From: Flavobacteriaceae bacterium PS02337
GTDB lineage: Bacteria > Bacteroidota > Bacteroidia > Flavobacteriales > Flavobacteriaceae
NCBI GenBank assembly: GCA_029959285.1
Contig: JASCOE010000017.1
Location: 1-64,000, forward strand
Direction of reading: 5' to 3'
Length of the DNA: 64,000 bases
The notes beneath the pieces are model-generated. The model made no database searches and was not told the origin of the DNA. It worked only from the letters and a program-made list of their open reading frames with translations. Both the position numbers and the translations under genes were made by a program. The stretch's first letter is position 1; each line of letters opens with the position of its first letter. Shown here piece by piece: positions 1 to 64,000 of the stretch.

Positions 1-94
1 TACATGGGACATATGGTGCGCAGAAGACGCAATGCGGTGCGCCTCTACAGAAAATCGGTTTTAATTTTGTCCTTATATATATTTATAAAAAATA

Positions 95-125
95 AACCCG
101 ACAGGTTTTAAAAACCTGTCGGGTT
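95..125 (-). terminator. Intrinsic terminator of the DUF4294 gene
   Basis: A perfect 15-bp inverted repeat (arms 95-109 and 111-125, core CCCGACAGG/CCTGTCGGG) lies just past the stop of the minus-strand gene at 146. Read on the minus strand it is followed by a T-rich stretch, as expected of a Rho-independent terminator. The arm sequence resembles hairpins that recur in Flavobacterium intergenic regions. Confidence 0.8.
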
Positions 126-145
126 GTATACTATAATATATAGAA

Positions 146-829
146 TTATTTCTTATTTAATTCATGTGCTCTTTGCTGCCACTTAAGTGATAAGTCATCA
201 TAATCTATTGGAGTTGCTGGTTTCTGATTGACCAACCTGCCTGATTCGAATGCGCGGAGTAAGATTGTTTCAATTAAATAATCTTCGTTTACATCATAAG
301 GTTTGTATTCTGTCTTTAAACTAATATCAAACAAATTTGCGGTTGTGTTAGACACAAAGGCTTTAAATCCGCTTTTTAATGTTTTAATTAGTTCATAAGT
401 AGTAATGCCAGTTTGGCGATTAATTAACTTTACCAAAATTTGCCCTTGTTTTCGCGAAAGCTTTTTTAGTCTTTCTTCAAATTCATTATTAAGGTAGTCT
501 TCTACAATCTTGAAGTATTTCTTTTTCTCGCTTCTTGTTTTTAAACGAGCCATTCCATTATTTAAAGCTGTCAATCGTTCTGATGCCAATTTTGCATACG
601 GATAAACTTTATAAACTCTATTTTGAAGAATCTGAAATTGTTTCAATTCTTCTGCACTCAATTTTTTCTCTTTAGAGATAATAATCTCTGGCAATTGAAT
701 GGTATCATTTAAAATAGAATCCTTTTCTGTTAATATATATCCCATTTGTTCGTTCTCTTTTGGAGTAACTTGGGCACGAGATGAAAAGGAAATAAATAGT
801 ATAAATAAAATAAAGCTGGTTAATCTCAT
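146..829 (-). CDS. DUF4294 domain-containing secreted protein
   Basis: The protein is 227 aa when started at the ATG at 829. That start gives a clean signal peptide (MRLTSFILFILFISFSSRAQ), and a longer frame upstream only adds codons with no signal-like character. The mature part is rich in Lys and Glu, with a predicted helical region (KKYFKIVEDYLNNEFEERL) typical of DUF4294, a Bacteroidota family of unknown function. It is transcribed divergently from the M42 peptidase across an 80-bp gap. The family call is from memory of its sequence pattern. No enzymatic role can be inferred; export to the periplasm is likely. Confidence 0.85.
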   Translation of the reverse strand: MRLTSFILFILFISFSSRAQVTPKENEQMGYILTEKDSILNDTIQLPEIIISKEKKLSAEELKQFQILQNRVYKVYPYAKLASERLTALNNGMARLKTRSEKKKYFKIVEDYLNNEFEERLKKLSRKQGQILVKLINRQTGITTYELIKTLKSGFKAFVSNTTANLFDISLKTEYKPYDVNEDYLIETILLRAFESGRLVNQKPATPIDYDDLSLKWQQRAHELNKK

Positions 830-841
830 CGAATCATAATT

Positions 842-870
842 TAAATGTAAAATTATATATTTATACACAA
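842..870 (-). promoter_or_regulatory. Candidate promoter of the DUF4294 gene
   Basis: On the minus strand TTG (868-870) is followed after 18 nt by TACATTTA (842-849), close to the flavobacterial consensus TTG-N17..23-TAnnTTTG. It ends 12 bp before the chosen ATG at 829. The last base of the -7 box deviates from consensus. Confidence 0.4.
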
Positions 871-909
871 CTCTAATACCAAATTTATATTTTAGCAAAA
901 AAATATTTT

Positions 910-1998
910 ATGAGCACGAAATCTATCTTGAAAGATACTTCTATCGCTTTCTTGGAAAGCTACCTAAATAATGCCTCTCCGACTGGTTATGAAAGTGAAG
1001 GGCAAAAACTTTGGATGAATTATTTAGAGCCTTATGTTGATACATTTATCACTGATACTTACGGAACAGCTGTTGGGGTTATTAATCCTGATGCTCCTTA
1101 TAAAGTTGTCATTGAAGGCCATGCTGACGAAATTTCATGGTATGTAAATTATATTACGGAAGATGGTTTAATATATGTTATTCGAAACGGAGGATCTGAT
1201 CATCAAATTGCGCCTTCAAAAAGAGTAAACATTCATACTAAAAACGGAATTGTGAAGGGTGTTTTCGGTTGGCCCGCCATTCATACACGTTTGAGAGATA
1301 AGGAAGAAATTCCGAAATTGAGTAATATCTTTATTGATTTAGGCTGCGAAAACAAAGAACAAGTTGAAGCATTAGGTGTGCATGTAGGCTGCGTGATTAC
1401 ATATCCTGATGAATTTATGATTTTGAACGAAAATAAATTTGTTTGTCGTGCAATTGATAACAGAATGGGTGGTTTTATGATTGCTGAAGTTGCTCGATTA
1501 TTAAAAGAAAACAATAAAAAACTTCCTTTCGGTTTATACATAGTAAATTCTGTTCAAGAAGAAATTGGTCTTCGCGGTGCTGAAATGATTGCGCATAGAA
1601 TTAAGCCAAATGTTGCTATTGTTACCGATGTTTGCCACGATACTACTACTCCAATGATTGATAAAAAAGTTGAAGGAGATCTTAAAATGGGTAAAGGTCC
1701 TGTTATTGGTTATTCTCCAGCGATTCAAAATAAGCTACGTGATTTTATTGTAAATACTGCCGAAGAGAATAAAATTCCTTTTCAAAGACATGCCACTTCT
1801 CGCGCTACAGGAACTGATACTGATGCTTTTGCTTATAGTAATGGTGGTGTTCCATCGGCTTTGATTTCTCTTCCTTTGCGTTATATGCACACGACTGTAG
1901 AGATGGTTCATAGAGATGATGTTGAAAATGTGATTCAGCTTATTTATGAATCTTTGCTGAAAATTGAAAACAATGAGACTTTTTCTTATTTTAAATAA
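910..1998 (+). CDS. M42 family metallopeptidase (aminopeptidase)
   Basis: This 362-aa protein has the usual M42 glutamyl-aminopeptidase/deblocking aminopeptidase length and motifs. They are GHADE at 70-74 (metal ligand His71, base region), AIDNR at 181-185 (bridging Asp183), VQEEIGLRGA at 215-224 (catalytic and ligand Glu), Asp240, and a C-terminal LPLRYMHTTVE segment with the last His ligand. The family forms dodecameric cytosolic di-zinc or di-cobalt peptidases that trim N-terminal residues of peptides, and no signal peptide is present here. The substrate preference is not visible. It is a single-gene unit divergent from the DUF4294 gene, and an imperfect hairpin follows at 2012-2048. Confidence 0.95.
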   Translation: MSTKSILKDTSIAFLESYLNNASPTGYESEGQKLWMNYLEPYVDTFITDTYGTAVGVINPDAPYKVVIEGHADEISWYVNYITEDGLIYVIRNGGSDHQIAPSKRVNIHTKNGIVKGVFGWPAIHTRLRDKEEIPKLSNIFIDLGCENKEQVEALGVHVGCVITYPDEFMILNENKFVCRAIDNRMGGFMIAEVARLLKENNKKLPFGLYIVNSVQEEIGLRGAEMIAHRIKPNVAIVTDVCHDTTTPMIDKKVEGDLKMGKGPVIGYSPAIQNKLRDFIVNTAEENKIPFQRHATSRATGTDTDAFAYSNGGVPSALISLPLRYMHTTVEMVHRDDVENVIQLIYESLLKIENNETFSYFK

Positions 1999-2011
1999 GA
2001 TGTATCTTTAA

Positions 2012-2048
2012 TGTAAATCCGGTTTGAATTTATCTGACTGGATTTACA
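2012..2048. other. Inverted repeat between the M42 gene and the two-component system
   Basis: Arms TGTAAATCCGGT (2012-2023) and ACTGGATTTACA (2037-2048) pair over 12 bp with one wobble. There is no T-tract on the plus side, so a classical terminator is doubtful. It could be an mRNA 3' stabiliser or an operator for the response-regulator promoter that begins at 2062. Confidence 0.4.
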
Positions 2049-2061
2049 AATAAAAACAAAC

Positions 2062-2742
2062 ATGAAAATATTATTACTCGAAGACGATTTTACTTTATCT
2101 AAAGAAATCTCAGCATTCTTTTCGTCAAAAGAATTCGAGTGTTTTCCTTTTTATGACGGAACTTTTTTACTCAAAAAGTATTTTCCATATGAATATGACT
2201 TAATAATTCTCGATATTAATGTTCCAGGAATAAACGGAATTGAAGTTTGCAAGGGCATTCGAGAAGTCGACAAAAAGACACCTATTATTATGCTGACTGC
2301 TTTTAGCGAAATTGAAGATAAATTATCTTCTTTTGATAGCGGCGCAGATGATTATTTGGTAAAACCTTTTCATTTTGATGAATTGTATGCTCGAGTTCAA
2401 TCATTGCTGAGAAGAAAAGAAGTTCCGCAGCAAATTGAAAACAAAATACTAATTAAGGATTTAGAGATTTTTGAGGATGAAATGAAAGTTTTTAGATCTG
2501 GTGAAGAAATTAAACTTACTCCAAAAGAATTTAAACTGATTCTTATTCTCGCACACGCGAAAGGAAAAGTTTTGTCTAAACAATTTATTGCCGAAAAACT
2601 CTGGGATTATCATATCGAAACCAATCAGAATACTATTGAAGTTTATATCAACTTTTTAAGAAAAAAAATAGATAAAGATCATGAAACCAAACTTATTCGT
2701 ACCAAAGTCGGTTACGGATATTATTTAAGCGATCAAGAATGA
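2062..2742 (+). CDS. OmpR/PhoB-family response regulator
   Basis: The protein is 226 aa. The receiver domain (1-115) has acidic residues D8 and D9, phospho-acceptor D51 (LIILDINVPG), T79 and K101 (DDYLVKPF). The C-terminal winged helix (about 130-224) contains the LTPKEFKLILIL and RTKVGYGYYL segments. It overlaps the kinase gene by four bases (ATGA), so the pair is translationally coupled. Efflux genes follow in the same direction, as in Cus/Czc-type loci, so the likely role is metal-responsive activation of the pump at 4185-9633. That link is inferred from position and from the phased repeats at 4103-4145; the metal is unknown. Confidence 0.93.
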   Translation: MKILLLEDDFTLSKEISAFFSSKEFECFPFYDGTFLLKKYFPYEYDLIILDINVPGINGIEVCKGIREVDKKTPIIMLTAFSEIEDKLSSFDSGADDYLVKPFHFDELYARVQSLLRRKEVPQQIENKILIKDLEIFEDEMKVFRSGEEIKLTPKEFKLILILAHAKGKVLSKQFIAEKLWDYHIETNQNTIEVYINFLRKKIDKDHETKLIRTKVGYGYYLSDQE

Positions 2743-4100
2743 CATTAAAAAATCGAATATCACTTTTAGTCAGTTTACTGTTTACCATCCTTTTTGGGTT
2801 GGCATCTACGGTGATATTCGTTTTATATTCAAATTACAGAAAAGAAGAATTTCGCGATCGTTTAGAAATCAAAGCTTTATCTAACATTAAATTGTTGGTA
2901 AATGTAAAACAAGTTGATAATCAACTTTTAAAAATAATTGATCAAAACTCTATCAATAAATTATACGATGAAAAGACTTTAGTTTTTGATTCTAATTATA
3001 AACTCATTTACAGCAGTATCGACGATGCTAAAATTAATTGGTCTATTGATGACTTAAAATACTTAAAGAAAAACAAAACGTTTTTTAAACAACAAGGAGA
3101 TTACGAAGTCTACGGTGTTTTCTACGACACAAATGACAAAGATTTTTATGCTTTGATATCGGCTACGGATGATTATGGTAAAAAGAAATTACTTTTTTTA
3201 CGATATACTTTAATTGTATCTTATATCTTTTTTACTTGTTTATGTTGGGTTATTACTTCATTTACCGTTAGAAAATTGATGAATCCGCTGAATGCTTTTC
3301 ATCAAAAAATAAAAAATATAAACGAAAATAATCTCGACACCCGAATTGAATCCAAAAGCAGTAAAAATGAAATTGATCTAATTGCAGATGAGTTTAATTT
3401 TATGATGGATCGAATTGAGGTTTCGTACCAAAAACAAAAAGAATTTACAGCACACGCTTCTCACGAGTTAAGAACGCCGCTTTCGCGAATGACTTCGCAA
3501 ATTGAAAATGCAGTTTCTGATCCTGATATTCAACCAAAAAACAAATCTTTCTTGAATGGCATATTAGAAGATGTCAATCATTTAAGTGAACTAATTCATT
3601 CTCTTCTTATTCTTTCTAAAATTGACAATAAGAAAACTGAAACTCATGAAACACAACGTATTGATGAAATTTTATTTTCTTCAATCGAAAAAATAAATAA
3701 ATCTTTCCCTGATTTTGTCATTCTTTTTGAAATCGAAGAAAGCGATGATCTTGATACTGCTTTAGAAGTACAAGGGAATAAAAATCTTTTAGAAATCGCT
3801 TTAACGAATGTTCTAAAAAATGCTTGTGTTTACTCTGATAATAAACAAGCTAAGGTAAAAATAAGTACTGATCATTATCATTTAATTGTATCCGTTTCAA
3901 ATACTGGAAATACTTTAAGTGAAGAAGAACAAAAAAATCTTTTTCAGCCTTTCATGCGTGGACAAAATGCTAAAGGAACTTCAGGTTTTGGACTTGGTTT
4001 AAGAATTGTCCAAAGGATATTAACCTTGCATAAAGCAAACATAACTTACTCGATCCCAAATATTAACACGAATTTATTTCAGTTATTTTTTAATTTGTAA
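2739..4100 (+). CDS. Sensor histidine kinase (efflux-linked)
   Basis: A 453-aa membrane kinase. TM1 lies at about 8-30, followed by a periplasmic sensor of about 130 residues, TM2 at about 158-180 and a HAMP linker (FTVRKLMNPLNAF onwards). The H-box HASHELRTP has the phospho-acceptor His at 242. The HATPase_c domain has the N-box (NVLKNACVYSD) and G-box (GFGLGLRIVQRI). It pairs with the overlapping OmpR-type regulator. No metal-binding cluster is obvious in the sensor domain, so the ligand is open. The location between regulator and efflux pump suggests a CusS/CzcS-like role. Confidence 0.93.
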   Translation: MTLKNRISLLVSLLFTILFGLASTVIFVLYSNYRKEEFRDRLEIKALSNIKLLVNVKQVDNQLLKIIDQNSINKLYDEKTLVFDSNYKLIYSSIDDAKINWSIDDLKYLKKNKTFFKQQGDYEVYGVFYDTNDKDFYALISATDDYGKKKLLFLRYTLIVSYIFFTCLCWVITSFTVRKLMNPLNAFHQKIKNINENNLDTRIESKSSKNEIDLIADEFNFMMDRIEVSYQKQKEFTAHASHELRTPLSRMTSQIENAVSDPDIQPKNKSFLNGILEDVNHLSELIHSLLILSKIDNKKTETHETQRIDEILFSSIEKINKSFPDFVILFEIEESDDLDTALEVQGNKNLLEIALTNVLKNACVYSDNKQAKVKISTDHYHLIVSVSNTGNTLSEEEQKNLFQPFMRGQNAKGTSGFGLGLRIVQRILTLHKANITYSIPNINTNLFQLFFNL

Positions 4101-4102
4101 AC

Positions 4103-4164
4103 TTTTTTAAGCTATTTTTAAGGTAGATTTTAAGGTCTCTTAAAGCCTGTTGATAGCATATTTG
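4103..4164 (+). promoter_or_regulatory. Phased direct repeats and -7 box before the efflux operon
   Basis: Three copies of a TTTTTAAG-like unit end at 4111, 4122 and 4134, with a degenerate fourth (CTTAAAG) ending at 4145, so the period is 11-12 bp. OmpR/PhoB-family regulators typically bind direct repeats spaced about one helical turn. A -7-like box CATATTTG (4157-4164) follows, 20 bp before the start codon at 4185. The array is the natural binding site for the regulator at 2062-2742; this is inferred. Confidence 0.5.
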
Positions 4165-4184
4165 TACAAATTAAAAATGATACA

Positions 4185-5432
4185 ATGAAAAAGTTATTCG
4201 CACTGCTGTTATTTGCACTTCTCAATCAAGCTGCAATAGCTCAAAAAACAGTCACTCTTCAAGACTGTGAAACTCAATTTTTAAAGAAGAATCTATTTTT
4301 ATTGGCCTCTCAATACAACATTGATGCCTCAAAAGCCCTAACCATTCAGGCGCGTATTTGGGACAATCCCACAATTTCGGCAGAATTAAATGCGTATAAT
4401 CCTGAACGAGATAAGTATTTTGATATTGGTAAAGAAGGTCAGAAAGTCTTTGCGATTGAACAGCTTATTTATCTTGGCGGAAAAAAAAGAAATGAAGTAA
4501 AACTTGCTCAAGCAAACGAAAAATTAGCAGAACTTCAGTTTAATGATTTGCTGCGAACTCTAAAATTTCAATTGCGTAAAAGTTTTTACACCGTTTACTA
4601 CAATTCCAAAAATCTTGAAAACACCGACAAGCAGTTGGCTCATATCGAGAATCTTATCAATTCGTATTCTATTCAGGCACAAAAAGGAAATATTCCGCTT
4701 AAAGATGTTGTTCGTCTACAATCATTGTATCTTAATTTTAAAAATGAACGACTGGAAGTAATAAACGATAATATTGAAGAACAGGCAAATTTGAAACTTC
4801 TAATGAATGAAACAGAAAATGTAATTCCAGAAGTTAGCAAAGATGATTCTAATAAATATTTAAAAGTTATTTATTTTGATCTTAAAGGTTTTGAAGAGCA
4901 AGCAATTGCAAATCGTCCAGATTATTTAGCCAAACAAAAAGAAATTGATGCCAATGAATTGAATGTGAAATGGCAAAAATCACTTTCTGTTCCAGATATA
5001 ACTGTAGGAGCAAATTACGATCAGAGAAGTGGAGCGTTTAATAGAGAAGCAAATGTTAATGTTGCCATTCCGTTGCCACTTTGGAACAAAAACAAAGGAA
5101 ACATCAAATATGCTCAAACTATTTTAGAGCAATCTAAGGTTGAAAAACAAAATTTCGAATTGCAACTTCAAACAGAAATTACTTCTGCATGGACGAAATG
5201 GGATGAATCTAGACAAAATTATTCTGTAATTAAACCCACTGTAAATTCTGATTTTGAAGCAGTTTATAACGGAATGCTGACCAATTTTCAAAAACGAAAT
5301 GTTAGTCTTTTAGAATTTACAGATTTTATGGAAAGCTACAATCAAGCGATAATTCAGCTAAACGAATTGAAGAAAAAAGTAGTAATAGCTGGTGAAGAAT
5401 TAAATAGTACCATTAACAAAGATTTATTTTAA
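4185..5432 (+). CDS. TolC/CzcC-family outer-membrane efflux protein
   Basis: A 415-aa protein with a signal peptide (MKKLFALLLFALLNQAAIAQ) and two long alpha-helical halves of OEP type, as in CzcC and CusC. Examples are the N-terminal LTIQARIWDNPTISAELNAY region and the C-terminal helix around WTKWDESRQNYSVI. It would form the trimeric outer-membrane exit duct of the tripartite pump encoded with the adaptor 13 bp downstream and the RND protein. It lacks an N-terminal lipobox Cys. Regulation is probably through the repeats directly upstream. Confidence 0.9.
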   Translation: MKKLFALLLFALLNQAAIAQKTVTLQDCETQFLKKNLFLLASQYNIDASKALTIQARIWDNPTISAELNAYNPERDKYFDIGKEGQKVFAIEQLIYLGGKKRNEVKLAQANEKLAELQFNDLLRTLKFQLRKSFYTVYYNSKNLENTDKQLAHIENLINSYSIQAQKGNIPLKDVVRLQSLYLNFKNERLEVINDNIEEQANLKLLMNETENVIPEVSKDDSNKYLKVIYFDLKGFEEQAIANRPDYLAKQKEIDANELNVKWQKSLSVPDITVGANYDQRSGAFNREANVNVAIPLPLWNKNKGNIKYAQTILEQSKVEKQNFELQLQTEITSAWTKWDESRQNYSVIKPTVNSDFEAVYNGMLTNFQKRNVSLLEFTDFMESYNQAIIQLNELKKKVVIAGEELNSTINKDLF

Positions 5433-5445
5433 AAAAATTATAGAA

Positions 5446-6531
5446 ATGAAACATATATTATTCTTAGGAATCGCAATTGTAAGCCTATCTCTGACAAGCT
5501 GCAAAAAAGAAGTTGAAAATCCTGAAACAAATACTTCTTTTGTTTTAAGTAACGATATGCTAAAAACTACCACAACAGCAAACGCAGAAATGCAACCGCT
5601 AAAAAATGAGTTAAGTTTTTACGGAAAAATTACAGCAGACAACAATAAAATGATTGACGTATATCCGTTAGTGGGCGGAAATGTAATGAAAGTAAATGTC
5701 GAACTTGGCGATTACGTTAAAAAAGGACAAGTTCTAGCAACCATAAAAAGTACCGATGTTGCTGATTTTGAAAAACAATCAATTGATGCAAAAAGTGATT
5801 TATTGGTCGCAAAAAACAATTTAAAAGTTGCCCAAGAATTATTTGATGGAAAATTAAATTCTGAAAGCGATGTTCTTCAAGCAAAATCTGAGGTTAATAA
5901 AGCACAATCTCAATTGAGTAAAATTCAAGAAACGTACAAAATCTATAATATTAAAGCAGGTTCAATCTACGAAGTAACGGCGCCAATTAGTGGTTTTATT
6001 ATTCAAAAAAGCATTAATCAAGATATGCTTTTGCGTAATGACCGTTCTGAAAATATTTTTGACATTGCAGAAATCAGCGAAGTTTGGGCAATGGCTAATA
6101 TTAATGAAATTGATATTAACAAAGTAAAACTAGGAACTGCCGCCGCAGTAACCACCTTGAGTTATCCTGATAAAACTTTTAATGGTAAAGTAGATAAAAT
6201 CTACAATGTTATTGATCCTGAAACAAAAGCGATGCAGGCAAGAATTAAATTGAACAATCCTGACTATTTGCTTAAACCAGACATGAACGCCAATATTAAA
6301 TTGTCTTTTAATGAAAATCAAACTATGATAGCCGTACCAAGTAAAGCAATTGTGTTTGATAAAAGTAAAAACTTTGTTGTGGTATTTAAAGACCGTAATA
6401 ATATAGAAACCAGACAAGTTGAAGTCTACCGAGTTGTTGGAGACGTAACTTATATCTCAAGCGGATTAAAAGAAAACGAAAAAGTAATCACAAACAATCA
6501 GCTGTTTATTTATGGTGCTTTAAATAATTAA
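5446..6531 (+). CDS. Periplasmic adaptor (membrane fusion protein), CzcB/CusB-like
   Basis: A 361-aa lipoprotein: the signal MKHILFLGIAIVSLSLTSCK ends in lipobox Cys19. The lipoyl/barrel-sandwich half-motifs are GGNVMKVNVELGDYVKKGQVLA near 73-95 and the later segment APISGFIIQKSINQ. They flank a coiled-coil hairpin (about 100-155), and a beta-barrel and membrane-proximal domain complete the protein. It links the RND pump three bases downstream to the outer-membrane channel upstream. No N-terminal His/Met-rich metal-binding extension is seen, so metal specificity cannot be read from it. Confidence 0.92.
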   Translation: MKHILFLGIAIVSLSLTSCKKEVENPETNTSFVLSNDMLKTTTTANAEMQPLKNELSFYGKITADNNKMIDVYPLVGGNVMKVNVELGDYVKKGQVLATIKSTDVADFEKQSIDAKSDLLVAKNNLKVAQELFDGKLNSESDVLQAKSEVNKAQSQLSKIQETYKIYNIKAGSIYEVTAPISGFIIQKSINQDMLLRNDRSENIFDIAEISEVWAMANINEIDINKVKLGTAAAVTTLSYPDKTFNGKVDKIYNVIDPETKAMQARIKLNNPDYLLKPDMNANIKLSFNENQTMIAVPSKAIVFDKSKNFVVVFKDRNNIETRQVEVYRVVGDVTYISSGLKENEKVITNNQLFIYGALNN

Positions 6532-6534
6532 GAC

Positions 6535-9500
6535 ATGAACAAATTCATAAAAAATATCATTGCTTTTTCTTTAAAGAATAAAGCATTTACCTTCTTTTGG
6601 GTTGGATTATTGGCTGTTGCAGGATTTATTTCTTTCAAGAATATGCCTATTGACGCTTTTCCAGACGTTACCAATACACAGATTATTATTATCACTCAGT
6701 GGAACGGTAAAAGTGCCGAAGAAGTAGAGCGTTTTGTAACCTCTCCTATTGAAATTTCGATGAACTCTGTTCAGAAAAAAACGAGTGTTCGAAGCATTAC
6801 TATGTTTGGTTTATCAGTGATCAAAATCATTTTTGATGATGGCGTTGATGATACATTTGCCCGTTTTCAGGTAAACAATTTACTTAAAAATGTTTCACTT
6901 CCAGATGATGTAGAACCAGATGTTCAGCCGCCTTACGGACCAACAGGCGAAATTTTCAGATACATTGTAAAAAGCGACAGCAGAGATAGTAGAGAATTAT
7001 TGACTTACCAAAATTGGGTAATTGACAAACAATTGCGTTCTCTTCCAGGTGTTGCAGATTTAAATGTTTTTGGAGGTCAGACTAAAACTTATGAAGTTGG
7101 AGTTGACCCAATTAAATTAGCAAAATATAATATTACACCTTTACAGGTTTACAATGCCGTAAACGCCGGAAACTTAAATGTTGGTGGTGATGTTATTGAG
7201 AAAAATGGGCAAGCTTTTGTTGTTCGTGGTGTTGGTTTATTAAAGTCTAAAGAAGATATTGGAAATATTATTGTAGACGATGCAGCAGGAAATCCAATTT
7301 TGGTTAAAAATCTAGCCGAAGTTTACGAAAGTTCAATGCCAAGAGTTGGACAAACAGGTTTAGGAAATAATGACGATGCCGTAGAAGGAATTGTTGTAAT
7401 GCGAAAGGGAGAAAATCCACAGGAAACTTTGGCTTTAATTAAAGCAAAAATTCAAGACTTAAATGATAATGTTCTTCCGAAAGATATTAAAATAGAGACT
7501 TTTTACGACCGTGATAATTTGATGAATTTCACGACCGAAACCGTAATGCACAATTTATTTGAAGGTATTATTCTGGTTACAGTCGTAGTATTTCTTTTTA
7601 TGGCCGATTGGAGAACAACTTTTACGGTATCGATTGTAATTCCGCTTTCCTTATTATTTGCTTTTTTATGCTTGAAAATGATGGGAATGAGCGCCAACTT
7701 ATTGAGTTTAGGTGCTGTCGATTTCGGAATTATCATTGATGGAGCCGTCGTAATGGTCGAAGGATTATTTGTCGTCTTAGATCACCGAGCGCATCAATTG
7801 GGAATGGAAAAATTTAATAAAATTGCCAAAGGAAGCTTAATCAAGAAAACAGGAACAGAAATGGGTAAAGCCATCTTTTTCTCAAAATTGATTATTATTA
7901 CAGCTTTACTTCCTATTTTCTCATTCCAGAAAGTAGAAGGAAAAATGTTCTCTCCTCTAGCCTTTACTTTAGGTTTTGCGTTACTTGGAGCATTAATTTT
8001 TACTTTGACTTTAGTTCCAGTTCTTTCTCATATTTTATTGAATAAAAATGTAAAAGAAAAACATAATCCGTTTGTGAATTTTTGGGACAGAATTGTTTCT
8101 AAAGGATTTGCGTGGACATTTAAACACAAAATTCAAACTTTAATCGCTTCTACAGGATTATTGGCAGCAGTTTTCTTTTCTGCTGGTTTCCTAGGAACAG
8201 AATTTTTACCGCAATTAAATGAAGGAGCGCTTTGGGTAACGGCAGAATTACCAATGAGTACTTCGCTTCCCGAAAGTGTTAAGACGGCAGCAATGATTAG
8301 AAAAGACTTAGAAACCTTTCCTGAAGTGAAAAAAGTGTTGTCTCAAACTGGTCGTAGTAACGATGGAACAGATCCAAACGGTTTTGGATTCATCCAGCTT
8401 CAGGTTGATTTATTACCAAAAGCAGAATGGAAACGTAAGATTTCAATGGATGAATTAATCAATGAAATGGATAATAAATTGAAAGTTCATCAAGGAATTA
8501 CTTATAATTATTCGCAACCCGTAATTGATAACGTTGCAGAATCTGTTGCTGGATTTAAAGCTTCAAATGCGGTAAAAATTTATGGTGATGATTTAAATAA
8601 ACTAGATCAGCTTGCTAATGAAGTTTTAGCTCAAATTAAAGATATTCCAGGTATAAAAGATGCAGGAATTCTGCGAAATGTAGGTCAACCAGAAATTAGT
8701 GTAATCTTAGATCGTGAAAAAATGGCCGCTTACGGCGTAACATTAAGCGATGCACAAGCGGTTTTAGAATTGGCTTTTGGAGGAAAAACAGCAACTGAGA
8801 AATATGAAGATGAAAAGAAATTTGATGTTCGTGTTCGTTTTTCTAAAGAATACAGAAAAGATGAAAAAGATTTAGAAGAAATTAAAGTGCCAACAATTAG
8901 CGGTGTAAAAATTCCTTTAAAAGAAATCTGCGACATTAAAACAATTACTGGTCCGGCATTCATTTATAGAGATAACACAAAACGTTTCATTGGAGTAAAA
9001 TTCTCTGTTCGTGATCGAGATTTAGGAAGTACAATTGCCGAAGCACAAGCAAAAGTAAATAAATTGAAACTTCCTTCTGGATATACAACAGGTTGGACTG
9101 GTGAATTTGAAAATCAAGTTCGTGCAAGTGCGCGTTTGGCTCAAGTTGTGCCAATCAGTTTAATTGGAATTTTTGTTCTTTTATTTATTTTATTTGGAAA
9201 CTTTAAAGATTCTCTTCTTGTTTTAGCCAATGTTCCATTTGCTATTATTGGTGGAATTATCGCGCTGCATCTTACTGGAATGAATTTTGGAATCTCAGCT
9301 GGAGTTGGTTTTATTGCTCTTTTAGGAATTTGTATTCAAAACGGAGTTATTCTGATATCCGAATTCCATCATAATTTAAAGGCCAAGTTTACGCTCGAAG
9401 AGTCTATTTTTATGGGAGTTAAAGCAAGAACAAGAGCTGTAGTAATGACTGCTTTAATGGCTTCTATCGGATTAATGCCAGCAGCAATTTCTACAGGAAT

Positions 9501-9633
9501 TGGTTCAGAATCTCAAAAACCTCTTGCAATAGTAATTATTGGAGGTTTAATAACAGCAACTGTTTTGACATTATTGGTATTCCCGATTCTATTTTGGGTA
9601 TTCAATCGTAAAAAACATGTGCCAATCGAATAG
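6535..9633 (+). CDS. Heavy-metal efflux RND transporter, CzcA/CnrA-like
   Basis: A 1032-aa inner-membrane proton antiporter of normal HME-RND length. It begins with the N-terminal TM1 and the FKNMPIDAFPDVTN segment, has two large periplasmic loops, and ends with a C-terminal TM bundle (FILFGNFKDSLLVLANVPF). The TM4 proton-relay motif DFGIIIDGAVVMVE contains D396, D402 and E409. These have the same spacing as D402/D408/E415 of CzcA, which favours divalent cations (Zn, Co, Ni, Cd) over the Cu/Ag type. It is the last gene of the regulator-kinase-channel-adaptor-pump unit, and a terminator follows at 9682. Confidence 0.95.
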   Translation: MNKFIKNIIAFSLKNKAFTFFWVGLLAVAGFISFKNMPIDAFPDVTNTQIIIITQWNGKSAEEVERFVTSPIEISMNSVQKKTSVRSITMFGLSVIKIIFDDGVDDTFARFQVNNLLKNVSLPDDVEPDVQPPYGPTGEIFRYIVKSDSRDSRELLTYQNWVIDKQLRSLPGVADLNVFGGQTKTYEVGVDPIKLAKYNITPLQVYNAVNAGNLNVGGDVIEKNGQAFVVRGVGLLKSKEDIGNIIVDDAAGNPILVKNLAEVYESSMPRVGQTGLGNNDDAVEGIVVMRKGENPQETLALIKAKIQDLNDNVLPKDIKIETFYDRDNLMNFTTETVMHNLFEGIILVTVVVFLFMADWRTTFTVSIVIPLSLLFAFLCLKMMGMSANLLSLGAVDFGIIIDGAVVMVEGLFVVLDHRAHQLGMEKFNKIAKGSLIKKTGTEMGKAIFFSKLIIITALLPIFSFQKVEGKMFSPLAFTLGFALLGALIFTLTLVPVLSHILLNKNVKEKHNPFVNFWDRIVSKGFAWTFKHKIQTLIASTGLLAAVFFSAGFLGTEFLPQLNEGALWVTAELPMSTSLPESVKTAAMIRKDLETFPEVKKVLSQTGRSNDGTDPNGFGFIQLQVDLLPKAEWKRKISMDELINEMDNKLKVHQGITYNYSQPVIDNVAESVAGFKASNAVKIYGDDLNKLDQLANEVLAQIKDIPGIKDAGILRNVGQPEISVILDREKMAAYGVTLSDAQAVLELAFGGKTATEKYEDEKKFDVRVRFSKEYRKDEKDLEEIKVPTISGVKIPLKEICDIKTITGPAFIYRDNTKRFIGVKFSVRDRDLGSTIAEAQAKVNKLKLPSGYTTGWTGEFENQVRASARLAQVVPISLIGIFVLLFILFGNFKDSLLVLANVPFAIIGGIIALHLTGMNFGISAGVGFIALLGICIQNGVILISEFHHNLKAKFTLEESIFMGVKARTRAVVMTALMASIGLMPAAISTGIGSESQKPLAIVIIGGLITATVLTLLVFPILFWVFNRKKHVPIE

Positions 9634-9681
9634 TAATTTATTTTTTTAGATTTTTAAATCAATTGTTGGGTTTAAAAGCGA

Positions 9682-9712
9682 AAAGCATCATTCTTGTAAT
9701 GGTGCTTTTTTG
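9682..9712 (+). terminator. Intrinsic terminator of the efflux operon
   Basis: AAAGCATCATT pairs with AATGGTGCTTT (one wobble) across a short loop and is followed by a run of T, 49 bp after the RND stop codon. Confidence 0.8.
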
Positions 9713-9753
9713 TTTTAGAAACCAATCAAAAAAAAGAAAATATAAAGCAAAAA

Positions 9754-9782
9754 AAATGACCTTTTGCTCAGAAAGGTCATTT
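9754..9782 (-). terminator. Intrinsic terminator of the first ankyrin gene
   Basis: AAATGACCTTT and AAAGGTCATTT form a perfect 11-bp stem. On the minus strand it is followed by a run of T, 29 bp past the stop of the gene at 9811. Confidence 0.8.
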
Positions 9783-9810
9783 GTTCACTAACTCAAAATT
9801 TTAAAACTGT

Positions 9811-10191
9811 TTATTTCAAATCCTTCAAAATTGCAATTGCTTCTGTAGCATTTGATAATTGTGCATATTTTAATGCAGTAAATCCTCTTTCATTTTTATC
9901 GTAAAAACGTGCACCATTAGCCAATAAAACTTTAATGATTTCAACTCTATTGTAACGTGCTGCCGTCATTAATGGTGTAAGCTCTTCAGACATTTGATTT
10001 ACATCTGCACCGTATTCAATAAATTTTTTAACAGCTTCAAGATCTCCTTTACTAATGGCAACTGTTAAAGGACTATTGTAATATCCAGTAACTTCAATTG
10101 GATTTTTTAAAGCTGAAACTGAATTTGAAGCCATTGCTACATTTCCAAATGCTACTAAGGCTACTCCTAAGTAAATAACTGATTTTTTCAT
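9811..10191 (-). CDS. Secreted ankyrin-repeat protein (paralogue 1)
   Basis: A 126-aa protein with a signal peptide (MKKSVIYLGVALVAFGNVAMA) and then about three ankyrin repeats. Typical ankyrin phrases are SPLTVAISKGDLEAVKKF, LTPLMTAARYNRVEIIKV and GFTALKYAQLSNATEAI. It is probably periplasmic and binds a protein partner, and the partner cannot be named. A close paralogue lies at 11164-11571 with the same architecture and similar upstream sequence, so a local duplication around the SRPBCC gene is likely. It has its own terminator. Confidence 0.9.
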   Translation of the reverse strand: MKKSVIYLGVALVAFGNVAMASNSVSALKNPIEVTGYYNSPLTVAISKGDLEAVKKFIEYGADVNQMSEELTPLMTAARYNRVEIIKVLLANGARFYDKNERGFTALKYAQLSNATEAIAILKDLK

Positions 10192-10574
10192 AATGATTGA
10201 TTGTTGTTAAATGATTGATTGTGATGATTTTAATTTCTATGTAAAGATAATTATATATTCGTATTATGCATTACAAAGTACCATGTTTTAACTAATACTT
10301 AACATTTGCTTAATAATACGATAATAAAAAGACCTTAACATTACCAAATTGATTTGGTTTCCTTTTAATAGACGCCATTAAATAGAAAATGTTACACTTA
10401 AGGCGGAAAAAAATTACAGCAAAATGTCATTTTTTTGATTTTCAGCATAAAACAAAATCATATTTTTTTAAATTTACTATTAGATTAAAAATTAAATACT
10501 GGAAACATAACGAAAATTCTTGGCTCACTCTACGTGATAAATCATATAAATAGCAACCATAAAACCAAAATACT
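10192..10574. other. Intergenic region, divergent promoters
   Basis: No open frame of convincing coding character lies in these 383 bp. On the minus strand a TATCTTTA box (10242-10249) lies 51 bp before the ankyrin ATG, with TTTG 24 nt upstream (10274-10277), slightly beyond the usual spacing; this is a tentative promoter of the ankyrin gene. The part nearest the ankyrin gene repeats the phrase TGATTGATTG and resembles the leader of the paralogue at 11572-11610. The remainder is AT-rich and unassigned. Confidence 0.4.
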
Positions 10575-11111
10575 ATGATCATTATCAAAAGAATTCTTGT
10601 CTTTTTTATTTTAATCATTTCCATTGTATTAATTGCGGCTTATTTTATGCCGAAAGAATATGCAATAGAAAGAGAAATTACTATTAACAAACCTGTAGAC
10701 AGTGTTTTTAATTACGTTAGATCTTTAAAAAATCAAAATGAATTTAGCGTCTGGGCCAAAATGGATCCGAAAATGAAAGTAACTTATAAAGCTGTTGATG
10801 GCGCCGTTGGCTCAATTTCTTCTTGGAAAAGTGATGTAAAAGAAGTTGGAGTTGGTGAACAGGAAATTACAAAAATAACTGAAAATCGCCGTTTAGATTT
10901 TGCTCTTCGATTTAAAAAACCAATGGATGATACTGCAGTTGGTTTTATGTCTACCGAACCAGTTTCTGGGAATCAAACAAAAGTAAAATGGGGAATAAAT
11001 GGCGTACTTCCATATCCAACAAATATTATGCTTCCGATGCTTAAAATGGACCAAATGATTGGAAACGATTTGCAAAAAGGCTTAGAAAATCTAAAAGATA
11101 AATTAGAATAA
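10575..11111 (+). CDS. SRPBCC (START-like) family protein, membrane-anchored
   Basis: A 178-aa protein with one N-terminal hydrophobic helix (about 4-24) followed by a START/SRPBCC-type fold. Characteristic are EREITINKPVDSVFNYV at the first strand and helix, WAKMDPKM, and the long C-terminal helix (MIGNDLQKGLENLKDKLE). Such domains bind hydrophobic ligands in a deep cavity, and the ligand here is unknown. The helix suggests anchoring on the periplasmic or cytoplasmic face. It sits alone between the two ankyrin genes in the opposite orientation. Confidence 0.85.
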   Translation: MIIIKRILVFFILIISIVLIAAYFMPKEYAIEREITINKPVDSVFNYVRSLKNQNEFSVWAKMDPKMKVTYKAVDGAVGSISSWKSDVKEVGVGEQEITKITENRRLDFALRFKKPMDDTAVGFMSTEPVSGNQTKVKWGINGVLPYPTNIMLPMLKMDQMIGNDLQKGLENLKDKLE

Positions 11112-11121
11112 AAACATAAAA

Positions 11122-11155
11122 AAAGTGCAATTCGATTATTTTTGAATTGCACTTT
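11122..11155. terminator. Bidirectional terminator
   Basis: AAAGTGCAATTC (11122-11133) and GAATTGCACTTT (11144-11155) form a perfect 12-bp stem between the convergent SRPBCC and second ankyrin genes. A-rich and T-rich flanks serve both strands. Confidence 0.85.
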
Positions 11156-11163
11156 CTTCTTTA

Positions 11164-11571
11164 TCAACTATTTCTGTGTCTTTGCTCTTTTCTTATTTTC
11201 AAAATAACAATTGACTCCGTTGCCTTTGCATACTCTGCATAATCTAAAGGCGTAAAACTATGCGAATTTTCAATTGATAAATCGGCTCCGTTCGCAAGCA
11301 AAATTTTAATAATCTCACATTGATTAAATCGCGCTGCAACCATTAATGGCGTCATATTATTTACCATTTTATTGATATTGGTGCCGTACATTACAAATTT
11401 CTTGACAGCTTCAATATCGCCTTTACTAATCGCTAGATGTAATGGAGATTTTCCATAAGATGAAAATTCAACTTGATTTTTAATTCTCAATACAGAATTT
11501 GATGCATTTGATGCATTTGATGCATTTGCAAAAACGAGAATTGCGCCTAAAATAATTACTGTTTTTTTCAT
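11164..11571 (-). CDS. Secreted ankyrin-repeat protein (paralogue 2)
   Basis: A 135-aa protein with a signal peptide (MKKTVIILGAILVFANA), then an ASN tripeptide repeated three times, then about three ankyrin repeats (SPLHLAISKGDIEAVKKF, MTPLMVAARFNQCEIIKI, FTPLDYAEYAKATESI). It is clearly related to the protein at 9811-10191. The ASN repeat is encoded by a 9-bp tandem repeat at 11498-11524, absent from the paralogue, and it sits at the signal-peptide cleavage region. The C-terminal tail (KIRKEQRHRNS) is basic and differs from the paralogue. The function is unknown. Confidence 0.9.
   Translation of the reverse strand: MKKTVIILGAILVFANASNASNASNSVLRIKNQVEFSSYGKSPLHLAISKGDIEAVKKFVMYGTNINKMVNNMTPLMVAARFNQCEIIKILLANGADLSIENSHSFTPLDYAEYAKATESIVILKIRKEQRHRNS
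11498..11524. repeat. 9-bp tandem repeat inside the ankyrin gene
   Basis: Three copies of TTTGATGCA lie in the reading frame and encode Ala-Ser-Asn three times. A whole-codon unit means copy-number changes would keep the frame. Confidence 0.85.
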
Positions 11572-11671
11572 GATAATTGATTGTTTGTTAAATGATTGAT
11601 GATGATGATTACTACTTAGACGACTTTGAAGTCAATTTGGTTGCATGATTTTAAAAACATTTTATAAAAAG

Positions 11672-11710
11672 AAAAAGCGCAACTCAGATTTTATCCGAAT
11701 TACGCCTTTT
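11672..11710 (-). terminator. Probable terminator of the GH26 gene
   Basis: An imperfect inverted repeat with arms around AAAAGCGCAACTCAGAT and ATCCGAATTACGCCTTT lies 27 bp past the GH26 stop. On the minus strand it is followed by a T-rich tract (CTTTTTC). Confidence 0.6.
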
Positions 11711-11736
11711 AAGCTTTTTAAAAACAATTTAAAAAT

Positions 11737-12864
11737 TTATTGTACTGTTTTGTAAATGTTATTCAAATCCTTTTCGAACAAAGTAAACGGATTATTATAA
11801 AATTCTAAAAAATCTTGTTCACTTACCTGACCAGGAAAGGGTGCGTAATAATGTGTTGGACTTGTGGAATCATTTCGCCAAACCAAAACGTAACTTAATT
11901 TAAGATCATTAGATCGCAATGTTTTCAACAAAACTTCTGTCCACCACTTTTCATTAGGAATAGATTCTAAACCAGTTTCGGTAAATGCCGCTAATTTTTT
12001 CTTTTTCTTGCCCAAATTAGATATAATGTCTAGTTTTTTTAAACCCGCCTCCAAATCATACTTTCCATCACGTCCGAAATCACTGTAATTATCCATTCCA
12101 AGTAAATCAACGTATTTGTCACCGGGATAACGCTCCAAATATTCTGCTTCCGAATTGAATCGATTGTCTGGAGAAAAAGCATAAATAAAATTGTGAACTC
12201 CCAAAGTATCTTTTAGATAAGAAACTGTAAACTGCCATACTTCGATGAAATCTTCTCGAGAAGTTTGTGATTTTCCCCACCAAAACCAATCGCCGTCAAA
12301 TTCATGAAAAGGTCTGAAAATCATTGGTGAAAGTGTTCCATTTTTAGCTTTTACTGAATGAGCAAAATCGGCTATTGTTTTTAAAATTTCTTTGTACTGT
12401 TCGTGATGAGAACCGCCTGGTTTTATTAAAGCCATTGAAGCTTTTGAAATTCCATCTTTCCAGTAGAATCCACCTTCGGAAGCAGGATTGTTAAAGTGCC
12501 AGGAAACAGTTGTTATGCCACCTCTTTCATAAGTAGCAATTACATTTTTTCTTAAAGTTTCTTTTGCCTTTTCAATTTGCTCTTTAGAACGTCCAGAAAA
12601 ATCAGAAAAATCAATTCCAACAACTGCGGGATGCGAGCCTGTCACAGATTTTACATCGGAACGATTAGATTCATTACTCCACCCATGTCCGTATTCTAAC
12701 GCATGCTGATGCCCAAAGAGAACATTTCGTATCGAAATAATATTTAGATTATAGTACAAATTCTTGGTTTCTTTTGTCGCCTTTTGATCAATCTGCGAAA
12801 AAAGAAAATGCCCCGTTATAAGACATACAAATAACAGGGCATTTTTTTTCGTAATAAAATTCAT
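11737..12864 (-). CDS. GH26 beta-mannanase (mannan endo-1,4-beta-mannosidase)
   Basis: A 375-aa secreted enzyme: the signal peptide is MNFITKKNALLFVCLITGHF with LFSQ before the mature part. The GH26 active-site motifs are FRPFHEFDGDWFWWG with acid/base Glu188 and AFTETGLES with nucleophile Glu296, plus the substrate-site GMDNYSDFG. The family cleaves internal beta-1,4-mannosidic bonds of mannan, glucomannan or galactomannan. There is no SusC/SusD pair or other glycosidase nearby, so it is not in a polysaccharide-utilisation locus. It follows purC by 31 bp on the same strand, and a strong terminator-like hairpin overlaps its signal-peptide codons (12793-12845). Confidence 0.93.
   Translation of the reverse strand: MNFITKKNALLFVCLITGHFLFSQIDQKATKETKNLYYNLNIISIRNVLFGHQHALEYGHGWSNESNRSDVKSVTGSHPAVVGIDFSDFSGRSKEQIEKAKETLRKNVIATYERGGITTVSWHFNNPASEGGFYWKDGISKASMALIKPGGSHHEQYKEILKTIADFAHSVKAKNGTLSPMIFRPFHEFDGDWFWWGKSQTSREDFIEVWQFTVSYLKDTLGVHNFIYAFSPDNRFNSEAEYLERYPGDKYVDLLGMDNYSDFGRDGKYDLEAGLKKLDIISNLGKKKKKLAAFTETGLESIPNEKWWTEVLLKTLRSNDLKLSYVLVWRNDSTSPTHYYAPFPGQVSEQDFLEFYNNPFTLFEKDLNNIYKTVQ
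12793..12845 (-). terminator. Intrinsic terminator/attenuator embedded in the GH26 signal-peptide codons
   Basis: On the minus strand AAAATGCCCTGTTAT (12831-12845) pairs with ATAACGGGGCATTTT (12805-12819) over 15 bp with one G-U wobble and an 11-nt loop. CTTTTTT follows directly. This is a textbook Rho-independent terminator lying about 20 nt inside the GH26 reading frame. It would end purC transcripts, or attenuate GH26 transcription unless translation prevents folding. Confidence 0.65.
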
Positions 12865-12895
12865 GTTTTAAATAATTAGTTTAAACCCGAAATTA

Positions 12896-13849
12896 CTATT
12901 TTGAAGAAAGATATTCTAATACGTTTTTTTCAATACGTTGATCAATATTGTCAATATCAGCTTTTACAAATTTTTCGCCTAAAATATTCTCGTACAATTC
13001 AATATATCTCTCAGAAACAGACTCGATATATTCGTCTGACATATCTGGAATCTGTTGTCCTTCTTGACCTTGAAAACCATTTTCGATCAGCCAACGACGA
13101 ACAAATTCTTTAGAAAGTTGTTTTTGCTCCTCTCCTTTTTCTTGTCTTTCTGCATATCCGTCTGCATAGAAATAACGAGAAGAATCTGGTGTATGAATTT
13201 CATCAATTAAAACAATAACACCGTCTTTCGTTTTTCCAAATTCATATTTTGTATCTACTAAAATTAATCCGCGAGAAGCAGCAATTTCAGTTCCTCTTTG
13301 AAATAAAGCGCGAGTATATTTTTCTAAAACTAAATAATCTTCTTCAGAAACAATTCCTTTCGCTAAAATATCTTCACGCGAAATATCTTCGTCATGAGAA
13401 CCATTATCTGCTTTTGTAGTTGGTGTAATAATTGGTTCTGGAAATTTGTCATTTTCTTTTAAACCTTCAGCCATTGCAACACCACAGATTTGTTTTCTTC
13501 CTGCCGCATATTCGCGTGCTGCGTGTCCAGACAAATAACCACGAATTACCATTTCTACTTTAAAAGGCTCACATAAATGCCCAACAGCAACGTTTGGATC
13601 TGGAGTTGCAATCAACCAATTTGGAACGATATCTTGCGTCAATTCCATAAATTTTGTTGCAATCTGATTTAGGATTTGACCTTTATAAGGAATTCCTTTT
13701 GGCAAAACCACATCAAATGCCGAAAGTCTATCGGTTGCTACCATTACCAAAAGTTCGTCGTTAATATTGTAAACTTCTCTAACTTTTCCGCGGTAAACTG
13801 ATTTCTGATTCGGGAAATTAAAATTTGTAGTTGTGATTGTATTACTCAT
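12896..13849 (-). CDS. purC: Phosphoribosylaminoimidazole-succinocarboxamide synthase
   Basis: A 317-aa SAICAR synthase of the purine de novo pathway. It joins CAIR and aspartate with ATP to give SAICAR in the cytosol. Family signatures are [20 protein letters not shown] at the N-terminus (P-loop-like nucleotide site), [33 protein letters not shown] and the metal/ATP segment [14 protein letters not shown]. The length matches the longer form found in Bacteroidota and fungi. No other pur gene is adjacent. Confidence 0.97.
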
Positions 13850-13931
13850 TTGTTGTGTTGTTTTTTATGAATGCAAATTTAAAATTATTTCACAGAGTTA
13901 CACAATGAAATTTTAAGATTACTAAATAAAA

Positions 13932-13960
13932 AAATCCTTAAATAATAAATTCAAGGATTT
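13932..13960 (-). terminator. Terminator of the Cof-type phosphatase gene
   Basis: AAATCCTT and AAGGATTT form an 8-bp stem 22 bp beyond the stop at 13982. On the minus strand it is followed by TTTTTTATTT. Confidence 0.7.
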
Positions 13961-13981
13961 CAGTTTAAATATCTTTATAAA

Positions 13982-14821
13982 TTAGCTAGTAGCTAGTTCT
14001 TTATCTAAAATTTTAGAAGCAATATATCTTGCAACTCCGTCTTCTGCATTTGTTTTAATTACTTCTAAATCAGACAATTCTTCTTTTAATGAAGCTGGTG
14101 CATTTCCCATAATTAAACCTTTTCCAGAAACAGATAACATTTGAACATCGTTAAAACCATCACCAAAAGAAACAGCTTCTTGCAAAGTGAAACCTTCTTT
14201 TTCTAAAACTCTTTCAATAGAAACTGCTTTATCGATAGATTTATCCATAAATTCTAAACAAGTTGGCAAGCTAAAAGCATGATGTAAATGTTCTGATGAA
14301 TTGGCTAAGATATAGTCTTTTAGTTTGACTAATTTCTCATGATCTGCGCAAGAAAAGAAAATTTTAATGGCTCCGAAATCATCCAAAGTTTTATAATCAA
14401 CTAATTCTGGATGATATTTTAATTCTTCTTGAAAAGAATTCAGTTTTTCATTCCATTTATTGGTTTGCCAAATATTTTCTTTAAATAAAACAACTGTAAT
14501 TTCTGGATCGATTTCTACATTCAAAGCCGCTTTTACCACATCGCTATCTAAGTTGAAAGCAAAAAGTTGTTCTTTATTTGGTGAATGAATTCTCGCTCCG
14601 TTTGAACTTACTAAATAAACAGGAATTTCTAATTTATCAATAATTGCCATTGCGTCTAAATGATGACGGCCTGTGGCTACAACAATTAGATAACCTTGAT
14701 TATGAAGTTCTTGAAAAATTGATTTGGTATAATCTGAAATTCTGTGTTGAGGATTGAGTAAAGTTCCGTCAAGGTCGCTTACTACAACTTTTATATTTTT
14801 AAGCTTTGTCATATTGATCAA
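13982..14821 (-). CDS. Cof-type HAD-IIB family phosphatase
   Basis: A 279-aa HAD-superfamily hydrolase. Motif I is VVSDLDGTLL with nucleophile Asp16 and acid/base Asp18. Motif II is VVATGRH, and motif IV is SFGDGFNDVQM. The C2-type cap between motifs II and III places it in HAD-IIB (YbiV/Cof-like), which dephosphorylates small sugar phosphates or pyridoxal phosphate in the cytosol. The substrate cannot be assigned from sequence. ATG at 14821 or the next Met three codons later are both possible starts. It is monocistronic. Confidence 0.92.
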   Translation of the reverse strand: MINMTKLKNIKVVVSDLDGTLLNPQHRISDYTKSIFQELHNQGYLIVVATGRHHLDAMAIIDKLEIPVYLVSSNGARIHSPNKEQLFAFNLDSDVVKAALNVEIDPEITVVLFKENIWQTNKWNEKLNSFQEELKYHPELVDYKTLDDFGAIKIFFSCADHEKLVKLKDYILANSSEHLHHAFSLPTCLEFMDKSIDKAVSIERVLEKEGFTLQEAVSFGDGFNDVQMLSVSGKGLIMGNAPASLKEELSDLEVIKTNAEDGVARYIASKILDKELATS

Positions 14822-14951
14822 ATATCGATGATATGCAAATTTAAGGTTTTAAGGTCGTTTAGACAAAGATTCAAAGCTCTGAAAGTCAAAATTGAGGCAA
14901 GTTTATTATTTATTTAACTATTTAATAAATCTTTTAAGTTGCCCAAAAAGA

Positions 14952-15413
14952 TTAATCCGTAAAGCCTCCATCATGTCCACTTGCTCTGGTAAGATTTAAA
15001 CCATCTTTAAAAACTAATTGAAGACCATGTTCTTCTTCCCAATCACATTCGCATGAAACACATAAATAAAAATCTCCATTTTCATCCCAATGAATAATTA
15101 TTTCAGATGGATAAACAAAATCCCAGATCTCTTCAATAGTTTTAATCTGAAGTTCATTAGTATATCCATATAATAAGGTTTTATCATAGTAATCATAAAC
15201 AATTTTTGAATTCTTAATTCTTTCTGATGAATCCAATTTTAAGAAAATTTCTAATACTTTATCTGCTTCAGATAAGTAACTTTCGTGCAAAGCTTCAATA
15301 AATCCAATTTTTATTTTTTTATGATTAAAATAAGGTATTGGATAAGGTTCACTTTCAAAATAATCTGGATCATAATCCAAAGGTTTCAGTTCTCCTACAA
15401 TTTTTGATTCCAT
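14952..15413 (-). CDS. DUF6985-like protein of unknown function
   Basis: A 153-aa acidic, soluble protein without a signal peptide. The C-terminal part, with CECDWEEEHGLQLVFKDG followed by an SGHDGGFTD end, resembles the DUF6985 family. Members are often found scattered near polymorphic-toxin immunity genes in Bacteroidota, but no toxin is seen here. It is separated from the phosphatase by a gap carrying only a weak GGCAA/TTGCC inverted repeat. The family assignment is from recall and moderate. Confidence 0.65.
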   Translation of the reverse strand: MESKIVGELKPLDYDPDYFESEPYPIPYFNHKKIKIGFIEALHESYLSEADKVLEIFLKLDSSERIKNSKIVYDYYDKTLLYGYTNELQIKTIEEIWDFVYPSEIIIHWDENGDFYLCVSCECDWEEEHGLQLVFKDGLNLTRASGHDGGFTD

Positions 15414-15431
15414 AAATTTTCCATTTATTTT

Positions 15432-15780
15432 TTATCTTTTATATAAATCTAATGCTTTCTGAATAATCGATTCTATTTGTTCCAATGGCAAATCTTCATT
15501 GACATCAAACATCATAATTTTCATTCGTGAACGTTTTTGTTGAATGAGAATAAGGTTCATCAAAATGTTTTCCTTCTACAATTCCGATATAAGGTTGTTT
15601 GAGTTTTTTATGAATCCATAAATAGCAGAACATTTTTCCTTTATAGCAAAAAAATGGCATGCCGTATTTTAAAGTATTCGTGATTTCTGAATCCTGTTTT
15701 AGAATGATTTCTTTTAATGCCAAAAATATTCCTTTTATAGGTTCTTCTTGGTTTAGGTAGAAATCGTCTAGTTGTTTCAT
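15432..15780 (-). pseudogene. DUF1801 protein gene with a +1 frameshift
   Basis: The first 86 or so codons read as a DUF1801 (YdhG/YjbR-like) protein, e.g. LKYGMPFFCYKGKMFCYLWI and PYIGIVEGKHFDEPY. The frame then turns into unrelated residues and stops at 15505. Removing one T near 15549-15551 restores a matching tail (LIQQKRSRMKIMMF and onward to a stop at 15432), giving a 115-residue product of normal family length. The gene is therefore either frameshifted or affected by a sequencing error. The function of intact members is unknown. It lies between the DUF6985 gene and phoH. Confidence 0.85.
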
Positions 15781-15846
15781 TTTAAAAAAATCGTTTCGCA
15801 GTTTTTATAGAAACAAATTGAAAAACCAACATTCTTTTATTTTTTT

Positions 15847-15907
15847 GCCACAAATTAAAGGATTAGAATGATTTTTAAAAATCTGTGAAAATCATTTAAT
15901 CTGTGGC
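15847..15907. repeat. Imperfect palindrome behind the PhoH gene
   Basis: GCCACA with ATTAAA and ATGATTTTT on the left mirrors AAAATCAT, TTAAT and CTGTGGC on the right. The T-rich left flank would act as a terminator for the minus-strand phoH-like gene. The phrase around TTTAATCTGTGGC resembles a common Flavobacterium intergenic palindrome. Confidence 0.6.
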
Positions 15908-15935
15908 TAAAAAATATTTTTAATAAAAATCAAAC

Positions 15936-16886
15936 TTAATCGTGATTCTCAATTTGTTTATAAGCGTCAATCACCTTTTTAACCAATCTATGACGAACGA
16001 TATCTTTATCATCAAGATAAATAATTCCGATTCCGTCAATGTCTTTTAGAACCAAAATTGCTTCTTTAAGACCAGAAATAGTTCTTCGTGGTAAATCGAC
16101 CTGTCCAGGATCACCCGTAATCATAAATTTGGCGTTTTTCCCCATACGGGTCAAAAACATTTTCATTTGCGAATGGGTTGTATTTTGTGCTTCATCAAGG
16201 ATTACAAAGGCATTGTCAAGCGTACGCCCACGCATAAAGGCAAGTGGCGCAATCTGAATAATTCCTTTTAAGATGTAATCTTCGAGTTTTTCGTTCGGAA
16301 GCATATCACGCAGCGCATCGTATAGTGGCTGCATATAAGGATCTAGTTTTTCTTTCATATCTCCAGGAAGAAATCCTAGATTTTCACCGGCTTCAACCGC
16401 TGGACGTGTTAGAATAATCCTTTTTACTTCTTTATCTTTTAGCATTTTAACCGCCATAGCAACACCGGTATATGTTTTTCCGGTTCCAGCAGGACCAATT
16501 GCAAAGACCATATCATTTTTCTTAATGGTATCAACAAGCAATTGCTGATTTGGCGTCATCGCTTTGATAATTTTACCGCCAACACCATGAACTAAGATTT
16601 TGTCATGATCATAAGACCTTTTATCTTCTTGACCATCACTCATAATTACACGTTCAATTACATTATCATCAATATTATTGTAACGGGTAAAATGAAGCAT
16701 TAATCTTTGAAATCTTTTTTCGAATTCATCTAAAACATCTTTTTCGCCAAATGCTTTTAAAGTTGTCCCTCGCGCTACGATTTTAAGCTTTGGGTAATAC
16801 TTTTTAATGATCTCTAAATGGCTGTCCTGAGCGCCCCAAAATTCTTTTGGAGCAATATCTACTAGCTCGATTATTCTTTCGTTCAA
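15936..16886 (-). CDS. PhoH family ATPase
   Basis: A 316-aa protein. The N-terminal KH-like region (about 30-75) is followed by a P-loop ATPase with Walker A GPAGTGKT at 131-138 and Walker B AFVILDEAQNTT. The DEAQ box and the TRPAVEAGENLGFLPGD segment are typical of PhoH/PhoL. Proteins of this group are linked to RNA metabolism and ribosome maturation; the E. coli phosphate-starvation role need not apply. It is a single gene, facing away from the SAM-hydrolase-like gene. Confidence 0.93.
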   Translation of the reverse strand: MNERIIELVDIAPKEFWGAQDSHLEIIKKYYPKLKIVARGTTLKAFGEKDVLDEFEKRFQRLMLHFTRYNNIDDNVIERVIMSDGQEDKRSYDHDKILVHGVGGKIIKAMTPNQQLLVDTIKKNDMVFAIGPAGTGKTYTGVAMAVKMLKDKEVKRIILTRPAVEAGENLGFLPGDMKEKLDPYMQPLYDALRDMLPNEKLEDYILKGIIQIAPLAFMRGRTLDNAFVILDEAQNTTHSQMKMFLTRMGKNAKFMITGDPGQVDLPRRTISGLKEAILVLKDIDGIGIIYLDDKDIVRHRLVKKVIDAYKQIENHD

Positions 16887-17191
16887 ATGAAGTAGTTTTA
16901 AATTAAAATAATTCCTTTTTTATTATTTAGAGGGTTGTCGGGTCTTTTTTATTAATCACAGTTTTCGGTGGCAGTTTTCAGAATATTCTTTATCAATAAA
17001 TTTAATTTTCTCTACAAAGAAGAAAACTTGGACTGAAACTAAGAACTGAGACTTCTATAACAGCAACTTAATTTTTAAAAACACAATTTGTCTTTTCTTT
17101 CTTTCAATTTGTGTTTACTATTATTAGCTTTGCATTTCTCAAATTTAATGAAATTTAGATTTAAATACTATCAATAGTTATAAACAAAATT
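16887..17191. other. Intergenic region between divergent genes
   Basis: No coding frame is supported in 305 bp. The centre carries a loose inverted pair, CAGTTTTCGGTGGCAGTTTTC on the left and GAAAACTTGGACTGAAAC near 17020-17040 on the right, of the style of Flavobacterium intergenic repeats. A -7-type box TAGCTTTG (17125-17132) with TTTG 13 nt upstream could serve the plus-strand gene. The spacing is short, so this is tentative. Confidence 0.35.
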
Positions 17192-18019
17192 ATGTCAATA
17201 ATTACCCTTACTACAGACTACGGCTTAAAAGATCACTTTGTGGGCTCGCTGAAGGGTAAAATACTTTCTGAAAATCCAGAGGTTCAAATAATTGACATTT
17301 CTCATGACATTGATCCCTTTAATACTGCCGAAGCAAGTTACGTTATTGGAGCTTCTTATTTGAGCTTTCCAAAAGGAACTGTACACCTAATTGGTGTCGA
17401 TATTGAGCGTAATAAAGAGAACCAGCATATTGCCATGCAGTGGAACGATCACTACTTTATTTGCGCCGATAACGGAATTCTGAGCATGCTTACGCAGAAG
17501 ATTGTTCCGCAGAAAATTGTGGCAATTAATATTCACGATCGTTTTCCTATTGAAGCAACAGATTTGGATATTTTTATTCAGGTTGCTTCGCATTTAGCAA
17601 AAGGCGGTTTGTTGAATGTAATTGGAAAAGAAATTACAGCTATTAAAGAAGCAACAGAATTGCAAGCGATTGTAGCAAGCGATGGAAATTCATTAAAAGG
17701 ATATATTATCTACATTGATCATTTCGGAAATGTTGTTACTAACATTTCTAAAAAACAATTTTTAGAAGTTTCGCGCGGACGTCCGTATGAGATTGTGATG
17801 AAGCCAAAAAGCATCAAAACCATTCTGCCTAATTATTCGGCAATTGCAACTTCAGACAAATATCCGATTAAAACCTATGAAGGTGAAAAACTGGCTATTT
17901 TTAATGAAGCTGGTTTTCTTGAAATTGCAATTTTCAGAAGTAATCCTTCTAAAGTCGGTTCAGCAAATAGTTTGTTGGGGCTGAATTATCGTGATGTGAT
18001 TACGATTAAGTTTTCTTAA
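17192..18019 (+). CDS. SAM-hydroxide adenosyltransferase (DUF62)-family protein
   Basis: A 275-aa cytosolic protein with the two-domain layout of the fluorinase/SAM hydrolase family: N-terminal ITLTTDYGLKDHFVGSLKG, then IDISHDIDPFNTAEASYVI, FICADNGILSML, and a C-terminal domain with YIDHFGNVVTNI. Characterised members hydrolyse S-adenosylmethionine to adenosine and methionine. The usual VDPGVGxxR catalytic loop is not present; the matching position reads GVDIERNKENQ, so the activity may be altered. It is divergent from the phoH-like gene. Confidence 0.85.
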   Translation: MSIITLTTDYGLKDHFVGSLKGKILSENPEVQIIDISHDIDPFNTAEASYVIGASYLSFPKGTVHLIGVDIERNKENQHIAMQWNDHYFICADNGILSMLTQKIVPQKIVAINIHDRFPIEATDLDIFIQVASHLAKGGLLNVIGKEITAIKEATELQAIVASDGNSLKGYIIYIDHFGNVVTNISKKQFLEVSRGRPYEIVMKPKSIKTILPNYSAIATSDKYPIKTYEGEKLAIFNEAGFLEIAIFRSNPSKVGSANSLLGLNYRDVITIKFS

Positions 18020-18339
18020 ATGGATTTTAGCCCCGAAGCTTCGAGACAGATTTTTTTGCTCGCAGATTTTGCTGATTGACCAGATTACACACGCTTTTTG
18101 TCATTCTGACGAAGGAAGAATCTTCGTTAGTATTTCGACAAAGATTAAAGCATTTCTATGCGGAGCTTCTTGCGAAGATTCTTCCTTCGTCAGAATGACA
18201 ATATTGCATAAAAAATAGCTTTTATAATATTTCAAATTTTATTTAAAACAACAATCAAATTTGTATTTTTGCGCACTTGTGAGACTTTAGACAATTTAAA
18301 ATAATCTAAAATCTGCATTCTAAAATCTAAAATAACAAT
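18020..18339. repeat. Intergenic region with a 28-bp perfect inverted repeat
   Basis: TGTCATTCTGACGAAGGAAG and onward (18099-18126) is repeated exactly in inverse at 18173-18200 around a 46-nt loop. The arm resembles a dispersed Flavobacterium intergenic repeat and may act as a terminator or RNA-stability element. Further on, a TATTTTTG box (18264-18271) is a candidate -7 element for the gene at 18340, without a well-spaced TTG. Confidence 0.75.
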
Positions 18340-18636
18340 ATGTTTGTCAGAATTGTAAAAATGAGTTTTCACGAAGAAAAAATTCCTGATTTTCTGGAAA
18401 ATTTTGAATCTGTGAAAGAAAAAATACGAAATGCAGAAGGAAATCGTTTTTTAGAATTGTATCAGGATAAAAATGACAAATGCATTTTTTTTACTTACAG
18501 TTATTGGGAAACAGAACAAGATTTAGAAAATTACAGAAATTCTGAACTTTTTAATACCGTTTGGAATTTTACAAAGAAATTATTCAATGCAAAACCAGAA
18601 GCGTGGAGCGTTGATAAATTGGTTAGCTTGAATTAA
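18340..18636 (+). CDS. Antibiotic biosynthesis monooxygenase (ABM)-domain protein
   Basis: A 98-aa single-domain protein with the ferredoxin-like ABM pattern: MFVRIVKMSFHEEKIPDFLE at the start, FLELYQDKNDKCIFFTYSYW, and a helix around YRNSELFNTVW. Dimeric members include quinol monooxygenases and heme-degrading IsdG proteins. Without conserved ligands no reaction can be assigned. It stands alone, flanked by intergenic repeats on both sides. Confidence 0.85.
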   Translation: MFVRIVKMSFHEEKIPDFLENFESVKEKIRNAEGNRFLELYQDKNDKCIFFTYSYWETEQDLENYRNSELFNTVWNFTKKLFNAKPEAWSVDKLVSLN

Positions 18637-18644
18637 AACGATTT

Positions 18645-18756
18645 AACCGCAAAGAACGCAAGTTTTTTCATGAAATTTTGTAAAACGCTAAAGTTCGCAA
18701 AGCTTTGACTAATAACTTTGCGAACATTGCGTAAAACTTTGCGTTATTTGAGGTTA
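18645..18756. repeat. Nested palindromic intergenic repeat, copy A
   Basis: Outer arms AACCGCAAAGAACGCAA and TTGCGTTATTTGAGGTT-like (about 20 of 23 positions pair) enclose an inner perfect pair GTTCGCAAAG/CTTTGCGAAC. The CGCAAAG theme is shared with the element at 22575-22753, so the two belong to one family. Confidence 0.7.
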
Positions 18757-18781
18757 GAAAATAAAAAATGAAACAAAATAT

Positions 18782-19507
18782 ATGAAGTCTATAATTCTAA
18801 GAGAAATAAAATCCTTTTTTGGCTCTCCAATTGGCTATTTAGTCATTGCAATCTTCTTAATAAGCAACGGACTATTTTTATGGGTTTTTGAAGGAGATTA
18901 CAACATACTAAATACAGGTTATGCCGATTTAACTCCGTTTTTCATTTTGGCACCGTGGATTCTAATTTTCTTGATTCCAGCCGTAACCATGAGAAGTTTC
19001 TCTGACGAAAAAAAACAAGGAACTTTAGAGTTGTTATTGACAAAACCATTGTCAATTTGGGAAATTGTAAACGGAAAATTTTTCGGTTCGTTTTTGCTGA
19101 TTATTTTGGCGATTATTCCAACCTTAATTTATGTAAAAGTAATTTCAGATTTAGGTTCGCCTGAAGGAAATATTGATATGGGAAGCACAATTGGTTCTTA
19201 TTTCGGATTATTGTTTTTAATTGCTTCTTATTCAGCAATCGGAATCTTCACTTCTACCCTTTCAGAAAATCAAATTGTAGCATTTATAATTGCCGTTTTT
19301 CTTTGCTTTTTCTTTTATTTTGGTTTTGAAGGATTGAGTTCTCTAATTCCAGGTTCAGGAGATTTTATTTCTGTTTTAGGAATGCAGAATCATTTTAAAA
19401 GTATGAGCCGAGGCGTTATTGATACTCGTGATATTATTTATTTTTTAAGCATTTCAATCGCTTTTCTTTCTTTTACTGTTTATCAATTAAAATCTTTTAA
19501 AGCCTAA
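18782..19507 (+). CDS. gldF: Gliding-associated ABC transporter permease GldF
   Basis: A 241-aa integral membrane protein with about six TM helices, of the ABC-2 permease type. Indicators are the N-terminal ILREIKSFFGSPIGYLVIA, the MRSFSDEKKQGTLELLLTKP signature, and FFFYFGFEGLSSLIPG near the C-terminus. In F. johnsoniae GldA, GldF and GldG were described as an ABC transporter linked to gliding motility. The stop overlaps the gldG start by one base, so the two are coupled. The ATPase gene gldA is not in this window. Confidence 0.93.
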   Translation: MKSIILREIKSFFGSPIGYLVIAIFLISNGLFLWVFEGDYNILNTGYADLTPFFILAPWILIFLIPAVTMRSFSDEKKQGTLELLLTKPLSIWEIVNGKFFGSFLLIILAIIPTLIYVKVISDLGSPEGNIDMGSTIGSYFGLLFLIASYSAIGIFTSTLSENQIVAFIIAVFLCFFFYFGFEGLSSLIPGSGDFISVLGMQNHFKSMSRGVIDTRDIIYFLSISIAFLSFTVYQLKSFKA

Positions 19508-21192
19508 TGAAATCTTCTACAAAGCAAAATATCAAAACATTAGGAATTACAATTTTCATTTTAATTGTTTTAAACGTACTTGGAACGCTATTTTTCCATC
19601 GTTTTGATTTAACGAAAGACAAACGCTACACGTTATCGCCAACTTCTTTAGGAATTGTAAAACAAGTTGAAAATCCGCTTTCTATAAAAATTTATATGGC
19701 TGGCGATCTTCCCGCAGATTTCAGACGTTTACAACAGGAAACCAAACAATTATTAGAAGAATTTCAAGCTTACAATAAAAATATTGTTTTCGAATTTGTT
19801 GACCCATTAGCCAACGAAGAAGAAAGCGATGCTTTGACTAAATCGCTTTTTCAAAAAGGATTAACTCCTATAAATATTACTGTTGACGATAAAGGAAAAC
19901 AATCTCAAGCGATGGTTTTTCCTTGGGCAGTTGCCGTTTACAATAATAAAGAAGTTAATATTCCATTATTAAAAAATAGAATGGGCGCTTCGACAACGCA
20001 AAAAGTTATCGGATCTATTCAGCATTTAGAATATTCTATTGCCGATGCCATTAATAAAATCACTAAAAACAAACAGAAAAAAGTTGCTATTTTAAGAGGA
20101 AATGGCGAATTGAAAGAAATTCATATTGCTAAAATGCTCTTGCAAATTAGAGAAAGTTATTTCATTGGTCCATTTACATTAGATTCTGTTGCAAAAGATC
20201 CGAATGGAACTTTAAACGCACTTAAAAAATACGATTTAGCGATTATTGCAAAACCAACAGAAAAATTCTCTGACGAAGAAAAAGAAGTTCTAGATCAGTT
20301 TATTATGAATGGCGGAAAAACACTTTGGCTAATCGATCAGGCTGCGGCCGATATGGACAGTTTGTATAATGATGCGGGCGCAACTTTGGCATATCCAAGA
20401 GATTTAAATCTTAATGACATGTTCTTCAAATACGGATTTAGAATTAATCCTGATTTGGTTAAAGACGAACAAGGAAGTCCAATAAAACTAGCAACTGGCG
20501 AACAAGGAAGCGCAACACAATATCAGGATTTTATCTGGAAATTTGCTCCGCAAGTTTATCCAACAAGCCAGCACCCGATTGTAAAAAATCTAGGCGGAAT
20601 TAAATTTGATTTTTCGAATCCGATTGATACTTTGAAAAACGGAATCAAAAAAACGGTTTTATTACAATCTTCACAATATTCAAAAACAGTCGGAACTCCA
20701 GCAGAAATTAATCTGAACATGGTGACTGAAAAAACAACGCCAGAAGAATATTTAAACAAAGGAAATAAACCGTTGGCAGTTTTATTGGAAGGTTCATTCC
20801 ATTCTGCTTTCGAAAATAGAGTTTTGCCTTTCAAAGATAATTTGTTTACCGCACAAGGAAAACCAAATAAAATGATTGTAATTGCTGATGGAGATTTAGC
20901 AAGAAATCAATTAGACAAAAATTTAGAACCTGTTGAATTAGGCTACGATCAAAGAACAGGAAATTTATATGACAATAAAGACTTCATCATGAATAGCATC
21001 AATTATTTGCTTGATGACACTGGACTTATTAACATCAGAAGCAAAGATGTTGAACTGCCTTTATTAGACAAAGAGAAAGTTTATCAAAGTTATACTTTGA
21101 CACAATTCATAACTATCGGAGTTCCAATTCTAATTTTATTGGTTTTCGGACTTGTTTTTACCTTTTTAAGAAAAAGAACATACAGCAAGTAG
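19507..21192 (+). CDS. gldG: Gliding-associated ABC transporter substrate-binding protein GldG
   Basis: A 561-aa membrane protein. The N-terminal TM (about 9-31) leads to a large periplasmic domain starting FHRFDLTKDKRYTLSPTS, typical of GldG/IftA-like proteins. A C-terminal TM (about 533-555) ends in a short basic tail (RKRTYSK). It follows gldF with a one-base overlap and works with it in the Gld ABC system; its exact cargo is not established. dnaN follows about 100 bp later under its own candidate promoter. Confidence 0.93.
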   Translation: MKSSTKQNIKTLGITIFILIVLNVLGTLFFHRFDLTKDKRYTLSPTSLGIVKQVENPLSIKIYMAGDLPADFRRLQQETKQLLEEFQAYNKNIVFEFVDPLANEEESDALTKSLFQKGLTPINITVDDKGKQSQAMVFPWAVAVYNNKEVNIPLLKNRMGASTTQKVIGSIQHLEYSIADAINKITKNKQKKVAILRGNGELKEIHIAKMLLQIRESYFIGPFTLDSVAKDPNGTLNALKKYDLAIIAKPTEKFSDEEKEVLDQFIMNGGKTLWLIDQAAADMDSLYNDAGATLAYPRDLNLNDMFFKYGFRINPDLVKDEQGSPIKLATGEQGSATQYQDFIWKFAPQVYPTSQHPIVKNLGGIKFDFSNPIDTLKNGIKKTVLLQSSQYSKTVGTPAEINLNMVTEKTTPEEYLNKGNKPLAVLLEGSFHSAFENRVLPFKDNLFTAQGKPNKMIVIADGDLARNQLDKNLEPVELGYDQRTGNLYDNKDFIMNSINYLLDDTGLINIRSKDVELPLLDKEKVYQSYTLTQFITIGVPILILLVFGLVFTFLRKRTYSK

Positions 21193-21207
21193 GTGTTAAT
21201 AAAAAAA

Positions 21208-21239
21208 TTGCGAAACTAAGAATGTTTACGATATATTTG
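21208..21239 (+). promoter_or_regulatory. Candidate promoter of dnaN
   Basis: TTG (21208-21210) and a perfect TAnnTTTG box, TATATTTG (21232-21239), are separated by 21 nt, within the flavobacterial range. The start codon of dnaN lies 60 bp downstream. Confidence 0.6.
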
Positions 21240-21299
21240 TAAAACCTTACTTAGTTGAAGAAAAACTGAGAAAAAGAGCAAAAAATAAAACAAAAGACG

Positions 21300-22418
21300 A
21301 TGAAATTTATAGTATCGAGTTCGTACTTATTAAAACAATTACAAGTTTTAGGTAGTGTTATTAACAGCAACAATACACTTCCTATTTTAGATAACTTTTT
21401 ATTTGAACTAGACAATAATGCATTGACAGTTTCGGCTTCAGATCTTGAAACGACAATGTCTGCTACATTATCAATCGATTCTACAAGTAAAGGAAGTGTT
21501 GCTGTGCCAGCTAAACTTTTACTTGAAATTTTAAAAACTTTTCCAGAGCAGCCCTTAACTTTTACTGTTGAAGAAAACAACACAGTAGAAATTAGTTCAA
21601 ATTCTGGTAAATATGCATTGGCTTATGCTGCTGGAGAAGAATTTCCTAAAGCTGTAAGTCTTGAAGATCCATCTGTAACACTTGTTCCTGCAGAGGTTTT
21701 AGCAACTGCGGTGAGCAAAACTATTTTCGCTGCTGGAAACGATGATTTACGTCCGGTAATGTCTGGAGTATTCTTCCAGTTTTCTCCAGAAGGATTAATT
21801 TTCGTAGCTACAGATGCTCACAAACTGGTAAAATACGCTCGTACAGATGTTAAAGCATCTCAAGTTGCTGATTTTATCATGCCTAAAAAACCTTTAAACA
21901 TTTTAAAAAGTATTTTAGGAAGTTCTGATGCTGAAGTAAAAATTGAATACAACGATTCAAATGCGACTTTCTCATTTGACAACTATATTTTAATGTGTCG
22001 TTTAATCGACGGAAAATACCCAAATTACGAAGCGGTAATTCCAAAAGAAAATCCAAACAAATTAATGATTGACCGTTCTTTATTTTTAAGTTCTGTTCGT
22101 CGTGTTGCGATTTTCTCTAACAAAACAACACATCAAATTCGTTTAAAAATTGCTGGAGCTGAATTAAATGTTTCTGCAGAAGATATCGATTACTCAAACA
22201 AAGCAGAAGAAAGATTGACTTGTGATTATCAAGGAGATGATCTCCAAATTGGTTTCAACTCTCGTTTCTTAACAGAAATGTTGACTAATTTACAATCTGA
22301 CATGATTATGCTTGAAATGTCATTACCTAACAGAGCTGGAATCTTGACTCCAGTAGATGGTTTGGAAGAGGGTGAAACAGTTACTATGTTGGTAATGCCT
22401 GTTATGTTAAATAGTTAA
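21300..22418 (+). CDS. dnaN: DNA polymerase III subunit beta (sliding clamp)
   Basis: A 372-aa protein of standard beta-clamp length with three similar domains. It has the N-terminal MKFIVSSSYLLKQLQVLGSV, the TLPILDNFLFEL strand, and the typical C-terminal tail VTMLVMPVMLNS (compare the usual VVMPMR end). The ring-shaped dimer tethers polymerase III to DNA. It is not next to dnaA here but downstream of gldFG, with its own promoter and a terminator at 22524. Confidence 0.97.
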   Translation: MKFIVSSSYLLKQLQVLGSVINSNNTLPILDNFLFELDNNALTVSASDLETTMSATLSIDSTSKGSVAVPAKLLLEILKTFPEQPLTFTVEENNTVEISSNSGKYALAYAAGEEFPKAVSLEDPSVTLVPAEVLATAVSKTIFAAGNDDLRPVMSGVFFQFSPEGLIFVATDAHKLVKYARTDVKASQVADFIMPKKPLNILKSILGSSDAEVKIEYNDSNATFSFDNYILMCRLIDGKYPNYEAVIPKENPNKLMIDRSLFLSSVRRVAIFSNKTTHQIRLKIAGAELNVSAEDIDYSNKAEERLTCDYQGDDLQIGFNSRFLTEMLTNLQSDMIMLEMSLPNRAGILTPVDGLEEGETVTMLVMPVMLNS

Positions 22419-22523
22419 CATCAAAGTTTCTTTTTGTTACAGGGATATTTTTTAATTTAATATTAAAGGTATATCATTGTAAAAAAAAAATATCGCTATT
22501 AACCAACCATTTTTTATACCTAG

Positions 22524-22558
22524 AAACCGCAATTCCTATAAAGAGTTGCGGTTTTTTA
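22524..22558 (+). terminator. Intrinsic terminator of dnaN
   Basis: AAACCGCAA and TTGCGGTTT form a 9-bp stem with a 13-nt loop, followed by TTTATTTTT. It lies about 105 bp after the stop codon. Confidence 0.8.
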
Positions 22559-22574
22559 TTTTTGGTTGATTTTT

Positions 22575-22753
22575 GTTTCAGGTTGATATACTATATGTAT
22601 AATTTAAACGCAAAGTGCGCAAAGGTTTTTCGCAAAGTTCGCAAAGGTTTCACACAAAGCTTTGCGAACTTTGCGTTTTTAAACACAAGCTTTAGAATAA
22701 AAACTTAGCGCACTTTGCGCAAAAAATCAACACAAAGCATATCAACCTGAAAC
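22575..22753. repeat. Nested palindromic intergenic repeat, copy B
   Basis: Three nested perfect inverted pairs are present. The outer pair is GTTTCAGGTTGATAT (22575-22589) with its inverse at 22739-22753. The middle pair is CGCAAAGTGCGC (22609-22620) with 22708-22719. The inner pair is CGCAAAGTTCGCAAAG (22631-22646) with 22660-22675. The element fills most of the 378-bp dnaN-dsbA gap and is related to copy A at 18645-18756. A TATCTTTA box just before 22797 may be the -7 element of the next gene. Confidence 0.85.
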
Positions 22754-22796
22754 TTGAAACCTAAAACCTGAAACAAATTTTTCTTATCTTTACGAT

Positions 22797-23426
22797 ATGA
22801 AAATAGAAATTTGGTCGGACATCATGTGTCCGTTTTGTTATATCGGAAAAAGACAATTGGAAACTGCACTTTCAGTATTTCCAAATGATACTTTTGAAAT
22901 TGAATGGAAAAGCTTTCAGCTTGATCCAACAATCACTGCACAACCTGATACAGACGTTTATACCTTTCTAGCTGAACGAAAAGGAATGTCGATTGAACAA
23001 TCTAAAGAAATGCACAAAGGTGTTGCAGAACGCGCTAAAAGCGTTGGTTTAGATTATAATTTTGATAAAGCTGTTATCTCAAATTCTTTAAATGCTCACA
23101 GAATCATTCAATTAGCTAAAACTAAAAATATTGGCGATCGAATGGAAGAAATTTTCTTTAAAGCCTATTTTACAGATGGACAAGATTTAAACAATGGTCA
23201 AACATTAATAAAATTAGGAATTCAGGCTGGTTTGGCTGAAAATGAAGTTAGAGAAGTTTTAGAAAGTGATGATTTGTTTATAAAAGAAGTTCAATCTGAT
23301 ATAAAAGAAGCTGGAGAAATTGGTGTTCAAGGTGTACCGTTCTTTGTTTTCGATAGAAAATATGCCGTTTCAGGTGCACAGCCTGTCGAAACTTTTGTAA
23401 ATACAATTCAGGAAGTTTTAAAATAA
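22797..23426 (+). CDS. DsbA family (FrnE-like) oxidoreductase
   Basis: A 209-aa thioredoxin-fold protein without a signal peptide. The active site CPFC has Cys11 and Cys14 at the N-terminus (IEIWSDIMCPFCYIGKRQLE). The cis-Pro loop is GVQGVPFFVF and a helical insertion lies between. This is the cytosolic 2-hydroxychromene isomerase-like/FrnE branch, often with disulfide-related or glutathione-linked roles. The substrate is unknown. It ends at a strong terminator. Confidence 0.93.
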   Translation: MKIEIWSDIMCPFCYIGKRQLETALSVFPNDTFEIEWKSFQLDPTITAQPDTDVYTFLAERKGMSIEQSKEMHKGVAERAKSVGLDYNFDKAVISNSLNAHRIIQLAKTKNIGDRMEEIFFKAYFTDGQDLNNGQTLIKLGIQAGLAENEVREVLESDDLFIKEVQSDIKEAGEIGVQGVPFFVFDRKYAVSGAQPVETFVNTIQEVLK

Positions 23427-23445
23427 ATCTAAAATATTCAAAAAT

Positions 23446-23484
23446 AAAAAAGCGTGCTGTCTAAATTAGATAGCACGCTTTTTT
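23446..23484 (+). terminator. Intrinsic terminator of the DsbA-family gene
   Basis: AAAAAGCGTGCTGTCTAA and TTAGATAGCACGCTTTTT pair along their whole length (one wobble), giving a strong GC-centred stem with a T-tract. It is probably effective in both directions. Confidence 0.9.
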
Positions 23485-23650
23485 ATTGGATATTATTCCC
23501 TTTTATATTCTGAATCCCTTTAATCACAGTGAAAATTCAATAATAAACGAATCATGTAAGATTTAAATTAAATCCTATAATTTTTTTAATCTTCTAATTA
23601 TCAAATTTGTATGTATAAGTTGAGAAATTATTAATTTTAAAACAGCAGCT

Positions 23651-23974
23651 ATGAAAACGAATTTCGAAGACCAATACACTGCAAAATTAAATGATTTTAA
23701 ATGCAGCAGACCAGATCATATTGACACCGCTAATGAAAATGAAGCATTAGATCAAGAATTCACAAGCGGACAAAATGATGAGAATAATCAGAAGAAAGAA
23801 TGTGATTCTTTTTCTAATGAAGATTGTTACGAAATCTTAGAAAGCGGATTAAATACTGCCGAAGATAATACTCCATTTTCAACTTATGACGATGCAAATC
23901 CTTTTGACAGTTATAATTTAGACAATGAAGACCACAAATACGACTGTCCGTCTTACCGAAATTATGAACATTAA
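23651..23974 (+). CDS. Small acidic protein of unknown function
   Basis: A 107-aa, strongly acidic, low-complexity protein rich in Asp, Glu, Asn and Ser (e.g. ANENEALDQEFTSGQNDENN). It has four Cys residues and no signal peptide or membrane helix, so it is probably intrinsically disordered. No family is recognised. It lies about 140 bp ahead of the DNA-repair cassette in the same direction, followed by a small possible membrane-peptide ORF. The reading frame is clean and starts with ATG after an A-rich leader, which supports it as a gene. Confidence 0.6.
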   Translation: MKTNFEDQYTAKLNDFKCSRPDHIDTANENEALDQEFTSGQNDENNQKKECDSFSNEDCYEILESGLNTAEDNTPFSTYDDANPFDSYNLDNEDHKYDCPSYRNYEH

Positions 23975-23987
23975 ACCAAGAATTACC

Positions 23988-24095
23988 ATGACACCAAAAT
24001 ATAAATATTCTTACGCAATGCTCAATTTTATAAACGTCTTTACGTGTATTTTGAGTATTTCTCTAATTACCTATCTACTAATTGCAACTAGATAA
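23988..24095 (+). CDS. Possible 35-aa single-span membrane peptide
   Basis: ATG at 23988 opens a 36-codon frame ending in TAA at 24095, between the acidic protein (14 bp upstream) and the exonuclease gene (18 bp downstream). The product begins MTPKYKYSYAMLNF, followed by one hydrophobic helix (VFTCILSISLITYLLIA) and ends in TR. The close spacing fits an operon. There is no homologue evidence and short frames arise by chance, so this is tentative. Confidence 0.45.
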   Translation: MTPKYKYSYAMLNFINVFTCILSISLITYLLIATR

Positions 24096-24113
24096 AATTA
24101 TCTAATTCAAAAG

Positions 24114-25124
24114 ATGAATCCACCATTATTACAGTTTAACGATAAAGGAATTTACTGCCAGCAGGCAGACGTTTATCTTGATCCGTGGCGTCCGGTAAAG
24201 AATGCCATTATTACGCACGGACATTCTGATCACTCTAGATGGGGACATCAAAATTATATTACACATCACACTAATGTCGCTATTATAAGATATCGTTTGG
24301 GTGAAATTAATGTTACAGGAAAAGATTGGAACGAAACTTTTACCATAAACGGAGTAAAATTTTCTCTTCATCCTGCGGGGCATATTATTGGTTCGGCGCA
24401 AATTCGAGTAGAATATAAAGGAGAAGTTTGGGTTTTTACTGGGGATTATAAAACCGAAGACGATGGAATTTCAGTTCCTTACGAAGTTGTAAAATGCCAT
24501 TCTTTTATAACCGAATGCACTTTCGGACTTCCAGCATTTAATTGGGAATCGCAAAAAGATGTAATGACCGAGATTAATAATTGGTGGGTAGAAAATCGCG
24601 CAGAAGGCAAAACCTCAATACTTTTTGGATATTCTTTAGGAAAAGCACAAAGATTATTAAAATATTTAGACCCAAATATTGGCACAATTTATACGCATGG
24701 CGCTATAGAAAACATGACTAATGTTGTTCGTCCTTTAATAGATTTGCCACCGACAATCAGAGTAACACAAGAAACTAAAAAAGAAGATTTATTAGGAAAT
24801 ATTGTTCTAGCACCGCCAAGCGCGCACGGAAGCACATGGATTAGAAAAATGACTCCTTTTGTGACAGGAACTGCAAGCGGCTGGATGGCTTTTCGTGGCG
24901 CCAGACGCAGACGTGCAGTAGATCGCGGATTCGTAATTAGCGATCATTGCGATTGGACTGGATTACTAGAAAGTATCAAAGCAACTGGAGCCGAAAAAAT
25001 AATCTGCACACACGGATATTCTGATATATTCTCAAAATACCTCCGAGAATTAGGTTATGACGCCAGAACCGCACACACTCAATACGAAGGAGAAACAAAC
25101 GACGTAACTAATGATGAGTTATAA
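24114..25124 (+). CDS. Ligase-associated DNA exonuclease (metallo-beta-lactamase fold)
   Basis: A 336-aa protein of the beta-CASP/MBL nuclease type. The metal motif HGHSDH (35-40) is of HxHxDH form, with HPAGHIIGSAQIRV, FTGDYK and a late SDHCDWTGL and CTHGYSD. Such proteins are encoded beside bacterial ATP-dependent ligase and Lhr helicase and are believed to trim 3' ends during repair. The next gene is that ligase, 68 bp downstream, followed by Lhr and PdeM, so the four form one repair operon. Confidence 0.93.
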   Translation: MNPPLLQFNDKGIYCQQADVYLDPWRPVKNAIITHGHSDHSRWGHQNYITHHTNVAIIRYRLGEINVTGKDWNETFTINGVKFSLHPAGHIIGSAQIRVEYKGEVWVFTGDYKTEDDGISVPYEVVKCHSFITECTFGLPAFNWESQKDVMTEINNWWVENRAEGKTSILFGYSLGKAQRLLKYLDPNIGTIYTHGAIENMTNVVRPLIDLPPTIRVTQETKKEDLLGNIVLAPPSAHGSTWIRKMTPFVTGTASGWMAFRGARRRRAVDRGFVISDHCDWTGLLESIKATGAEKIICTHGYSDIFSKYLRELGYDARTAHTQYEGETNDVTNDEL

Positions 25125-25192
25125 GTTATGAATTATAATTTCAAAGTTTATCAAACCATCAACAATCAACTATAAACCAACAACCACAAAAA

Positions 25193-26794
25193 ATGAAAAA
25201 CTTTGCCGAGCTTATAAAAACCTTAGATAGTTCTAATAAAACATCGGTAAAAGTTGATGCTTTGGCTAATTATTTTCAGAAAGCAAGTGATGAAGATAAA
25301 GTCTGGACAATTGCAATTCTTTCGCATCGACGTCCTCCTCGACCTGTAAATACGACTTTATTGCGATTATGGGCAAATGAAATTGCTAATATTCCGCTTT
25401 GGTTGTTTGAGGAAAGTTATCATATTGTTGGAGATTTAGCCGAAACTATTGCACTTGTAATTCCGACTACAAAAGAACATTCAGATAAAAGTTTGACGGA
25501 GTTTTTACAAGAAATCATCGCTTTAAAAAAGAAAGATGATTTTGAAAAAAAAGAATATCTCCAAACGAATTGGCTGAATTTAAATTATTACGAAAGATTC
25601 GTTTTTACCAAATTAATTACAGGAAGTTTTAGAATCGGATTGAGTCAGAAGTTGATGACGAGAGCACTTTCTAAAGCTGAAAATATTGATGAAGATACGC
25701 TGGCTTATAAATTAATGGGCGATTGGAATCCGAATACTATAACTTTTCAAGAATTGATTTTGGATGAAAAAAGTAGCGATTATTTATCAAAACCTTATCC
25801 GTTTTATTTGGCTTATCCAATTGAAGGTGAATTGGAAAGCTTAGGAAATCCAGAAGATTGGAGTGCCGAACATAAATGGGACGGAATTCGTTCACAAACC
25901 ATAATTCGCGATAACGAAATTTATGTTTGGAGCCGTGGCGAAGAATTGGTAACCGATAAATATCCTGAGTTTCAATCTTTCATCGGAAATATTCCAAACG
26001 GAACTGTAATTGACGGCGAAATCCTTCCTTTCATAGAAAATCAAATCGGAACATTTAATGATCTTCAAACTCGAATTGGAAGAAAAAATGTTTCGGCTTC
26101 TATATTAAAAAATACACCCGTTATAATAAAAGCATACGATTTATTAGAATGGCAAGGAAATGATATTCGAAATCTTCCTTACGAAAAACGCCGTACTTTA
26201 TTAGAAGAATTATTCACCACTTTAATTGGAAAAGAAATTCCGTTACAGCTTTCAGAAAGAGTTACTTTTTCTACTTGGGAAGATGTTGTGAATGAAAGAA
26301 TAAAATCTCGCGAAATGAAAAGCGAAGGTTTAATGCTCAAACGAAAAGATTCTCCGTATTTGGTGGGAAGAAAAAAAGGCGATTGGTGGAAATGGAAAAT
26401 CGAGCCTTTGACAATAGATGCCGTTCTCACTTACGCGATGCGTGGTCACGGGCGACGATCGAATCTCTTTACCGATTATACTTTCGCTCTTTGGCAGGAA
26501 AACGAAAACAACGAACGAGAACTTGTCACTTTCGCGAAAGCGTATTCTGGTTTAACCGATGCTGAGTTTAGAATGGTTGATGATTTCATTAAAAAAAATA
26601 CTTTAGAACGATTTGGACCAGTAAGAAGTGTAACACCAAAATTGGTTTTTGAAATTGGTTTTGAAGGAATTGCACTTTCAAAAAGACATAAAAGTGGCGT
26701 TGCAACTCGTTTTCCGAGAATTTTACGTTGGCGTCACGACAAAAAAATCGAAGATGCCAATTCAATAGACGATTTAAAAAATATGATTTTATAA
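25193..26794 (+). CDS. ATP-dependent DNA ligase
   Basis: A 533-aa ligase of the LigB-like bacterial type. It has an N-terminal DNA-binding domain (about 1-200), an adenylation domain with motif I HKWDGIR (catalytic Lys228), motif III region VIDGEILPF, motif IV SEGLMLKRKDSPY, motif V DWWKWK, and a C-terminal OB fold. It seals nicks in duplex DNA using ATP, in addition to the housekeeping NAD-dependent enzyme expected elsewhere. The stop codon abuts the Lhr start with no gap, indicating tight co-translation within the repair cassette. Confidence 0.96.
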   Translation: MKNFAELIKTLDSSNKTSVKVDALANYFQKASDEDKVWTIAILSHRRPPRPVNTTLLRLWANEIANIPLWLFEESYHIVGDLAETIALVIPTTKEHSDKSLTEFLQEIIALKKKDDFEKKEYLQTNWLNLNYYERFVFTKLITGSFRIGLSQKLMTRALSKAENIDEDTLAYKLMGDWNPNTITFQELILDEKSSDYLSKPYPFYLAYPIEGELESLGNPEDWSAEHKWDGIRSQTIIRDNEIYVWSRGEELVTDKYPEFQSFIGNIPNGTVIDGEILPFIENQIGTFNDLQTRIGRKNVSASILKNTPVIIKAYDLLEWQGNDIRNLPYEKRRTLLEELFTTLIGKEIPLQLSERVTFSTWEDVVNERIKSREMKSEGLMLKRKDSPYLVGRKKGDWWKWKIEPLTIDAVLTYAMRGHGRRSNLFTDYTFALWQENENNERELVTFAKAYSGLTDAEFRMVDDFIKKNTLERFGPVRSVTPKLVFEIGFEGIALSKRHKSGVATRFPRILRWRHDKKIEDANSIDDLKNMIL

Positions 26795-29254
26795 ATGAAT
26801 AGAGAGCAGTTATTTACAATAGCCAGCAATTGGTTTGAAAGTCAGGGATGGAAACCTTTTCCGTTTCAGACGCAAACTTGGACTGCTTTTCTGCAAGGAA
26901 AAAATGGTTTACTCAACGCGCCAACAGGAAGCGGAAAAACCTATGCACTTTGGCTTCCCATTATTTTAAATTATATTAAAGAAAATCCGAATTATAAAAC
27001 CAAGCACAATACAGGTTTAAAGGCAATTTGGATTACACCATTGCGTTCTTTATCCGTAGAAATAAAACAAGCGGCTGAAAGAGTTCTTAACGATTTAGAA
27101 ATTCCGATGACAGTTGGAATTCGTTCTAGAGATACTTCTGCAGCAGAAAGAGCCAAACAAAAAGGCAAAATGCCCGATTTATTAATTACAACTCCAGAGA
27201 GTCTACAATTGCTTTTGGCATCTAAAGGCTATGCCAATACTTTTAAAAACTGCAGTGCAATTGTGATCGATGAATGGCATGAATTGCTAGGAACTAAACG
27301 AGGTGTTCAAGTAGAATTGGGTTTATCCAGACTCAAAACCATTGCCAAAAACATTCGAATTTGGGGAATTTCAGCCACAATTGGAAATCTCCAACAAGCG
27401 CAAGAGGTTTTACTCGGAGTTGATTCTGAAGCTTATAACAACTCTGTTTTAATAAAAGCCGTTATCAATAAAAAAATTAAAGTCGTTTCTATAATTCCGC
27501 CCAAAATGGATACGTATCCGTGGCGCGGACATATGGGATTGCATTTAATTGATGAAGCGGCGAAAATTGTAAAAGCCAGTAAAACCACTTTAATTTTTTT
27601 GAATGTTCGTTCGGCTTGTGAAATCTGGTATCAAAGATTATTAGAAAAATATCCTGAATTTGCAGGTGAAATGGCGATGCATCACGGAAGTATTGATCGA
27701 GAAACCAGACTTTGGGTAGAAAATGCCATTCGAAATGAAGAATTAAAAGTGGTAGTTTGTACTTCGAGTTTAGATTTGGGTGTTGATTTTGCTCCTGTCG
27801 AATCGATTATTCAAGTTGGCGGTCCGAAAGGTGTTGCACGTTTTATGCAGCGCGCCGGTCGAAGCGGGCATCAGCCTGGAAAAGAAAGTGTTATTTATTT
27901 TTTGGCTACGCATGCAATTGAATTGATAGAAGCTTCTGCTTTGAAAAAAGCGGTGGAACATAGTGTAATCGAAGATCGTGTTCCATACTTAAATAGTTGG
28001 GATGTTTTGGTTCAATATTTAAATACTTTAGCCGTTTCTGACGGATTTTTTCCTGATGAAATTTTTAAAGAAATTCAAGGCACTTTTAGTTATCAAACCA
28101 TTACAAAAGAAAACTGGAATTGGATTTTGAATTTTATCACCAATGGAAGTCAGAGTTTGCAGGCTTATGACGAATTCAAAAAGGTAGAAATCGACGAAAA
28201 CGGCTGTTATAAAATCAATAGCCGAATGATTGCTATGCACCACAGAATGCAAATTGGAACCATTGTTGGCGATGCAGTAATGAATGTAAAATTTCTGAGC
28301 GGCGGTTATATCGGAACTATCGAAGAATGGTTTATTTCGAAATTAAAACCTGGTGATACTTTTATCTTCGCAGGGAAAAAACTGGAGTTATTCAAAATCA
28401 GAAATATGCAGGTTTTGGTTAAAAAAGCGAGTCCGAAGAAAGAATCTAAAATTGCGAGTTGGATGGGCGGACGTTTGGCATTATCTTCTCAAATGAGCGA
28501 ATTGCTTCGTCAGGAATTGTATCGCGCCAATACAGATGATCTTTCGCCAGAATTAAAAGCTTTACAACCTTTATTTTTAAGACAGCGTAAAGAATCTATT
28601 GTTCCGAGTTCAGATGAATTTTTAATTGAAACTTTTAAAACAAGAGAAGGATTTCACGCTATTTTTTATCCTTTTGAAGGTCGATTTGTACACGAAGCTT
28701 TAGCTAGTTTATTGGCGTATCGAATTAGTTTATTGCAATCTATAACTTTTTCATTAGCTTATAATGATTATGGTTTCGAATTACTTTCAGATCAGGAAAT
28801 TGATATTGAAGCAGTCTTAGATAATAATTTATTTTCAACAGAATATGTGCATCACGATTTGCAGAAAAGTTTGAATTCGACAGAAATGGCTCGAAGAAAA
28901 TTTCGAGATATTGCTGTAATTGCGGGATTGGTTTTTACTGGTTTTCCTGGAAAAATGGTTAAAACAAAACATTTGCAAAGCGGTTCTCAATTATTATTTG
29001 AAGTTTTTAGGGATTATGAACCAGATAACTTATTATTGCATCAGGCATATCGGGAAACATTTGAACATCAGTTAGAAGAAGGACGTTTGATTTTGGCTTT
29101 AGAACGAATTGCGAGTCAAAACATCATTTGGAAACAATGTCTTAAGCCAACGCCTTTTAGTTTCCCAATCATCACAGATCGATTGCGAGAAAAATTGTCA
29201 AGCGAAACTTTGGCAGAAAGAATTCTGAAAATGACGGCTTCTTACATGAAATAA
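26795..29254 (+). CDS. Ligase-associated DEXH-box helicase (Lhr-like)
   Basis: An 819-aa superfamily 2 helicase. Walker A is NAPTGSGKT (41-49), the DEWH box occurs in VIDEWHELLG, motif III is ISATIG, and motif VI is FMQRAGRSGHQPG. An Lhr-type winged-helix and C-terminal domain follow. Proteins of this short-Lhr class accompany the ligase and exonuclease in many bacteria and take part in the DNA-damage response. The start immediately follows the ligase stop. Confidence 0.95.
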   Translation: MNREQLFTIASNWFESQGWKPFPFQTQTWTAFLQGKNGLLNAPTGSGKTYALWLPIILNYIKENPNYKTKHNTGLKAIWITPLRSLSVEIKQAAERVLNDLEIPMTVGIRSRDTSAAERAKQKGKMPDLLITTPESLQLLLASKGYANTFKNCSAIVIDEWHELLGTKRGVQVELGLSRLKTIAKNIRIWGISATIGNLQQAQEVLLGVDSEAYNNSVLIKAVINKKIKVVSIIPPKMDTYPWRGHMGLHLIDEAAKIVKASKTTLIFLNVRSACEIWYQRLLEKYPEFAGEMAMHHGSIDRETRLWVENAIRNEELKVVVCTSSLDLGVDFAPVESIIQVGGPKGVARFMQRAGRSGHQPGKESVIYFLATHAIELIEASALKKAVEHSVIEDRVPYLNSWDVLVQYLNTLAVSDGFFPDEIFKEIQGTFSYQTITKENWNWILNFITNGSQSLQAYDEFKKVEIDENGCYKINSRMIAMHHRMQIGTIVGDAVMNVKFLSGGYIGTIEEWFISKLKPGDTFIFAGKKLELFKIRNMQVLVKKASPKKESKIASWMGGRLALSSQMSELLRQELYRANTDDLSPELKALQPLFLRQRKESIVPSSDEFLIETFKTREGFHAIFYPFEGRFVHEALASLLAYRISLLQSITFSLAYNDYGFELLSDQEIDIEAVLDNNLFSTEYVHHDLQKSLNSTEMARRKFRDIAVIAGLVFTGFPGKMVKTKHLQSGSQLLFEVFRDYEPDNLLLHQAYRETFEHQLEEGRLILALERIASQNIIWKQCLKPTPFSFPIITDRLREKLSSETLAERILKMTASYMK

Positions 29255-29260
29255 AACTTT

Positions 29261-29896
29261 ATGAATATTCAAATACAAAACGAAAACTTTATACTTCATT
29301 CGAGTGGCGCTTTATTTTGGGAAGAAAAAAAAATTGTTATTATTTCTGATGTTCATTTAGGAAAAGTAACTCATTTTAGAAAACACGGAATTGCGATTCC
29401 AGAAAATGCCATTTCAGAAAATTTTAGAAAAATCACATCAGTACTGGAGTATTTTAATCCCGAAAAAATCTTTTTTTTAGGAGATTTATTTCATAGCACA
29501 AAAAATTCTGAATGGGATTTATTTGAACAATGGATTTCAAATCACAATCAAAAAACCTATTTAATTGCAGGAAATCACGATATAATTGATCAGAAACATT
29601 ACGATGAAATCGGAATTATTGTGGTTGATGATTTGGAAATCGACGATTTTTTTTTCACGCATCATCCGACAGAAAAAGAAGATTTTTTTAATTTTTCAGG
29701 ACATATTCATCCAGGAATTATCCTCCGCGGTTTGGGAATGCAGAGTTTAAAACTGCGTTGTTTTTTCCAAAAATCCAATCAGATGATTTTGCCCGCTTTT
29801 GGAGAATTTACAGGAAAATTTATTCTAAAACCTGAAGAAGATCATCTTGTTTATGCAATCGCTGGGAATGAAGTAATTTTGATTAATAAAAAATAA
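29261..29896 (+). CDS. pdeM: Ligase-associated DNA damage response endonuclease PdeM
   Basis: A 211-aa calcineurin-like metallophosphoesterase with the five expected metal motifs: SDVHLGKV, GDLFHS, GNHD, THHP and GHIHPG. It lies 6 bp after the Lhr helicase gene and ends the four-gene repair cassette. Family knowledge assigns a nuclease role in processing damaged ends for the ligase. No separate promoter is seen. A composite palindrome and a convergent terminator follow. Confidence 0.94.
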   Translation: MNIQIQNENFILHSSGALFWEEKKIVIISDVHLGKVTHFRKHGIAIPENAISENFRKITSVLEYFNPEKIFFLGDLFHSTKNSEWDLFEQWISNHNQKTYLIAGNHDIIDQKHYDEIGIIVVDDLEIDDFFFTHHPTEKEDFFNFSGHIHPGIILRGLGMQSLKLRCFFQKSNQMILPAFGEFTGKFILKPEEDHLVYAIAGNEVILINKK

Positions 29897-29900
29897 TGAT

Positions 29901-30035
29901 TTTAATTGCCTCCAGCTTTAGCTGGAGGTTAAAGAATTGGACTTCTTCGAGGCTTTAGCCAAATCGAATTTTGGCTAAAGCCTTGCTACTCGAATAATAT
30001 GTAACCTCCAGCTAAAGCTGGAGGCAATTCAATTA
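29901..30035. repeat. Composite palindromic intergenic element
   Basis: An outer pair (AATTGCCTCCAGC at the left, GCTGGAGGCAATT at the right) encloses CCTCCAGC/GCTGGAGG palindromes at each end and a central GGCTTTAGCC/GGCTAAAGCC pair around 29951-29982. The whole element folds as a three-hairpin cloverleaf. It is of the type of dispersed Flavobacterium repeats and lies between convergent genes. Confidence 0.8.
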
Positions 30036-30060
30036 AAAAAATATTCCGATAAATTAAAAC

Positions 30061-30084
30061 CCCAGTAAAACTAAATTTACTGGG
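30061..30084. terminator. Convergent terminator of the second efflux operon
   Basis: CCCAGTAAA and TTTACTGGG form a 9-bp stem with an A-rich left flank and TTCTTCTTTTT on the right, between the convergent pdeM and adaptor genes. Confidence 0.75.
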
Positions 30085-30113
30085 TTTCTTCTTTTTATTT
30101 TTCAATGAAAAAA

Positions 30114-31244
30114 TTATTGTTCATCATTATTCATAGCCGACATTAAAAGCGTGTAAGCATTTTTAACAACTACTTTCGAAGAACTAGAAATCGCATCGGA
30201 ACTAATTTGTGAATAACCTTCATTTTTAACTCCAGATTTTACTTCATTCATCTGAAATTGATTATTACCAATATCTGTAAAAACATAAAATTTACCTTGC
30301 CAACGCACCACAGCATCTTCTGGAACAGTTAACGCCTTTTGATTTTCAACTTCAACTTCAGCATTTATAAAAAGTCCCGGCAAAAGTGCAGCATTATAAG
30401 TATTTACATGACAAATAATTTCTGCCGCTCTATCTCCGTTCAAACTTTGATTGATGAAAGCGATTTTGGCTGCGTATTTTTTATTGTCAGTTGAATTTGT
30501 GTATGCCATTACAGTTTGTCCGATAGAAAGTGCGGCAACATCTTTTTCAAAAGCATTTAAAGTCAGAACAATGTCTTTTTTATCTATCAATTCAAAAAGC
30601 ATATCGGTCGGATTTACATATTTTCCTATATTGACATTTACTTTAGAAACCAAACCATTTATGGGTGAAACTACTTTTATCGTTTTGCTAATGTTTCCCA
30701 CATTCAACGTTTTAGCATTAATTCCTAACAAATTTAATTTTTGTTCTAAGGAAGACATTATAATACGCTGCGTTCGCATTTCGGTTGTAATTTGTTCTAA
30801 AACTTTATCACTCGCCGCTTTATTTGCATTCAACTCTTTCTGTCTTTTATGTTCATTTTGAGCCAAATCGAACTTCTCTTTTGCCATTAGATAATTTTGC
30901 TGCAATTCAATAAACTGCATATCTTCTAAAACAGCCAAAACTTGTCCTTTCTGCACATTCATTCCCGCAATCAAATTAGTACTTTTTATATAACCGCCTA
31001 ACGGAATGCTGATACTGATTACACTTTTTGGCGGAACTGTAACTGTTCCATTAAGTTGCAAAATCTCTTTTACATTTTTAACTGTTGGATTTCCAGATTG
31101 CAAATCAGCATTTTTAATCTGTTCAGCGCTTAATTTAATGATATTGATATTTTTAACCTCAGTACTTTTGTTCTCTTCATTATTCTTATTTCCGCAAGAA
31201 ATCAAGAAAATAGCGCTTATAAACGCTCCGATATATTTTTTCAT
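30114..31244 (-). CDS. Efflux RND periplasmic adaptor (second system)
   Basis: A 376-aa lipoprotein when started at the ATG at 31244, one base after the RND stop; the signal MKKYIGAFISAIFLISCGNK has lipobox Cys17. A longer frame would overlap the upstream gene by 50 bp without a signal peptide. Lipoyl half-motifs GGYIKSTNLIAGMNVQKGQ and VVSPINGLVSKVNVNIGKY flank a coiled coil with LAQNEHKRQKELNANKAAS. It bridges the fused RND-channel protein encoded upstream. Metal specificity is not evident. Confidence 0.92.
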   Translation of the reverse strand: MKKYIGAFISAIFLISCGNKNNEENKSTEVKNINIIKLSAEQIKNADLQSGNPTVKNVKEILQLNGTVTVPPKSVISISIPLGGYIKSTNLIAGMNVQKGQVLAVLEDMQFIELQQNYLMAKEKFDLAQNEHKRQKELNANKAASDKVLEQITTEMRTQRIIMSSLEQKLNLLGINAKTLNVGNISKTIKVVSPINGLVSKVNVNIGKYVNPTDMLFELIDKKDIVLTLNAFEKDVAALSIGQTVMAYTNSTDNKKYAAKIAFINQSLNGDRAAEIICHVNTYNAALLPGLFINAEVEVENQKALTVPEDAVVRWQGKFYVFTDIGNNQFQMNEVKSGVKNEGYSQISSDAISSSSKVVVKNAYTLLMSAMNNDEQ

Positions 31245-31245
31245 T

Positions 31246-34200
31246 TTAAATATTATTAAGATTTTGCAATGTAATAACTGCTTTATTGTAAGCATTAAGT
31301 GCGTCCAGATATTCGCTTTTTATCGTAATGGCTTGATTTACTACTAAAACCCATTGTAAATAATCAATATCTCCATTTTGCAATTGACTGCTTGAAGCTT
31401 CGATAATAGTTTGAGCATTTTTTAATCCGTCTTTTTCATAATACTCCAAACTTTCTTGGTATTTTTTTAGTTCTTTATCGGCGTTTTCAATATTGGTTTT
31501 CACTTCAATTTTAGCAGCTTCAGAAAGTTCGACATAACTTTCGTATTCTGCTTTTGCCGCTCTTTTTCGTTCTGATTGACTTGCGAAGAAAATTGGAATT
31601 GAAAGTCCTGCATTTATAAAACTAAATCTTTGTCCGCTTCCATAATAAACCTCTTGACCCGAAGCATTGGTCTGATTTCCAATAATGCTTAGATTATTAT
31701 AACCTAACGTGATTTCAGGAAGCATTTTGGCGCTTTCGGTTTTCCATCTCCATTTTGCAGATTCCGATTCAAATTGTGAACGCTGAACAGACGGAAGGTT
31801 TTCTGTTTTAAGATTTTCTATTGAAGAATGATTTAAAACAGCTTTCAATTTTTGTTTTTTCGGACTGTATTCAACTTTGTCTTGAAGAACTGCGTTAAAC
31901 GAATTCAAAGCAATTTCAATATCTCGATTCACCATAAGCAATTGATTGCTATAAAATTGTCTGGCAGATTGCGAAGCACTTTTCTCCAAAACATTTGCTT
32001 CTCCAGCTTTAAATCTCAAATCCGATTTTTTCTCCATAATTCTGTAAATTGAATCGGCATAAACTAAAAGTTCTTTTTTGCTATTCAACCACAAATAATC
32101 GTAGTAAATATTTCGAACGCGAGTTTTTATTTCCTGTGAAGTCAATTGCACTTCTGTTTTTGCTTTGTTGAAATCGGCTTTCAAAGCTTTTTTCTGATTG
32201 CTATAAACAGTAGGAAAAGCAAAAGTCTGACTGATTCCGAATCGTGTATCGTTCTTGATACTATTGAATTGACCGTAATCGGCATCAATTTGCGTCTGCG
32301 GAATATTATAAGCTGTTTTTTGCAAATAACTTTTAGATTGTTCATTCAATTTTGCCGATTTAACAATTCTATTATTTAGAATGGCGATAGAAATTGATTC
32401 GTCAAGCGAAATTGGTAATTCTTGCGCTTTTGCTACATTTCCAATAAAAAGAATGCTTAATAAAATGGTTAGATTATTCATGTGTTTTTTTCTTTTTTTA
32501 GAAAAACCTTTAGCGTGATACGTCATTAAATAAATGGCTGGAAGTACAAAAAGCGTTAGAAGTGTCGCCGTAACCAATCCGCCAATCACGACGGTTGCCA
32601 ACGGACGTTGTACTTCTGCTCCTGCTCCGTTACTCAAAGCCATCGGAAGAAATCCTAAAGAAGCTACGGCAGCCGTCATTAAAACGGGACGTAATCTGTT
32701 TTTAGTTCCTAATAAAATTATTTGGAAAGGATCTGTAATTTCACCTTGTTTCTGAATTCGATTAAACTCCGATATCAAAACAATCCCGTTTAAAACCGCT
32801 ACTCCAAAAAGGGCTATAAATCCAACTCCGGCAGAAATACTAAAAGGCATATCTCTTAATCCTAAAGCAAAAACGCCTCCAATTGCCGATAATGGAATTG
32901 CTGTGAAAATGATAATTCCTTCTTTAAAAGATCGGAATGCAAAATATAACAAAGCAAAAATCATTAATAAAGCGGCTGGAACAGCAACTCCTAATCTTGC
33001 TTTTGCTTGTTGAAGATTTTCAAAAGCACCGCCGTAAGTGATATAATAACCTGGATCAAATTTAATCTGGTGATTTACTTTTTGTTGTAATTCTTCTACA
33101 ATCGACTGAACATCTCGACCTCGAACATTAAATCCGACAATAATTCTTCTTTTCGCATTTTCACGCTGAATTTGGTTCGGACCTTCCACTTCTTCAACAT
33201 TTGCTACTTGATAAAGCGGAATTTGCATTCCTGATGGTGTTGCAATCAAAAGATTTCGAACATCTTCTATGCCTTTTCTGCCATTATCTTCAACACGAAT
33301 CACCATGTCAAAACGTTTTTCTCCTTCGTAAATACTTCCTGCAACAGCTCCAGCGAAAGCGGCATTAATTGTCGTATTAACATCTGCAACACGCAAACTG
33401 TATTTCGCCATTTCTGCCCAATTATAATCAATTACGATTTGCGGCATTCCGGTAACTTTTTCTACATATAAATCTGCCGCGCCTTCAACAGTTTTACTTA
33501 TTGAACCCAACTTTTCAGCATATTCTGAAAGCTTTTGAAGATCTTCTCCGTAAATTTTACAAACCAAATCTTGTTTCGCTCCCGTCATTAATTCGTTAAA
33601 ACGCATCTGGACAGGAAATTGAAATCCAGTTGTAACTCCAGGCGCAATTCTTTTAACGGTTTTTGTCATTTTATCAGCCAATTCTGGAAACGAAGAAGCA
33701 CTTGTCCATTCTGATTTGTCTTTTAAAACGATAATCATATCGCCCCCTTCAATTGGCATTGGGTCGGTTGGAATTTCAGCACTTCCAATTCTGGAAACGA
33801 CTTGCTGTACTTCTGGAAATTCTTTCTTCAATTCTTTAGAAATTTTCTCGATAGTTTCAGTTGTTGTAGAAAGATTTGTTCCTAATAATAATCGAGTTTC
33901 AACAGCAAAATCGCCTTCTTCCAATTGCGGAATAAATTCTCCTCCCATTCTTCCAAATAAAACAACAGCAATTCCGAAAAGTACAAATGCGGCAATAACA
34001 ATAGATTTTCTAATTCCTAAAGCTTTTGTTAGCCAGCCTTCGTAAGCATTTTCTAATCGTGACATAATTCGATCAGAAAGATTCTTTTTATGACTTATTT
34101 TTTTGCTTAGAAATAAAGCGCTAACCATTGGCACATAAGTCAATGACAAAATAAAAGCGCCTAAAATCGCAAATGCAACAGTTTGTGCCATTGGTTTAAA

Positions 34201-35622
34201 CATTTTACCTTCAATTCCTTGTAAAGAAAGAATTGGCAGATAAACAATCAGAATAATAATTTGCCCAAAAACCGCCGCGTTCATCATTCGGAAAGCAGAT
34301 CCTGAAACTTCTTTATCCATTTCGTCTTGCGAAATACTATCTATGGTTTTGTATTTTTTTGAACTGTGAAGATGATGCAGAATGGCTTCCACAATAATTA
34401 CGGCTCCGTCTACAATTAATCCGAAATCTAGCGCGCCCAAACTCATTAAGTTTCCGCTTACGCCAAAAGTATTCATCATAATAATAGCAAAAAGCATCGC
34501 TAACGGAATTACAGAAGCCACGATAAAACCAGCTCTAAGATTTCCTAGAAATAAAACTAAAATCAGGACTACGATTAAAGCGCCTTCGATTAAGTTCTTT
34601 TGTACAGTTCCGATGGCATTGTCTACCATTTTTGTTCTGTCTAAGAAAGGTTCGATTTTTAAACCTTCAGGCAAAATCTTTTCAATTTGAGCAATTTTGT
34701 CTTTTACATTTACAATAACATTATTGGCATTTTCGCCTTTTAGCATCATTACAATTCCGCCTACAGATTCTCCAAATTCATCTGTAGTCAATGCGCCATA
34801 ACGAATTGCAGAAGAAATTTTGACGTTTGCCACGTCTTTCACTAAAATCGGTAATCCGCCTTGTGTGCTTTTTACGACAATGTTTTCAATGTCTTGAATG
34901 CTTTTTGCTAAACCCGTACTTCTGATATAAGAAACTGTCGGACCTTTTTCAATATAAGCTCCACCCGTATTTTCATTGCTATTATTTAAAGCAGAAAAAA
35001 CTTGAGTAATTGTTAAGTTCTGAGCTTTCAATCGAGCTGGATTTACGGCAATTTCATATTGTTTCAATTTTCCACCAAAAGTAGAAACATCTGCAATTCC
35101 AGGAGTTCCGAGAAGTTGTCTTCTAATCGTCCAATCTTGAATAGTTCGTAAATCTTCTAAAGAATATTTTTCTTCATACCCTTTTACAGGTTTTAAAACA
35201 TATTGATAGATTTCTCCCAAACCAGTTGTTACGGGAGCCATTTCTGGCGCATTGGCATTTCGGTCAATTTCTACTTGTTGGAGTCTTTCGGTGATTTGTT
35301 GACGAGCCCAATACACATCAGCATCATCTTCAAAAACAACACTTACGAGAGAAAGTCCGAAACGTGAAATACTTCTGCTTTCTTTTAAATGCGGAATATT
35401 ACTAATCGCCTTTTCGATCGGAAAAGTAATTAATCTTTCTACGTCTTCTGCACCAAGAGAGGGCGCTGTTGTAATAATTTGTACCTGATTGTTAGTGATG
35501 TCTGGAACGGCATCTATTGGCAATTGCGTAACCTCATACACGCCGTAGACAATCCACAACAGTGTAAAGATTCCAATCGCCAGTTTGTTCTTAACTGAGA
35601 ACTGAATTACTTTATTAAGCAT
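31246..35622 (-). CDS. Fused heavy-metal RND transporter and TolC-type outer-membrane channel
   Basis: A 1458-aa fusion. Residues 1 to about 1047 form a complete CzcA/CusA-type RND pump, with the TM4 relay DFGLIVDGAVIIVE (D399, D405, E412) that indicates the divalent-cation class. From Met1048 a second unit begins with its own signal-peptide-like stretch (MNNLTILLSILFIGNVAKAQ) and continues as a 411-residue OEP/TolC channel. The fused form is known in Bacteroidota. It must either be cleaved after export or be expressed partly from the internal ATG at 32481, since the two halves belong in different membranes. It lies between the small acidic leader gene and the adaptor. Confidence 0.93.
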   Translation of the reverse strand: MLNKVIQFSVKNKLAIGIFTLLWIVYGVYEVTQLPIDAVPDITNNQVQIITTAPSLGAEDVERLITFPIEKAISNIPHLKESRSISRFGLSLVSVVFEDDADVYWARQQITERLQQVEIDRNANAPEMAPVTTGLGEIYQYVLKPVKGYEEKYSLEDLRTIQDWTIRRQLLGTPGIADVSTFGGKLKQYEIAVNPARLKAQNLTITQVFSALNNSNENTGGAYIEKGPTVSYIRSTGLAKSIQDIENIVVKSTQGGLPILVKDVANVKISSAIRYGALTTDEFGESVGGIVMMLKGENANNVIVNVKDKIAQIEKILPEGLKIEPFLDRTKMVDNAIGTVQKNLIEGALIVVLILVLFLGNLRAGFIVASVIPLAMLFAIIMMNTFGVSGNLMSLGALDFGLIVDGAVIIVEAILHHLHSSKKYKTIDSISQDEMDKEVSGSAFRMMNAAVFGQIIILIVYLPILSLQGIEGKMFKPMAQTVAFAILGAFILSLTYVPMVSALFLSKKISHKKNLSDRIMSRLENAYEGWLTKALGIRKSIVIAAFVLFGIAVVLFGRMGGEFIPQLEEGDFAVETRLLLGTNLSTTTETIEKISKELKKEFPEVQQVVSRIGSAEIPTDPMPIEGGDMIIVLKDKSEWTSASSFPELADKMTKTVKRIAPGVTTGFQFPVQMRFNELMTGAKQDLVCKIYGEDLQKLSEYAEKLGSISKTVEGAADLYVEKVTGMPQIVIDYNWAEMAKYSLRVADVNTTINAAFAGAVAGSIYEGEKRFDMVIRVEDNGRKGIEDVRNLLIATPSGMQIPLYQVANVEEVEGPNQIQRENAKRRIIVGFNVRGRDVQSIVEELQQKVNHQIKFDPGYYITYGGAFENLQQAKARLGVAVPAALLMIFALLYFAFRSFKEGIIIFTAIPLSAIGGVFALGLRDMPFSISAGVGFIALFGVAVLNGIVLISEFNRIQKQGEITDPFQIILLGTKNRLRPVLMTAAVASLGFLPMALSNGAGAEVQRPLATVVIGGLVTATLLTLFVLPAIYLMTYHAKGFSKKRKKHMNNLTILLSILFIGNVAKAQELPISLDESISIAILNNRIVKSAKLNEQSKSYLQKTAYNIPQTQIDADYGQFNSIKNDTRFGISQTFAFPTVYSNQKKALKADFNKAKTEVQLTSQEIKTRVRNIYYDYLWLNSKKELLVYADSIYRIMEKKSDLRFKAGEANVLEKSASQSARQFYSNQLLMVNRDIEIALNSFNAVLQDKVEYSPKKQKLKAVLNHSSIENLKTENLPSVQRSQFESESAKWRWKTESAKMLPEITLGYNNLSIIGNQTNASGQEVYYGSGQRFSFINAGLSIPIFFASQSERKRAAKAEYESYVELSEAAKIEVKTNIENADKELKKYQESLEYYEKDGLKNAQTIIEASSSQLQNGDIDYLQWVLVVNQAITIKSEYLDALNAYNKAVITLQNLNNI

Positions 35623-35699
35623 CTTATAATTAATTAAAAAATAATAAATGAGCGACCGAAACGAAACGTCTCAGCCACAGCAAAAAATTTAAAAATTAA

Positions 35700-36077
35700 T
35701 TATGCAATCGGAGGTCTAAATAAAGAAAGTAAATTCGGATCTGAAAAAAGATCTGAATTGTAAACAGGAATTTTTGATTGTGGTAAATCCAGATTTAAAG
35801 GAACTGGAAGTAAATTTTTATCATCTAAAATAAAAACAAAACTTGGAGAGCTATTGTTGATTGTTTTAAACGGCAACTTCATATCGCGATCATCATCATT
35901 ATCATTTAAATCTTCTCCCCAATAATGCATCGACAAGAAATCTACAAAACTTACATTTTGTAGTTTTTGATGCTCTTGGAAATGCTCAATCAGGATCGGC
36001 AATTTGTAAAATTGCTGCACAAAACTGCTGTTTGAAGCGATTAGAAAGATAAATATGTAGATGATTCGTTTTTGCAC
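35700..36077 (-). CDS. Small secreted acidic protein leading the metal-efflux operon
   Basis: A 125-aa protein with a signal-like start (MQKRIIYIFIFLIASNSSFV). Conserved-looking elements are LPILIEHFQEHQ, FLSMHYWGEDLNDNDDDRD and MKLPFKT; the His and Asp-rich centre could bind a cation. Similar small proteins precede RND metal pumps in other Bacteroidota (recalled pattern). The start codon is GTG at 36077, and no upstream ATG exists in the frame. It lies 77 bp before the RND fusion gene and is probably co-transcribed. The function is unknown; a periplasmic metal chaperone or sensor is a guess. Confidence 0.75.
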   Translation of the reverse strand: MQKRIIYIFIFLIASNSSFVQQFYKLPILIEHFQEHQKLQNVSFVDFLSMHYWGEDLNDNDDDRDMKLPFKTINNSSPSFVFILDDKNLLPVPLNLDLPQSKIPVYNSDLFSDPNLLSLFRPPIA

Positions 36078-36081
36078 AAGG

Positions 36082-36118
36082 CAAATTTAACTTAAAATAA
36101 ATAATTGCGCACTATCAA
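36082..36118 (-). promoter_or_regulatory. Candidate promoter of the second efflux operon
   Basis: On the minus strand TAAATTTG (36082-36089) matches TAnnTTTG exactly. TTG at 36116-36118 is 26 nt upstream, slightly far. The box ends only four bases before the GTG at 36077, which would make the transcript nearly leaderless. Confidence 0.4.
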
Positions 36119-36214
36119 AAAGCTTTTGAAGAGTTCTTTTTACAATTTAAAAACATAGCGCGTTCTATATTTGCATTCTGTTAAAATTGAATTACGATTT
36201 TTATTAATTCAAAA

Positions 36215-36253
36215 AAAATCGAGTTAAAATCTTTTAGACATTAACTCGATTTT
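36215..36253 (-). terminator. Intrinsic terminator of the lipoprotein operon
   Basis: AAAATCGAGTTAA (36215-36227) and TTAACTCGATTTT (36241-36253) form a perfect 13-bp stem. On the minus strand a run of T follows directly. Confidence 0.9.
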
Positions 36254-36258
36254 AAAAT

Positions 36259-36801
36259 TTAAATCTTATTGTATTCAACTCCATTGGCATCTGCATACGG
36301 AAGCAGTAAATCCATTACTTTTCCAAATCGCTGATCTAATTCTGCTCCTTTAGTGTCATCAAGATGTTTTACGGCGATATCTATTTCTTCGTCACTTTTT
36401 CCTTGATCTATCATTTTAGCAATCATCAAAAAATCTCTTGTCTGAATTTCATCTGCATATTCAAACAACTCGATTCCTGCTTTTACAATTGGCTCGGCAT
36501 CTTTTGTCGGATGGAGATCTTTTATTCTTTTAATGTCTTGCTTAAAAATATTAGCATAAGCAAATTTTACTACTTCTTCGCAACTTGCTCTTTTCATTGT
36601 TTTTCCGTCTTCCGATGGCAATTTTAATGTTCCATTCGCTTTATGCTCTCGGAATTCTCTGAAAATTCTTTGAAAACTCGACGGAATTTTATTGGCACTC
36701 AAACCAATTATATGAAAAACTTGATCAGGCGTATCGTTTATTAGATTGCAAGAAAAAATCGAAATCAATAAAATGAAAAATGAAATGATTTTAATTTTCA
36801 T
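36259..36801 (-). CDS. Lipoprotein of unknown function
   Basis: A 180-aa protein with a lipoprotein signal ending in Cys18 (MKIKIISFFILLISIFSC). The mature part is helical and charged and has no recognised domain. It is the last gene of a four-gene minus-strand operon with two small membrane proteins and a secreted protein, 21 bp after the preceding gene. The joint presence of membrane and exported partners suggests an envelope complex, but no role can be stated. Confidence 0.75.
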   Translation of the reverse strand: MKIKIISFFILLISIFSCNLINDTPDQVFHIIGLSANKIPSSFQRIFREFREHKANGTLKLPSEDGKTMKRASCEEVVKFAYANIFKQDIKRIKDLHPTKDAEPIVKAGIELFEYADEIQTRDFLMIAKMIDQGKSDEEIDIAVKHLDDTKGAELDQRFGKVMDLLLPYADANGVEYNKI

Positions 36802-36822
36802 AAAATATACTTTTACTATGGT

Positions 36823-37344
36823 TTAGTTTTTAAGTTCTAAATGTATTTTCTCAATTAATGTGTCAATTTTATGAAGCACAAAATTTTCATAAGACTCTTG
36901 TCTTTCCGAGCTTTTTCTCCCAGAACTAAAGGTTTCGCTAATTCTGTAATTTGTAATGAATTGAGATTTATTTGCTCCCAATGCATAATACCAGCTTCCC
37001 ATTTCTGACTGTGTAAATACTACAGCTTCATTTAATTGCATTATTTTCTTTTTTGAAAATAATGGGTTTTTCTTATAAATTGAATTCGTAGAGACATCAA
37101 ATATATAATGAATTTTCGAACCAATCTTTATATCATACAAACTATGTAAAACAAAGTATATCAATAAAATACATATTGCCCAACGCAAAACTTCGTCCAG
37201 ATAATTTTGAAGAAAAAGCAATGCAAATAAACCTGCAATTATGCCCGCTAGAAACCACCAAGACAATTGTAATGAAGGCTTATTTGGATACAGCTTAAAT
37301 GTATTTAAAGTATATTCTATGTTATATCTTTCAATAACGTTCAT
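36823..37344 (-). CDS. Membrane protein of unknown function
   Basis: A 173-aa protein with two hydrophobic helices (about 30-46 and 52-70) followed by a soluble beta-rich C-terminal domain containing IHYIFDVSTNSIYKKNPLFS, similar in layout to bacterial PH-like (bPH) membrane proteins. It overlaps the previous gene by 14 bp, so it is translated together with it. The function is unknown. Confidence 0.7.
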   Translation of the reverse strand: MNVIERYNIEYTLNTFKLYPNKPSLQLSWWFLAGIIAGLFALLFLQNYLDEVLRWAICILLIYFVLHSLYDIKIGSKIHYIFDVSTNSIYKKNPLFSKKKIMQLNEAVVFTQSEMGSWYYALGANKSQFITNYRISETFSSGRKSSERQESYENFVLHKIDTLIEKIHLELKN

Positions 37345-37789
37345 TTGGCTGTATTATTTCATTGATTTCATTAATTAGCTTTTGCATAGATCTTGTAGAG
37401 AATCCTTGCGCAATTCCCATGCATTTTTCTTTCGCATCTTTTCTATAATAAAGATTTAAAGAAACGTTGGTCGTTATAAAATTGTGTCTGATTTTTACCA
37501 ATTCAAAATTGACAAAACTAGATAGCGGAATAATTATCGGTTTATTAATTAATCCATTTTTTAGAATGAATTCTTTGCTTTCCATATCTATAATAAACTG
37601 CTGCGCCCAAATGGAGATAAAACATAAAACAGTCAAAATACCGAAAATCCAGATTACGGGAGTATTTTTATAATAGATGCCGCCAACGGTAAAAGCCAGC
37701 ATTCCGATCACGACTACTAAACCAAAACCGTACTGTCTTTTCATAATGAACTGACTGCCGACTTTTTCAAATTTTTTAAGTTCCGCCAT
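37331..37789 (-). CDS. Membrane protein, possible bacterial PH-like domain
   Basis: The ATG at 37789, four bases after the upstream stop, gives 152 aa (MAELKKFEKV onward); a longer frame would overlap the neighbour. Two TM helices (about 20-62 as a hairpin) precede a region FIIDMESKEFILKNGLINKP that resembles bPH/DUF304-type proteins. It shares this architecture with the next gene, so the two may be distant paralogues acting together. No function is known. Confidence 0.7.
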   Translation of the reverse strand: MAELKKFEKVGSQFIMKRQYGFGLVVVIGMLAFTVGGIYYKNTPVIWIFGILTVLCFISIWAQQFIIDMESKEFILKNGLINKPIIIPLSSFVNFELVKIRHNFITTNVSLNLYYRKDAKEKCMGIAQGFSTRSMQKLINEINEIIQPNERY

Positions 37790-37793
37790 ATCC

Positions 37794-38243
37794 TTAGTCA
37801 ATTTTAACACCGTCAATAATTAATGAATCACAAAGAAGCGATAGATAAGCGCTAGTATAATCTGCAGTAATCTGATCGCTCAAAGAATCAATTCTTCCTT
37901 TTGTAAAATCAAATTTTCTGTTGGGCAATTTCCCAAACATATCGGTCATTGTAATCTGTCCGTCAATTCCGGATTTGTTTTTCATAAAAGCCGCCAGCAA
38001 AGCAATATCCTGCTTTTCAAAATCAATAGAAAAATAATAATTGTTCTTGATTTCATTCGTTTCCGAATTAATCACAGTTCGAGTAAAAGAAAGTGTTGCA
38101 GATCTTATTGTGCCTTTTATAATTTTGTTTCCGTCTTTGACAGAAATTTCAATTTTAATGCGTTTTTCATCTTGCTGCCCGAACGTAAAAACAGAGAAAA
38201 AAAGACAAGCTATAAGTGATAATGTAAAAAATTTCTTATTCAT
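37794..38243 (-). CDS. Secreted protein of unknown function
   Basis: A 149-aa protein with a signal peptide (MNKKFFTLSLIACLFFSVFT, then FGQ). The mature domain is beta-rich, with alternating hydrophobic stretches such as NNYYFSIDFEKQDIALLAAF. No family is recognised. It is the first gene of the minus-strand operon, divergent from the LytS-type kinase across about 250 bp. Confidence 0.75.
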   Translation of the reverse strand: MNKKFFTLSLIACLFFSVFTFGQQDEKRIKIEISVKDGNKIIKGTIRSATLSFTRTVINSETNEIKNNYYFSIDFEKQDIALLAAFMKNKSGIDGQITMTDMFGKLPNRKFDFTKGRIDSLSDQITADYTSAYLSLLCDSLIIDGVKID

Positions 38244-38441
38244 AATTTTGAGGTTTTAAAAAAAATTAATAACAACAAGATTACTGCTAAGATCTTCTCT
38301 CGACAATTCGAAATTGGCAAATGGAGCTTTTAGATTTTTATTTGGTAAATCTCTATCATTATTGAGAAAAGGCACTTTTAGATTAGCGCTTAAAAGATTG
38401 TTTACAAAGCCTTTTCGTGTAAAATTTGGTTACTTATTTTT

Positions 38442-38471
38442 TTGGTTAGTCAACTCGCAATTTGTACTTTG
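38442..38471 (+). promoter_or_regulatory. Candidate promoter of the LytS-type kinase gene
   Basis: TTG (38442-38444) is followed after 20 nt by TACTTTG (38465-38471), a TAnnTTTG-like box with one base fewer. It lies 19 bp before the ATG at 38491. This position supports the shorter start of the kinase. Confidence 0.45.
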
Positions 38472-38490
38472 CTTTCAATTAGAATTGTAT

Positions 38491-40509
38491 ATGCACTTAA
38501 AAACTATTTTTATAACAACAGAAAACAGCAAGTTTAAAGCCTTGTTTTGTTTCTTTATTTTGTTCATTTCGTATTCAAACGCACAGCAAATTTCTTCCAT
38601 AGAAAAAATGGCGGCGTATGGATATGACAAACGTTTTTCAGATTCTGCTTCTTGTAAAAAAATGCAGCTTTTGGCTTTAGATTTGGCTAAGAAAAAAAAG
38701 AATATCGACGATGAAGTGATTTGTTATTCGTATTTGGCATTAACACAAAGACGCTTGCTTCATTTAAAAGAATTTACGCGTTATGCAGACACCGCGTATA
38801 TTTTAGCTCAGAAAAGCAATAAAATTAGAGTAAAGGCTTTTGCATCGCTTGCTATGGGATCTTTAAAATCTTATATAGACGATAAACCTCAGGCTTTAGA
38901 TAATCTTCTGAAAGCGTACGAACTTTTTTCTTCTATAAAAGCTCATGATCAATGTGCAAAAATTGCCTCAGATATCTCTTATTTGTTTTCTCCCGCTTCA
39001 CCAGAAAAGGTAAAAAAATATGCCAAAGAAGCTTTATATCATGCAAATAAAGCTGGAGATCCAGAAAGTCAATTGTACGCTCGACTAGCTTTTGGAGGTT
39101 ATTTAACAGATCAGTTAGATTCTGGACATCATGAAAATTGGGCGGTTGCTGTAAATTTCTTTAAACAAACTGTTGCTTTAGCCGAAAAAAATACTTCTAA
39201 AATAGTCAGTAAAAGTAATATCGGAATCGCGTACGTTAATCTCGCCGATCTTTATTCAAAAGGTCCAAAACCCATTGATGAAAAAGCATTGTTAAGCAAT
39301 CTAGAAAAAGCTACCGCAATTGCCAAAAAATACAATATCAGAATTATTTACAGAAGCGCAATTGGACTTCAGGGCATGTATTATACCGAAAAAGGAAATT
39401 TCGCAAAAGCAGAATTACTTTTTATCGAAGGAATAAAATATCAATTAAGTCTTCCGTATACGGATAACTATCTGCTTGCAACTTTTTACAGCTGCTTGAA
39501 AGATGTTTCGATAAAACGAAAAGATTATCACGCTTACTACGCATACGACACATTATACGCCAAATACAATCAGTTAAAATATAATGAAAGCACACAAAAG
39601 CTTTTGCAAAACGCAGATGTCAGATATGAATCTTCCAAAAAAATGGAACGCATTAAACAACTGGAACTTGAAAATGAATTGGAACAAAAAAACAAACTTT
39701 TAGGTTATGGAATTGCTGGCGTTTTGCTAATTGGACTCGTATTTATGTTTCGTTCTTATTATTACAGACAGCGGTATTACTTAAATCGTGAAGAAATTTT
39801 AAAACAAGAACAAGCCAATAGCGATTTGAAAATGCAGTTAATGGAAAAAGAAACCATGGAAAATCTGGCAGCAAGACTTTCGCTCGAAAGAAGATTACTG
39901 CGTTCTCAAATGGATCCGCATTTTATTTTTAATGCTTTAGGAAATATTCAGAGTATGATTCTGCAAAAAGATACTATTCCGGCGATTTCTTATTTGAATA
40001 AATTTGCGAAACTTACACGACAGATTTTAGAGCAATCGCGTAAAGAAACTATTTCGCTAGAAGAAGAAATCGGCACCTTGAAAAATTATATCGAATTGCA
40101 GCAACTTCGTCTAAACAATAATTTTGATTATACTATTGCTTGTGACGATACGGTTGAAGAAGATGTTCTTATTCCGCCATTATTGATTCAGCCTTTTATA
40201 GAAAATGCCGTTGAACACGGATTAAAACCGAAACCTAAAGACGAAAAAGGTTTATTAGAAATCAATTTTTCGCAACAAACCGATTTAAAGAATTTAATCT
40301 GCACCATCAAAGACAATGGCATCGGACTCAGCGCTTCTCGCAAACTTAAAGCAAATGAAAACCATCAATCTTTGTCTACTACAATTACAGATGAAAGGTT
40401 GAGTAAAATGCAAAAAGAATATCCAAATGCTGGTTTTCAGGTTTTAGAACGCAGCCAAGAAAGTAATGAAACGGGCTGCATTGTTATTATCAATATTCCA
40501 ATCGTATAA
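38491..40509 (+). CDS. TPR-containing LytS/YehU-type histidine kinase
   Basis: A 672-aa protein from the ATG at 38491; a longer frame from 38314 would cross the candidate promoter and hide the signal sequence (ALFCFFILFISYSNAQQ). TPR-like helical repeats fill the periplasmic part (about 50-390), then a TM helix (YGIAGVLLIGLVFMF), a coiled coil, and a His_kinase domain with RSQMDPHFIFNALGN (phospho-acceptor His477). A HATPase ends with FIENAVEHGLKPK. It pairs with the LytTR regulator two bases downstream. The signal sensed is unknown. Confidence 0.9.
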   Translation: MHLKTIFITTENSKFKALFCFFILFISYSNAQQISSIEKMAAYGYDKRFSDSASCKKMQLLALDLAKKKKNIDDEVICYSYLALTQRRLLHLKEFTRYADTAYILAQKSNKIRVKAFASLAMGSLKSYIDDKPQALDNLLKAYELFSSIKAHDQCAKIASDISYLFSPASPEKVKKYAKEALYHANKAGDPESQLYARLAFGGYLTDQLDSGHHENWAVAVNFFKQTVALAEKNTSKIVSKSNIGIAYVNLADLYSKGPKPIDEKALLSNLEKATAIAKKYNIRIIYRSAIGLQGMYYTEKGNFAKAELLFIEGIKYQLSLPYTDNYLLATFYSCLKDVSIKRKDYHAYYAYDTLYAKYNQLKYNESTQKLLQNADVRYESSKKMERIKQLELENELEQKNKLLGYGIAGVLLIGLVFMFRSYYYRQRYYLNREEILKQEQANSDLKMQLMEKETMENLAARLSLERRLLRSQMDPHFIFNALGNIQSMILQKDTIPAISYLNKFAKLTRQILEQSRKETISLEEEIGTLKNYIELQQLRLNNNFDYTIACDDTVEEDVLIPPLLIQPFIENAVEHGLKPKPKDEKGLLEINFSQQTDLKNLICTIKDNGIGLSASRKLKANENHQSLSTTITDERLSKMQKEYPNAGFQVLERSQESNETGCIVIINIPIV

Positions 40510-40511
40510 AA

Positions 40512-41249
40512 ATGTATAGAACAATAATTATAGAAGACGAACAACGCATTCGCGAAGCTTTATCGATTATGCTTGAAATGGTGGCGTCAGATGAAGTTCA
40601 GATTATCGCTTACGCGGAAAGTGTAGAAGAAGCCGTAAAATTAATTGATCGCTTAAAACCAGATTTAGTTTTTATGGATATTGTACTGCAAAACGGAACG
40701 GGATTTGACGTTTTACAGCAGATTGAATTCAATTCTTTTCATTTAATATTTACAACCGCTTACGAACAACACGCCGTAAATGCATTTAAATACAGCGCTA
40801 TAGATTATCTTTTAAAACCAATTGATCCAGAAGAACTGAAAACGGCAATTGAGCGTATTTCTCTTTTGCAAGAACGCGTTTTAGAAAAACATCAGTTAAA
40901 CGAATTACAGCACAATCTTGCGAAAACTCCAGACCGAATTATTCTGCCAACGCAAGAAGCAATGTATGTAGTGAAATTAGACCAAATTTTAAGATGCGAA
41001 ACTTCGGGCTCTTACACCACTTTCTTTTTAATAGACGGAAGAAAAATAATGGTTTCTAAACCCTTAAAAAACTACGAAGATTTACTCGAACCGCCTTTAT
41101 TTTTCCGCATTCACCAATCACATTTAATTAATATTAATTCCATAGTAAGTTACTCGCGTGAAGGAATGGTGCATATGAGCGACAAATCTGTTGTGCCAAT
41201 TTCGAGAAGCAAAAAAGAACAATTTTTTAAATTGATGAAGGACGATTAA
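40512..41249 (+). CDS. LytTR-family response regulator
   Basis: A 245-aa protein. The receiver domain has acidic E8-D9-E10, phospho-acceptor D56 (LVFMDIVLQNGTGFD) and the SAIDYLLKPI loop. The LytTR DNA-binding domain (about 140-242) has ILRCETSGSYTTFFL and FFRIHQSHLININSI. It lies two bases after the kinase stop, so the two form one unit. The target genes are unknown; LytTR proteins generally bind direct repeats, and the flanking 7-bp tandem repeats are too simple to assign as such. Confidence 0.95.
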   Translation: MYRTIIIEDEQRIREALSIMLEMVASDEVQIIAYAESVEEAVKLIDRLKPDLVFMDIVLQNGTGFDVLQQIEFNSFHLIFTTAYEQHAVNAFKYSAIDYLLKPIDPEELKTAIERISLLQERVLEKHQLNELQHNLAKTPDRIILPTQEAMYVVKLDQILRCETSGSYTTFFLIDGRKIMVSKPLKNYEDLLEPPLFFRIHQSHLININSIVSYSREGMVHMSDKSVVPISRSKKEQFFKLMKDD

Positions 41250-41255
41250 TAATTA

Positions 41256-41290
41256 TTAATTGTTAATTGTTAATTGTTAATTGTTAATTA
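41256..41290. repeat. 7-bp tandem repeat (TTAATTG)
   Basis: Four exact TTAATTG units and a fifth ending in A lie directly after the LytTR regulator stop codon. A second heptad array (TTTATTC, three units) is at 41839-41859. Confidence 0.85.
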
Positions 41291-41387
41291 AAACTTTCCG
41301 AATACCAATCCAAAGCTACCATAGACAAAGCAACTATTTCAGCATCGGTTTTCTGCATTTATTTTTGACGTAATAAATACTAAAACG

Positions 41388-41717
41388 ATGAATAATAAAA
41401 CCCTGTCTATTTTAAGCTATATCACCATTATTGGATGGATTGTAGCTTTTGTGAAAAGTAAAGATTTAACACCAAAAAGCGATTTGGTGCGCTACCATTT
41501 AAAACAAGGATTCGGAATTTTTCTGGTTTCCTTAGTTGTAAATATTGCTTTGTCTGTAATTGTAACGATCGTTCCGCCGCTTTACTTTTTAAGTTATGTG
41601 GGTTACATTATTTTGATTTTGTGGATTTTCGGAATCATAAATGCTGCAAACGAACAAAAGAAACCTATTCCGGTAATCGGAAAAATCTTTGAAGACAAAT
41701 TCAATTTTATCGACTAA
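41388..41717 (+). CDS. DUF4870 (Tic20-like) membrane protein
   Basis: A 109-aa protein with three TM helices: about 6-24, 42-64 and 66-88. The phrases LSYITIIGWIVAF, HLKQGFGIFL and LWIFGIINAANEQKKPIPVIG are typical of DUF4870 proteins, a small family related to chloroplast Tic20 with no firm bacterial function. It sits between the LytTR regulator and an HxlR gene, with a terminator behind it. Confidence 0.88.
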   Translation: MNNKTLSILSYITIIGWIVAFVKSKDLTPKSDLVRYHLKQGFGIFLVSLVVNIALSVIVTIVPPLYFLSYVGYIILILWIFGIINAANEQKKPIPVIGKIFEDKFNFID

Positions 41718-41766
41718 TCTGTCTTGCTTTTTTTGGCTGACGTTTTTATTTTTTGGATGTAGGAAT

Positions 41767-41823
41767 GATTCTCAAAGAATATCAATGCTGTAGTAACATT
41801 GATGAGTACTTGAGAATCTTTTT
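41767..41823 (+). terminator. Terminator of the DUF4870 gene
   Basis: GATTCTCAA (41767-41775) with TTGAGAATC (41810-41818), and inside it ATCAATG with CATTGAT, form a two-segment hairpin followed by TTTTTC. Confidence 0.75.
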
Positions 41824-41838
41824 CTATTTATTATTCTC

Positions 41839-41859
41839 TTTATTCTTTATTCTTTATTC
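41839..41859. repeat. 7-bp tandem repeat (TTTATTC)
   Basis: Three exact TTTATTC units adjoin the stop codon of the HxlR gene. Such slippage-prone arrays can vary in copy number. Confidence 0.75.
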
Positions 41860-42153
41860 TTAAGACAATCCTTCTAACTGCAGAAAAACAGGAATCAAAG
41901 CTTTTCCTTTTTCCGTCAAGTTATATTCGATATGTAAAGGTTTCAATTTAATTGTTATTTTTTCTAAAAGTCCTTCTTCTTCCAATTCTTTCAAAGCAGT
42001 TGCCAAAGATTGTTTATTTGAACCCTGAATTTGTCGCAGCAAAGTATTAAAACGCAAAGGCGATTCTACCGACAAACGAAAAATTTCTGCTTTCCATTTT
42101 CCAGATAACATCTTTAAAAGTCTTTGCGCGGGACAAGTTTCGATTTCTTCCAT
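41860..42153 (-). CDS. HxlR family transcriptional regulator
   Basis: A 97-aa winged-helix protein with the usual features: N-terminal Cys7 (IETCPAQRLLKML), SGKWKAEIFRLSVE, LRFNTLLRQIQGSNKQSLATA (recognition helix region) and the wing with HIEYNLTEKGKAL. HxlR proteins bind DNA as dimers and respond to formaldehyde, quinones or other electrophiles through the conserved Cys. It diverges from the MscS gene, which could be its target by position only. Confidence 0.93.
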   Translation of the reverse strand: MEEIETCPAQRLLKMLSGKWKAEIFRLSVESPLRFNTLLRQIQGSNKQSLATALKELEEEGLLEKITIKLKPLHIEYNLTEKGKALIPVFLQLEGLS

Positions 42154-42301
42154 GAATTAAATAATGTTCCAAAAATTGTATGTAAAAATAAAGATAAAAT
42201 ATTACCCCAAAATACGGTATGGCTTTTAAATTTAATTTTTCTTAACTGAAAGTTGTTGAAAAAAAATTACATTTGAGTTCCCTAAATAAGCCATATATAT
42301 T

Positions 42302-44656
42302 ATGATTTTTCAAAAAAGAACTTTTTACTTTCTTCCTCTATTTTTATTTCTTTTTTCCTTACAATTAATTTTCGGACAAGACCAAAAAACAGTCAAAAAA
42401 GAAAGTCGAGGTAGATTGTTTAACGACACTACAGCGACTGATAGTGATTATTTAATGGCAATTGAGAAAGCTGGAGAAGTATTAGAATCTGCTTACAATG
42501 ATATTGATTTTGCGGGCGATATACATCATCTTTTTGGCGATATGAAACGTACAGAAAGCAAACTGAATTTAATTTTGGCGAGTTTAAAAGGAGCAAATCC
42601 AAATGTGCGTAACCAGCAGATGTATCGTCTTGTTCTTCAAGAAATTCAACAAGAATTGGAAGAACAAAATAAAGCCATTAACGATCGAAATCTAAATCTA
42701 GAAAAAATTAAAAGTCGTGTTATCGAACTTCGAAAAGACAAGACTTTAATGACATTGATAAAAGATACAATTCGTCGTCAGCAATTCAAAAAAGAATTTG
42801 CCAATCTTAGAAAAAGATACGTTGCTACAGATAGTCTAATGACTAAAAACCAAACGACTTTAAACAATAAAAAAAGACTGACCGTTGAAAGAAAAATTAC
42901 TGTTTCTAATGCTTTGGTTACCGTTGAAAATAAACTAGAAAAATCTGGAATCAGCATTTTTAAGAAAGAATACCCTTCTTTATGGCAGATTAATGATTCT
43001 GTAGCTTCTAAAAAAGTGACCCATAACATTAAAGCCAAAATCATAATTGAAGAAAATGTTGCGGCATATTATCTAAGCTATAAAGCTGGCGGATTGATTA
43101 CTTTATGTTTCTTTATGGGACTTTTATTCTGGTATATTTCTAGAAATATAAAATATCTAAAAGACAATAATTATAATGAAAGTCTTTCGCTTTTAAACTT
43201 CAAATATTTAAATAGAGGCGTTTTATTACCCGTTTTAGTAATTGCATTAAACATTGCAGTCGTTACCAACTTGTATGCTCCTGCCCTGTTTTTAGAATTA
43301 TTACAGCTTGTCTTACTTGGCGTTTTGACTATTCTTTTCAAAAATCAATGGTCGGGAGTTTCTATGCGAAATTGGCTTTTTCTTCTCGGATTATTCTTTG
43401 CACTTTGTTTCCTGGATTTATTTATAACGATCGGATTGTTGCAACGTTTTGCTTTTGTAGCAATCAATCTTTTTGGAATTCGTTACGGTTTAGTTCAGAT
43501 CAAAACACTTAAAGAAGAACTTTATATAAAAGGCTTTTTTAAATGGGCAAGTATCATCTTTATTGGACTAAATATCTTATCTATTCTTTACAATTTATTT
43601 GGAAGAGTTTCTCTTTCTAATATGCTAAGTATTACAGCATTTATTTCACTTACTCAAATTGTTGCTTTAAGTGTTTTATTGAAGATTATTTTAGAAATTA
43701 TTTTACTTCAAATTTACACCACTAGAGTAAAAAGAGGAATAGAAAAAATGTTTGATTACGAAAGTTTATCAGACACATTAAAAAAGCCATTTATAATCGT
43801 AATCAGTTACATGTGGCTGATCGTGATTGCTTCAAATCTTAATATTTGGGAATCGCTTCGTGCTTCTTTAACTTCGTTATTAGGTCATCCAAATACAATT
43901 GGAAGTATTACGTTTACGCTAGGAAATGTTGTTCTTTTCTTTATCATTATTTGGGCAGCACATTTATTGCAAAAATATGTGGCGTATTTCTTTGGCGAAA
44001 TTGACGATGAAAACGAAGAAAACATCAACAAAAGACAGCACTCTAAATTGCTTATTACTCGTTTAATCGTTTTAATAAGCGGTTATTTATTAGCAGTTGC
44101 CGCATCAGGAATGCCTTTAGACAAATTAAGCATTCTTTTAGGAGCTTTAGGTGTCGGTGTCGGACTTGGACTTCAAAACGTAGTAAACAACTTTGTATCG
44201 GGAATTATTTTGATTTTTGATAAACCAATCCAAATTGGAGATGTTGTAGAAATTAGTTCAGAATCAGGCCGCGTAAAATCGATGGGACTTCGTACAACAA
44301 AAATCAACGCACCAAACGGAGCCGAAATTATTATTCCGAATGGTAATTTATTATCTCAAAACATCACAAACTGGACGTATACCGATAATTTTAAATTGGT
44401 CGAAATTACTTTTGAAATCAATGGAGAAACCATTCCAGAAGAAATAAATACTATCGTAAATGAAACACTTGCAAACTTGCCGATGGTAAACAACACCAAA
44501 CCATCGCAAATTTATTACAGTTCTATTTCTGACGGAAAGTACAAACTGCTCATTAAATTCTGGTGTAGCATTTACAGAACCGAAGAAACGATAAGTTCGG
44601 CAAGACAAGAACTTTATGTAAGTTTTAAAAATAAAGGTTTGAATTTTTCTAGTTAA
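42302..44656 (+). CDS. Large MscS-type mechanosensitive channel
   Basis: A 784-aa protein with a signal peptide, a long coiled-coil periplasmic region (about 60-255), many TM helices (from about 258), and the C-terminal MscS core. The core contains pore-helix residues LGALGVGVGLGLQNVVNNF, the VEISSESGRV beta domain, and IIPNGNLLSQNITNWTY. It resembles the larger MscK/YbdG-type channels that protect against hypo-osmotic shock. A TACATTTG box (42268-42275) precedes it. The gene is single and ends in a terminator. Confidence 0.93.
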   Translation: MIFQKRTFYFLPLFLFLFSLQLIFGQDQKTVKKESRGRLFNDTTATDSDYLMAIEKAGEVLESAYNDIDFAGDIHHLFGDMKRTESKLNLILASLKGANPNVRNQQMYRLVLQEIQQELEEQNKAINDRNLNLEKIKSRVIELRKDKTLMTLIKDTIRRQQFKKEFANLRKRYVATDSLMTKNQTTLNNKKRLTVERKITVSNALVTVENKLEKSGISIFKKEYPSLWQINDSVASKKVTHNIKAKIIIEENVAAYYLSYKAGGLITLCFFMGLLFWYISRNIKYLKDNNYNESLSLLNFKYLNRGVLLPVLVIALNIAVVTNLYAPALFLELLQLVLLGVLTILFKNQWSGVSMRNWLFLLGLFFALCFLDLFITIGLLQRFAFVAINLFGIRYGLVQIKTLKEELYIKGFFKWASIIFIGLNILSILYNLFGRVSLSNMLSITAFISLTQIVALSVLLKIILEIILLQIYTTRVKRGIEKMFDYESLSDTLKKPFIIVISYMWLIVIASNLNIWESLRASLTSLLGHPNTIGSITFTLGNVVLFFIIIWAAHLLQKYVAYFFGEIDDENEENINKRQHSKLLITRLIVLISGYLLAVAASGMPLDKLSILLGALGVGVGLGLQNVVNNFVSGIILIFDKPIQIGDVVEISSESGRVKSMGLRTTKINAPNGAEIIIPNGNLLSQNITNWTYTDNFKLVEITFEINGETIPEEINTIVNETLANLPMVNNTKPSQIYYSSISDGKYKLLIKFWCSIYRTEETISSARQELYVSFKNKGLNFSS

Positions 44657-44680
44657 AAAAGAAAAAACATCTTAATCAAT

Positions 44681-44716
44681 AAAAGCTGTAGCTCTAAAAA
44701 GAGTTGCAGCTTTTTT
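44681..44716 (+). terminator. Intrinsic terminator of the MscS gene
   Basis: AAAAGCTGTAGCTC and GAGTTGCAGCTTTT pair fully (two G-U wobbles) with a loop of six bases and a TTTTTT tail. Confidence 0.88.
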
Positions 44717-44780
44717 ATTTAATACACTTTTTAAAAACCTTCTCCACAGCATAAAATAAGAAAATAAATATCTAAGACTA

Positions 44781-44824
44781 TGATTTGAATCATGTTTTGA
44801 AAGAAATGATGATAATACATTTAC
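44781..44824 (+). promoter_or_regulatory. FNR-like operator and promoter of the nad-nrd run
   Basis: ATGATTTGAATCAT (44781-44794) is a perfect palindrome with the TGAT-N4-ATCA core of FNR/CRP-type sites. TTG (44798-44800) and TACATTTA (44817-44824) follow with 16-nt spacing. If transcription starts about 4-5 nt after the -7 box, the palindrome centre is near -41, the class II activator position. The nadA ATG is at 44884. Confidence 0.55.
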
Positions 44825-44883
44825 CCTATTAAAATTATATGCTTAAAAGCATTTCCAAACAAAATAGATTAAGATTCTAAAAA

Positions 44884-45816
44884 ATGAACAAGAACTTTTT
44901 AAGACAAGAAATCATTCAATTGAAAGCAGAAAAAAATGCTGTAATCCTAGCTCATTATTATCAAGATGAAGAAATCCAGGAAATAGCAGATTTTATCGGA
45001 GACAGTCTTGAATTATCTAAAAAAGCGCAACAGACAAATGCCGATGTTATTGTTTTTGCTGGAGTTCATTTTATGGCAGAAACGGCTAAAATTTTAAACC
45101 CAAATAAAAAAGTATTATTACCAGATTGGGAAGCTGGTTGTTCACTTGCTGAAGGCTGTAATCCTAAAGATTTTGAATTGTTCAAAAACCAGCATCCTGA
45201 TCATGTTGTTGTAACATATATTAATTGTTCTGCCGAAATAAAAGCCATGAGCGATTTGGTTTGCACTTCGGCGAATGCCAAAAAAATAATCGGATCAATT
45301 CCCGAAACACAAAAAATCATATTTGCTCCAGATGAGAATTTAGGTAATTATCTCAAAAAAGAAACCAAACGTGACTTGGTCTTATGGAAAGGCTCTTGCG
45401 TTGTGCATGAAGCCTTTTCACTAGACAAATTAATTGAAATCTATACTAAAAATCCGAATGCGAAAATAGCAGCGCATCCAGAATCTGAAAGCCATATTTT
45501 GAAAGTGGCGCATTATATCGGTTCTACTTCGGGCATTATTAATTTTATTAAAACGGATCCTGCTGCCGTTTTCATTGTGGCTACAGAAGCCGGTATCCTG
45601 CATGAGCTTTCTAAAGCGGTACCCGATAAAACGCTGATTCCGGCTCCTTCCACAGAAGACAATACTTGCGCTTGTAGTGAATGCGCTTTCATGAAAATGA
45701 ATACACTTGAAAAATTGTATTGGTGTCTTAAAAATGAAAGTCCAGAAATGAAGATCTCAGAAAAGCTTAGAATAGAAGCTTTAAAACCAATTGAAAGAAT
45801 GCTTGAATTATCATAA
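44884..45816 (+). CDS. nadA: Quinolinate synthase A
   Basis: A 310-aa [4Fe-4S] enzyme condensing iminoaspartate and dihydroxyacetone phosphate to quinolinate in NAD synthesis. Motifs are AHYYQDEEIQEIADFIGDSL, GVHFMAETAKIL, and Cys ligands at 86 (AGCSL), 172 (KGSCVVHE) and probably 267 (SECAFMKMN). Its cluster is oxygen- and NO-sensitive, which fits the neighbouring Fe-S repair gene. It starts the run behind the FNR-like site, with nadB 28 bp downstream. Confidence 0.97.
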   Translation: MNKNFLRQEIIQLKAEKNAVILAHYYQDEEIQEIADFIGDSLELSKKAQQTNADVIVFAGVHFMAETAKILNPNKKVLLPDWEAGCSLAEGCNPKDFELFKNQHPDHVVVTYINCSAEIKAMSDLVCTSANAKKIIGSIPETQKIIFAPDENLGNYLKKETKRDLVLWKGSCVVHEAFSLDKLIEIYTKNPNAKIAAHPESESHILKVAHYIGSTSGIINFIKTDPAAVFIVATEAGILHELSKAVPDKTLIPAPSTEDNTCACSECAFMKMNTLEKLYWCLKNESPEMKISEKLRIEALKPIERMLELS

Positions 45817-45844
45817 AATGCCATAACGCTAAAATCAAAATAAC

Positions 45845-47359
45845 ATGCTTAAAACAGATATATTAATCATCGGTTCTGGTATTTCGGGATTATTTTTTGC
45901 GATGAAAACGGCAAAAAAACGCCCAGATTTATCTATTGTTATAATGACCAAAGAAACTGCCAAAAACACCAATACACAATTGGCACAAGGCGGTATCGCA
46001 GTGGTAACCGACCTTATAAAAGACAGTTTTAATAAACACATTCATGATACGCTTCGTTCTGGAGGTGGTTTGTGCGATAAAGAAATTGTAAATATGGTGA
46101 TCAAACAAGCGCCAGAAAGACTTCAGGAATTAATCGAAATTGGAACTTCTTTTGACAAAAATGAAAAAGGCCAATGGGATTTAGGACTCGAAGGCGGGCA
46201 TTCGCAAAACAGAATATTACATCATAAAGATAGCTCCGGATTAGAGATTGAGCGTAAGCTACTCAAAATCATCAAAAGCATGCCTAACATTGAACTTTTA
46301 GAAAACCATCTGGTGATTGACTTGAATACAGAAGTGAAGCGGAATAAAACGATCTGTACCGGAGCCTTTTTTTATGAAAAAAAACACAATCGAATAAAAT
46401 ACATCAGAACAAGATCTGTCGTTTTAAGTACAGGCGGATGCGGTCAGCTTTTTGAAAATACAACCAATCCGAAAATTGCAACGGGAGACGGAATCGCAAT
46501 GGCAGCGCGCGCAGGTGCAGAAATTGTAGACATGCAATACATGCAGTTTCACCCAACGGCTTTGTTTACTGGAAAAGAAAATCCGCTTTTTTTGATTTCT
46601 GAAGCTGTAAGAGGTTTTGGCGCTCATATTGTAAACGAAGAAGGAAAACGATTCTTATTTAAATATGATATTCGAGGCGAATTGGCTACACGAGATATGG
46701 TTTCTAATGCCATTAGCAAAGAACTTCGATTGAGCGGAAAAGATCACGTTTACTTAGATTGCAGACATTTGAATAAAGCCGATTTCTATGCTCATTTCCC
46801 TGTAATTGCGGCGCATTGCAACGAATTAGGCATAAAACCTGAAAAAGATTTAATTCCGGTTGTTCCTGCGGCTCATTATCAATGTGGCGGAATTAAAGTA
46901 GATGAAAATGCTGCAACTGCAATTAAAAATCTTTACGCTGTTGGCGAATGCGCTAGAACTGGACTTCACGGTAAAAATCGTTTGGCTTCAAATTCACTTT
47001 TAGAAGCTTTAGTTTTTGCACATCAAGCTTCTGAAAATGTAGACAAAACCATTGCCGAATTTATTTTTTCTGATAAAATATTAATTCCGAAGTTCCCAAA
47101 AGCACATCGTGTAGATGATTATATGGCTTTTGAAATATTAAAAAAAGAATTGCAAAAAATGGTTACTTCATTTTACACTAGCGAAGAACGCGATGCTGAA
47201 TTGGTTTTTATAAAAATAAAAGAGCTTCATAATTATGCTGTTTCACTTACACAATCGCACGAAATTACCATTCCTTTTATAAAATTTTCGAACATGATTG
47301 CGACATCTTTACTTATCATAAACCAATGTAAAGAGGCAGAAAACAAACAAATGTGCTGA
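45845..47359 (+). CDS. nadB: L-aspartate oxidase
   Basis: A 504-aa FAD enzyme that oxidises L-aspartate to iminoaspartate, the substrate of NadA; it can use fumarate instead of oxygen. Visible motifs are the FAD-binding GSGISG (11-16), the loop TQLAQGGIAVV, HHKDSSGLEIE, HPTALF, and GLHGKNRLASNSLLEALVF. The order nadA-nadB in one direction supports coupled quinolinate synthesis; nadC is not in view. Confidence 0.96.
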   Translation: MLKTDILIIGSGISGLFFAMKTAKKRPDLSIVIMTKETAKNTNTQLAQGGIAVVTDLIKDSFNKHIHDTLRSGGGLCDKEIVNMVIKQAPERLQELIEIGTSFDKNEKGQWDLGLEGGHSQNRILHHKDSSGLEIERKLLKIIKSMPNIELLENHLVIDLNTEVKRNKTICTGAFFYEKKHNRIKYIRTRSVVLSTGGCGQLFENTTNPKIATGDGIAMAARAGAEIVDMQYMQFHPTALFTGKENPLFLISEAVRGFGAHIVNEEGKRFLFKYDIRGELATRDMVSNAISKELRLSGKDHVYLDCRHLNKADFYAHFPVIAAHCNELGIKPEKDLIPVVPAAHYQCGGIKVDENAATAIKNLYAVGECARTGLHGKNRLASNSLLEALVFAHQASENVDKTIAEFIFSDKILIPKFPKAHRVDDYMAFEILKKELQKMVTSFYTSEERDAELVFIKIKELHNYAVSLTQSHEITIPFIKFSNMIATSLLIINQCKEAENKQMC

Positions 47360-47388
47360 ACCAAAATTAATCTATACACTCCCCCATT

Positions 47389-48120
47389 ATGAAACTAACA
47401 AATAAAAGTACCATTGGCGAAATCGTAGCAGATGATTTCAGAACAGCTGCCGTTTTTACAAAATACCATATTGATTTTTGCTGTAAAGGATTTCGAACTA
47501 TTGAAGAAGTTTGCAAGAAAAGAGATATTGATGAAACTGTTTTGATAGAATATATTCTAGATGCAAAAAAAAATACAGCCAATCAATCTTTCGATTATAA
47601 AACTTGGCCCGTTGATGTAATTACAGATTATCTCACTAAAACGCATCATCGTTATATTAATGAAAAAGCGCCTATTATTATTCAATATCTAACCAAATTA
47701 GCTGGAGTTCATGGTGCTATTCATCCTGAATTGCATGAAATACATACTATTTTCTCAAAATCTTTTTTGGATTTAAAAGCACATTTAAATCGAGAAGAAA
47801 CAGTTGTTTTTCCTTTCATTATAAAAATGAAAAATGCCCAAAGCAAAGGAACTGATTTAGATATACCGCCTTTTTTAAGTATCGAAAATCCGATTGCAAC
47901 GTTAAAAGAAGATCATGAAGTAGAAAGTGAACGCTTTAGAAGAATCGCAGCTTTAACCAACAATTATACGCCGCCAACAGAATCTTGCAATACGTATAAA
48001 GTCGCTTTTGCAATGTTGGAAGAATTTGAAAAAGATTTAAGAAAACACATTCATTTAGAAAATAATATCCTTTTCCCGAAAGTAATTGAACTGGAAAAAA
48101 CTTTTGAAAAAGTACTGTAA
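47389..48120 (+). CDS. ric: Iron-sulfur cluster repair di-iron protein (Ric/ScdA/YtfE)
   Basis: A 243-aa protein. The N-terminal ScdA_N (DUF542) domain has STIGEIVADDFRTAAVF and the CCKG motif. A hemerythrin-like domain has His ligands in THHRYINEKAP, VHGAIHPELHEIH, DHEVESERF and HIHLENNILFP plus matching Glu. The di-iron centre repairs Fe-S clusters damaged by NO or oxidants. It lies 29 bp after nadB and 11 bp before nrdD, so it is likely co-expressed with Fe-S and radical enzymes. Confidence 0.95.
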   Translation: MKLTNKSTIGEIVADDFRTAAVFTKYHIDFCCKGFRTIEEVCKKRDIDETVLIEYILDAKKNTANQSFDYKTWPVDVITDYLTKTHHRYINEKAPIIIQYLTKLAGVHGAIHPELHEIHTIFSKSFLDLKAHLNREETVVFPFIIKMKNAQSKGTDLDIPPFLSIENPIATLKEDHEVESERFRRIAALTNNYTPPTESCNTYKVAFAMLEEFEKDLRKHIHLENNILFPKVIELEKTFEKVL

Positions 48121-48131
48121 ATATATTTAGG

Positions 48132-50255
48132 ATGGAAAAATATGTAATAAAACGCAATGGAGATTATAAGCCTTTTGAAGCTTATAAAATTCAGGATGCA
48201 ATTCAAAAAGCTTTTCAAAGCGTCAATAAACCTTTCGACAAAAAGATTTACAAAATTGTGCTTTCTGGTTTAGAAGTCAAATATTCGTGGCCTGTTGAAG
48301 AAATTCAGGATATTATTGAGCGTGTTCTTTTTGAAAATGGCTATTTCCAAACCATGCGTTCGTTTATTGTTTACCGCCATACCAGAAAATTACAGCGCGA
48401 ACATATTAACGGTTTAAATGATGACACAACATATATAGACAGTACGCAAACTGTTGAAGAATACATAAACCAGTCTGATTGGCGAATCAATGCGAATGCG
48501 AATATTTCCTATTCAAATGCGGGATTAGTCAGCAATACCGCAGGAAAAGTGATCGCCAATTATTGGCTGGATAAAATATACAATAAAGAAGAAGGTTCTG
48601 CTCATAGGAATGGCGACATACACATTCATGATTTGGATTGTCTTACCGGATACTGCGCTGGTTGGAGCCTGCGAGTGCTATTAAATGAAGGTTTTAATGG
48701 CGTTCGAGGACGTGTCGAGAGCAGACCTCCTTCTCATTTTAGAGAAGCTTTGGGGCAAATGGCTAATTTCTTGGGAATTTTACAAAGCGAATGGGCTGGC
48801 GCTCAAGCTTTCAGTTCTTTTGATACTTATCTGGCGCCTTATGTTTTTAAAGATCAGCTTTCTTACGAAGAAGTTTTAAAAGCAATTAGAAGTTTTGTTT
48901 ATAATTTGAATGTGCCTGCGCGTTGGGGACAATCGCCTTTTACGAATATTACATTAGATTGGAATGTTCCAGAAGATTTGAAAGAACAAATTCCGACTCA
49001 AAATAACGAACATTTATTCTCCAAAATAAAAGATAAAAATTTAGTTGATGAAGCTAAAAAAAGAGGCGTTGAAAAACTAGTCGATTTAAAATATGCCGAT
49101 TTTCAGAAAGAAATGAATCTGATCAATAAAGCGTATTATACAATTATGACGGAAGGCGATGCCAACGGACAGCCGTTTACGTTTCCGATTCCGACCGTGA
49201 ATATTACGGAAGATTTTGATTGGAATGGAGAAAATGTTGATTTGTTATTTGAAAATACAGCCAAAATCGGTTCGTCTTATTTTCAGAATTTTATTGGAAG
49301 CCAATATATTTTGGATGAAAAAGGAAATCGAATTGAAAATCCAGAAGCGTACAAACCAAATGCAGTTAGAAGTATGTGCTGCCGATTGCAACTCGATTTG
49401 AGAGAATTATTAAAACGAGGAAACGGACTTTTTGGAAGTGCAGAAATGACGGGAAGTATTGGCGTTGTTACGATTAATATGGCACGTTTGGGTTATTTGC
49501 ACAGAGGAAATATCATCAATTTGTTTGCTCATTTAGATGAATTACTAAAAATCGCTAAATCGACTTTAGAAAAGAAAAGAGTTTTTATTCAGCAAATGTA
49601 TGATCGTGGATTGTATCCGTATACGAAACGTTACTTAGAACATTTTAGAAATCATTTTTCGACAATTGGCGTAAACGGAATGAACGAAATGGTGATTAAT
49701 TTTTCTGAGGGAAAACAGAATATTACGTGCAGTTCGGGAATTCATTTTGCTACTGAAATTCTAGATCATATTCGATTAAGAATGAAAGAATTTCAAGAAG
49801 AAACGGGAAATCTTTACAATCTAGAAGCAACTCCTGCCGAAGGAACAACGTATCGTTTTGCGAAAGAAGATAAAAAGCGTTTTCCAGAGATTTTGCAAGC
49901 GGGGCAAAACGAGAATATTTATTATACCAATAGTTCACAAATTCCGGTAGATTATACCGATGATCCTTTTGAGGCTTTGCTGCTTCAAGACGAATTGCAA
50001 TGCAAATATACTGGCGGTACAGTTTTGCATCTTTATATGAGAGAAAAAATAAGCAGTCCAGAAGCTTGTAAAAACTTCGTAAAGAAAGTTTTAACCAACT
50101 TTAAATTGCCTTACATAACCGTAACACCAATTTTCAGCATTTGCCCAATTCATGGTTATCTGAATGGAGAACATGAATATTGTCCGAAATGTGACGAAAT
50201 TTTACTTCAAAAAAACAATCAAAAACACTTGGCTTATGAAAACAAAAACGCATAA
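48132..50255 (+). CDS. nrdD: Class III (anaerobic) ribonucleoside-triphosphate reductase, catalytic part without the glycyl-radical site
   Basis: A 707-aa protein. The N-terminal ATP-cone (YVIKRNGDYKPFEAYKIQDA) is followed by the catalytic barrel with DCLTGYCAGWSLRVLLNEG and the C-terminal Zn site (CPIHGYLNGEHEYCPKC, three Cys and one His). It then ends at a TAA (50253-50255) before the glycyl-radical loop found at this point in all usual NrdD. That loop is encoded directly after, in the +1 frame (50236-50403). A run of seven A at 50209-50215 could be an indel hotspot. This is either a natural two-polypeptide enzyme or a frameshift. Confidence 0.92.
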   Translation: MEKYVIKRNGDYKPFEAYKIQDAIQKAFQSVNKPFDKKIYKIVLSGLEVKYSWPVEEIQDIIERVLFENGYFQTMRSFIVYRHTRKLQREHINGLNDDTTYIDSTQTVEEYINQSDWRINANANISYSNAGLVSNTAGKVIANYWLDKIYNKEEGSAHRNGDIHIHDLDCLTGYCAGWSLRVLLNEGFNGVRGRVESRPPSHFREALGQMANFLGILQSEWAGAQAFSSFDTYLAPYVFKDQLSYEEVLKAIRSFVYNLNVPARWGQSPFTNITLDWNVPEDLKEQIPTQNNEHLFSKIKDKNLVDEAKKRGVEKLVDLKYADFQKEMNLINKAYYTIMTEGDANGQPFTFPIPTVNITEDFDWNGENVDLLFENTAKIGSSYFQNFIGSQYILDEKGNRIENPEAYKPNAVRSMCCRLQLDLRELLKRGNGLFGSAEMTGSIGVVTINMARLGYLHRGNIINLFAHLDELLKIAKSTLEKKRVFIQQMYDRGLYPYTKRYLEHFRNHFSTIGVNGMNEMVINFSEGKQNITCSSGIHFATEILDHIRLRMKEFQEETGNLYNLEATPAEGTTYRFAKEDKKRFPEILQAGQNENIYYTNSSQIPVDYTDDPFEALLLQDELQCKYTGGTVLHLYMREKISSPEACKNFVKKVLTNFKLPYITVTPIFSICPIHGYLNGEHEYCPKCDEILLQKNNQKHLAYENKNA

Positions 50256-50403
50256 AGTTTTAGCAGAACACAAAAACGAAAGAAGCAAATGTTTGGTTTA
50301 TACCCGCGTAATGGGATATCACAGACCTGTAGAAAGTTTTAATATTGGAAAAAAAGGTGAACATCAACAACGCAAACATTTCGAAGAAACCATTATCTAC
50401 TAA
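50236..50403 (+). CDS. Separate glycyl-radical segment of class III ribonucleotide reductase
   Basis: The ATG at 50236 opens a 55-aa frame overlapping the nrdD end by 20 bases. It holds the class III radical signature YTRVMGYHRP (radical Gly27) and the downstream SFNIGKKGEHQQRKHF that normally ends NrdD. NrdG would abstract a hydrogen from this Gly to start catalysis. As a separate peptide it would have to dock into the NrdD barrel, as the YfiD spare domain does for pyruvate formate-lyase. If the split is a frameshift, this is simply the NrdD tail. Confidence 0.75.
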   Translation: MKTKTHKVLAEHKNERSKCLVYTRVMGYHRPVESFNIGKKGEHQQRKHFEETIIY

Positions 50404-51073
50404 AGGAATATTTAGCCTCACGCCTTTTACTTTATTAAATTATCCGCATAAAACGGCCTGCATAGTGTGGTTTGCGGGCTGTAACATGCGGTGTTTATAC
50501 TGCTACAATCCAGAAATTGTTTTAGGAAAAGGAAAAATAGATTTTCAAACTGTTTTGAATTTTCTAAAAACACGTAAAGGATTATTGGACGGAGTAGTTT
50601 TAAGTGGCGGCGAATGTACTTTACACCATAAAATAATTGATTTTATAAAAGAAATCAAAGCAATGGGATTTGCAGTCAAAATTGACACCAACGGTTCCAA
50701 TCCTAAAATATTGAATAGCCTGATTCGTAATCGATTAATTGATTATGTCGCGTTAGATTATAAAAGTCTTCCTCATACCTTTAAAAAACTAACGCAATCA
50801 GGCTTATTTTCAGAATTTGAAGAAAGTCTAAAACTTTTAATTCAGTCAGATATTCCGTTTGAAGTTCGCACGACTTTTCATTCTTCTTTAATTTCAGAAT
50901 CAGATTTTGTGCAAATGATTCGATATTTAGAAACTCAAAATTTTGAAGGAAATTATTATGTTCAGCATTTTATTAATAATGTACCAACGCTTTCAAAACT
51001 AGACAGTTCGAATAAAGAAATACAATTTAAAGACTTTTCAACTTCAAAAATAAAAGTTGTTTTTAGAGAGTAA
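50345..51073 (+). CDS. nrdG: Anaerobic ribonucleotide reductase activating protein (radical SAM)
   Basis: A protein of up to 242 aa with the radical-SAM cluster motif CNMRCLYC (Cx3CxxC) and VVLSGGECTLHHK (SAM-binding GGE). It has the NrdG/pyruvate-formate-lyase-activase N-terminus FTLLNYPHKTACIVWFAGC. It generates the glycyl radical on the peptide just upstream. No ATG precedes the motif in frame: the candidates are TTG 50345 and GTG 50357, both inside the glycyl-radical frame. The three consecutive genes thus use three successive frames. Confidence 0.92.
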   Translation: MEKKVNINNANISKKPLSTKGIFSLTPFTLLNYPHKTACIVWFAGCNMRCLYCYNPEIVLGKGKIDFQTVLNFLKTRKGLLDGVVLSGGECTLHHKIIDFIKEIKAMGFAVKIDTNGSNPKILNSLIRNRLIDYVALDYKSLPHTFKKLTQSGLFSEFEESLKLLIQSDIPFEVRTTFHSSLISESDFVQMIRYLETQNFEGNYYVQHFINNVPTLSKLDSSNKEIQFKDFSTSKIKVVFRE

Positions 51074-51094
51074 TAAACTTAAAATGAACATATT

Positions 51095-51541
51095 ATGACT
51101 TTACATCATTTTGTATTAATAATTCATCTTTTGGCTGCTACGATTTGGGTTGGCGGACATTTATTGCTGGCAATTTGTTATTTACCAACAGCGTTAAAGA
51201 AAAAAGATCCGCATATTATTTTAAATTTTGAAAAGAAATTTGAAGTTCTCGGAATGTATTCTCTTGCCTTATTAATTATTACAGGAATTTGGATGGCGTA
51301 CGATTTTGGCATTACCATTGAAACCTGGTTTGCTTTTAAAAGCGGATTTGAAAAAGTGATTTCAATAAAATTAATCTTGCTTTTCTGTACTTTTTTCTAT
51401 GCAATTTGTGCTCAGTTTTATGTAATTCCGAATTTGAATGAAAATAATATTAACAGAATTGCTCTGATTATTATTTCTGTTACTTCTATCGGTGTTGCAA
51501 TGTTAGTTTTAGGATCAACGCTTCGTTATGGCGGGATTTGA
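51095..51541 (+). CDS. CopD-like four-helix membrane protein
   Basis: A 148-aa membrane protein with four TM helices. The first has LHHFVLIIHLLAATIWVGGH, with three His that could bind heme or copper, as in the CopD/putative cytochrome family. The segments LIITGIWMAYDFG and the terminal GSTLRYGG also fit. It lies 21 bp after nrdG and so belongs to the same run, consistent with respiratory or metal-related functions under low oxygen. The specific role is unknown. Confidence 0.8.
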   Translation: MTLHHFVLIIHLLAATIWVGGHLLLAICYLPTALKKKDPHIILNFEKKFEVLGMYSLALLIITGIWMAYDFGITIETWFAFKSGFEKVISIKLILLFCTFFYAICAQFYVIPNLNENNINRIALIIISVTSIGVAMLVLGSTLRYGGI

Positions 51542-51574
51542 TTTATAAGATTTGTAAATATTTAATAACGACTT

Positions 51575-51931
51575 TTAAATTTCTAGTAATTTCAAATCTT
51601 CCCACACATCAACATAATTGCCATTTTCTGCAATTAAAACTCTGCTTCCAGCTGCCAATCCGAGAAAAGGAATAATTAAAGGACAAAAATCTTCCAAATG
51701 GGAAGCGTGTAAAGGTTTATAAAAGTCATCATCATCAGAATAATCTCCAGCCCAAATATACCAACCCGTTGTATCACCTTGTGCAGGATGTCGTAGTGCA
51801 TGAATAGGGAAAAATTTACTTTTTTCTTTAATATCTAATGTTATACCAACCTTTAAGTTTAAATCGCAAGGTTCGAATTTTAAACCGTATTTATTGCAAA
51901 TTTCTTTTTGAATTTCGATTAACTTATCCAT
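51575..51931 (-). CDS. Imm33-like (immunity-type) domain protein
   Basis: A 118-aa soluble acidic protein. The C-terminal half with GWYIWAGDYSDDDDFYKPLH and PFLGLAAGSRVLIAENGNYV resembles the Imm33 immunity-protein domain. No toxin gene lies alongside, so it may be an orphan immunity protein or serve another role. It converges on the CopD-like gene and lies 65 bp from the TIM-barrel gene end. Confidence 0.6.
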   Translation of the reverse strand: MDKLIEIQKEICNKYGLKFEPCDLNLKVGITLDIKEKSKFFPIHALRHPAQGDTTGWYIWAGDYSDDDDFYKPLHASHLEDFCPLIIPFLGLAAGSRVLIAENGNYVDVWEDLKLLEI

Positions 51932-51996
51932 CTTGTGATTAATAGTTTTCTAAACAAATATAAAGAAAAATAGAACTTTAAAATATTGATCCTAAA

Positions 51997-52722
51997 TCAA
52001 CCAAAAGTACTCCTATATTTATCCATCACCGTTTTAAATAAATCTTTGTTTGAAGGTGGCGAAAGTACAATTGCCCTTGAACCAGAATTTATAGATTCTT
52101 CGATACTTTCTAAACTTTTTCCGCCTGTTGCCATTACAGGAATATCTGGAAATTTATCGGCAATTTCTTTTACAATTTTACTCGTATTTGCTCCGCCAGA
52201 AACGTGAAAAATTGTAACTCCAGCGTCAATTTTTCCTTTTAGAAAATCATAATCAGAAGAAGTAACCGTTGCTATAATCGGTAAAGAAACTTTCTCTCTT
52301 ATTTTTTTTATGTCTTTATTTTCAAACGGAACATTGACAATAATTCCTGCCGCACCAACTTCTTCAGCATAAATTGCTACTTCTAACGACTTTTTGCCTT
52401 TTGTTGTTCCGCCACCAACGCCACAGACAATTGGTTTTCCAGCAAAATCAATCAATGTTTTTATGATTTTTGGTGAAGGCGGAAAAGGATAAACAGCTAA
52501 AATTGCATCGGCATCATTATTTTCAATTAATGCCATATCTGTCGAAAACAGAAACGATTTCACATTTTCGTTTTTCAACAATAAACCTTGACAATTTGCA
52601 CCAATTATTTCTGGTGTTGTCAATGCTTTATTGATGGATTTGTTTCTTCGAAATAATCTTTCCCAGAAAGAAACTTTCTTTTTATTGCCCCAAAATGAGT
52701 CTGAAATTAAATTGATTTGCAT
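51997..52722 (-). CDS. TIM-barrel protein of unknown specificity
   Basis: A 241-aa protein with alternating beta-alpha segments and a phosphate-site-like end: VCGVGGGTTKGK, AAGIIVNVPFENK, PIIATVTSSDYDFL, VMATGGKSLESIEES and SRAIVLSPPS. This layout recalls IMPDH/ThiE/geranylgeranylglyceryl phosphate-type barrels, but no catalytic residue fixes the family. It is a cytosolic single gene; an inverted repeat lies upstream (52775-52808). Confidence 0.65.
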   Translation of the reverse strand: MQINLISDSFWGNKKKVSFWERLFRRNKSINKALTTPEIIGANCQGLLLKNENVKSFLFSTDMALIENNDADAILAVYPFPPSPKIIKTLIDFAGKPIVCGVGGGTTKGKKSLEVAIYAEEVGAAGIIVNVPFENKDIKKIREKVSLPIIATVTSSDYDFLKGKIDAGVTIFHVSGGANTSKIVKEIADKFPDIPVMATGGKSLESIEESINSGSRAIVLSPPSNKDLFKTVMDKYRSTFG

Positions 52723-52774
52723 GGTCGTGATTTTTGCATTTCGACCAAATTTAGAACATTGAAATTTATTTCAT

Positions 52775-52808
52775 TTACAAAATGAAAGCGGAAAATTACA
52801 TTTTGTAA
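52775..52808. promoter_or_regulatory. Inverted repeat upstream of the TIM-barrel gene
   Basis: TTACAAAATG (52775-52784) and CATTTTGTAA (52799-52808) form a perfect 10-bp pair with 14-nt spacer, about 53 bp before the start at 52722. It is a candidate operator with no assigned regulator. Confidence 0.35.
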
Positions 52809-52871
52809 TGAGTTGGGGAAAATTTGTAGTGAAACTTGAAAAGGCTATTTCGAAAAGGTTTAAAATAAAAA

Positions 52872-52899
52872 AATCGCAAAGCCAAAGACATTTGCGATT
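52872..52899 (-). terminator. Terminator of the PepSY/TonB-receptor operon
   Basis: AATCGCAAA and TTTGCGATT form a 9-bp stem 30 bp beyond the PepSY gene stop. On the minus strand it is followed by TTTTTTTATTTT. Confidence 0.8.
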
Positions 52900-52928
52900 A
52901 ATATATTCTTCTAATAGATGTTCATTTT

Positions 52929-54035
52929 TTAAGCCTTAATCTTTTTACTTTTAGACTTTTTCCCTTTCTTCCACCAAATAATAAATCCAGTAATGGGTAA
53001 TGAAGCTCCAATCAAACTGACCAAACTCCAGATTATTTTACCAATAAAACCAAAGAAAACACCTGTGTGCAAATCGTGATTACTGGCTTCGTAAATATCT
53101 GCTACATTGTTGTCTTTGTATAGTTTTGTACGAAGCATTTGCCCTGTTTTTCCATCAAAGAAAATCGTGTTTTGGTTTCTTGCCCAAGTATTTGGATACG
53201 TCATTCTTAATCGAAGTTCGCCTGTTTTTCTAATCGAAAAAGAAACCGAAGTCGCGCAAGGATATGCTGTATTCGCTTTTTCGTAAATAGTATTATAACG
53301 AACAGGAATTGTAGTCGAATCTATTTTGGCGTTAGAAACTACTTCATCTCCTTTTCGCAGCTTACTTCCTGTAACAAAACTCACTCCTTTTTTTACGGCA
53401 TCATATCTGAAATAAGTTCCCGAAAAAGCAATTAAAAGCAAAAAAATAGAAGCGTAAAATCCTAAAACTTGATGTAAGTCAAAATTGACTCTTTTAAACG
53501 AACCGCTCCATTTTATTTTTAAAGATTGTTTGAGTAAACGTCTTTGGTTTGGAAACCATAAAATCAATCCCGTAATCAGCATAATGATGAAAATCACAAC
53601 CGACCAGCCTTGAATAAATTCGCCGAATTCTCCCAATAATAAAGTTCGATGTATTTCTAAAACTGTATCTAACCAATCTGAACTTTGTTCGTTAATTAAA
53701 CTTCCATCATACGGATTAAAATAATACGTCTTTTTCTTTTTGGTAGAAATTTCGACCGCTGCATTTGGCTCTTCTTTATTTATTTTTAAAGCCGTAATTT
53801 TCTGTTTAGGTTCTGCGTGTTCATAATTTTCAATAATCGTTTTTAAACCTATAAATGGCTTTTCTTGAACAGGAACATGTAGATATTCTTTCTGCGAAAA
53901 ATCACGAATTTCTTCTTCAAAAACATAAAGAAATCCAGTAATGCTTACTATAAAAACAATGAGGCCCGATGCTAAACCGAGCCACAAATGTATTTGTCTA
54001 ATTGTATTCTTGAAACCTTTGGTCATAATTTGCAA
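52929..54035 (-). CDS. PepSY-associated membrane protein (possible ferric-siderophore reductase)
   Basis: A protein of 368 aa (or 365 from the next Met) with TM helices near 15-36, 145-165, 190-212 and 335-357. It starts with IRQIHLWLGLASGLIVF and has a periplasmic PepSY-like domain (YYFNPYDGSLINEQ). Conserved His (IHLWLG, HQVLGFY, HDLHTG) could bind heme. Proteins of this type next to siderophore receptors are thought to reduce or release iron at the inner membrane. It follows the TonB receptor gene by 47 bp. Confidence 0.9.
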   Translation of the reverse strand: MQIMTKGFKNTIRQIHLWLGLASGLIVFIVSITGFLYVFEEEIRDFSQKEYLHVPVQEKPFIGLKTIIENYEHAEPKQKITALKINKEEPNAAVEISTKKKKTYYFNPYDGSLINEQSSDWLDTVLEIHRTLLLGEFGEFIQGWSVVIFIIMLITGLILWFPNQRRLLKQSLKIKWSGSFKRVNFDLHQVLGFYASIFLLLIAFSGTYFRYDAVKKGVSFVTGSKLRKGDEVVSNAKIDSTTIPVRYNTIYEKANTAYPCATSVSFSIRKTGELRLRMTYPNTWARNQNTIFFDGKTGQMLRTKLYKDNNVADIYEASNHDLHTGVFFGFIGKIIWSLVSLIGASLPITGFIIWWKKGKKSKSKKIKA

Positions 54036-54082
54036 TAAAATCCAAATGTATATAATATCATTTAAATGAAAGATTTAAAATC

Positions 54083-56464
54083 TTAGAATTTAAACGTAAT
54101 ATTTCCTGTAACTCTCGTCGGATTTTGTGCTGCCAAACGGTACGACCAATATTTTTCGTTCGTCAAATTATCTACTTTTAAACCTAATCTGTATTTTGGT
54201 CTGTCAAAAAACACAGAAGCGTCCAAAACAGTGTAAGAAGGAATACTAAATTTAAAAGTTGAGGTATTGGTTTGATAATATTCGCTTCCGTAAATTCCTC
54301 CGAAACCAAAACCAAGACCTGCGGCTGGACCTTCAGATAAACGGTAACTTGCCCAAAGATTGGCTGTTCTTGGCGAACCAGCCGTTGTCGGACGCAATCC
54401 GTTTATAGTTGGATTTGCTTTTGTGTATTCGCTATCATTATACGTATAACCCGCTACAATGTTTAAACCACGAATTGGATTGGCAATTAATTCTGCTTCA
54501 AAACCTTTACTCAACTGTGTTCCATCTTGAATTTGAAAGTTTACGTGATCTGGATCGTCACGCGTTACATTTGTTACCTTAATATCATAATAACTAAAAG
54601 TCGCGCTAATTTTATTAAAGTCAAATTTAACTCCACCTTCCAATTGATTTGCCTGATTTGGTTTGAACGTATTTCCGTTAAAATCAGATCCGCCAACATT
54701 GTTAAATCCGTTCATGTAATTTCCGAAAACCGAAACTTTGTCTTTAATCACTTGGTAAACAGCTCCAAATCTTGGAGAAAATGCCGTTTGATTGTAATTT
54801 CCAGCAATAGAATCACGACTCGGATAATAAACCCCTTTATTAATATAACGATCCGCTCTTACGCCTCCCATCACTAACAATCTATCCGTAACATTTAGAA
54901 CATCAGAAACATAAGCGCTATATGTTCTTTCATTATTTGAAACAAAATTATTAAACTTTGCTGTTGCAAATAATGGCGCTATTCTGTCTTCTGTAAAATT
55001 ATTGTAAGCATCTCCAGGTTTCTTAAAGTTGATCGCTGGCATGTTTACAGTCGCATCATTACGTGTGGCACGAAGACTGTAAAAATCGAAACCTGCCACT
55101 ACTCTATTACGCAATTTTCCGATTTTAAAATCACCATTAAAGTTTTGCTGAATATCAGTACCATAATATGGATAATCTTGACTTGTAACTTGTTGTCTTA
55201 ATGTTTCATTGGTTAACATTGTCAAAGCTACAGTATATCCTTCTGAAGATGATCTTGTACGCGAAACAACAGTTTGAGAAGTCCATTGATCTGATATTTT
55301 ATATTTTAACTGAGCAAAAATATTATACTGCTGACCCGTATAATTTACGGTATTATTGGCAAAAGAAAGTTTATACGGAATTCCCAACTCTTCAATACTA
55401 TGCGCTGTTGCATCTGCTTTTGAGTATGGCGTTAATCTCGTTGGAGAAGTTCCTTTTGAAGCACTAAATTCAGCATCAATCAATAAAGTCAATCTATCAC
55501 TTACTGCATAAGAAAAACTTGGCGCAATAAAAAAGCTTTTACTAAAACCAGCGTCTTGAAAACTTCTTTCGCTATGCAGAGAAGTATTGATTCTAAAAAG
55601 AGCTGTTTTTTCTTCGTTAAGCGGTGTATTGATATCGGCAGTAAAACGATTCAAATCCCAATCTCCAGCAGAATAAGAAACCTCACCTTTAAAGAAATCA
55701 AAAGGCTTTTTGGTAACTCTGTTAAACAAACCTCCAAAAGAAGAAATCGTACTTCCGAATAAAGTTGCAGATGGCCCTTTAATAACTTCTATACGCTCTA
55801 AGTTTGATGGATCAATTGAGTTATACGTAAAACTTCCTACTCCGTTTCTAACTAATTGCGGCGTTGCAAAACCTCTAGAAATATTGGTTGTTCTTCCTTG
55901 GTTTCTAACTTCTGCAATACCTGCACCTGGAACGTTTTTAAAAGCACTGTTGTAATCTGTAATTACTTGCTCTTTCATCAATTCCTTGCTTACAATGGTA
56001 TAAACTTGCGGATTTTCCATGTTTTTCAGTTTCATTTTAGAAACCTCTTCGCTTTCTTTTCTCGCAAAACGGTTTCCACCAGAACTAATAATTACTTCTT
56101 CTAATTTTTGAGAAGTATACGTCAATTCAAAATCAGCTTTTGCATCTGCGTTATTTTGACTAACAGTAACTGAAGCTGGCATAGCATCATATCCGTTTAA
56201 GTCTGCTTCTACCAAATACGTTCCGAAAGGGATATTTCTTAACTGATAAAAACCTTCAGAATCGGTTGTAGTTGTTTTATTTAATTCTGAAATTTTAACT
56301 TTTGCACCTTGTAAAGGATTTCCGTCTTTCAAGATTACTTTACCTGAGATTGAACCTACGGTTGATTGAGAAAAAGCAGTTTCTGAGCAAATAAAGAGAA
56401 TCAAAAACGCTAGAAACACTTGAGATAAAACATTGTTTTTAAGTGTTTTAAAAATTGTTTTCAT
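54083..56464 (-). CDS. TonB-dependent siderophore receptor
   Basis: A 793-aa outer-membrane protein. The signal peptide (to about residue 32) is followed by a CarboxypepD_reg domain (about 34-115, SGKVILKDGNPLQGAKVKIS), a plug (QVITDYNSAFKNVPGAGIAE, IEVIKGPSATLFGS) and a 22-strand barrel ending in the expected aromatic TGNITFKF. Plug and barrel resemble ferrichrome/ferric-hydroxamate receptors. TATATTTG on the minus strand (56501-56508) is a possible -7 box; no Fur box was identified. It forms an uptake unit with the PepSY gene. Confidence 0.95.
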   Translation of the reverse strand: MKTIFKTLKNNVLSQVFLAFLILFICSETAFSQSTVGSISGKVILKDGNPLQGAKVKISELNKTTTTDSEGFYQLRNIPFGTYLVEADLNGYDAMPASVTVSQNNADAKADFELTYTSQKLEEVIISSGGNRFARKESEEVSKMKLKNMENPQVYTIVSKELMKEQVITDYNSAFKNVPGAGIAEVRNQGRTTNISRGFATPQLVRNGVGSFTYNSIDPSNLERIEVIKGPSATLFGSTISSFGGLFNRVTKKPFDFFKGEVSYSAGDWDLNRFTADINTPLNEEKTALFRINTSLHSERSFQDAGFSKSFFIAPSFSYAVSDRLTLLIDAEFSASKGTSPTRLTPYSKADATAHSIEELGIPYKLSFANNTVNYTGQQYNIFAQLKYKISDQWTSQTVVSRTRSSSEGYTVALTMLTNETLRQQVTSQDYPYYGTDIQQNFNGDFKIGKLRNRVVAGFDFYSLRATRNDATVNMPAINFKKPGDAYNNFTEDRIAPLFATAKFNNFVSNNERTYSAYVSDVLNVTDRLLVMGGVRADRYINKGVYYPSRDSIAGNYNQTAFSPRFGAVYQVIKDKVSVFGNYMNGFNNVGGSDFNGNTFKPNQANQLEGGVKFDFNKISATFSYYDIKVTNVTRDDPDHVNFQIQDGTQLSKGFEAELIANPIRGLNIVAGYTYNDSEYTKANPTINGLRPTTAGSPRTANLWASYRLSEGPAAGLGFGFGGIYGSEYYQTNTSTFKFSIPSYTVLDASVFFDRPKYRLGLKVDNLTNEKYWSYRLAAQNPTRVTGNITFKF

Positions 56465-56581
56465 ATAAAATTTGTAATTTATTCTTATTTAGACTGATTA
56501 CAAATATATAAATGAGAAACGAAATCTTATAGAAAGATTAAAATTTTCTTAAAAAATAATTAAGATCGATAATAGAGTTTG

Positions 56582-56959
56582 TTATTCTACAATTGGAACA
56601 GAATAAGTTCGCGAAAATATAAACTCATCAGAAGTAACTTCAATAACATTAAAAGAAAAAATTCCGTAGAAATAAATTTCTTTTTCGAAACTAATTTTTG
56701 AGTCTGAATTTAGAAGTTGAACTACGTTTCTTCCTAAAGAAAGATTAAATCCTTTTGAAAAAGAAGTTGGAATATTGACGTTTAATGTATCAATCTTTTG
56801 ATTGTTTACTATTAAAATAAAATCATTTTTATAATGATTCAATTCACCGCCATAAACTCCCAAATAAGAGTTAGCATTGTGTGCAATATATAAGTTCACT
56901 TCATAAATCAAAACAATAAAAACTAAACCGCTCGCTAAAATTTTAATCCATTTTATCAT
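56582..56959 (-). CDS. Small single-span membrane-anchored protein of unknown function
   Basis: A 125-aa protein with an N-terminal helix (WIKILASGLVFIVLIYEVNL) and a beta-rich extracytoplasmic domain. No family is recognised. It stands between the TonB receptor (same strand, about 120 bp ahead) and the divergent fructokinase gene. A 12-bp palindrome CCGAAATTTCGG at 57011-57022 lies between it and the fructokinase. Confidence 0.65.
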   Translation of the reverse strand: MIKWIKILASGLVFIVLIYEVNLYIAHNANSYLGVYGGELNHYKNDFILIVNNQKIDTLNVNIPTSFSKGFNLSLGRNVVQLLNSDSKISFEKEIYFYGIFSFNVIEVTSDEFIFSRTYSVPIVE

Positions 56960-57147
56960 TTTTCGAAGATATTTATCTTTTCAAAAATCTACTTTCTAAA
57001 CAAATATATACCGAAATTTCGGATATTTTTAAGTTAATAAAACGTTGCCTTTCTTACAATTTGGTTGCATAAACCGTTAATGTTTTTTATTTTTATCGAC
57101 TAAGAAAAATTTACAAGCCCCAAATAACAAATTAAAAAGAAAACTAA

Positions 57148-58044
57148 ATGAGTAATAAACTACTTAAAGCTGTCGCTTTTGGCGAAGTATTGTATGACAT
57201 TTTTGGTAACGAAAAAAAAATTGGCGGAGCTCCACTAAACGTCGCGCTTCGAATGAAAGCTTTAGGAGCCGAAACCAATATGATAAGCTGCGTTGGTAAC
57301 GACGAAAATGGCGACTCCATTATTACCGAAATAACAAATTTAGGTTTACAAACGGACACTATTCTTAAATCTGACGATTTTCCTACTGGACTAGTGCACG
57401 TAACTTTAGACGAAAGTAAATCTGCAACTTATGAAATTCTTTATCCATCTGCATGGGATAAAATTGTTTTAAATGAAGAAGCAAGAGATTTAGTTGTGAA
57501 CTCAGATGTTTTAATTTATGGAAGTTTAGTTTGCCGAGATGAAGTTTCTAGACAAGCTTTAGAAGAATTATTAAATACACATACTTATAAAGTTTTCGAT
57601 GTTAATTTAAGAAAACCACATTATAGCTACGAACTTTTGCTTGAATTAATGCAGTTTGCCAATTTCATAAAATTTAATGATGAAGAACTAACTGAAATCA
57701 GCGCTGCTTTAGATTCTCCTTACACTTCTCTAGAAGAAAACATGAACTTTATTTGTTCGCTTACCAATGCAACTGCTATTTGCGTAACTAGAGGAAAAGA
57801 CGGTGCTTTATTATTATGGGACAAACATTTATACGAAAATAAAGGTTATACCGTAAAAGTGGAAGATACAGTTGGTGCTGGAGATTCGTTTTTAGGCGCT
57901 CTGGTTACTTCACTTTTAACAGACAAAGAACCGCAAGAAGCCTTAAACTTTGCTTGTGCAACGGGAGCTTTGGTCGCTGGTTCTTCTGGTGCAAATCCAG
58001 AAATTTCAACAATTGATATTCAAAATCTTATCCATAAAAATTAA
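57148..58044 (+). CDS. PfkB-family carbohydrate kinase, probable fructokinase
   Basis: A 298-aa ribokinase-fold sugar kinase. The N-terminal AFGEVLYDIFGNEKKIGGAP with NVALRMKALG is the substrate region, and the C-terminal signature DTVGAGDSFLGAL holds the catalytic Asp. It phosphorylates a free sugar at the 6-position with ATP. The adjacent sucrose-phosphate synthase/phosphatase and GH32 genes make fructose the likely substrate, recovered from sucrose cleavage; this is inferred from context. It ends in its own terminator, so co-transcription with the next gene is partial at most. Confidence 0.9.
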   Translation: MSNKLLKAVAFGEVLYDIFGNEKKIGGAPLNVALRMKALGAETNMISCVGNDENGDSIITEITNLGLQTDTILKSDDFPTGLVHVTLDESKSATYEILYPSAWDKIVLNEEARDLVVNSDVLIYGSLVCRDEVSRQALEELLNTHTYKVFDVNLRKPHYSYELLLELMQFANFIKFNDEELTEISAALDSPYTSLEENMNFICSLTNATAICVTRGKDGALLLWDKHLYENKGYTVKVEDTVGAGDSFLGALVTSLLTDKEPQEALNFACATGALVAGSSGANPEISTIDIQNLIHKN

Positions 58045-58063
58045 GTTTAAGAAATAATTTTAT

Positions 58064-58097
58064 AAAAAGCCTGATTTAATAAAATCAGGCTTTTTTT
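58064..58097 (+). terminator. Intrinsic terminator of the fructokinase gene
   Basis: AAAAAGCCTGATTT and AAATCAGGCTTTTT form a perfect stem with a four-base loop and T-tail. Confidence 0.9.
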
Positions 58098-58216
58098 ATA
58101 GTTAAAACATCTTATTCAACTTTCAAACATGGGAACTATGTAAATTTAAAACGTAATTATTTCTTCGAGATCGAGACAGGTGCTGTAACTTGCGATTTGA
58201 AAATATTTAATGAAGA

Positions 58217-60394
58217 ATGATGAAAAAATTACGAATTTCACTTATCAATATACACGGACTTTTAAAGGGTTCTGGTCTAGAAATTGGACGAGATGCCGAC
58301 AACGGAGGTCAGACCAAATACATTTACGAACTAGCCGAATTTTTATCGCAACATGAAGATGTAGAACACGTTCACATTTTTACCAGATTAATAGATGATC
58401 CTGCACTTTCTCCCGAATATGCTGTGCCTGTTGAAATTATTAATGATAAATTAGACATAAGGCGAATTCCGTTTCTGGGAAAAAAATACAGAGCAAAAGA
58501 GCAGCTTTGGGAAGGTCTTGACACTTTTGTGAATGGAGCGATGCAACACATCAAACAACATAATATTTTCCCAGACTGGATTCACTCACATTATGGCGAT
58601 GCCGGATATGCCGCCGCCGAATTATCTGCCGTTTTAAATATTCCTTTTGCCCACACAGGACATTCTCTCGGATTTTATAAAAAGAAAAAATTACTCGAAA
58701 GCGGTCAAACCGAAGAAGAACTGGAAAAAAAATTCAAATTTAAAGCTAGAATTGCCGCAGAAGAAAAAACACTCGAACTTGCCGAATTTATTGTTACTTC
58801 GACCGAACAAGAAATCGAAACCTACAAAGCGTATAAAAATTTCGAATTAGGAAAATACCACGCCATTTCTCCCGGAATTGATACCAGAAAATTTGTTCCT
58901 TACTATTTTCAAGAAAATGATTCTGAAAAGAATATGGAAGAAATACAACGAAAATACTGGGTTCAAGAAAGTATTTCAAAATTTCTTACCAATCCGCATA
59001 AGCCAATTATTTTGGCACTTTCTAGACCAGATCGTCACAAAAACCTCAACACTTTAATCGAAGTTTATGGAAAAGATAAAGAACTTCAAAGCATTGCCAA
59101 TCTGGTCATTTTTGCCGGAATTCGAAAAGATATTGCCAAAATGCCAGAATCTGAAAAAAATGTTTTAACCGATTTATTGCTGTTAATGGATAAATACGAT
59201 TTGTACGGAAAAATGGCAATTCCGAAAAAACACGATGTTGAAAATGAAGTTTCGATTATCTATCGTTATGCCGCCGAAAAAAGAGGTGTTTTTGTCAATT
59301 TAGCTTTGCATGAAAACTTCGGCTTGACCGTAATTGAATCTGCTAGTTCTGGACTTCCCGTTGTGGTAACAAAAAATGGCGGACCTTCAGAAATTATTCC
59401 TGTTTGTCAGAATGGAGAATTAGTAGATCCGCAGGAAGAAAGTCAGATTAAAAAAGTACTTCGAAATATTTTAACAGATGAAAATCAATGGAAATATTAT
59501 TCTAATAACGGCGCCATAAACATTCAAAAACATTACAGCTGGATTAGTCACGTCAATCAATATGTGGAATTGATAAATGAAAATTTATCAGTTTCGTCTG
59601 CGGGAATTAAAAAACAGCATTATCCAAATATCAATATTGATCGTTTAAAAAGAAAAATCGATCATTTGTTAGTTTCTGATATCGACGGAACTTTAATTGA
59701 ACCAAAACTTTCTAATCCGGGTTTAAAAGAATTAAAATCGCATTTAACAAATCGTACCGATAAAATGGCTTTTGCAATGGCTTCTGGTCGAAATCTCGAA
59801 CTCGTTAAAAAAGTAATTGTCGAAGAAGAATTTCCTCTGCCCGATTTCGTTATTTGTTCGGTTGGAACTGAAATTTATTACACCAACGGAAAAGATTACA
59901 TTTTAGATAAAGGCTGGGCAAAATTCCTTTCAGGAAGATGGAAAAGAGATGATATTGTAAATAAACTGAAAGCCATTAAATGGATAAAATTGCAGGAAGA
60001 AGAAGCGCAGAATCCATATAAAATCTCCTATTATTATGAAAAACAACATTACGATCATGAAGAATTAATTCGCGTTTTAGGAAGCGGTTGGTACAAAGTA
60101 AATATTATTCCGAGTCACGGACAGTTTTTGGATTTTATTCCCAAAAGAGCTTCAAAAGGGAATGCTATTAAATTTTTATGCCGAAAATGGTCAATTCCGC
60201 TTGGAAATGTAGTTGCCGCTGGAGATTCAGGAAATGATGTAGATATGTTTAGAGGTCCTGTAAAAGGCATTATTGTCGGAAATCGAAGCGCTGAACTGGC
60301 AGCTTACGAAACCACAAAAAGTATTTATGTCGCTGCAACCTCAGCATCTGAAGGAATTTTAGAAGGTTTAAAACATTATAAAATTATTAAATAA
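58217..60394 (+). CDS. Sucrose-phosphate synthase/sucrose-phosphate phosphatase fusion
   Basis: A 725-aa two-domain enzyme. The N-terminal GT4 glycosyltransferase (about 1-465) starts ISLINIHGLLKGSGLEIGRD with DNGGQTKYIYELAEFL and has the donor-site HENFGLTVIESASSGLPVV and KNGGPSEIIP, as in sucrose-phosphate synthases. The C-terminal HAD-IIB phosphatase (about 484-725) has LLVSDIDGTLIE and AAGDSGNDVDMF. Together they would make sucrose from UDP-glucose and fructose-6-phosphate. Sucrose synthesis is unusual for non-phototrophic Bacteroidota, and the neighbours (fructokinase, GH32) support a sucrose module. Confidence 0.88.
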   Translation: MMKKLRISLINIHGLLKGSGLEIGRDADNGGQTKYIYELAEFLSQHEDVEHVHIFTRLIDDPALSPEYAVPVEIINDKLDIRRIPFLGKKYRAKEQLWEGLDTFVNGAMQHIKQHNIFPDWIHSHYGDAGYAAAELSAVLNIPFAHTGHSLGFYKKKKLLESGQTEEELEKKFKFKARIAAEEKTLELAEFIVTSTEQEIETYKAYKNFELGKYHAISPGIDTRKFVPYYFQENDSEKNMEEIQRKYWVQESISKFLTNPHKPIILALSRPDRHKNLNTLIEVYGKDKELQSIANLVIFAGIRKDIAKMPESEKNVLTDLLLLMDKYDLYGKMAIPKKHDVENEVSIIYRYAAEKRGVFVNLALHENFGLTVIESASSGLPVVVTKNGGPSEIIPVCQNGELVDPQEESQIKKVLRNILTDENQWKYYSNNGAINIQKHYSWISHVNQYVELINENLSVSSAGIKKQHYPNINIDRLKRKIDHLLVSDIDGTLIEPKLSNPGLKELKSHLTNRTDKMAFAMASGRNLELVKKVIVEEEFPLPDFVICSVGTEIYYTNGKDYILDKGWAKFLSGRWKRDDIVNKLKAIKWIKLQEEEAQNPYKISYYYEKQHYDHEELIRVLGSGWYKVNIIPSHGQFLDFIPKRASKGNAIKFLCRKWSIPLGNVVAAGDSGNDVDMFRGPVKGIIVGNRSAELAAYETTKSIYVAATSASEGILEGLKHYKIIK

Positions 60395-60415
60395 AAATTT
60401 TGAGCATAAAAAATT

Positions 60416-60617
60416 AAACACATAGAAACATAGACTTTATTTCTTGGAAAAGGTGATGGAAAGAAACTAGTTTCTCACAGATAGCAATTTGCCAGCTTTG
60501 AGATCAACTTTGTCAAAGTTCAAAACTTTGACAAAGTTGATTAATCACCAAAACTATGTTTGTTAATGCAAGTGAAACGCCTTTCTAGACAAAGAAAATC
60601 TATGTTTCTATGTGTTT
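60416..60617. repeat. Palindromic repeat R, copy 1 (inverted relative to copy 2)
   Basis: The ends AAACACATAGAAACATAGA (60416-60434) and its exact inverse (60599-60617) bracket an internal 18-bp inverted pair around TTTGTCAAAG/CTTTGACAAA (60503-60541). The element fills the gap before the GH32 gene. Its reverse complement is recognisable at 62758-62907. Confidence 0.8.
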
Positions 60618-60657
60618 AAAAAATAAAAAAATAGTAACAGATTAAATAAGTAATAAA

Positions 60658-62169
60658 ATGTATTCAGGTTCAGGATTTAGCAATTGGGAAATCGGAGATG
60701 TTGATGTATTTATAGACGAAAAAGGAATGCATCATTTATTTCATTTAATAATTCCAAATCACGATTATATTGCACACGCCGTTTCAAAAGATGGTCTTTC
60801 ATGGAAAAGAGTAAAAAATGCCCTATTTGTTGGTGATCCAGGCGAATGGGACGATGATATGTTGTGGACGATGCATATTACCAAAAAGTCTGAAGGTGAT
60901 GGTTATGAAATGTATTACACGGGCTTAAAACGTCAAGATAAAGGAATTGAACAAAAAGTTGGAAGAGCAGTTTCTACCGATTTAATTACTTGGAAAAAAG
61001 AAAATCTATACGGACTTCCATTTAAAAGTGAAGCACCGCATTATGAAGGCAAAAACAATAATCCGAGACAATGGATTAGTTTTAGAGATCCGTTTAAATA
61101 CCAATATAAAGGAGAAGATTATATGCTAATATGCGCCCGAAGTGCTTCTGGACCAACTTATAGAAGAGGTTGTATTGGTGTTGCAAAAAGAGAAAAAGAA
61201 GGTTTTGTGTTGCAAAAACCGCTTCATATTCCGTATGTGTATGATGATGTGGAATGCCCTTGCGTTTTCGAAATTAAAGGAACGCATTATCTTTTAGGAT
61301 CAATTCGTGAAGATATTAAAGTGCGTTATTGGTCTGCTTCAGAATTTAGAGGCGAATATTCGGCTTTTCATAATAATGTATTGCTTCCGCAAGGAAATTA
61401 TGCCGCGAGAGTTGTAAAAGATGGCAAACACTTTTTGGTATACAATTTCTATTTTGCTGACGGAAATGTCAACACGCATCGCGTTATTCCGCCGCCAAAA
61501 GAATTGGATACTGATAAAAGCGGAAGACTTCGTTTGAAGAGTTATTATTACTGGGAAAAATTGTATCAGAAAACAATTCTTCAAAAAGATTTGCCACTTC
61601 CCTTACCTATTTTAGGAAATCCAACGGCTGAATTTGTTGTCGAAAATGAAAATAAATGGCGTTTTGGCTGTCGAAGCGGTTATGAAATTTATGGTTTCGA
61701 AAAACCTTCCAACGATTTTGTTTGGGAAGGAACGCTTTCTGTTGAAGGAATGGGAAAAACAGGTTTTGTAATTGAATGCGATAAAGAAGGAACGGGATAT
61801 TATATTTCGATTGATTTTATGAATGGTTTCGTTCAGTTTAGAGCGTGGGGATTTAATGAAAAAGATGTGAAGAATAATTTTATCTTCGAAAATATCCAAA
61901 CCAATCAATTTGAAATTGGCGAAGAAAAACAGATTTATTTCAAGATTATCCGCTACGGAAATTATTACGAACTTTCGATCAACGACATTGTAAAACTGAC
62001 TTTATTAGATTTTAAATACAACGAAGGAAAAGTCGGAATTTATGTTTGTTCGGCTGTTATTTCGATCAGCGATTCTAAAATTCATGTTATTCCAGAACCA
62101 GAAAATGAATATGCAGCGTCAGATCCTGAAAAATATAATAATGAATTACAGCCAAATTCTGTAGTTTGA
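60658..62169 (+). CDS. GH32-like glycosidase (sucrose/fructan-acting candidate)
   Basis: A 503-aa cytosolic protein (no signal peptide). The five-blade propeller carries GH32-type positions: Asp in EIGDVDVFID near the start (nucleophile candidate), FRDPF (transition-state Asp) and DDVECPCVF (acid/base Glu). A C-terminal beta-sandwich spans about 330-490. Cleavage of sucrose or a sucrose-like fructoside inside the cell would feed the fructokinase. The classical NDPNG motif is not intact, so the substrate is uncertain. It lies after the SPS/SPP fusion behind repeat R copy 1. Confidence 0.82.
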   Translation: MYSGSGFSNWEIGDVDVFIDEKGMHHLFHLIIPNHDYIAHAVSKDGLSWKRVKNALFVGDPGEWDDDMLWTMHITKKSEGDGYEMYYTGLKRQDKGIEQKVGRAVSTDLITWKKENLYGLPFKSEAPHYEGKNNNPRQWISFRDPFKYQYKGEDYMLICARSASGPTYRRGCIGVAKREKEGFVLQKPLHIPYVYDDVECPCVFEIKGTHYLLGSIREDIKVRYWSASEFRGEYSAFHNNVLLPQGNYAARVVKDGKHFLVYNFYFADGNVNTHRVIPPPKELDTDKSGRLRLKSYYYWEKLYQKTILQKDLPLPLPILGNPTAEFVVENENKWRFGCRSGYEIYGFEKPSNDFVWEGTLSVEGMGKTGFVIECDKEGTGYYISIDFMNGFVQFRAWGFNEKDVKNNFIFENIQTNQFEIGEEKQIYFKIIRYGNYYELSINDIVKLTLLDFKYNEGKVGIYVCSAVISISDSKIHVIPEPENEYAASDPEKYNNELQPNSVV

Positions 62170-62204
62170 TGTTTTTTCAATTTCCATTTTTAATCTAAAA
62201 CTTT

Positions 62205-62726
62205 ATGAAAATGCAAATCCATAAAATCCTTGTTGCATTAATGCTTTTGCTGACTTTTAATTTAGCTAATGCACAAAAAATCGATAAAGAAAAATGCCGT
62301 TACACTAAAACCAATTATGGTTATCTCATGGTTCTTCGCGAAGGCGATAATGTTTTAGAATTAATAGAAAATATAGCCAAAGAACAAAATATTCCGTCTG
62401 CGAGCTTTACTGGAATTGGTTTTGCGCAAGATGCTACATTTGGTTTTTATGATTTTGGAGAAAAGAAATTTCACCCTAAAACCTTCAATAAAGTCGAAAT
62501 GGGAAGCATTACAGGTTCAATTGCATGGAGCGACGAAAAACCTTCTATACATATGCACGGCGTGGCAACAGACAATAAATTTGACGCTTACGGCGGACAC
62601 ATTCTAGCACTTAAAGTTGGAACTGGTTCTATGGAAATTTATATTACAGTAAATAATGAAAAATTAGAACGAAAAGTTGAGCAACCTTTAAATGCAAATG
62701 TTTTGCAATTGCCCTGTTTGAAGTAA
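62205..62726 (+). CDS. Exported PPC/DUF296 domain protein
   Basis: A 173-aa protein with a signal peptide (IHKILVALMLLLTFNLANAQ) followed by a full PPC (DUF296) domain: YLMVLREGDNVLELIENIA, SASFTGIGFAQDATFGFYD, and the His cluster IHMHGVATDNKFDAYGGHIL. PPC domains in plants and bacteria are usually intracellular and trimeric, sometimes with DNA-binding AT-hooks; here export makes DNA binding unlikely. It follows the GH32 gene by 35 bp. The function is unknown. Confidence 0.88.
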   Translation: MKMQIHKILVALMLLLTFNLANAQKIDKEKCRYTKTNYGYLMVLREGDNVLELIENIAKEQNIPSASFTGIGFAQDATFGFYDFGEKKFHPKTFNKVEMGSITGSIAWSDEKPSIHMHGVATDNKFDAYGGHILALKVGTGSMEIYITVNNEKLERKVEQPLNANVLQLPCLK

Positions 62727-62757
62727 GGTTTAGCACTAAATTCATTGGTGTCATTAT

Positions 62758-62907
62758 TTAAACAAACATAGTTAGTCTGAGATAACTTTGTCAAAGTTTA
62801 AAACTTTGACAAAGCTTGCTTCAGAAATTACATAAAAGCTATGTTTGAGAAACTAGTTTCTTTCAATAACCTTTTCCAGAAAGATAAACCTATGTTTTTA
62901 TGTGTTT
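62758..62907. repeat. Palindromic repeat R, copy 2
   Basis: This copy shares with the reverse complement of 60416-60617 the AACAAACATAG start, the AACTTTGTCAAAG/CTTTGACAAAG pair, GAGAAACTAGTTTCTTTC, CCTTTTCCA and the CTATGTTT..TATGTGTTT end. It lies between the PPC gene and the Crp/Fnr gene. Confidence 0.75.
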
Positions 62908-62994
62908 AAAAAAATAAAATAACGAGGTAATACAGTTATTTTTATTTTGACAGATAAAACTTAAATTGGCAATCCAAACCGATACTTATAAAAA

Positions 62995-63585
62995 ATGCCA
63001 CAAAGTCCATCACCAGAAGATGTAAAGAGAATTTTCGAAACTTATTTTACCGCCGATATGAATATCTGGAAAGGTTTCTCGGAGAAAATTAAAGTTCGTG
63101 AATTTGAAAAATCTGAAATTATTAAAGATTATAATGGCGTAGAAAAATACCTCAACATCGTTATTAAAGGATCGGCAGGATTATTTGTTTGGGACGGAAA
63201 AAGAGACATTTGCATCAATTTATTGTATGAAAAAAGTTTTATCAGCGATTATATGTCTTTTTTAAATCAGCAGCCGTCTGTTATTAAAACAGAAGCTTTA
63301 GAAGATATTACGCTTTGGTCTATTTTTTATCAAGATTTAAACGAATTATATCAAAGATCTGAAACGGGTTTACGAATCGGAAAAGCTATTTCTGAAATGC
63401 TTTATGTTCGCAAACAGCAAGAACAGATTAATCTTTTGACGCTTTCTCCGCAAGAACGTTATTTAAAACTCATAGAAGGTCGTCCAGAAATTTTTCAAAG
63501 AACTCCATTAAAAATCATCGCTTCTTACCTCGGATTAACGGCAGAAAGTTTAAGCCGAATTCGAAAAAGAGTTATGGAAAAATGA
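62995..63585 (+). CDS. Crp/Fnr-family cyclic-nucleotide-binding-domain regulator
   Basis: A 196-aa protein. The N-terminal cNMP-binding-type beta-roll (about 15-125, VREFEKSEIIKDYNG, EKYLNIVIKGSAGLFVWDG) precedes a dimerisation helix. A short HTH follows (QRTPLKIIASYLGLTAESLSRIRKRV). It has only one Cys, so it cannot carry an FNR-type Fe-S cluster. Many Bacteroidota Crp-like proteins of this length act on nearby genes; targets here are not identified. Confidence 0.92.
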   Translation: MPQSPSPEDVKRIFETYFTADMNIWKGFSEKIKVREFEKSEIIKDYNGVEKYLNIVIKGSAGLFVWDGKRDICINLLYEKSFISDYMSFLNQQPSVIKTEALEDITLWSIFYQDLNELYQRSETGLRIGKAISEMLYVRKQQEQINLLTLSPQERYLKLIEGRPEIFQRTPLKIIASYLGLTAESLSRIRKRVMEK

Positions 63586-63659
63586 TTTCTTACCCAAAGT
63601 CAATTTTATTTTCATTTAGGCTCGCTAAGTTTGCTTCACTAAATCAAACAAAATAACCG

Positions 63660-64000
63660 ATGAAAAATAAAATCAACTTTGGAGCTATTATAGTTTATTA
63701 CGTAATTGCAATTATCTGCAGATATGCTGCTGTAAAAACCAATTTATTGGCAGGAATCGAAAGTGAATATTTAAAAATCTTACTTCGCGGCGTTGGTCCA
63801 GCAATTGGAGCTTATGTTGCAATAAAATTATTCGCGCTAAATAATCCGCTTTCTTTAAAAGGAATTTATAAAACTGTTCTAATTCCGTTTGCGGTTTATT
63901 GGATACTTCCTGTAGTTTTAATTTCTAGCGTTTATTATTTTACGCTTGGTAAATTTCCAATCTTACTAATGTTTACTATCGTAGTGTATGGTTTATTGGA
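63660..64000 (+). CDS. Multi-pass membrane protein, possibly CPBP-type protease (partial)
   Basis: The ATG at 63660 opens a frame that runs off the window after 113 codons. It shows TM helices at about 8-22, 42-58, 72-95 and 100 onward. The layout, with a polar segment ESEYLKILLRGVGPAIGAYVA between helices 1 and 2, resembles the start of CPBP (CAAX protease/bacteriocin-processing) membrane proteins. The catalytic EExxxR motif would lie beyond the end, so the call is tentative. Confidence 0.5.
   Translation, partial: MKNKINFGAIIVYYVIAIICRYAAVKTNLLAGIESEYLKILLRGVGPAIGAYVAIKLFALNNPLSLKGIYKTVLIPFAVYWILPVVLISSVYYFTLGKFPILLMFTIVVYGLL

Follow-up and report, generated by a model that had tools for sequence, protein, structure and literature searches.

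The window, a 64,000-nucleotide stretch of a Flavobacteriaceae genome, carries on its plus strand a class III ribonucleotide reductase gene that ends before its glycyl-radical loop. The NrdD core (48132..50255, plus strand) encodes 707 aa comprising an ATP-cone (residues 3-86), a barrel and a zinc site, and no glycyl-radical loop. In profile searches it matched PF03477 and positions 2-528 of the 562 in PF13597, giving the combination of NRDD barrel and ATP-cone that marks a class III NrdD, and it scored 422 bits against TIGR02487 (cut-off 326). Alignment with the NrdD of P. copri pairs Cys175 (codon 48654..48656, plus strand) with Cys171 on the first barrel strand, and Cys417 (codon 49380..49382, plus strand) with the thiyl-radical Cys416; it also places HIHD (residues 164-167) at the HxHD motif and NANAN (120-124) at the NxN flap. 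The zinc motif CPIHGYLNGEHEYCPKC (50142..50192, plus strand; residues 671-687), a predicted metal site of the form CPIH...CPKC, stays on the core, ahead of the radical loop. As originally predicted, the core ends at 50255, past this site, its stop lying 20 residues after CPKC.

The loop is found instead on a 55-aa ORF (50236..50403, plus strand), for which the sequence bears out every predicted feature: its own ATG, the +1 frame, a 20-nt overlap with the core and the RVMGY loop, which aligns with the P. copri loop containing Gly711. The putative radical glycine is Gly27 of the small protein (codon 50314..50316, plus strand). Overlapping this ORF in turn is the gene for the radical SAM activase NrdG (50357..51073, plus strand), which starts at GTG 50357 or TTG 50345 and matches TIGR02495 (NrdG2) at 194 bits (cut-off 131). 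The gene upstream, outside the enzyme, encodes a RIC/ScdA iron-sulfur cluster repair di-iron protein (47389..48120, plus strand; TIGR03652, 219 bits, cut-off 205). Together with nadA and nadB it occupies 44884-48120, immediately 5' of nrdD on the same strand, a neighborhood that may be suited to changing levels of oxygen or nitric oxide. A second NrdD in the same genome (contig C15, 8053-10140, minus strand) has a core 80% identical to that of the window and is likewise split, with its own small ORF.

The Pfam NRDD family is thus divided between the two ORFs: the small one matches positions 530-562 of PF13597 (E 2.9e-7; 30 bits, gathering score 26.2), the last 33 positions and those missing from the core. 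Against family models at E 0.001, the small ORF matched NRDD or NrdD-type models and no other family. The PFL-type radical domain that typifies GrcA/YfiD was among the matches not found at this threshold, in profile libraries that presumably contain PFL-type models. A sequence search of the PDB with the small ORF alone gave no match up to E 10. The likeness to YfiD drawn in the original prediction holds as an analogy; in sequence, however, the small ORF is a member of the NRDD family.

Conservation of the split among relatives

We searched for the core in overlapping sets of 60 relatives and of 300 genus, 199 family, 295 class and 296 phylum genomes; 111 of the 300 genus genomes had a match. 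The 3' end was examined in 115 loci from 113 genomes, covering the genus itself, two further genera in its family and five further families in its class. This set leaves out weak matches (mostly to the ATP-cone only, or of low identity over short stretches), distant NrdDs found at class and phylum level, and fragments at contig ends that lack the 3' end (G270, G244, G275:C51, G031:C290). In 114 of the 115 loci the core stops downstream of the zinc site and is accompanied by a distinct small ORF that has an ATG; the ordinary class III trait, a radical glycine loop on the same polypeptide, is absent from them. Comparison with related nrdD loci was the check set beforehand, and it yielded no fused or uninterrupted NrdD among the 115, the remaining locus (L136) meeting a contig end 31 nt past the core stop. 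The preference for a genuine split was therefore well placed.

The arrangement of the two ORFs varies. In 61 loci, that of the window among them, the two ORFs overlap, and the small one is then always in the +1 frame; in the other 53 it lies 12-631 nt away, in frames 0, 1 and 2 in 25, 19 and 9 loci, respectively. The 631-nt spacer belongs to L044 (G416). Two loci (L042 and L137, in G316 and G162) contain, between the core and an intact small ORF, a duplication-made 66-aa chimera of the start of the small protein and a copy of the zinc region. A search of 23 kin genomes with the small ORF found 25 copies, one beside each core, and neither a fused copy nor any other NrdD-type radical domain in any of the 23. 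Like the genome of the window, G233 has two NrdD copies. Seven genus genomes (G074, G250, G203, G169, G088, G249 and G293) have stops inside the core match and are counted among the loci, where only the 3' end was read; most of these stops may reflect alignment running past the core stop, and G293, with four, looks broken.

The +1 frame in the window is already open from an earlier ATG at 50164, which would give a protein of 79 aa. With a script that chose the ATG nearest to 26 codons before the loop, an ATG was found near the equivalent place in all 114 small ORFs, and in 81 of these it is the sole ATG upstream of the loop in the open frame; this favors 50236 as the start. Purifying selection on the small ORF is strong: its conserved block has a pN/pS of 0.067 (1500 pairs from 109 distinct blocks), whereas the two alternative frames give 2.1 and 3.9, and third positions carry 1022 of the 1338 non-consensus bases. 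Over the 114 loci the pattern reads R.kCLVYTRVMGYHRPvESFNiGKkGEH.qR.hF, where capitals are invariant and small letters are conserved in at least 90%. Judged from sequence, by its match to the end of NRDD and its recurrence in 114 of 115 loci (that is, in each with enough sequence past the core), the small ORF is beyond chance.

These data bear on the other ways in which the locus could be read. Programmed +1 frameshifting or stop read-through, fusing both ORFs into one chain, would suit the window and the 60 other overlapping loci, where the +1 frame is kept throughout. However, an ATG lies near the same place in every small ORF, gapped pairs occur in other phyla too, and the joinable overlap expected of a programmed +1 frameshift gene is lacking in 53 of the 114 loci. 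Because these 53 have no overlap in any frame, neither frameshifting, read-through nor an indel can explain the split, and we consider the +1 recoding site proposed for the window extremely improbable. A sequencing error or a recent disabling mutation of nrdD had also been suggested, at a run of seven A residues (50209..50215, plus strand) that does precede the junction. Yet the structure is the same in 113 genomes, including both copies in the genome of the window, and the small ORF is under purifying selection. Since 113 genomes would not share such an error, we give it almost no credence; judging by relatives, the run is no indel site, and a frameshift that destroys anaerobic dNTP synthesis is contradicted by the same recurrence.

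Two further readings assign the small protein another role. It might be a repair part only, with the core obtaining its radical from a different glycyl-radical donor or by some other mechanism. The orphan copies that viruses and plasmids carry are in keeping with this, as are the genomes, described below, that combine a stand-alone domain with a match in a long fused frame (13 of 22), but the core is wholly without a loop, shares an operon with the nrdG gene and had no other NrdD-type radical domain available to it in the 23 kin genomes searched; we regard this reading as very unlikely. Alternatively, the small protein could serve another glycyl-radical enzyme such as pyruvate formate-lyase, leaving the core a non-catalytic remnant. 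YfiD is such a protein for pyruvate formate-lyase, as described in excerpts of PMC8683613, an indirect argument in favor; against it, the small ORF matches NrdD-type models only, an nrdD core precedes it in all 114 loci, and the catalytic residues are kept in the window core, so that we attach hardly any weight to it. We regard the split of NrdD as real.

Split, spare and orphan domains in other lineages

To look beyond the phylum, we scanned named genomes with a fused relative as the query and read the best 80 of 590 loci together with eight phylum-level loci. Among these 88, 75 were fused (67 by script and eight by eye, the core motif of the script having missed the latter), 10 were split at the same junction, one had both forms, and two were left without a call, L222 ending at a contig edge and L219 having a degraded loop. 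The 10 split loci comprise four from Elusimicrobia and one each from Desulfuromonadales (on a contig labelled geobacteraceae), Muiribacteriota, Thermodesulfobacteriota, Falkowbacteria, Moraniibacteriota and an unplaced bacterium. Rumen or reindeer samples figure in the titles of two of the four split Elusimicrobia. The core occurs in 116 of the 136 genomes in the order to which the Desulfuromonadales genome belongs, and a separate domain of about 44-60 residues was present in 28 of the 30 loci read from these; the core end of L281, one of the 28, is masked, L291 has no domain in the locus, and L300 has no core motif by script. Second NrdDs of 51-60% identity in this order lie outside the 30 loci read.

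Plasmids carry the split as well. The small ORF matched 28 plasmid records, and the 16 that we opened proved to be split (11), fused (3) or orphan (2). The split form occurs on plasmids of Cupriavidus necator H16 (pHG1), C. metallidurans CH34, Bradyrhizobium diazoefficiens, Paracoccus denitrificans, Sulfuricurvum kujiense, Aquabacterium olei, Sulfuricystis, Shinella, Cereibacter, Azospira and Thiothrix; in Thiothrix (L316) even the core appears to be interrupted. The Sulfuricurvum core is the nearest among them, at 70.6%. Denitrification genes adjoin two of these loci, norB beside nrdD of pHG1 and napA beside that of Sulfuricurvum. Two fused loci, L317 and L318, on plasmids of Acidiphilium multivorum and Acidithiobacillus ferrooxidans, have closely similar nrdD followed by nrdG with transposase genes nearby, and a recent transfer is possible.

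On pHG1 (NC_005241) nrdD, a small nrdD and nrdG show the same split as the window: a core of 676 aa, with a computed mass of 76.19 kDa, a 66-aa radical domain, and nrdG. The abstract of Siedow et al. 1999 on pHG1 reportedly gives an NrdD of 76.2 kDa. RefSeq annotates the pHG1 pair as two separate reductase products, and it gives the name nrdD to several plasmid small genes. A published passage on C. necator H16 makes it very likely that an enzyme of split arrangement works in vivo, and genetic evidence for one may already have been obtained in C. necator without being recognized. In that passage, Rmet_5137 and Rmet_5139 are listed as NrdD and NrdG of CH34 and 5138 is left without a name; we take Rmet_5138 to be the candidate small gene of CH34. 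We found no text describing the pHG1 enzyme as two polypeptides, Siedow 1999 lying outside the scope of that search.

We mapped the split and fused labels onto a FastTree phylogeny of 125 cores, which required eight changes, six of them forced by starred branches; a 43-row IQ-TREE quick tree (19 split, 24 fused) gave the same eight and six. Placing all split genes in one clade cost 802 log-likelihood units (p-AU 5e-46; 43 rows) and was rejected, by an AU test that compares two trees, is based on the quick tree and is strictly valid only when the group has been specified in advance. One clade unites the relatives of the window with Sulfuricurvum and the proteobacterial plasmids. Because fused genes of Acidiphilium, Acidithiobacillus and Actinomyces sit inside it, re-fusion and repeated splitting are indistinguishable by counts of changes. 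The Desulfuromonadales rows group with Muiribacteriota, the split Elusimicrobia rows have a fused sister (support 88), and split and fused forms are mixed among the Patescibacteria-like rows.

Some Patescibacteria keep a fused NrdD and a spare radical domain. In a Moranbacteria locus (L238), a fused NrdD is followed by an additional stand-alone domain that has a zinc ribbon of its own. In the class of this genome 96 of 285 genomes matched; 22 have a stand-alone zinc-ribbon domain (G1531, a weak 27% match with a stop, being excluded), and of these 22, 13 have a further match, in a long fused frame. The separate domain lies beside a fused NrdD in seven of the 22 and beside a loop-less core in eight, and the stretch fetched contains no core in the other seven. 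Elsewhere, in L417-L423, the break is further upstream, and the last 150-170 residues, with zinc site and radical domain, form their own ORF, which in L417 and in L418 is present as two like copies; this break may reflect an intron, an intein, a repeat in the assembly or a different type of split.

The domain also occurs alone. Of 147 genomes in the class that includes the Elusimicrobia genome, 55 matched, 17 of them more than once, and none of the 12 extra copies fetched had a core within the stretch; endolysin genes lie near two. Among 25 loci on viral contigs, 23 have an intact domain, one is degenerate (L363) and one broken (L386); a search with controls, covering the fetched stretches, found no core in any of the 25, and terminase, portal or head genes adjoin two copies (L365, L362). 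Nor was a core found in any of 28 viral or plasmid records searched whole, a search that had no positive control and in which viral records may be fragments; these 28 include ANMV-1 virus and the Allochromatium plasmids pALVIN01 and pAt1. On the plasmids of A. vinosum (pALVIN01, L306) and A. tepidum (pAt1, L319) a small nrdD is present, and no core was found on either plasmid searched. Of nine phage records, three were opened: L307 and L309 are fused and L308, from ANMV-1 virus (KP703175), is an orphan. The 144-aa product of L308 (3180-3614) is annotated as an anaerobic ribonucleoside triphosphate reductase and consists of a zinc-ribbon-like part and the radical domain only. The small protein of the window matches positions 108-156 of the PHROG profile phrog_4132 at E 5e-10; the function of phrog_4132 is listed as unknown, and this family may be one of NrdD radical domains.

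A probable two-polypeptide reductase and its counterparts

We conclude with high confidence that the locus encodes a class III ribonucleotide reductase of two polypeptides, with the radical part acting in trans. Gene structure and its conservation, selection on the small ORF, the presence of the other catalytic residues, the pairing of one small ORF with each core and no fused copy in the 23 genomes searched, and recurrence in lineages that do not make up one clade are shown directly. Beyond these, we infer that the small protein acts in trans, and that it binds the core, is activated by NrdG and transfers its radical in trans. On this reading the core has sites for substrate and effectors in addition to the ATP-cone, thiyl cysteine and zinc site, and the 55-aa protein has the glycyl-radical loop. 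The small protein presumably docks on the barrel, at the seat of the C-terminal domain in an ordinary NrdD. The activase from the next gene of the overlapping operon, NrdG, would generate the radical on Gly27; this residue would then abstract a hydrogen from Cys417, and nucleotide reduction would begin. Anaerobic, glycyl-radical-dependent dNTP formation by the window enzyme is a prediction from sequence. The alignment behind a model of the joined chain consisted of naturally fused relatives, so that the model partly presupposes docking at the usual site; residues 401-440, around the thiyl cysteine, were poorly predicted (pLDDT 37-63), and the glycine-cysteine geometry therefore cannot be read from the model.

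The NrdD/NrdG systems of P. copri, T4, T. maritima and S. thermophilus share with the window an ATP-cone, the barrel, the thiyl and strand-1 cysteines, HxHD, the NxN flap, the zinc motif, an RVxGY loop and an adjacent NrdG. They differ in that their loop lies at the C-terminus of NrdD, whereas that of the window is on its own polypeptide. Small separate proteins with a glycyl-radical loop are known as spare parts of pyruvate formate-lyase, namely YfiD/GrcA of E. coli and Y06I of phage T4, with phage copies here too; in the excerpts of PMC8683613 that describe them, validated spare parts are confined to pyruvate formate-lyase and others are deemed possible. YfiD, however, supplements a fused enzyme of a different family (PMC8683613, in part), whereas the window core is without any loop; the closer parallel to YfiD is offered by Patescibacteria with a fused and a separate domain. 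NrdJa/NrdJb of Pseudomonas aeruginosa is likewise a reductase of two polypeptides from adjacent genes, and excerpts of PMC4520616 call it the only split ribonucleotide reductase in a non-viral organism; it is a B12-dependent class II enzyme, though, and its small part mediates disulfide exchange, not a radical. A search of titles and the starts of abstracts returned neither a split class III enzyme nor a class III spare part; subscription papers fell outside its scope, and a mention elsewhere is possible. The portions consulted of PMC9669993, PMC9531940, PMC3019208 and PMC12288474 do not mention a split NrdD. As far as we found, the small gene is known to annotation, yet apparently undescribed as part of an enzyme.

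The radical domain as a possible replaceable part

By analogy, there is perhaps an even chance that the radical domain is a separable, exchangeable cartridge: repeatedly cut loose at the same linker, kept as a spare beside the fused enzyme in some Patescibacteria, and traveling alone on viruses and plasmids, where it would refresh or sustain the anaerobic DNA-precursor supply of the host after oxygen or turnover destroys the radical peptide. This idea draws on the analogy with YfiD, on the orphan copies and on the cutting of NrdD by oxygen at the radical glycine, which is described in excerpts of PMC3019208. More speculatively, when oxygen cuts the chain at that glycine, the 55-aa piece alone would be lost and could be replaced. 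Splits would then be expected where oxygen is met, with which the denitrification neighbors norB and napA agree. Against it, the split lineages include rumen bacteria, and oxygen-tolerant bacteria with a fused NrdD, such as E. coli, exist; any link between splitting and exposure to oxygen is conjectural.

In known class III enzymes the radical and the active site are on one chain, and a cut by oxygen hence ends the enzyme. A separate radical subunit, if confirmed, could make the enzyme repairable, and this would answer a question posed in PMC8683613, whether glycyl-radical enzymes besides pyruvate formate-lyase have spare parts. As a natural two-part system, the window enzyme makes the supply of a radical in trans testable. 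The findings also suggest a function for the viral family phrog_4132 and correct the annotation of single small "nrdD" genes, which would be parts of an enzyme, not fragments.
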